DNA of 9,661 nt. Source: Candidatus Bathyarchaeota archaeon (GTDB lineage: Archaea; Thermoproteota; Bathyarchaeia; Bathyarchaeales; Bathyarchaeaceae). Where the stretch lies: contig CP070636.1 of assembly GCA_020356305.1 (NCBI GenBank), positions 603,036 to 612,696 on the forward strand, in the 5' to 3' direction. The position numbers and the translations under genes are program-made. Below the pieces are notes generated by a model. It worked only from the letters and a program-made list of their open reading frames with translations. It was not told where the DNA came from and made no database searches. Shown in pieces: positions 1-9,661 of this stretch (within the stretch, counting starts at the first letter, position 1; every line of letters begins with the position of its first letter).

Positions 1-1
1 A

Positions 2-625
2 AACTGGTATTCCTTACCGGGAGACATGTTTGAAGTAAAGGTAGACAATTTCATAATTGATATTGTGAGAGAGGCTCTTCTGATTGAAATACAGACCAAG
101 AACTTTTTTGGTATCAAGAAGAAACTTATAAAGTTGCTTGAAAACCATGAAGTCCGACTGGTCTATCCTATTCCGCAGCTAAAATGGATAGTTCACGTCA
201 CAGAATCGGGTGAGAGAATTAGAAGGAGAATAGCCCCAAGAAAAGGAAATCTCGGTGATCTATTCTACGAACTGATAAGAACACCAAATCTCATTAAGAA
301 AGACAACTTCTCATTAGAAGTCTTGATGATTGATGAAGAAGAAGTAAGATGCAACGATGGTAAGGGAAGTTGGAGGAGAAGAGGCGTAAGTATCAAAGAT
401 CGAAGGTTAATGAATGTTAATAACAAGATTCTTTTCAAGAATGAGAACGACTTTCTAAGATTCTTGCCCGAATATCCCATCAAACCATTCACCAATAGAA
501 AATTTACAGAACTAAGTGGAGTCTCCATCAGCCTAGCTCGAAAGATCACCTATTGCCTGAGGAAAATGGGTGCAATAACAGCCTCTGGAAAAAGAGGAAA
601 GGAACTAATATTCGAAATCTGCTAA
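2..625 (+). CDS. PD-(D/E)xK-like protein with C-terminal winged helix, 5' end outside window
   Basis: The reading frame is open from base 2 through to a TAA at 623-625. The first ATG is at 26, but the preceding in-frame residues (NWYSLPGD) read naturally into the protein and no Shine-Dalgarno motif precedes 26, so I treat the gene as cut by the window edge. Counting from Met26, the N-terminal part has D12 followed by E21-I-Q23 in IDIVREALLIEIQT, then a basic helix (KNFFGIKKKL). This D...ExQ pattern resembles the active-site strand of PD-(D/E)xK nucleases with Gln in place of Lys. A conserved-looking block WRRRGVSIKDRRL follows, and residues about 150-199 look like a winged helix-turn-helix (FTELSGVSISLARKITYCLRKMG). 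I recall similar uncharacterised archaeal and bacterial proteins but no gene name. Nuclease activity is inference. It is separated by 346 nt from the next gene and is probably unrelated to it. Confidence 0.7.
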   Translation, partial: NWYSLPGDMFEVKVDNFIIDIVREALLIEIQTKNFFGIKKKLIKLLENHEVRLVYPIPQLKWIVHVTESGERIRRRIAPRKGNLGDLFYELIRTPNLIKKDNFSLEVLMIDEEEVRCNDGKGSWRRRGVSIKDRRLMNVNNKILFKNENDFLRFLPEYPIKPFTNRKFTELSGVSISLARKITYCLRKMGAITASGKRGKELIFEIC

Positions 626-633
626 TGTGTGCA

Positions 634-660
634 CTTTCTAATTTCTATTTTCTAAAAATT
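634..660 (+). terminator. Possible T-rich archaeal terminator
   Basis: Just after the stop of the first gene there are three closely spaced TTTCTA units in a pyrimidine-rich, T-run-containing stretch. Archaeal transcription often ends at such oligo-T runs without a hairpin. This is inferred from composition only. Confidence 0.3.
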
Positions 661-834
661 CTCGACTCCTAGAAATCCGATTTTCTTGTTCTTAGGTTAG
701 AATTTAGAAACTTGGAAAACACACGATGTGCGTGCCACCGCAAACGGGAACGCGATATATATGAGGGCCTCTATCTATAAATAATGTTCATGGGTGTCAC
801 TTTTTCTCGAAAAACGTCGTTTAGTATATAAACC

Positions 835-858
835 CTTATAAAAATTATGTTTTATAAG
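835..858. promoter_or_regulatory. Perfect 9-bp inverted repeat, operator-like
   Basis: CTTATAAAA and its exact reverse complement TTTTATAAG are separated by 6 nt. Each arm contains a TATA-like core. It lies about 115 nt upstream of the threonine synthase-like start. It could be a regulator site or simply an AT-rich dyad near a second promoter. The high AT content makes chance dyads more likely. Confidence 0.35.
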
Positions 859-933
859 ATCAAAATACATGATAGAGATCATACTCGAAAAAAGGGAGAA
901 AAGGAGTGCCAAATATTGGTTTTTACCAGTGAT

Positions 934-941
934 TTATATAC
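934..941 (+). promoter_or_regulatory. TATA box for threonine synthase-like gene
   Basis: TTTATATA sits 31 nt upstream of the ATG at 972. A start of transcription about 25 nt downstream of the box would give a leader of only about 10 nt, consistent with archaeal genes having short or no leaders. Confidence 0.45.
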
Positions 942-971
942 AATGATGGCTAGTCCAATTGGATGATGTAA

Positions 972-2219
972 ATGTCCTTTGTTTCAAAAATGAAATGTGC
1001 TCGTTGTGGAAATGAATATTCACTTGAGGAAAAAGTCTGTATGTGCCCAAGGAGAGATGATGGGCGCCTCGATATTCATTACGATTACTCAGCTCTGGCC
1101 GTGAGGGTGAATAAGAAACTGCTTGTTAAGCGAGTTCCGAGCGTATGGAAATATCACGAGTTTCTTCCAGTTGAGAGCCAGAGGCACATTGTTACCCTGG
1201 GTGAGGGTGGAACTCCGCTGCTCAGAGCAAATAACCTGGGTAGAGAAATAGGTTTAAGAAATCTCTATTTAAAAGACGAAACGGGGAATCCAACAGGCTC
1301 ATTTAAAGATCGTTCGATGACGGTTGGTGTATCCAAAGCTCTCGAATTCGCCGCCAAAACTGTGGCGACAGCATCTAGTGGAAATGCTGCGGCATCGTTA
1401 GCTGCTTATTCCGCAAAGGCTAGATTGAAATGCTTCGCCTTCGTTTTGGATTTTGCATCTTCTGCAAAAATCGCTCAAATTCGCCTGTATGGAGCAGACG
1501 TCGTGAAGGTAAGGGCAGTTGAAGAGGGCAAGGATCCCACTGTTCAAATGTTGCGCATGGCCATCGAGAAATATGGATGGTATCCCTGTCCTAGTTATGG
1601 GCCCTTCAACCCCTACCAAGTTGAAGGCCCTAAAACGATGTCCTACGAAATCATCGAACAGCTGAATTGGAATCCACCAGATTGGGTTATCATTCCAGTT
1701 GGCTCAGCCTGCCTCTTGACCGGAGTTTGGAAAGGATTCACAGATTTTCACAAGGTTGGCTTTATTGATTCTATGCCAAGATTGGCTGCAATACAACCGA
1801 CGGGGTGCGCTCCCCTTGTGAGGGCTTTTAAGGAGGGAAAAAGACCGTTTGAAATCAAGCCATGGAAGCGCCCTCATACTATTGCCGGGGGGCTAGCCGA
1901 TTTTCTTCCATGGGACAGGGATGCTGCTTTAGTTGCTTTAAGGAACAGGGGAACTGCCGAAGCGGTTTCTGATGAAGAAATACTTAGGGCTCAGAGGCTT
2001 CTCGCCTCTACGGAGGGCATATTCGCCGAGCCTTCTGGAGTAGCTTCGCTCGCCGGACTGATTAGACTTCTTGACGAAGACGTTGTAGGGAAAGATGGAA
2101 ATGTAGTAGTATTAATCACTGGAAGTGGATTGAAGGATCCTGAAGTAGTAACGAAAACATTTAAAGAAGTATCTACAATCAAACCCAGCACCGTGGAGCT
2201 TGAAAAACTATGGACCTAA
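972..2219 (+). CDS. Threonine synthase-like PLP enzyme with N-terminal zinc ribbon
   Basis: This is a 415-aa fold-type-II PLP enzyme. Cys9, Cys12, Cys23 and Cys25 form the zinc-ribbon-like N-terminus common in archaeal threonine synthases. The PLP lysine is K112 in NPTGSFKDR (107-115), SSGNAAASLAAY (135-146) is the substrate/PLP loop, and NPYQVEGPKT, AEPSG (352-356) and GSGLKDP (384-390) match the ThrC family. The phosphate-holding loop, normally GNxGN, reads GSACL here (244-248), and the familiar Gly after FKDR is Ser, so it is a divergent member. True threonine synthase (O-phosphohomoserine to threonine) is possible. A relative such as cysteate synthase, or a beta-eliminase working with the convergent carbamoyltransferase operon, is equally open. 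The start at 972 is chosen for its weak GGATG motif and promoter spacing; ATG 990 (MKCARCG) is an alternative. Confidence 0.85.
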   Translation: MSFVSKMKCARCGNEYSLEEKVCMCPRRDDGRLDIHYDYSALAVRVNKKLLVKRVPSVWKYHEFLPVESQRHIVTLGEGGTPLLRANNLGREIGLRNLYLKDETGNPTGSFKDRSMTVGVSKALEFAAKTVATASSGNAAASLAAYSAKARLKCFAFVLDFASSAKIAQIRLYGADVVKVRAVEEGKDPTVQMLRMAIEKYGWYPCPSYGPFNPYQVEGPKTMSYEIIEQLNWNPPDWVIIPVGSACLLTGVWKGFTDFHKVGFIDSMPRLAAIQPTGCAPLVRAFKEGKRPFEIKPWKRPHTIAGGLADFLPWDRDAALVALRNRGTAEAVSDEEILRAQRLLASTEGIFAEPSGVASLAGLIRLLDEDVVGKDGNVVVLITGSGLKDPEVVTKTFKEVSTIKPSTVELEKLWT

Positions 2220-2225
2220 CCAGGC

Positions 2226-2236
2226 CGCGCGTGCAC
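2226..2236. repeat. Alternating purine-pyrimidine GC tract 1
   Basis: CGCGCGTGCAC lies seven bases after the stop of the threonine synthase-like gene. It is one of seven GC-rich, strictly alternating purine-pyrimidine tracts in the window and is discussed under findings. Confidence 0.5.
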
Positions 2237-2292
2237 AAACGCTGCAAACTACCTTAGCGCGTCCTAGAGCCTCACTTCTTTGATCTTAGTCA

Positions 2293-2331
2293 GAGAAAGG
2301 ATTGCCATCTTAGTTTAGAAGTTCCTTTCTC
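2293..2331. terminator. Possible bidirectional terminator hairpin between convergent genes
   Basis: GAGAAAGGA (2293-2301) pairs perfectly with TCCTTTCTC (2323-2331) across a 21-nt loop. It lies between the 3' ends of the + strand threonine synthase-like gene and the - strand cysteine synthase-like gene. No strong T-run follows on either strand, so the role is inferred from position and symmetry. Confidence 0.35.
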
Positions 2332-2340
2332 CGGGACCTT

Positions 2341-3393
2341 TTACTCTATGATCTCCCAGCTGGCTTGATATTTGTCCAATTCACGGATAGTGTGTTCATC
2401 CAGAGGGTGTTCGCGTTCTGGAATATCCACCGCTTTTATTTCTCCACAGAGTTCCGTGGAGAGATATCTCTGTCCAGTATCGTTAATCATCGTCACTATC
2501 GTCTCAAACTCTGGATGACGTCCAGCAATTTTCACTGCTGCAGCCACGTTGCAGCCCGAAGAAATTCCGCAAAAGATCCCCTCTTCCAAGGTTAGTCTCT
2601 TTGCCATTGTAATTGCTTCTTCTGAGGTGGTGGTTACGATCCCTTCAAGGAGACTTAAGTCTAGGTTGAAGGGCACAAAACCGTCTCCAATGCCTTCAAC
2701 TTTATGGGAGCCCCACTCTCGCTTCGACAACATCGGCGCTTCCGAGGGCTCAACCGCGTAGAGCGCTGTGTTAGGGCTCTTTCCTTTCAAGAACCTGCCA
2801 ACGCCAGTTAACGTCCCGCCAGTACCCTGTGACGCGATAAAACAATCCACTTTCCCTCTAGTCTGCTGCCAAATCTCTGGACCAGTTGATTTGTAGTGGG
2901 CCATCGGGTTGTTAGGATTCCTATATTGATCTGGCCACCAATATTTCCCTGGGTTTTCCTTCCTCAACTCATCTATCTTTTCTAGACACAGATCAACATC
3001 ACTCTCGGCACCCGGCGTGAAAATTATGTCTCCCCCATAAGCACGAATGATTTTCATTCTCTCCTGGCTCATTCCAGCCGGTATCACGATCGTCACTCTA
3101 TAACCTAAAATCTCGCCGACAAATGCGCAGGCAATTCCCGCGTTTCCTGTCGATGCTTCAATGATCTCAATTCCCGGTTTTAAATCGCCAGCCTCGATCG
3201 CTTTTGTTATCATCTCAAGGTATATCCTGTCTTTCAAGCTTCCAGTGGGATTGAAGTATTCTAGCTTCACCAAAATGTCGGCGTCTATCCCTTCGGCGTT
3301 CGGAATTTTCCTCAGCTTAACAAGAGGGGTCCCACCGATGCTTTGGAACAAGTCGTCTAAAGCTTCTTTGTTTTTGTCCCACTTGACGGCCAT
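2341..3393 (-). CDS. Cysteine synthase / O-acetylserine sulfhydrylase-like PLP enzyme
   Basis: This is a 350-aa fold-type-II PLP protein of the CysK/CysM/cystathionine beta-synthase family. The PLP lysine is K54 in NPTGSLKDR, the substrate loop is STGNAG (81-86), the phosphate loop is GTGGT (190-194), the GIGxGF block is at 234-239, the PLP-ring serine segment is GISSG (276-280), and NDTGQRYLST (304-313) matches the family's C-terminal motif. No CBS domain follows. A strong GGGAGG Shine-Dalgarno motif inside the end of the preceding carbamoyltransferase gene lies 8 nt before the ATG, and only one base separates the two genes, so they are almost certainly co-transcribed. In YgeW-type clusters this place is taken by the diaminopropionate ammonia-lyase YgeX. 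This protein is not YgeX-like by motif. It may make or cleave a beta-substituted alanine such as 2,3-diaminopropionate, which is inference. Plain cysteine synthesis is the alternative. Confidence 0.88.
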   Translation of the reverse strand: MAVKWDKNKEALDDLFQSIGGTPLVKLRKIPNAEGIDADILVKLEYFNPTGSLKDRIYLEMITKAIEAGDLKPGIEIIEASTGNAGIACAFVGEILGYRVTIVIPAGMSQERMKIIRAYGGDIIFTPGAESDVDLCLEKIDELRKENPGKYWWPDQYRNPNNPMAHYKSTGPEIWQQTRGKVDCFIASQGTGGTLTGVGRFLKGKSPNTALYAVEPSEAPMLSKREWGSHKVEGIGDGFVPFNLDLSLLEGIVTTTSEEAITMAKRLTLEEGIFCGISSGCNVAAAVKIAGRHPEFETIVTMINDTGQRYLSTELCGEIKAVDIPEREHPLDEHTIRELDKYQASWEIIE

Positions 3394-3394
3394 T

Positions 3395-4438
3395 CTATTG
3401 TCCTCCCATTATAAGGGCCATAATTGCCTTCTGAGCGTGGAGTCTATTCTCCGCCTCGTCGAACACTATGGAGTGCGGTCCATCGATGGCCTCGTCCGTC
3501 ACTTCCATGCCTCTGTCTGCTGGCAGGCAGTGCATATAGATCACGTCTTTCGCGCAGAGTTCAAGCTTTTCGGTTGTGGCGATCCAATCCTTGTGCTTGT
3601 TCATCAGTTCCAGCATTCTCTCTTCGTCAACCTTGAGCACATTTGGGGGCATAAACTTGAGGCTTCCCCAAGACTTCGGATAGACTACGTCTGCACCCTC
3701 AAACGCTTCGTCCATGCTATAGCTTATCTCAAAGCTTCCTCCACTCTCGTCAGCGTTCTTCTTCGTCATTTCTATGATCTCTGGATCAAGCTCCAGACCA
3801 TCGGGATGAGCCAGAACCACGTCGGCTCCAAACCTCGTGAAATTCAGAACACAGCTCTGGGGAACCGCGACTGGTTTTACACCACCAGAATAGGCCCAGC
3901 TTACGACGACTTTCTTTTCCTCAAGAGTACCTAACTTCTCCTTTATGGTGAGCACATCTGCCATAGATTGGCATGGGTGAAACATGTCGCACTCCATGTT
4001 GATCACCGGAATAGCAGCCCACTTTGCGAACTCTCTTACAATCTGGTTGCCCTTTCCATAGATCCAGTTTACCGATTCGCCATAGATTCTGACCGATATG
4101 GCATTGCCATACCCACTCAGCACTCTGGTCACGTCGGATATCCTCTCCGTCACGTAGGGAATCTCATCTCCTGCAAGAGCTGGCTTGTACACCGCCCTTG
4201 GAGCGAGGTATATTCCCTGCCCACCCAATTGAAAGATTCCAGTCTGGAAGCTGTTCCTTGTTCTCAGAGATGGATTATAGAAAAGCATGTAGAGGGTTTT
4301 CCCCTCGAGCAACCTATGTGGAATTCCCCTCTTCTGTTTCTCCTTCAGCTCCGCAGCCAGCTTTACGGTTGTATCTAACTCCTCCCTACTCCACTCCTGC
4401 GTCGTGACGAGGTCTCTGCCCCTAAGATTCGCCGACAT
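3395..4438 (-). CDS. ygeW: Knotted carbamoyltransferase, YgeW / N-acetylornithine carbamoyltransferase-like
   Basis: This is a 347-aa aspartate/ornithine carbamoyltransferase family protein. The carbamoyl-phosphate motif SLRTR is at 57-61, HPCQ at 154-157 and HCLP at 303-306. The middle region (VVVSWAYSGGVKPVAVPQ, TRFGADVVLAHPDGLELDPE, NADESGGSF, ADVVYPKSW) resembles YgeW and AOTCase rather than ordinary OTCase, pointing to the deep-knot subfamily. The C-terminus (HCLPADRGMEVTDEAIDGP, FDEAENRLHAQKA) is more OTCase-like. From remembered AOTCase sequence, the acetylornithine-sensing Glu92 falls on Thr98 here, and the carboxylated Lys after HCLP is Glu312, so N-acetylornithine is not clearly the substrate. 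I chose ATG 4438 (MSANLRGRD) because the longer frame begins at a TTG (4459) with little support. It is downstream of the M20 hydrolase and one base before the cysteine synthase-like gene. The symbol marks family resemblance, not proven function. Confidence 0.85.
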   Translation of the reverse strand: MSANLRGRDLVTTQEWSREELDTTVKLAAELKEKQKRGIPHRLLEGKTLYMLFYNPSLRTRNSFQTGIFQLGGQGIYLAPRAVYKPALAGDEIPYVTERISDVTRVLSGYGNAISVRIYGESVNWIYGKGNQIVREFAKWAAIPVINMECDMFHPCQSMADVLTIKEKLGTLEEKKVVVSWAYSGGVKPVAVPQSCVLNFTRFGADVVLAHPDGLELDPEIIEMTKKNADESGGSFEISYSMDEAFEGADVVYPKSWGSLKFMPPNVLKVDEERMLELMNKHKDWIATTEKLELCAKDVIYMHCLPADRGMEVTDEAIDGPHSIVFDEAENRLHAQKAIMALIMGGQ

Positions 4439-4483
4439 CCGCAACCATCTCACATGCAAAATTCGTACATTGTATCTTAATCT

Positions 4484-4500
4484 CTTTTACTTAAAGTCTC
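4484..4500 (-). promoter_or_regulatory. Possible promoter before the carbamoyltransferase
   Basis: On the - strand GAGACTTTAAGTAAAAG combines a purine-rich BRE-like stretch with a TATA-like TTTAAGTAAA. It is centred about 52 nt before ATG 4438 and would give a leader of about 27 nt. If used, the carbamoyltransferase/PLP pair could be expressed apart from the upstream hydrolase gene. Confidence 0.3.
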
Positions 4501-4527
4501 TTTCATGCTAACATGGTGGTTCGAGAT

Positions 4528-5697
4528 TCATGAAATTAAACTTTCAACTATGGCAACGTACGCTTGTACGGTCTTTTCCACGTCTTTCATGCGTACATGC
4601 TCATTTGGCTGGTGAGCCAAAGCCTCGTTTCCAGGTCCAACTCCTACCGTTGGAATTCCCTTTAAACCATAGGTATAAACGCCGTCTGTGCTGAACTTCC
4701 AAACGTGGGTGTCGGCGCGGAATCCGCTTTTCAAGAGGGACTTCAGTGCTTTTTGAACGATTCCCGTTTTCTTGATGAACCATGGGGGGAAGAAATTCTT
4801 CGTCCTCAATTTTTTTCCAGTCCAGCATTTTATGTCCTCTTCAAGGATACGTGTTGTTCCATCTAAGACGGTTTTTTCCCTTACGAGTTCGCCAACTTTT
4901 TCCTTAATTGGTTTAAGGATTTCGTGTTCTGTTTCCTGAAGGATCGTTCGTCGATCAAAGAGTATTTGGGACCTGTCAGGTATTTGGGGGCCAACTTTTG
5001 GTGAGGCACTCAAGCTTATCGTAGCTATTGTGGCTTTTCCCAGTTTTGGATGAAATGGAAGGTTGGGATTCAACTCTTCTTCAATATAGCTGATCAATGT
5101 GGAGGCCGCGTGAAGAGCGTTTAAAGCGAGTTCGGGCATACTTGCGTGGGCCGTTCTTCCATTCAATTCAACGTCTACGACCGCCCTTCCCCTGTGTCCT
5201 ATACCCAAATCTAGGTTCGTGGCCTCCCCAAGCACGACCAAATCTGGTGCGCTCTCTATCTCCTTCTCGATAATGTGTTGTATGGCGGTTCCCTCTACAG
5301 TCTCCTCGTGGACAACGAAACAAAGTAGCAACGTTCCTTCATGCTCTTTATTTGCGACTTCTTTTGCTGCAAACGTCATAGCTGCAAGAGAAGCTTTCAT
5401 GTCAACAGCCCCTCTTCCAAATATGTTTCCGTTAATTAGTTCAGCTGAGTAAGGTTGACATTTCCACAGGTTGAGGTTCCCAGGCGAAACGTGGTCCATA
5501 TGGCCCTCTAAAACGACTAGAGGACGCAACGATCTCCCCTTGATGAATCCGATAACGTCGCCGAGTTCGTCTATGTAGACCCTGTCTGAGCCAAATTCGT
5601 TTAGAACGTCTCTCACAAAAAAGGCTAATTCCTTCTCCTCTCCAGACAAGCTAGGGATCTGAACAAATCTCCTAGCGTAGTGGATTACATCTTTCAC
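4528..5697 (-). CDS. ygeY: M20 family metallohydrolase, YgeY-like
   Basis: This is a 389-aa di-zinc M20 hydrolase (amide or peptide hydrolase, cytoplasmic). Expected ligands and catalytic residues are present: H66 and D68 in GHMDHV, D99 in GRGAVDM, E131-E132 in VHEET, E158 in LGEAT and H362 in AHQPNE. It follows E. coli YgeY, as I remember it, closely at several places: NLNLWKCQPY, HRGRAVVDVELNG, FDRRT, WTGKKL...FFPPW and VWKFSTDGVYTYGLKGIPTVGVGPGNEALAHQPNE. YgeY is tied to ygeW and ygeX in bacteria, and the knotted carbamoyltransferase follows 89 nt downstream here, which supports the assignment over ArgE/DapE. The start is GTG 5697, preceded by AGGAG with an 8-nt spacer. That ribosome site lies within the end of the upstream 77-aa gene, which overlaps by 26 nt. 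Confidence 0.88.
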   Translation of the reverse strand: MKDVIHYARRFVQIPSLSGEEKELAFFVRDVLNEFGSDRVYIDELGDVIGFIKGRSLRPLVVLEGHMDHVSPGNLNLWKCQPYSAELINGNIFGRGAVDMKASLAAMTFAAKEVANKEHEGTLLLCFVVHEETVEGTAIQHIIEKEIESAPDLVVLGEATNLDLGIGHRGRAVVDVELNGRTAHASMPELALNALHAASTLISYIEEELNPNLPFHPKLGKATIATISLSASPKVGPQIPDRSQILFDRRTILQETEHEILKPIKEKVGELVREKTVLDGTTRILEEDIKCWTGKKLRTKNFFPPWFIKKTGIVQKALKSLLKSGFRADTHVWKFSTDGVYTYGLKGIPTVGVGPGNEALAHQPNEHVRMKDVEKTVQAYVAIVESLIS

Positions 5698-5905
5698 GAT
5701 GGTTACTCCTGAAGGGGGTTTTACTTTTCTCAGGTGGCCGGTTAGGAGGGGTCCTAATGAAACTCATATGTTGTGGAATGTGAACGGAACTCCACATCCA
5801 CACGCCTTTTCCCTTGGAAAAGTCTAGCCGAAGTTTCAAGGCTTTTTTCTCGTCTTTGATTAGGGATTCGACGAATTTCTTGGTCCATCTTTCTCTGAAA
5901 CTCAT
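5672..5905 (-). CDS. 77-aa unknown protein, translationally coupled to HD gene
   Basis: The ATG at 5905 overlaps the TGA of the HD gene as ATGA, and a strong GGAGGA motif lies 8 nt before it, inside the HD gene. These two facts argue for a real translated gene although I do not recognise the product. The N-terminal 40 residues (MSFRERWTKKFVESLIKDEKK...) are charged and helical-looking. The C-terminal 30 are Pro/Arg/Ser-rich and less protein-like. They run 26 nt into the M20 gene and contain its ribosome site, so a frameshifted or shortened end is possible. No signal peptide, membrane segment or metal motif is visible. Its position between the HD enzyme and the YgeY-like hydrolase puts it in the same transcript. 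Confidence 0.55.
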   Translation of the reverse strand: MSFRERWTKKFVESLIKDEKKALKLRLDFSKGKGVWMWSSVHIPQHMSFIRTPPNRPPEKSKTPFRSNHRERCNPLR

Positions 5906-6468
5906 TTTCGCTGTTCCTCCAGCAAGCATGAGAGGAGGTTTCTCAGCTTCGGCCGTGTGATGACCTCTTCTGCGGATTTGAAGAATCTTCTTAGGCTCTG
6001 TCTTGTTGAACCAGCTTGTTCATATTCCTTTGCCTGTAGGGCCATTTCCAGCTTTTCGAGTTGTCTGACAATCTTCGCCTCCTTGGTCTCGCATTTCTTG
6101 TACTCGTTCCAAACGGCCATGTATTTTTCCCTCTGCTTTTTTGGGAGGAGGCTTAGTATTTGGTGCATGGCTGTGTCTTCCCTTGCTTCACTCTCAGCAG
6201 TCTTTTTTGACGGAGTTAGGTCTCCCACAATGATTTCAGGAAGGTCATGGATCAATGCCATCCTGATAAGCTTTAGTTCGTCTAGCCCCTCTAGGTCGGA
6301 GTATATCATACAGAGTATCGAGGTTCTAAAAGTGTGGTCTGCAACGGATTCTGATCGTGGTATGCCTACTTGGACCCAACCGGATCGTGGGATTCGTTTC
6401 AATCTCCCAGCTATTCGAAAAAATTCTACGAGATTTTGAGTACTGGTTCTCGACAACTTTTCCAACAC
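5902..6468 (-). CDS. HD-domain phosphohydrolase (YfbR/5'-nucleotidase-like)
   Basis: This is a 188-aa HD superfamily protein. The metal motif is H45 (SVADHTFR), H74-D75 (ALIHDLPE) and, where the family normally has an Asp (DKLEMxLQAxEYE), Glu138 in EKLEMALQAKEYE. The overall layout (short helix, GWVxxGIPRSESVADHTFR, IHDLPEIxVGDLTP, KLExALQAxEYE) is that of archaeal relatives of bacterial YfbR deoxynucleoside 5'-monophosphatases, so a nucleotide phosphatase role is likely, though the substrate is not visible. The start is GTG 6468, with only a weak GGGG motif 8 nt upstream. It is first in the run HD gene, 77-aa gene, M20 hydrolase, carbamoyltransferase and PLP enzyme, and follows the MFS gene by 106 nt. 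The Asp-to-Glu change at a presumed metal ligand is unusual but conservative. Confidence 0.85.
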   Translation of the reverse strand: MLEKLSRTSTQNLVEFFRIAGRLKRIPRSGWVQVGIPRSESVADHTFRTSILCMIYSDLEGLDELKLIRMALIHDLPEIIVGDLTPSKKTAESEAREDTAMHQILSLLPKKQREKYMAVWNEYKKCETKEAKIVRQLEKLEMALQAKEYEQAGSTRQSLRRFFKSAEEVITRPKLRNLLSCLLEEQRK

Positions 6469-6492
6469 GAATTCGCCCCAATAATCAATTAC

Positions 6493-6508
6493 AGGAGAAT
6501 ATTTTCCT
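6493..6508. promoter_or_regulatory. TATA-like element inside an imperfect palindrome, upstream of HD gene
   Basis: AGGAGAAT and ATTTTCCT form a 16-bp dyad with one mismatched pair position per arm. On the - strand the same bases read GAGGAAAATATT, a BRE plus TATA-like element about 35 nt before GTG 6468. The site could be both promoter and operator for the HD-led operon. The role is inferred from position. Confidence 0.35.
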
Positions 6509-6544
6509 CTATTGTTTATTTCTTATCATTACCGTTTTATCTCT

Positions 6545-6560
6545 AATGCGCGCGCGCATT
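6545..6560. repeat. 16-bp perfect GC palindrome, alternating tract 2
   Basis: AATGCGCGCGCGCATT is its own reverse complement, and its inner 14 bases alternate strictly purine-pyrimidine. It lies 15 nt beyond the MFS stop, in the gap before the HD gene. A terminator hairpin, a Z-DNA-prone site or a protein or methylase target are all possible. No T-run follows it on the - strand. Confidence 0.6.
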
Positions 6561-6574
6561 GTATCTTGAGCAGG

Positions 6575-7816
6575 TTACGATCTGAGAAAAAGTAGCATGC
6601 TTATGATGGCTATTGAAGATATTGTGACGCTATAGGTTGCTGCCATTGATGACCCGTAGAGCTCCCACAACGTTCCAACTACGGCGTTCGAAATGAAGAA
6701 TGCTGACCCAACTACGAGGTAGTAAAGGCCGTATGCTGTTCCTCTCAGATCGTTTTTAGCGTATTTCGGAATTAGGGCTCTCTGGATTGTTTCGATGATT
6801 CCAATGTAGGCGCCGAAGAGGATAGCGACTAAGAGAGCGTTGAATCCAGTTGCAGGATAACTTAGGATAAGCATGGTAGTGAAGAGAAAGATGCTGTAAC
6901 CCAAGACCAGGACCTTTTCTTTCCCTATTCGGTCAGATAGGACGCCTGCTGGGATTGCTATGGCGGTGTGGCCCACGTTAACGATCGCGTAAACTAGAGG
7001 GAGAAGGGAATCTGTCACTCCAGCCTCCTTTGCGTTAACAAGAACAAAGGAGAAGTTGAAGGCTCCTAAAGAGAAAATGGCAACGATGATGAGTAGCCGT
7101 GAAAAATCTCCTCTTAGGACAAATTTGACACCTGTCAACAATCTTAACTTGCTGACGGATTTGCTGGCGTGCTCCTTGACTATGAATAGAATAATGAGGA
7201 ATGCAATGGTGCCAGGTATCAATGACAGCCAGAAGACACCCTGAATGGTGAAGCCCAGAAGAATCATGGCCATTGAGGCAATTAATGGTCCTATGATAGC
7301 ACCGCTTTGATCGAGCGTTCTGTGCAACCCGAAAGCAGCGCCTTGACGTTTCTCTGAAACTGATTCGCTGAGAAGCGCATCACGAGGAGACGTGCGAACG
7401 GCTTTTCCCACCCTATCAGAAACTCGGACTACAAAAACATCGAAGGGTGCCTTGGCCACTGCGAAAAGAGGTTTGACCACGTTTGAAAGGCCATAACCAA
7501 TTAGGACAAAAATTTTTCTCTTTCTGAACTTGTCAGAAAAGATTCCTGAGACTGCCCTCAACGCGTAGCTTAAGGCTTCAGCAGTTCCCTCAATAAGTCC
7601 CAAAACAGCTTTGCTTGACCCAGGAAGACCCAGGAGAAACGTCGGAAGGAGGCTGAAGACCATCTCGCTCGATATATCCGTGAAAAAACTCACAAAACCC
7701 AAAGCAAATACGTTTCTGAGCGAAGAGCCGTTGGATTTCAAACCTTTCCCAGTCTTCATCGAGCACCCACAAGCTTTGCAACGGATTTTCTTGTATTTGT
7801 GTTTTGGGTGCCTCAT
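6575..7816 (-). CDS. MFS transporter
   Basis: This is a 413-aa membrane protein with about twelve hydrophobic segments in two halves. Each half has the MFS loop 2-3 motif (GIFSDKFRKRK 91-101 and GVLSDRIGKEK 291-301). The signature FFTDISSEM..SLLPTF (44-60), LGLIEGTAEAL (72-82) and RVSDRVGKAVRTSPRDALL (131-149) belongs to a prokaryotic MFS subgroup of unknown substrate that I recognise by sequence. The first 30 residues are basic with a CxxCxC stretch and may not be translated. ATG 7759 (MKTGKGLKS) is a reasonable alternative start, with a TATA-like ACAAATACAAG about 30 nt upstream of it. No Shine-Dalgarno motif precedes ATG 7816, which overlaps a TGCGCGCA palindrome. It might export or import a metabolite of the downstream operon, but 106 nt and the GC palindrome separate them. 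Confidence 0.85.
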   Translation of the reverse strand: MRHPKHKYKKIRCKACGCSMKTGKGLKSNGSSLRNVFALGFVSFFTDISSEMVFSLLPTFLLGLPGSSKAVLGLIEGTAEALSYALRAVSGIFSDKFRKRKIFVLIGYGLSNVVKPLFAVAKAPFDVFVVRVSDRVGKAVRTSPRDALLSESVSEKRQGAAFGLHRTLDQSGAIIGPLIASMAMILLGFTIQGVFWLSLIPGTIAFLIILFIVKEHASKSVSKLRLLTGVKFVLRGDFSRLLIIVAIFSLGAFNFSFVLVNAKEAGVTDSLLPLVYAIVNVGHTAIAIPAGVLSDRIGKEKVLVLGYSIFLFTTMLILSYPATGFNALLVAILFGAYIGIIETIQRALIPKYAKNDLRGTAYGLYYLVVGSAFFISNAVVGTLWELYGSSMAATYSVTISSIAIISMLLFLRS

Positions 7817-7823
7817 GCGCGCA
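7814..7823. repeat. Alternating purine-pyrimidine GC tract 3
   Basis: CATGCGCGCA contains the 8-bp palindrome TGCGCGCA and overlaps the longest possible start codon of the MFS gene. Confidence 0.5.
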
Positions 7824-7895
7824 AACAGAGGAGGCTAGGGAAGCTGATCTTTACGCGAGTATGGATCTCGGTTGCACTTTGAGAAAGAAGAGATG

Positions 7896-8153
7896 CTAGG
7901 AAACCTTGTAGACGGTGTCGTTTTCTCTCACGCGGTCATCGACTTTCAGTCCAATGCTCTGACCTGCTTCTGCCTTCGTAACTCCCTCGTGCTCGATCTG
8001 CATCGATTCCACGGTTTGTTCAAGGTTAGTGGTTGGTCCCTTAATGACGATTTGGTCGCCAACCGAAACAGGAGCCGTCAACTCCACCACTGCAACACTT
8101 ATCTTTGAGAAAAAATGCGTCACCTTCCCAACCTCTTCAAGTCCTTCACTCAA
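7896..8153 (-). CDS. Stand-alone EF-Tu domain 2-like protein
   Basis: This small protein of 85 aa has a core (EVGKVTHFFSKISVAVVELTAPVSVGDQIVIKG...QTVESMQIEHEGVTKAEAGQSIGLKVDD.VRENDTVYKV) that is the beta-barrel of translation-factor domain 2: the GKV..., VGD.I...G, V.SMQ...V..A..G..IGLK sequence order is plain. There is no GTPase domain. Such proteins are usually annotated as translation elongation factor-like, and their function is unknown; a role in RNA or protein binding, or in peptidase-linked tRNA modification, would be speculation. The frame is open to TTG 8234, but I prefer TTG 8153, preceded by GAGGTG with a 6-nt spacer. GTG 8162 is also possible. A TATA-like element at 8193-8207 fits a start near 8177. 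Confidence 0.8.
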   Translation of the reverse strand: MSEGLEEVGKVTHFFSKISVAVVELTAPVSVGDQIVIKGPTTNLEQTVESMQIEHEGVTKAEAGQSIGLKVDDRVRENDTVYKVS

Positions 8154-8192
8154 ACTTTTCACCTCACTTCCAAACAGATGATTACGAACGCA

Positions 8193-8207
8193 CCAAATAT
8201 AACTATA
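8193..8207 (-). promoter_or_regulatory. Probable promoter of EF-Tu domain 2-like gene
   Basis: On the - strand TATAGTTATATTTGG lies about 45 nt before TTG 8153. Transcription starting about 25 nt downstream would include the GAGGTG ribosome site, which supports the shorter start. Confidence 0.35.
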
Positions 8208-8224
8208 GGTGGTTCTCCAGTGAA

Positions 8225-8233
8225 GCGCGCGCA
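8225..8233. repeat. Alternating purine-pyrimidine GC tract 4
   Basis: GCGCGCGCA sits in the gap between the EF-Tu domain 2-like gene and the basic unknown gene, just 5' of the former's promoter. Confidence 0.5.
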
Positions 8234-8242
8234 ATTAAGAGT

Positions 8243-8650
8243 TTATATTTTGAAGTAATTTTCGTCGTACGTTGGGATAAATTCTGGCTGAACCTTTTTG
8301 ATTTTTTCAATCAGCACTCTCAGGGTTTCATCTCGTGTCTTTCTTAAAGTCAAGTGTTTTCTTCTGAGGGCATTATAGGAGAATCTTAGGAAGTTTTGAA
8401 GAGACCCTTTTTCTCCTCTAGGTATGAAATTCAGTTCTCGTTTCACAATGCGATTCATAAAATCCCTATCAAAATGAGCAGGTTTCGCTAGTCTTCTTTT
8501 CCACTGCTGCTCTCTTCTTTCCAATAGGTCAGGCGTGTCCAATCCTATTCCTCTAGACCATGTCCTCCTTCCAGCGCTAGTAGAGACAATCAGTATGTAT
8601 AATCCACCCGCGGTTCCAGCTATGGACTTAACATTCATGCTCCCATGCAT
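8243..8650 (-). CDS. Basic protein of unknown function
   Basis: This is a 135-aa reading frame (131 aa if ATG 8638, MNVKSIAGTAGG, is the start). The first 25 residues include a mildly hydrophobic stretch (IAGTAGGLYILIVSTSAG). It is short and interrupted by small residues, so a membrane segment is doubtful. The rest is strongly basic with a WSRGIGLDTPDLLERREQQWKRRLAKPAHFDRDFMNRIVKRELNF block and helical Arg/Lys-rich segments towards the C-terminus, compatible with nucleic-acid binding. I do not recognise the family. It lies divergent from the Lrp/AsnC gene and 89 nt before the presumed start of the EF-Tu domain 2-like gene. The absence of a long competing frame and the sensible amino-acid make-up favour it being real. 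Confidence 0.65.
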   Translation of the reverse strand: MHGSMNVKSIAGTAGGLYILIVSTSAGRRTWSRGIGLDTPDLLERREQQWKRRLAKPAHFDRDFMNRIVKRELNFIPRGEKGSLQNFLRFSYNALRRKHLTLRKTRDETLRVLIEKIKKVQPEFIPTYDENYFKI

Positions 8651-8747
8651 ACATGTATCACATCTTGTTTACGTATGTTTCTTTTCCTCGAATAAGAAAA
8701 ACTGTGAAAAATACATAAAGATTGTGCCAACTTTGTAGCAAAAATTT

Positions 8748-8764
8748 GCGAAAGAGATATAAAT
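8748..8764 (+). promoter_or_regulatory. BRE/TATA promoter of the Lrp/AsnC gene
   Basis: GCGAAAGAGATATAAATT has a purine-rich BRE directly before a good archaeal TATA box. Transcription would start about 25 nt downstream near 8783, leaving a short leader that carries the GAGG ribosome site used by TTG 8798. Confidence 0.6.
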
Positions 8765-8797
8765 TGTGAGATTTTTTCTCATAAATGAGGGCCCAAG

Positions 8798-9274
8798 TTG
8801 GATGAAAAGGATGAGGCGATAATTAGGGTACTTGAGAGGAAAGCAGGGTTTTCCAGCAGGTCTCTTTCAAGAATGGTTGGTTTACCCATTTCCACTGTCC
8901 ATAGAAGGGTTAGGAAGCTGGAGCGAGAAGGCGTAATCATAGGATACAAAGCCCTAATCAACTACGAAAAAACCACGAGGCCGATAGGTGCCTTCTTGCT
9001 AATCAATTTGGCAGAAGTAATTTCTGGAAGAGGCCACATCCCTAAAAAGGATATCATAAATGCCATGGGAAAGTTTGAGGAAATCGAAGAAATAATTGAA
9101 GTTCAGGCAGTCCATTTCGATCTAGCTGTCAGGGCACGATTTCAAAGTCTAAGAAAACTTTCAGCCTTTATCGAAGAGCTCAGATCTATGGAGGGAATAG
9201 AGGAAACGTCGTCGGCGATAATCACAGAAGAAACCATTTTACCACCAACCCCCTTCGTGCGCGCGCAAAAGTAA
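8798..9274 (+). CDS. Lrp/AsnC family transcriptional regulator
   Basis: This is a 158-aa protein with the family's two parts. The N-terminal helix-turn-helix is at about 4-50 (DEAIIRVLERKAGFSSRSLSRMVGLPISTVHRRVRKLEREGVIIGY), and a RAM-type ligand-binding and oligomerisation domain is at about 62-145 (IGAFLLINL...VQAVHFDLAVRARFQSLRKLSAFIEEL...GIEETSSAIIT). The start is TTG 8798: there is no ATG in frame before it, GAGG lies 7 nt upstream, and a clear promoter is at the right distance. The C-terminal extension of about 15 residues is Pro-rich and its last codons are made of a TGCGCGCGCA palindrome. Lrp-type proteins bind amino acids and control their metabolism, so control of the amino-acid operon in this window is an attractive but untested idea. 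Self-regulation is common in the family. Confidence 0.92.
   Translation: MDEKDEAIIRVLERKAGFSSRSLSRMVGLPISTVHRRVRKLEREGVIIGYKALINYEKTTRPIGAFLLINLAEVISGRGHIPKKDIINAMGKFEEIEEIIEVQAVHFDLAVRARFQSLRKLSAFIEELRSMEGIEETSSAIITEETILPPTPFVRAQK
9256..9267. repeat. Alternating purine-pyrimidine GC tract 5
   Basis: CGTGCGCGCGCA includes the 10-bp palindrome TGCGCGCGCA. It is the only such tract inside a gene, in the last codons of the Lrp/AsnC regulator. Confidence 0.5.
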
Positions 9275-9304
9275 ATCAAAAAGTGACTGGAGGTCGGCCA
9301 TAAG

Positions 9305-9407
9305 TGCGGGGGGTGGGATTCGAACCCACGAACCCCTACGGGACGGGATCTTGAGTCCCGCGCATATAGCCCTCATATGCAGGTTGACCTAGCTCTGCGA
9401 CCCCCGC
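9305..9407 (-). tRNA. tRNA-Leu (anticodon CAA) with an 18-nt intron in the D-arm
   Basis: The acceptor stem GCGGGGG (9407-9401) pairs with CCCCCGC (9312-9306), followed by A73 at 9305. The anticodon stem CGGGA/TCCCG holds the intact 7-nt loop CTCAAGA with anticodon CAA. The long variable arm TCCCGTAGGGGTTC and T-arm GTGGG-TTCGAAT-CCCAC fit class II tRNA-Leu. CCA is not encoded. Between acceptor and anticodon stem there are 40 nt instead of the usual 22. Removing 9366-9383 restores a normal D-arm (GCA GAGCTAGGTCAAA TGC), giving a mature tRNA of 85 nt. The elements before and after are normal, so I take it as functional rather than decayed. Confidence 0.95.
9366..9383 (-). other. tRNA intron between positions 21 and 22 (bulge-helix-bulge)
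   Basis: On the RNA, exon GGUC (9389-9386) pairs with intron GGCU (9371-9368), giving the 4-bp central helix with two G-U pairs. The 5' bulge is AAC and the 3' bulge AUA, each exactly 3 nt, with cuts after the second base. An inner CU/AG stem closes a 7-nt loop. This fits the archaeal splicing-endonuclease motif and leaves a consensus D-loop. The outer helix is weak, so the exact ends are likely but not certain. Confidence 0.65.
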
Positions 9408-9421
9408 ACCCGTTTCACAAA

Positions 9422-9562
9422 CTAGCTCTTCCTTTCTATTAATTTTTTCCAACACTGATGCGCCTGCACTTGGTTTTCGATTTTTTGGTCAAATCTCTTT
9501 TCATCTGCCTCAAACATCACCTTTTTCGGGTCGTACAGGCAACCTTGAGTGTACTTGTGCAC
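9422..9562 (-). CDS. Possible 46-aa small protein
   Basis: From GTG 9562 to TAG 9422-9424 the - strand encodes about 46 residues, including GCLYDPKKVMFEADEKRF and KIENQVQAHQCWKKLIERKS. The composition is protein-like (charged, helical, with Trp and two Cys), unlike chance frames in the flanking DNA. No Shine-Dalgarno motif precedes the GTG; instead the GC-rich alternating tract at 9563-9580 abuts it. An in-frame TGA lies about 30 nt further upstream, so it is not the end of a longer gene unless a frameshift has occurred. ATG inside (MFEADEKRF) would give 31 aa. Function unknown. It ends 14 nt before the tRNA. Confidence 0.4.
   Translation of the reverse strand: MHKYTQGCLYDPKKVMFEADEKRFDQKIENQVQAHQCWKKLIERKS
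9437..9453 (-). promoter_or_regulatory. Probable promoter of tRNA-Leu
   Basis: On the - strand TTGGAAAAAATTAATAG is BRE- and TATA-like and centred about 36 nt before the mature tRNA 5' end, a usual distance when a short 5' leader is trimmed. It overlaps the end of the possible 46-aa gene. Confidence 0.4.
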
Positions 9563-9580
9563 CGTGCGCGCGCACGCGCG
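9563..9580. repeat. Alternating purine-pyrimidine GC tract 6 (longest)
   Basis: Eighteen bases alternate strictly, containing the 12-bp palindrome GTGCGCGCGCAC, and further CG-rich sequence follows to 9588. It directly abuts the GTG start of the possible 46-aa gene. Confidence 0.55.
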
Positions 9581-9633
9581 ACGGCGCGTTCAGTGTCAAC
9601 TGGTTGCGAGGAAGCATTTTTCTGGCTTGCCCG

Positions 9634-9645
9634 ATGCGCACGCAT
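9634..9645. repeat. Alternating purine-pyrimidine GC tract 7
   Basis: ATGCGCACGCAT is strictly alternating and nearly palindromic. It lies in the otherwise featureless right end of the window. Confidence 0.45.
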
Positions 9646-9661
9646 TCTCCCACTTTTTCTC

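Follow-up and report, generated by a model that had tools for sequence, protein, structure and literature searches.

Reductive urate degradation was elucidated in 2025 in bacteria (Li et al. 2025, PMC12507026, a source drawn on here in part, also for the pathway chemistry), and it is still debated which of its two ureido groups is lost first (PMC12990295). As given in that part of the source, the E. coli/C. difficile cluster comprises XdhD, YgfK/UacX, SsnA, HyuA, YgeW/UacY, YgeY and YgeX. YgeW is a YTCase, with additional terminal helices and an extended 240's loop as its hallmarks. YTCase, AOTCase and SOTCase make up the knotted transcarbamylases, which have a trefoil knot in the backbone together with a proline-rich loop and an extended 120's loop, both loops being absent in OTCase. 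Here we describe a putative archaeal counterpart of the lower half of this pathway in a 9,661-nucleotide stretch of a Candidatus Bathyarchaeota genome (the window).

Gene content of the window

Three long open reading frames follow one another on the minus strand, at the positions given by the first-pass annotation: a YgeY-type hydrolase, a carbamoyltransferase (CT1) and a CysK-like enzyme (Table 1). The last two are one base apart, as it had noted, and their junction GGGAGGACAATAGAATGG presents a TAG stop, a single base and an ATG, with GGGAGG shortly upstream. Read from its likely ATG, CT1 has 347 residues, the same length as several of its closest homologues, and about 90 bases separate this codon from the hydrolase stop. 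That annotation placed these three genes correctly and omitted the threonine-synthase-like (ThrS-like) gene, which also belongs to the set.

Neither the list of open reading frames nor profile scans of the whole window revealed SsnA, HyuA, PreA, xanthine-dehydrogenase-type (XDH) or carbamate kinase genes. Homologues of the MFS transporter (33-38%) occur in 5/35 archaeal CT1 regions (L187-L190 and L195), and another (46%, L239) lies near a YgeY-like gene in genome G004. The HD-domain phosphohydrolase, for which the loci examined contain no homologue at E 1e-10, might possibly catalyze an upstream nucleotide step.

Table 1. Predicted genes of the window and their coordinates.
Feature	Positions	Strand	Remarks
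ThrS-like PLP enzyme	972-2219	+	tail to tail
CysK-like PLP enzyme, STGNAG/GIGD subfamily	2341-3393	-	350 aa
CT1, YgeW/AOTCase-group carbamoyltransferase	3395-4459	-	354 aa from TTG; likely start ATG at 4438
YgeY-type M20 metallo-hydrolase	4528-5697	-	389 aa, GTG start
HD-domain phosphohydrolase, YfbR-like 5'-deoxynucleotidase family	5902-6468	-	PF13023, 149.6 bits
MFS transporter	6575-7816	-	possible purine/ureide transporter, weakly linked

Affiliation of the carbamoyltransferase and the hydrolase

In the inferred phylogenies CT1 falls with YgeW and AOTCase, apart from OTCases and ATCases, and the hydrolase shares with E. coli YgeY a branch (SH-aLRT 99) that excludes ArgE and DapE, the E. coli rows being long branches. 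The first-pass annotation had named two results that would speak against its proposal, placement of these proteins with ArgE/DapE and ordinary ArgF and an unconserved gene order, and neither was observed. CT1 scores above the cut-off of the NF003384 model, labelled N-acetylornithine carbamoyltransferase (297.3 vs 288), and below those of the YgeW models NF005538 (186.9 vs 453) and TIGR03316 (175.5 vs 500). Its proline-rich loop WAYSGGVKPVAVPQS aligns to WAYSPSYGKPLSVPQG of YgeW, whereas OTCases lack the loop, and its 120's stretch is longer than the OTCase counterpart. The AF2 model of CT1 (pLDDT 93.8) has AOTCase as its nearest solved fold, followed by OTCase and YgeW. The hydrolase lies above the cut-off of the NCBIfam YgeY model NF009555 (327.6 vs 321) and below that of TIGR03526 (241 vs 321.5).

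Neighbourhoods of CT1 in relatives

We compared 35 archaeal and 25 bacterial regions around CT1, each spanning at most 20 kb and several of them ended by contig ends. A fuller picture comes from Hecatella orcuttiae, in which about 15 kb encode SsnA-like, CT1, a second carbamoyltransferase (CT2), D-hydantoinase (476 vs a cut-off of 393), carbamate-kinase-like, PreA (470 vs 335), GltA/YgfK-like, ThrS-like and CysK-like proteins. The SsnA, HyuA, PreA/UacX, carbamoyltransferase and PLP lyase types thus stand together in this archaeon, with the SsnA-like protein under its cut-off and the NAD(P)-binding GltA/YgfK-like protein below that of its models, while the window holds the lower part only. In the Bathyarchaeota isolate Kmv02, whose SsnA-like protein matches that of Hecatella at 78%, CT1, CT2, CysK-like and SsnA-like genes are consecutive.

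Across the 35 archaeal regions we found carbamate kinase in 22, ThrS-like in 19, CT2 in 16, SsnA-like (at least 45% to the Kmv02 protein) in 15, PreA-like in 14 (each at 27-33% to its Hecatella counterpart), CysK-like and XDH-type genes in 10 each, and hydantoinase-type cyclic amidohydrolases in seven (29-56%). Carbamate kinase, hydantoinase-type and XDH-type genes, which the first-pass annotation had proposed to look for, are therefore present in relatives. SsnA is the best model for all four SsnA-like proteins scanned (at least 47%), 75-103 bits over the next other model, with scores under the curated cut-off (426, 360, 338 and 329 vs 444). Cut-offs are also missed in L180 and L172 by the PreA-like protein (196 and 200 vs 335), in L163 by the hydantoinase-type protein (for both hydantoinase and allantoinase) and in L168 by the XDH-type protein (508 vs 780). 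At E 1e-40, XDH-type matches occur in 4/13 genomes, with none in G001, G004, G023, G132 or G154; Hecatella has eight genome-wide, none of them inside its cluster. An OTCase-type gene is also present in nine archaeal regions, the one scanned scoring above the OTCase cut-off, so that carbamate kinase may serve citrulline there.

The 25 bacterial regions contain CT2 (25), carbamate kinase (24) and XDH-type genes (17), with no SsnA-like or ThrS-like match of at least 45% and no PreA-like match; these clusters hence back the association of CT1, CT2, carbamate kinase and XDH only.

The archaeal ygeY-ygeW-like operon put forward earlier held up in part. The order of CT1 beside the CysK-like gene recurs, as in Kmv02, and the two are spaced by at most 50 bases in 7/10 archaeal regions holding both, whereas the set is wider than proposed and YgeY was found in none of the 35 archaeal regions, against 16 with CT2. 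Outside the window, YgeY beside CT1 is represented only by a remnant of 83 residues (71%) close to CT1 in G154, a genome that also carries CT2, and indirectly by listed homologues on contigs of equal length.

Two PLP enzymes of distinct distribution

The ThrS-like protein scores above the threonine synthase cut-offs (NF006050, 340.1 vs 303; TIGR00260, 220 vs 167.1) and belongs to a clade of 25 sequences; counting the window, 23 of them are encoded in regions that carry CT1 or CT2. The NSxNPxR motif of threonine synthase has a role in phosphate binding. It is lost across this clade, in which Gly210, Gln216 and Asp310 are found in 25/25 sequences, as compared to Asn, Arg and Ile in the six sequences that we took as canonical; the motif is also present in the three solved chains aligned, and other ThrS paralogues of the same genomes likewise lack the Arg. 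Among 398 genomes searched, the ThrS-like enzyme is found in 35 of the 36 with CT1 and in two of the 362 without it, a figure inflated by kinship among the genomes. The exceptions are G002, which has CT1 and no ThrS-like match, and G276 and G460, which show the reverse; the co-occurrence holds even when the genes lie far apart, as in G443 (C1:1298956 and C1:803194). YgeX is the best match in 0/60 regions, and a search at E 1e-8 of the window and the regions of relatives yielded nothing in the window and a single 25% match, in L212. With these motif changes and this distribution, the ThrS-like enzyme is the strongest candidate to stand in for YgeX as diaminopropionate ammonia-lyase, and probably makes the last cut.

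The CysK-like protein scores above cysteine synthase TIGR01136 (349.5 vs 344.15) and slightly below cysK TIGR01139 (345.5 vs 350.95). It carries STGNAG where E. coli CysK has TSGNTG, as do 119/120 of the homologues listed, and GIGD, present in 119/120 of them, where E. coli CysK has GIGAGF. The first-pass annotation had seen in this enzyme the replacement for YgeX, and it could in principle act in the same catabolic route, by beta-elimination on diaminopropionate or release of urea from albizziin, leaving the ThrS-like protein a plain neighbour. Its start one base past the CT1 stop, the four-base overlap of the two frames in L168, the Asp of GIGD that replaces the CysK Ala and is invariant in 27/27 aligned sequences, and the presence of CT1 in 14 of 16 genomes with the CysK-like enzyme are in line with such a role. 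The distribution across CT1 genomes speaks against it: at E 1e-115 the CysK-like enzyme is present in 14/36 and absent from 22, compared to 35/36 for the ThrS-like enzyme, and copies (63-72%) occur in G067, G124, G141 and G155, all without CT1 at E 1e-70. We therefore regard this substitution as unlikely; the CysK-like protein would be an accessory beta-elimination or beta-replacement enzyme.

A putative archaeal reductive purine degradation pathway

Gene content, gene order, phylogeny, motif changes and co-occurrence form the basis for reading the window as the lower half of a route by which archaea would degrade purines (urate/yanthine) reductively, with the ThrS-like enzyme in place of YgeX, a reading to which we assign a probability of roughly 55% and for which we infer the reactions, their direction and the order of ureido removal. 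In relatives with fuller clusters, enzymes encoded close by would carry out the upper steps and together lead to 2,3-diureidopropionate: a reductase of the PreA (UacX/PydA) type, a D-hydantoinase, an SsnA-like ring opener and, in some, an XDH-type molybdoenzyme. CT1 would then phosphorolyze one ureido group to carbamoyl phosphate, from which carbamate kinase would generate ATP. The remaining ureido (N-carbamoyl) group would be hydrolyzed by the YgeY-type enzyme in the lineage of the window and handled by CT2 in many relatives; given the 16 archaeal regions with CT2 and none with YgeY, both groups may exit as carbamoyl phosphate in many of these organisms. The ThrS-like enzyme would convert the resulting 2,3-diaminopropionate to pyruvate and ammonia, and the CysK-like enzyme could add a PLP step to this route, for instance one in which diaminopropionate or ureidoalanine (albizziin) loses or exchanges its beta group.

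Hydantoinase-type and PreA-like enzymes also act in pyrimidine routes. The cluster might accordingly degrade another ureido compound (of the allantoate/ureidoglycine type, hydantoins or pyrimidines) instead of urate-derived diureidopropionate, as would befit the 25/35 archaeal regions with no XDH-type gene and the proposal, in the part of the Rubrobacter study used here, of a carbamoyltransferase and carbamate kinase acting on allantoate (PMC4016543). We find this quite improbable, since a diamino C3 product fits the two carbamoyltransferases, the SsnA-like ring opener and the PLP enzymes, and since XDH-type genes in 10/35 archaeal and 17/25 bacterial regions, an adenine deaminase in L164 and an ABC transporter ATPase (at least 45%; nucleoside type as judged by eye) in 5/35 archaeal regions point to purines.

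That CT1 is a genuine N-acetylornithine carbamoyltransferase of arginine biosynthesis, as its NCBIfam label states, with coincidental neighbours, is very hard to sustain: all three AOTCase residue criteria E92, N185 and K302 (X. campestris numbering; PMC4581275, the part used here) fail, with T104, P196 and E319 in 28/28 aligned CT1 sequences (the 3m5c chain in this alignment being itself a K302E mutant), OTCase-type sequences besides CT1 exist in the same genomes, and the arg genes tried are absent from the window and from 62/66 regions of relatives (argB/argC in one, argD-type in two, a weak argH in one, argG in none and only in the positive control L020).

Should the purine reading be extended, Thermoproteota could possess a reductive urate pathway of their own, with two dedicated carbamoyltransferases releasing both ureido groups of 2,3-diureidopropionate as carbamoyl phosphate for 2 ATP per purine, a single-ATP variant using YgeY retained in the lineage of the window, a threonine synthase turned diaminopropionate ammonia-lyase, and a CysK-derived enzyme tapping the same pool, perhaps for cysteine; we offer this tentatively. 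If true, archaea would gain an energy-yielding purine breakdown, the labels N-acetylornithine carbamoyltransferase and threonine synthase given to such archaeal genes would be corrected, and versions with two carbamoyltransferases, or one plus YgeY, would offer a clean system to settle the order of ureido removal.

Comparison with known systems

With YgeW of E. coli (PDB 3q98), CT1 shares the WAYS..KPxxVPQ proline-rich loop, YPKSW and the equivalents of K203, K270 and E344, which are present in 28/28 aligned CT1 sequences; it differs in being 42 residues shorter (354 vs 396), in having E156 where YgeW has Q160, in offering no counterpart to the stretch around D334 and in being nearer overall to AOTCase. 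X. campestris AOTCase is its closest fold, with equivalents of E144 and K252 and an SxRT motif with a hydrophobic second residue, whereas E92, N185, K302 and W77 are not conserved and the CT1 neighbourhood is catabolic.

The ThrS-like protein resembles threonine synthase (NF006050 type) as a fold-type-II PLP enzyme (PALP) that passes the model, and departs from it in a clade that lacks NSxNPxR and tracks CT1, with canonical-type paralogues elsewhere in the genomes checked. Similarly, the CysK-like protein is a PALP family member passing TIGR01136, and differs from CysK/CysM cysteine synthases in its STGNAG and GIGD motifs and in being some 30 residues longer (350, against 323 for CysK of E. 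coli).

Set against the bacterial reductive urate cluster as outlined in the part of PMC12507026 used here, the window presents a YgeY-type hydrolase, relatives pair a YgeW-group carbamoyltransferase with carbamate kinase, and Hecatella clusters SsnA-like, D-hydantoinase and PreA genes with CT1. In contrast to that cluster, the present one is archaeal, with YgeX not found and ThrS-like and often CysK-like enzymes instead, and many of its members have two carbamoyltransferases and few have YgeY, CT1 being shorter than YgeW.

Gene content of the window

The three-gene minus-strand set described in the first-pass annotation is real: an M20 hydrolase of the YgeY type, a carbamoyltransferase of the YgeW/AOTCase group (CT1) and a CysK-like PLP enzyme follow one another, with a single base separating the stop codon of CT1 from the CysK-like start, and the motif GGGAGG just upstream. 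A 'threonine synthase'-type PLP enzyme (ThrS-like) and the CysK-like enzyme are encoded tail to tail. Several of the closest CT1 homologs are 347 aa long, and residues 1-8 form the sole segment of the CT1 model with pLDDT below 50, which makes the ATG at 4438 the probable start of translation. Among the nearest named relatives, the Bathyarchaeota isolate Kmv02 presents 85% identity for both CT1 and the CysK-like enzyme, and a protein from a Bathyarchaeota MAG presents 87% identity to the hydrolase. Assignment of CT1 to YgeW by model score was rejected, as was arginine biosynthesis as its setting.

Relatives of the window's MFS transporter are encoded in five of the archaeal CT1 regions, and also close to a YgeY-like gene in genome G004; the Lrp/AsnC-type regulator has none at E 1e-10 among the fetched loci. 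A tRNA detected by Rfam (46.9 bits), and not listed by ARAGORN, is probably intron-bearing, given its length of 103 bases.

Features of the window and of fetched loci (L numbers)
Feature	Location	Positions	Strand
Hydrolase, CT1 and CysK-like set	window	5697-2341	-
ThrS-like enzyme	window	972-2219	+
CysK-like enzyme	window	2341-3393	-
CT1	window	3395-4459	-
YgeY-type hydrolase	window	4528-5697	-
MFS transporter	window	6575-7816	-
Lrp/AsnC-type regulator	window	8798-9274	+
tRNA, probably intron-bearing	window	9305-9407	-
PALP-family protein PLP488	L041	11320-12786	
PALP-family protein PLP488	L219 (bacterial)	5424-6896	
Amidohydrolase near CT1	L039	6344-7774	
Amidohydrolase near CT1	L042	5057-6445	
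Amidohydrolase near CT1	L044	4469-5863	
MtmB-type gene	L040	6347-7741	
MtmB-type gene	L040	7752-9140	
MtmB-type gene	L039	7799-9184	
Amidohydro_3 protein	L047	1774-3399	

Genomic neighborhoods of CT1

A single scan of named genomes yielded 21 loci. In Kmv02 the gene order is CT1, a second carbamoyltransferase (CT2), CysK-like and SsnA-like, and about 15 kb of Hecatella orcuttiae encode SsnA-like, CT1, CT2, D-hydantoinase, carbamate-kinase-like, PreA, ThrS-like and CysK-like proteins, together with an NAD(P)-binding relative of GltA/YgfK. Among sampled whole genomes, CT1 was detected in 6 of 250 genomes of the Kmv02 class (E 1e-70), 36 of 398 genomes of the AUK008 phylum (E 1e-90) and 62 of 100 genomes from the phylum to which an Acetothermia MAG belongs.

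We took regions from 35 of the 36 archaeal CT1 genomes (the 36th, G154, being fetched separately) and from 25 of the 62 bacterial ones, counting best matches of 26 queries under identity limits of our own choosing. The 35 archaeal regions, several of which come from close relatives so that their counts are not independent, contain carbamate kinase (22), ThrS-like (19), CT2 (16), SsnA-like (15), PreA-like (14, at 27-33% identity), CysK-like (10), XDH-type (10), OTCase-type (9) and hydantoinase-type (7) genes, and YgeY in none. The 25 bacterial regions present CT2 (25), carbamate kinase (24), XDH-type (17), the PALP-family protein PLP488 (15) and hydantoinase-type (6) genes, with no SsnA-like or ThrS-like match of at least 45% and no PreA-like match. 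Two sets of regions served as controls. None of the remaining parts turned up in four regions surrounding CysK-like genes of CT1-lacking genomes (L047-L050, of which two span 12 kb or less). The same held for seven loci whose carbamoyltransferases are more remote (L014, L015, L017-L021; 32-43%), except for two weak matches, to ABC in L014 and CT2 in L021. The biochemical reading of the first-pass annotation was a good instinct, which we widen to two carbamoyltransferases and an upper pathway encoded in relatives, all reactions being predicted.

Contigs of equal size among the homologs listed gave four CT-CysK, four CT-YgeY and three CysK-YgeY pairs, based on about 88 (CT), 87 (CysK) and 60 (YgeY) rows of 120 each; one pair, at 2250 bases, has scarcely room for both genes, and such pairing is only a hint of linkage.

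Three other amidohydrolases near CT1 were rejected as SsnA orthologs because other models score higher. Three MtmB-type genes with open frames lie within or close to the purine-type cluster of Hecatella; the one scanned matches PF05369 (306 bits), and the other two are 49-58% identical to it. In three Jordarchaeia and one Sigynarchaeota (L008-L011), a CT1-type carbamoyltransferase (47-50%) lies beside an M20 hydrolase gene in convergent orientation, whose product does not group with the YgeY clade.

The ThrS-like enzyme as candidate for the YgeX step

The CysK-like enzyme had been placed in the position of YgeX. We reassign this candidate role to the ThrS-like enzyme, which occurs in 35 of the 36 CT1 genomes, compared to 14 for the CysK-like enzyme. 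In the same 398 genomes, CT1 is found in 36 and ThrS-like in 37 (E 1e-112), an association with a Fisher p of about 1e-46, uncorrected for shared ancestry. Linkage alone does not explain this co-occurrence, since the two genes lie about half a megabase apart in G443.

In a 44-row tree, the ThrS-like protein of the window falls in a clade of 25 (SH-aLRT 98), 23 of which, the window included, stem from regions that carry CT1 or CT2; the other two belong to the CT1 genome G023, on another contig, and to G124, which lacks CT1. Outside it lie 14 further paralogs and four rows from bacterial clusters. Gln216, Gly210 and Asp310 are present in 25/25 clade rows, versus Arg, Asn and Ile in six rows judged canonical from the tree; the 13 rows left out of this contrast (eight paralogs, four bacterial cluster rows and E. 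coli ThrC) include several that also lack the Arg. The clade has lost the NSxNPxR motif, which the three aligned threonine synthases of solved structure retain; the Arg of this motif is presumed to bind the substrate phosphate. A plain threonine synthase reading was rejected as incomplete, given the motif changes and the co-occurrence. A threonine synthase without this Arg, retained alongside ureido-degrading genes, would be the best candidate for a YgeX stand-in.

The CysK-like enzyme is encoded in 16 of the 398 genomes (E 1e-115). CT1 is present in 14 of these 16, and the two genes adjoin in 7 of the 10 archaeal regions holding both. The subfamily of the CysK-like enzyme is strongly conserved, with a mean column identity of 78% over 27 rows, and has STGNAG and GIGD at the positions of TSGNTG and GIGA. 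These motif changes and the co-occurrence make a plain cysteine synthase reading incomplete, and it was rejected. The gene is missing from 22 of the 36 CT1 genomes and found without CT1 in others, and we read its product as an accessory enzyme. Its candidate reactions are β-elimination from diaminopropionate or albizziin, or sulfide replacement to give cysteine.

The 490-residue protein PLP488, present in 15 of 25 bacterial regions and in the archaeon G154, is conserved at 60-65% between the two domains and matches no NCBIfam family over cut-off. It may take the place of the CysK-like enzyme, since no CysK-like gene was found in G154 at E 1e-100 or in the bacterial regions at 50% or above.

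Proposed cleavage of the ureido groups

Eight CT1 genomes were followed for CT2 (at E 1e-3 in G002 and G004 and at 1e-70 in the other six) and YgeY. CT2 without intact YgeY is found in G001, G003, G132 and G154, YgeY-like without CT2 in G004 and G041, and neither in G002 and the 0.7 Mb genome G023. The YgeY-type gene of G154 is reduced to a remnant of 83 residues close to CT1, and this genome also carries a full-length CT2; Kmv02, Hecatella and G132 present CT2 and no YgeY-clade protein. This distribution is no more than suggestive of two alternative ways to remove the second ureido group, hydrolysis or phosphorolysis.

A commentary calls the order of ureido cleavage an open question (PMC12990295). 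CT1 retains E156, the equivalent of AOTCase Glu144. This residue would fit a substrate acylated on the α-nitrogen, which would favor cleavage of the 3-ureido group first. CT1 residues were counted over 28 aligned sequences, one from the window and the other 27 drawn from the 61 CT1 ORFs (48% or more) of the fetched regions.

Comparison with the reductive urate pathway

As described by Li et al. 2025 (PMC12507026), urate is converted to yanthine by XdhD, reduced by YgfK or UacX and ring-opened by SsnA, HyuA then yields 2,3-diureidopropionate, and YgeW, YgeY and YgeX lead to pyruvate. All of these functions except YgeX have a candidate in some archaeal cluster; most clusters lack XDH-type genes, and the scores of several candidates do not reach curated cut-offs. 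Genome G124, which has ThrS-like and no CT1 at E 1e-70, encodes an Amidohydro_3 protein about 6 kb from a CysK-like gene; Li et al. 2025 assign UacY to the same family, PF07969 (PMC12507026).

The main text of PMC12507026 contains no word starting with 'archaea', and no report of an archaeal version turned up in the literature library that we searched. The nearest archaeal case there consists of ammonia-oxidizing archaea with allFGHK and biuret genes, which represent a different route and in which upstream purine genes are absent (PMC12625717).
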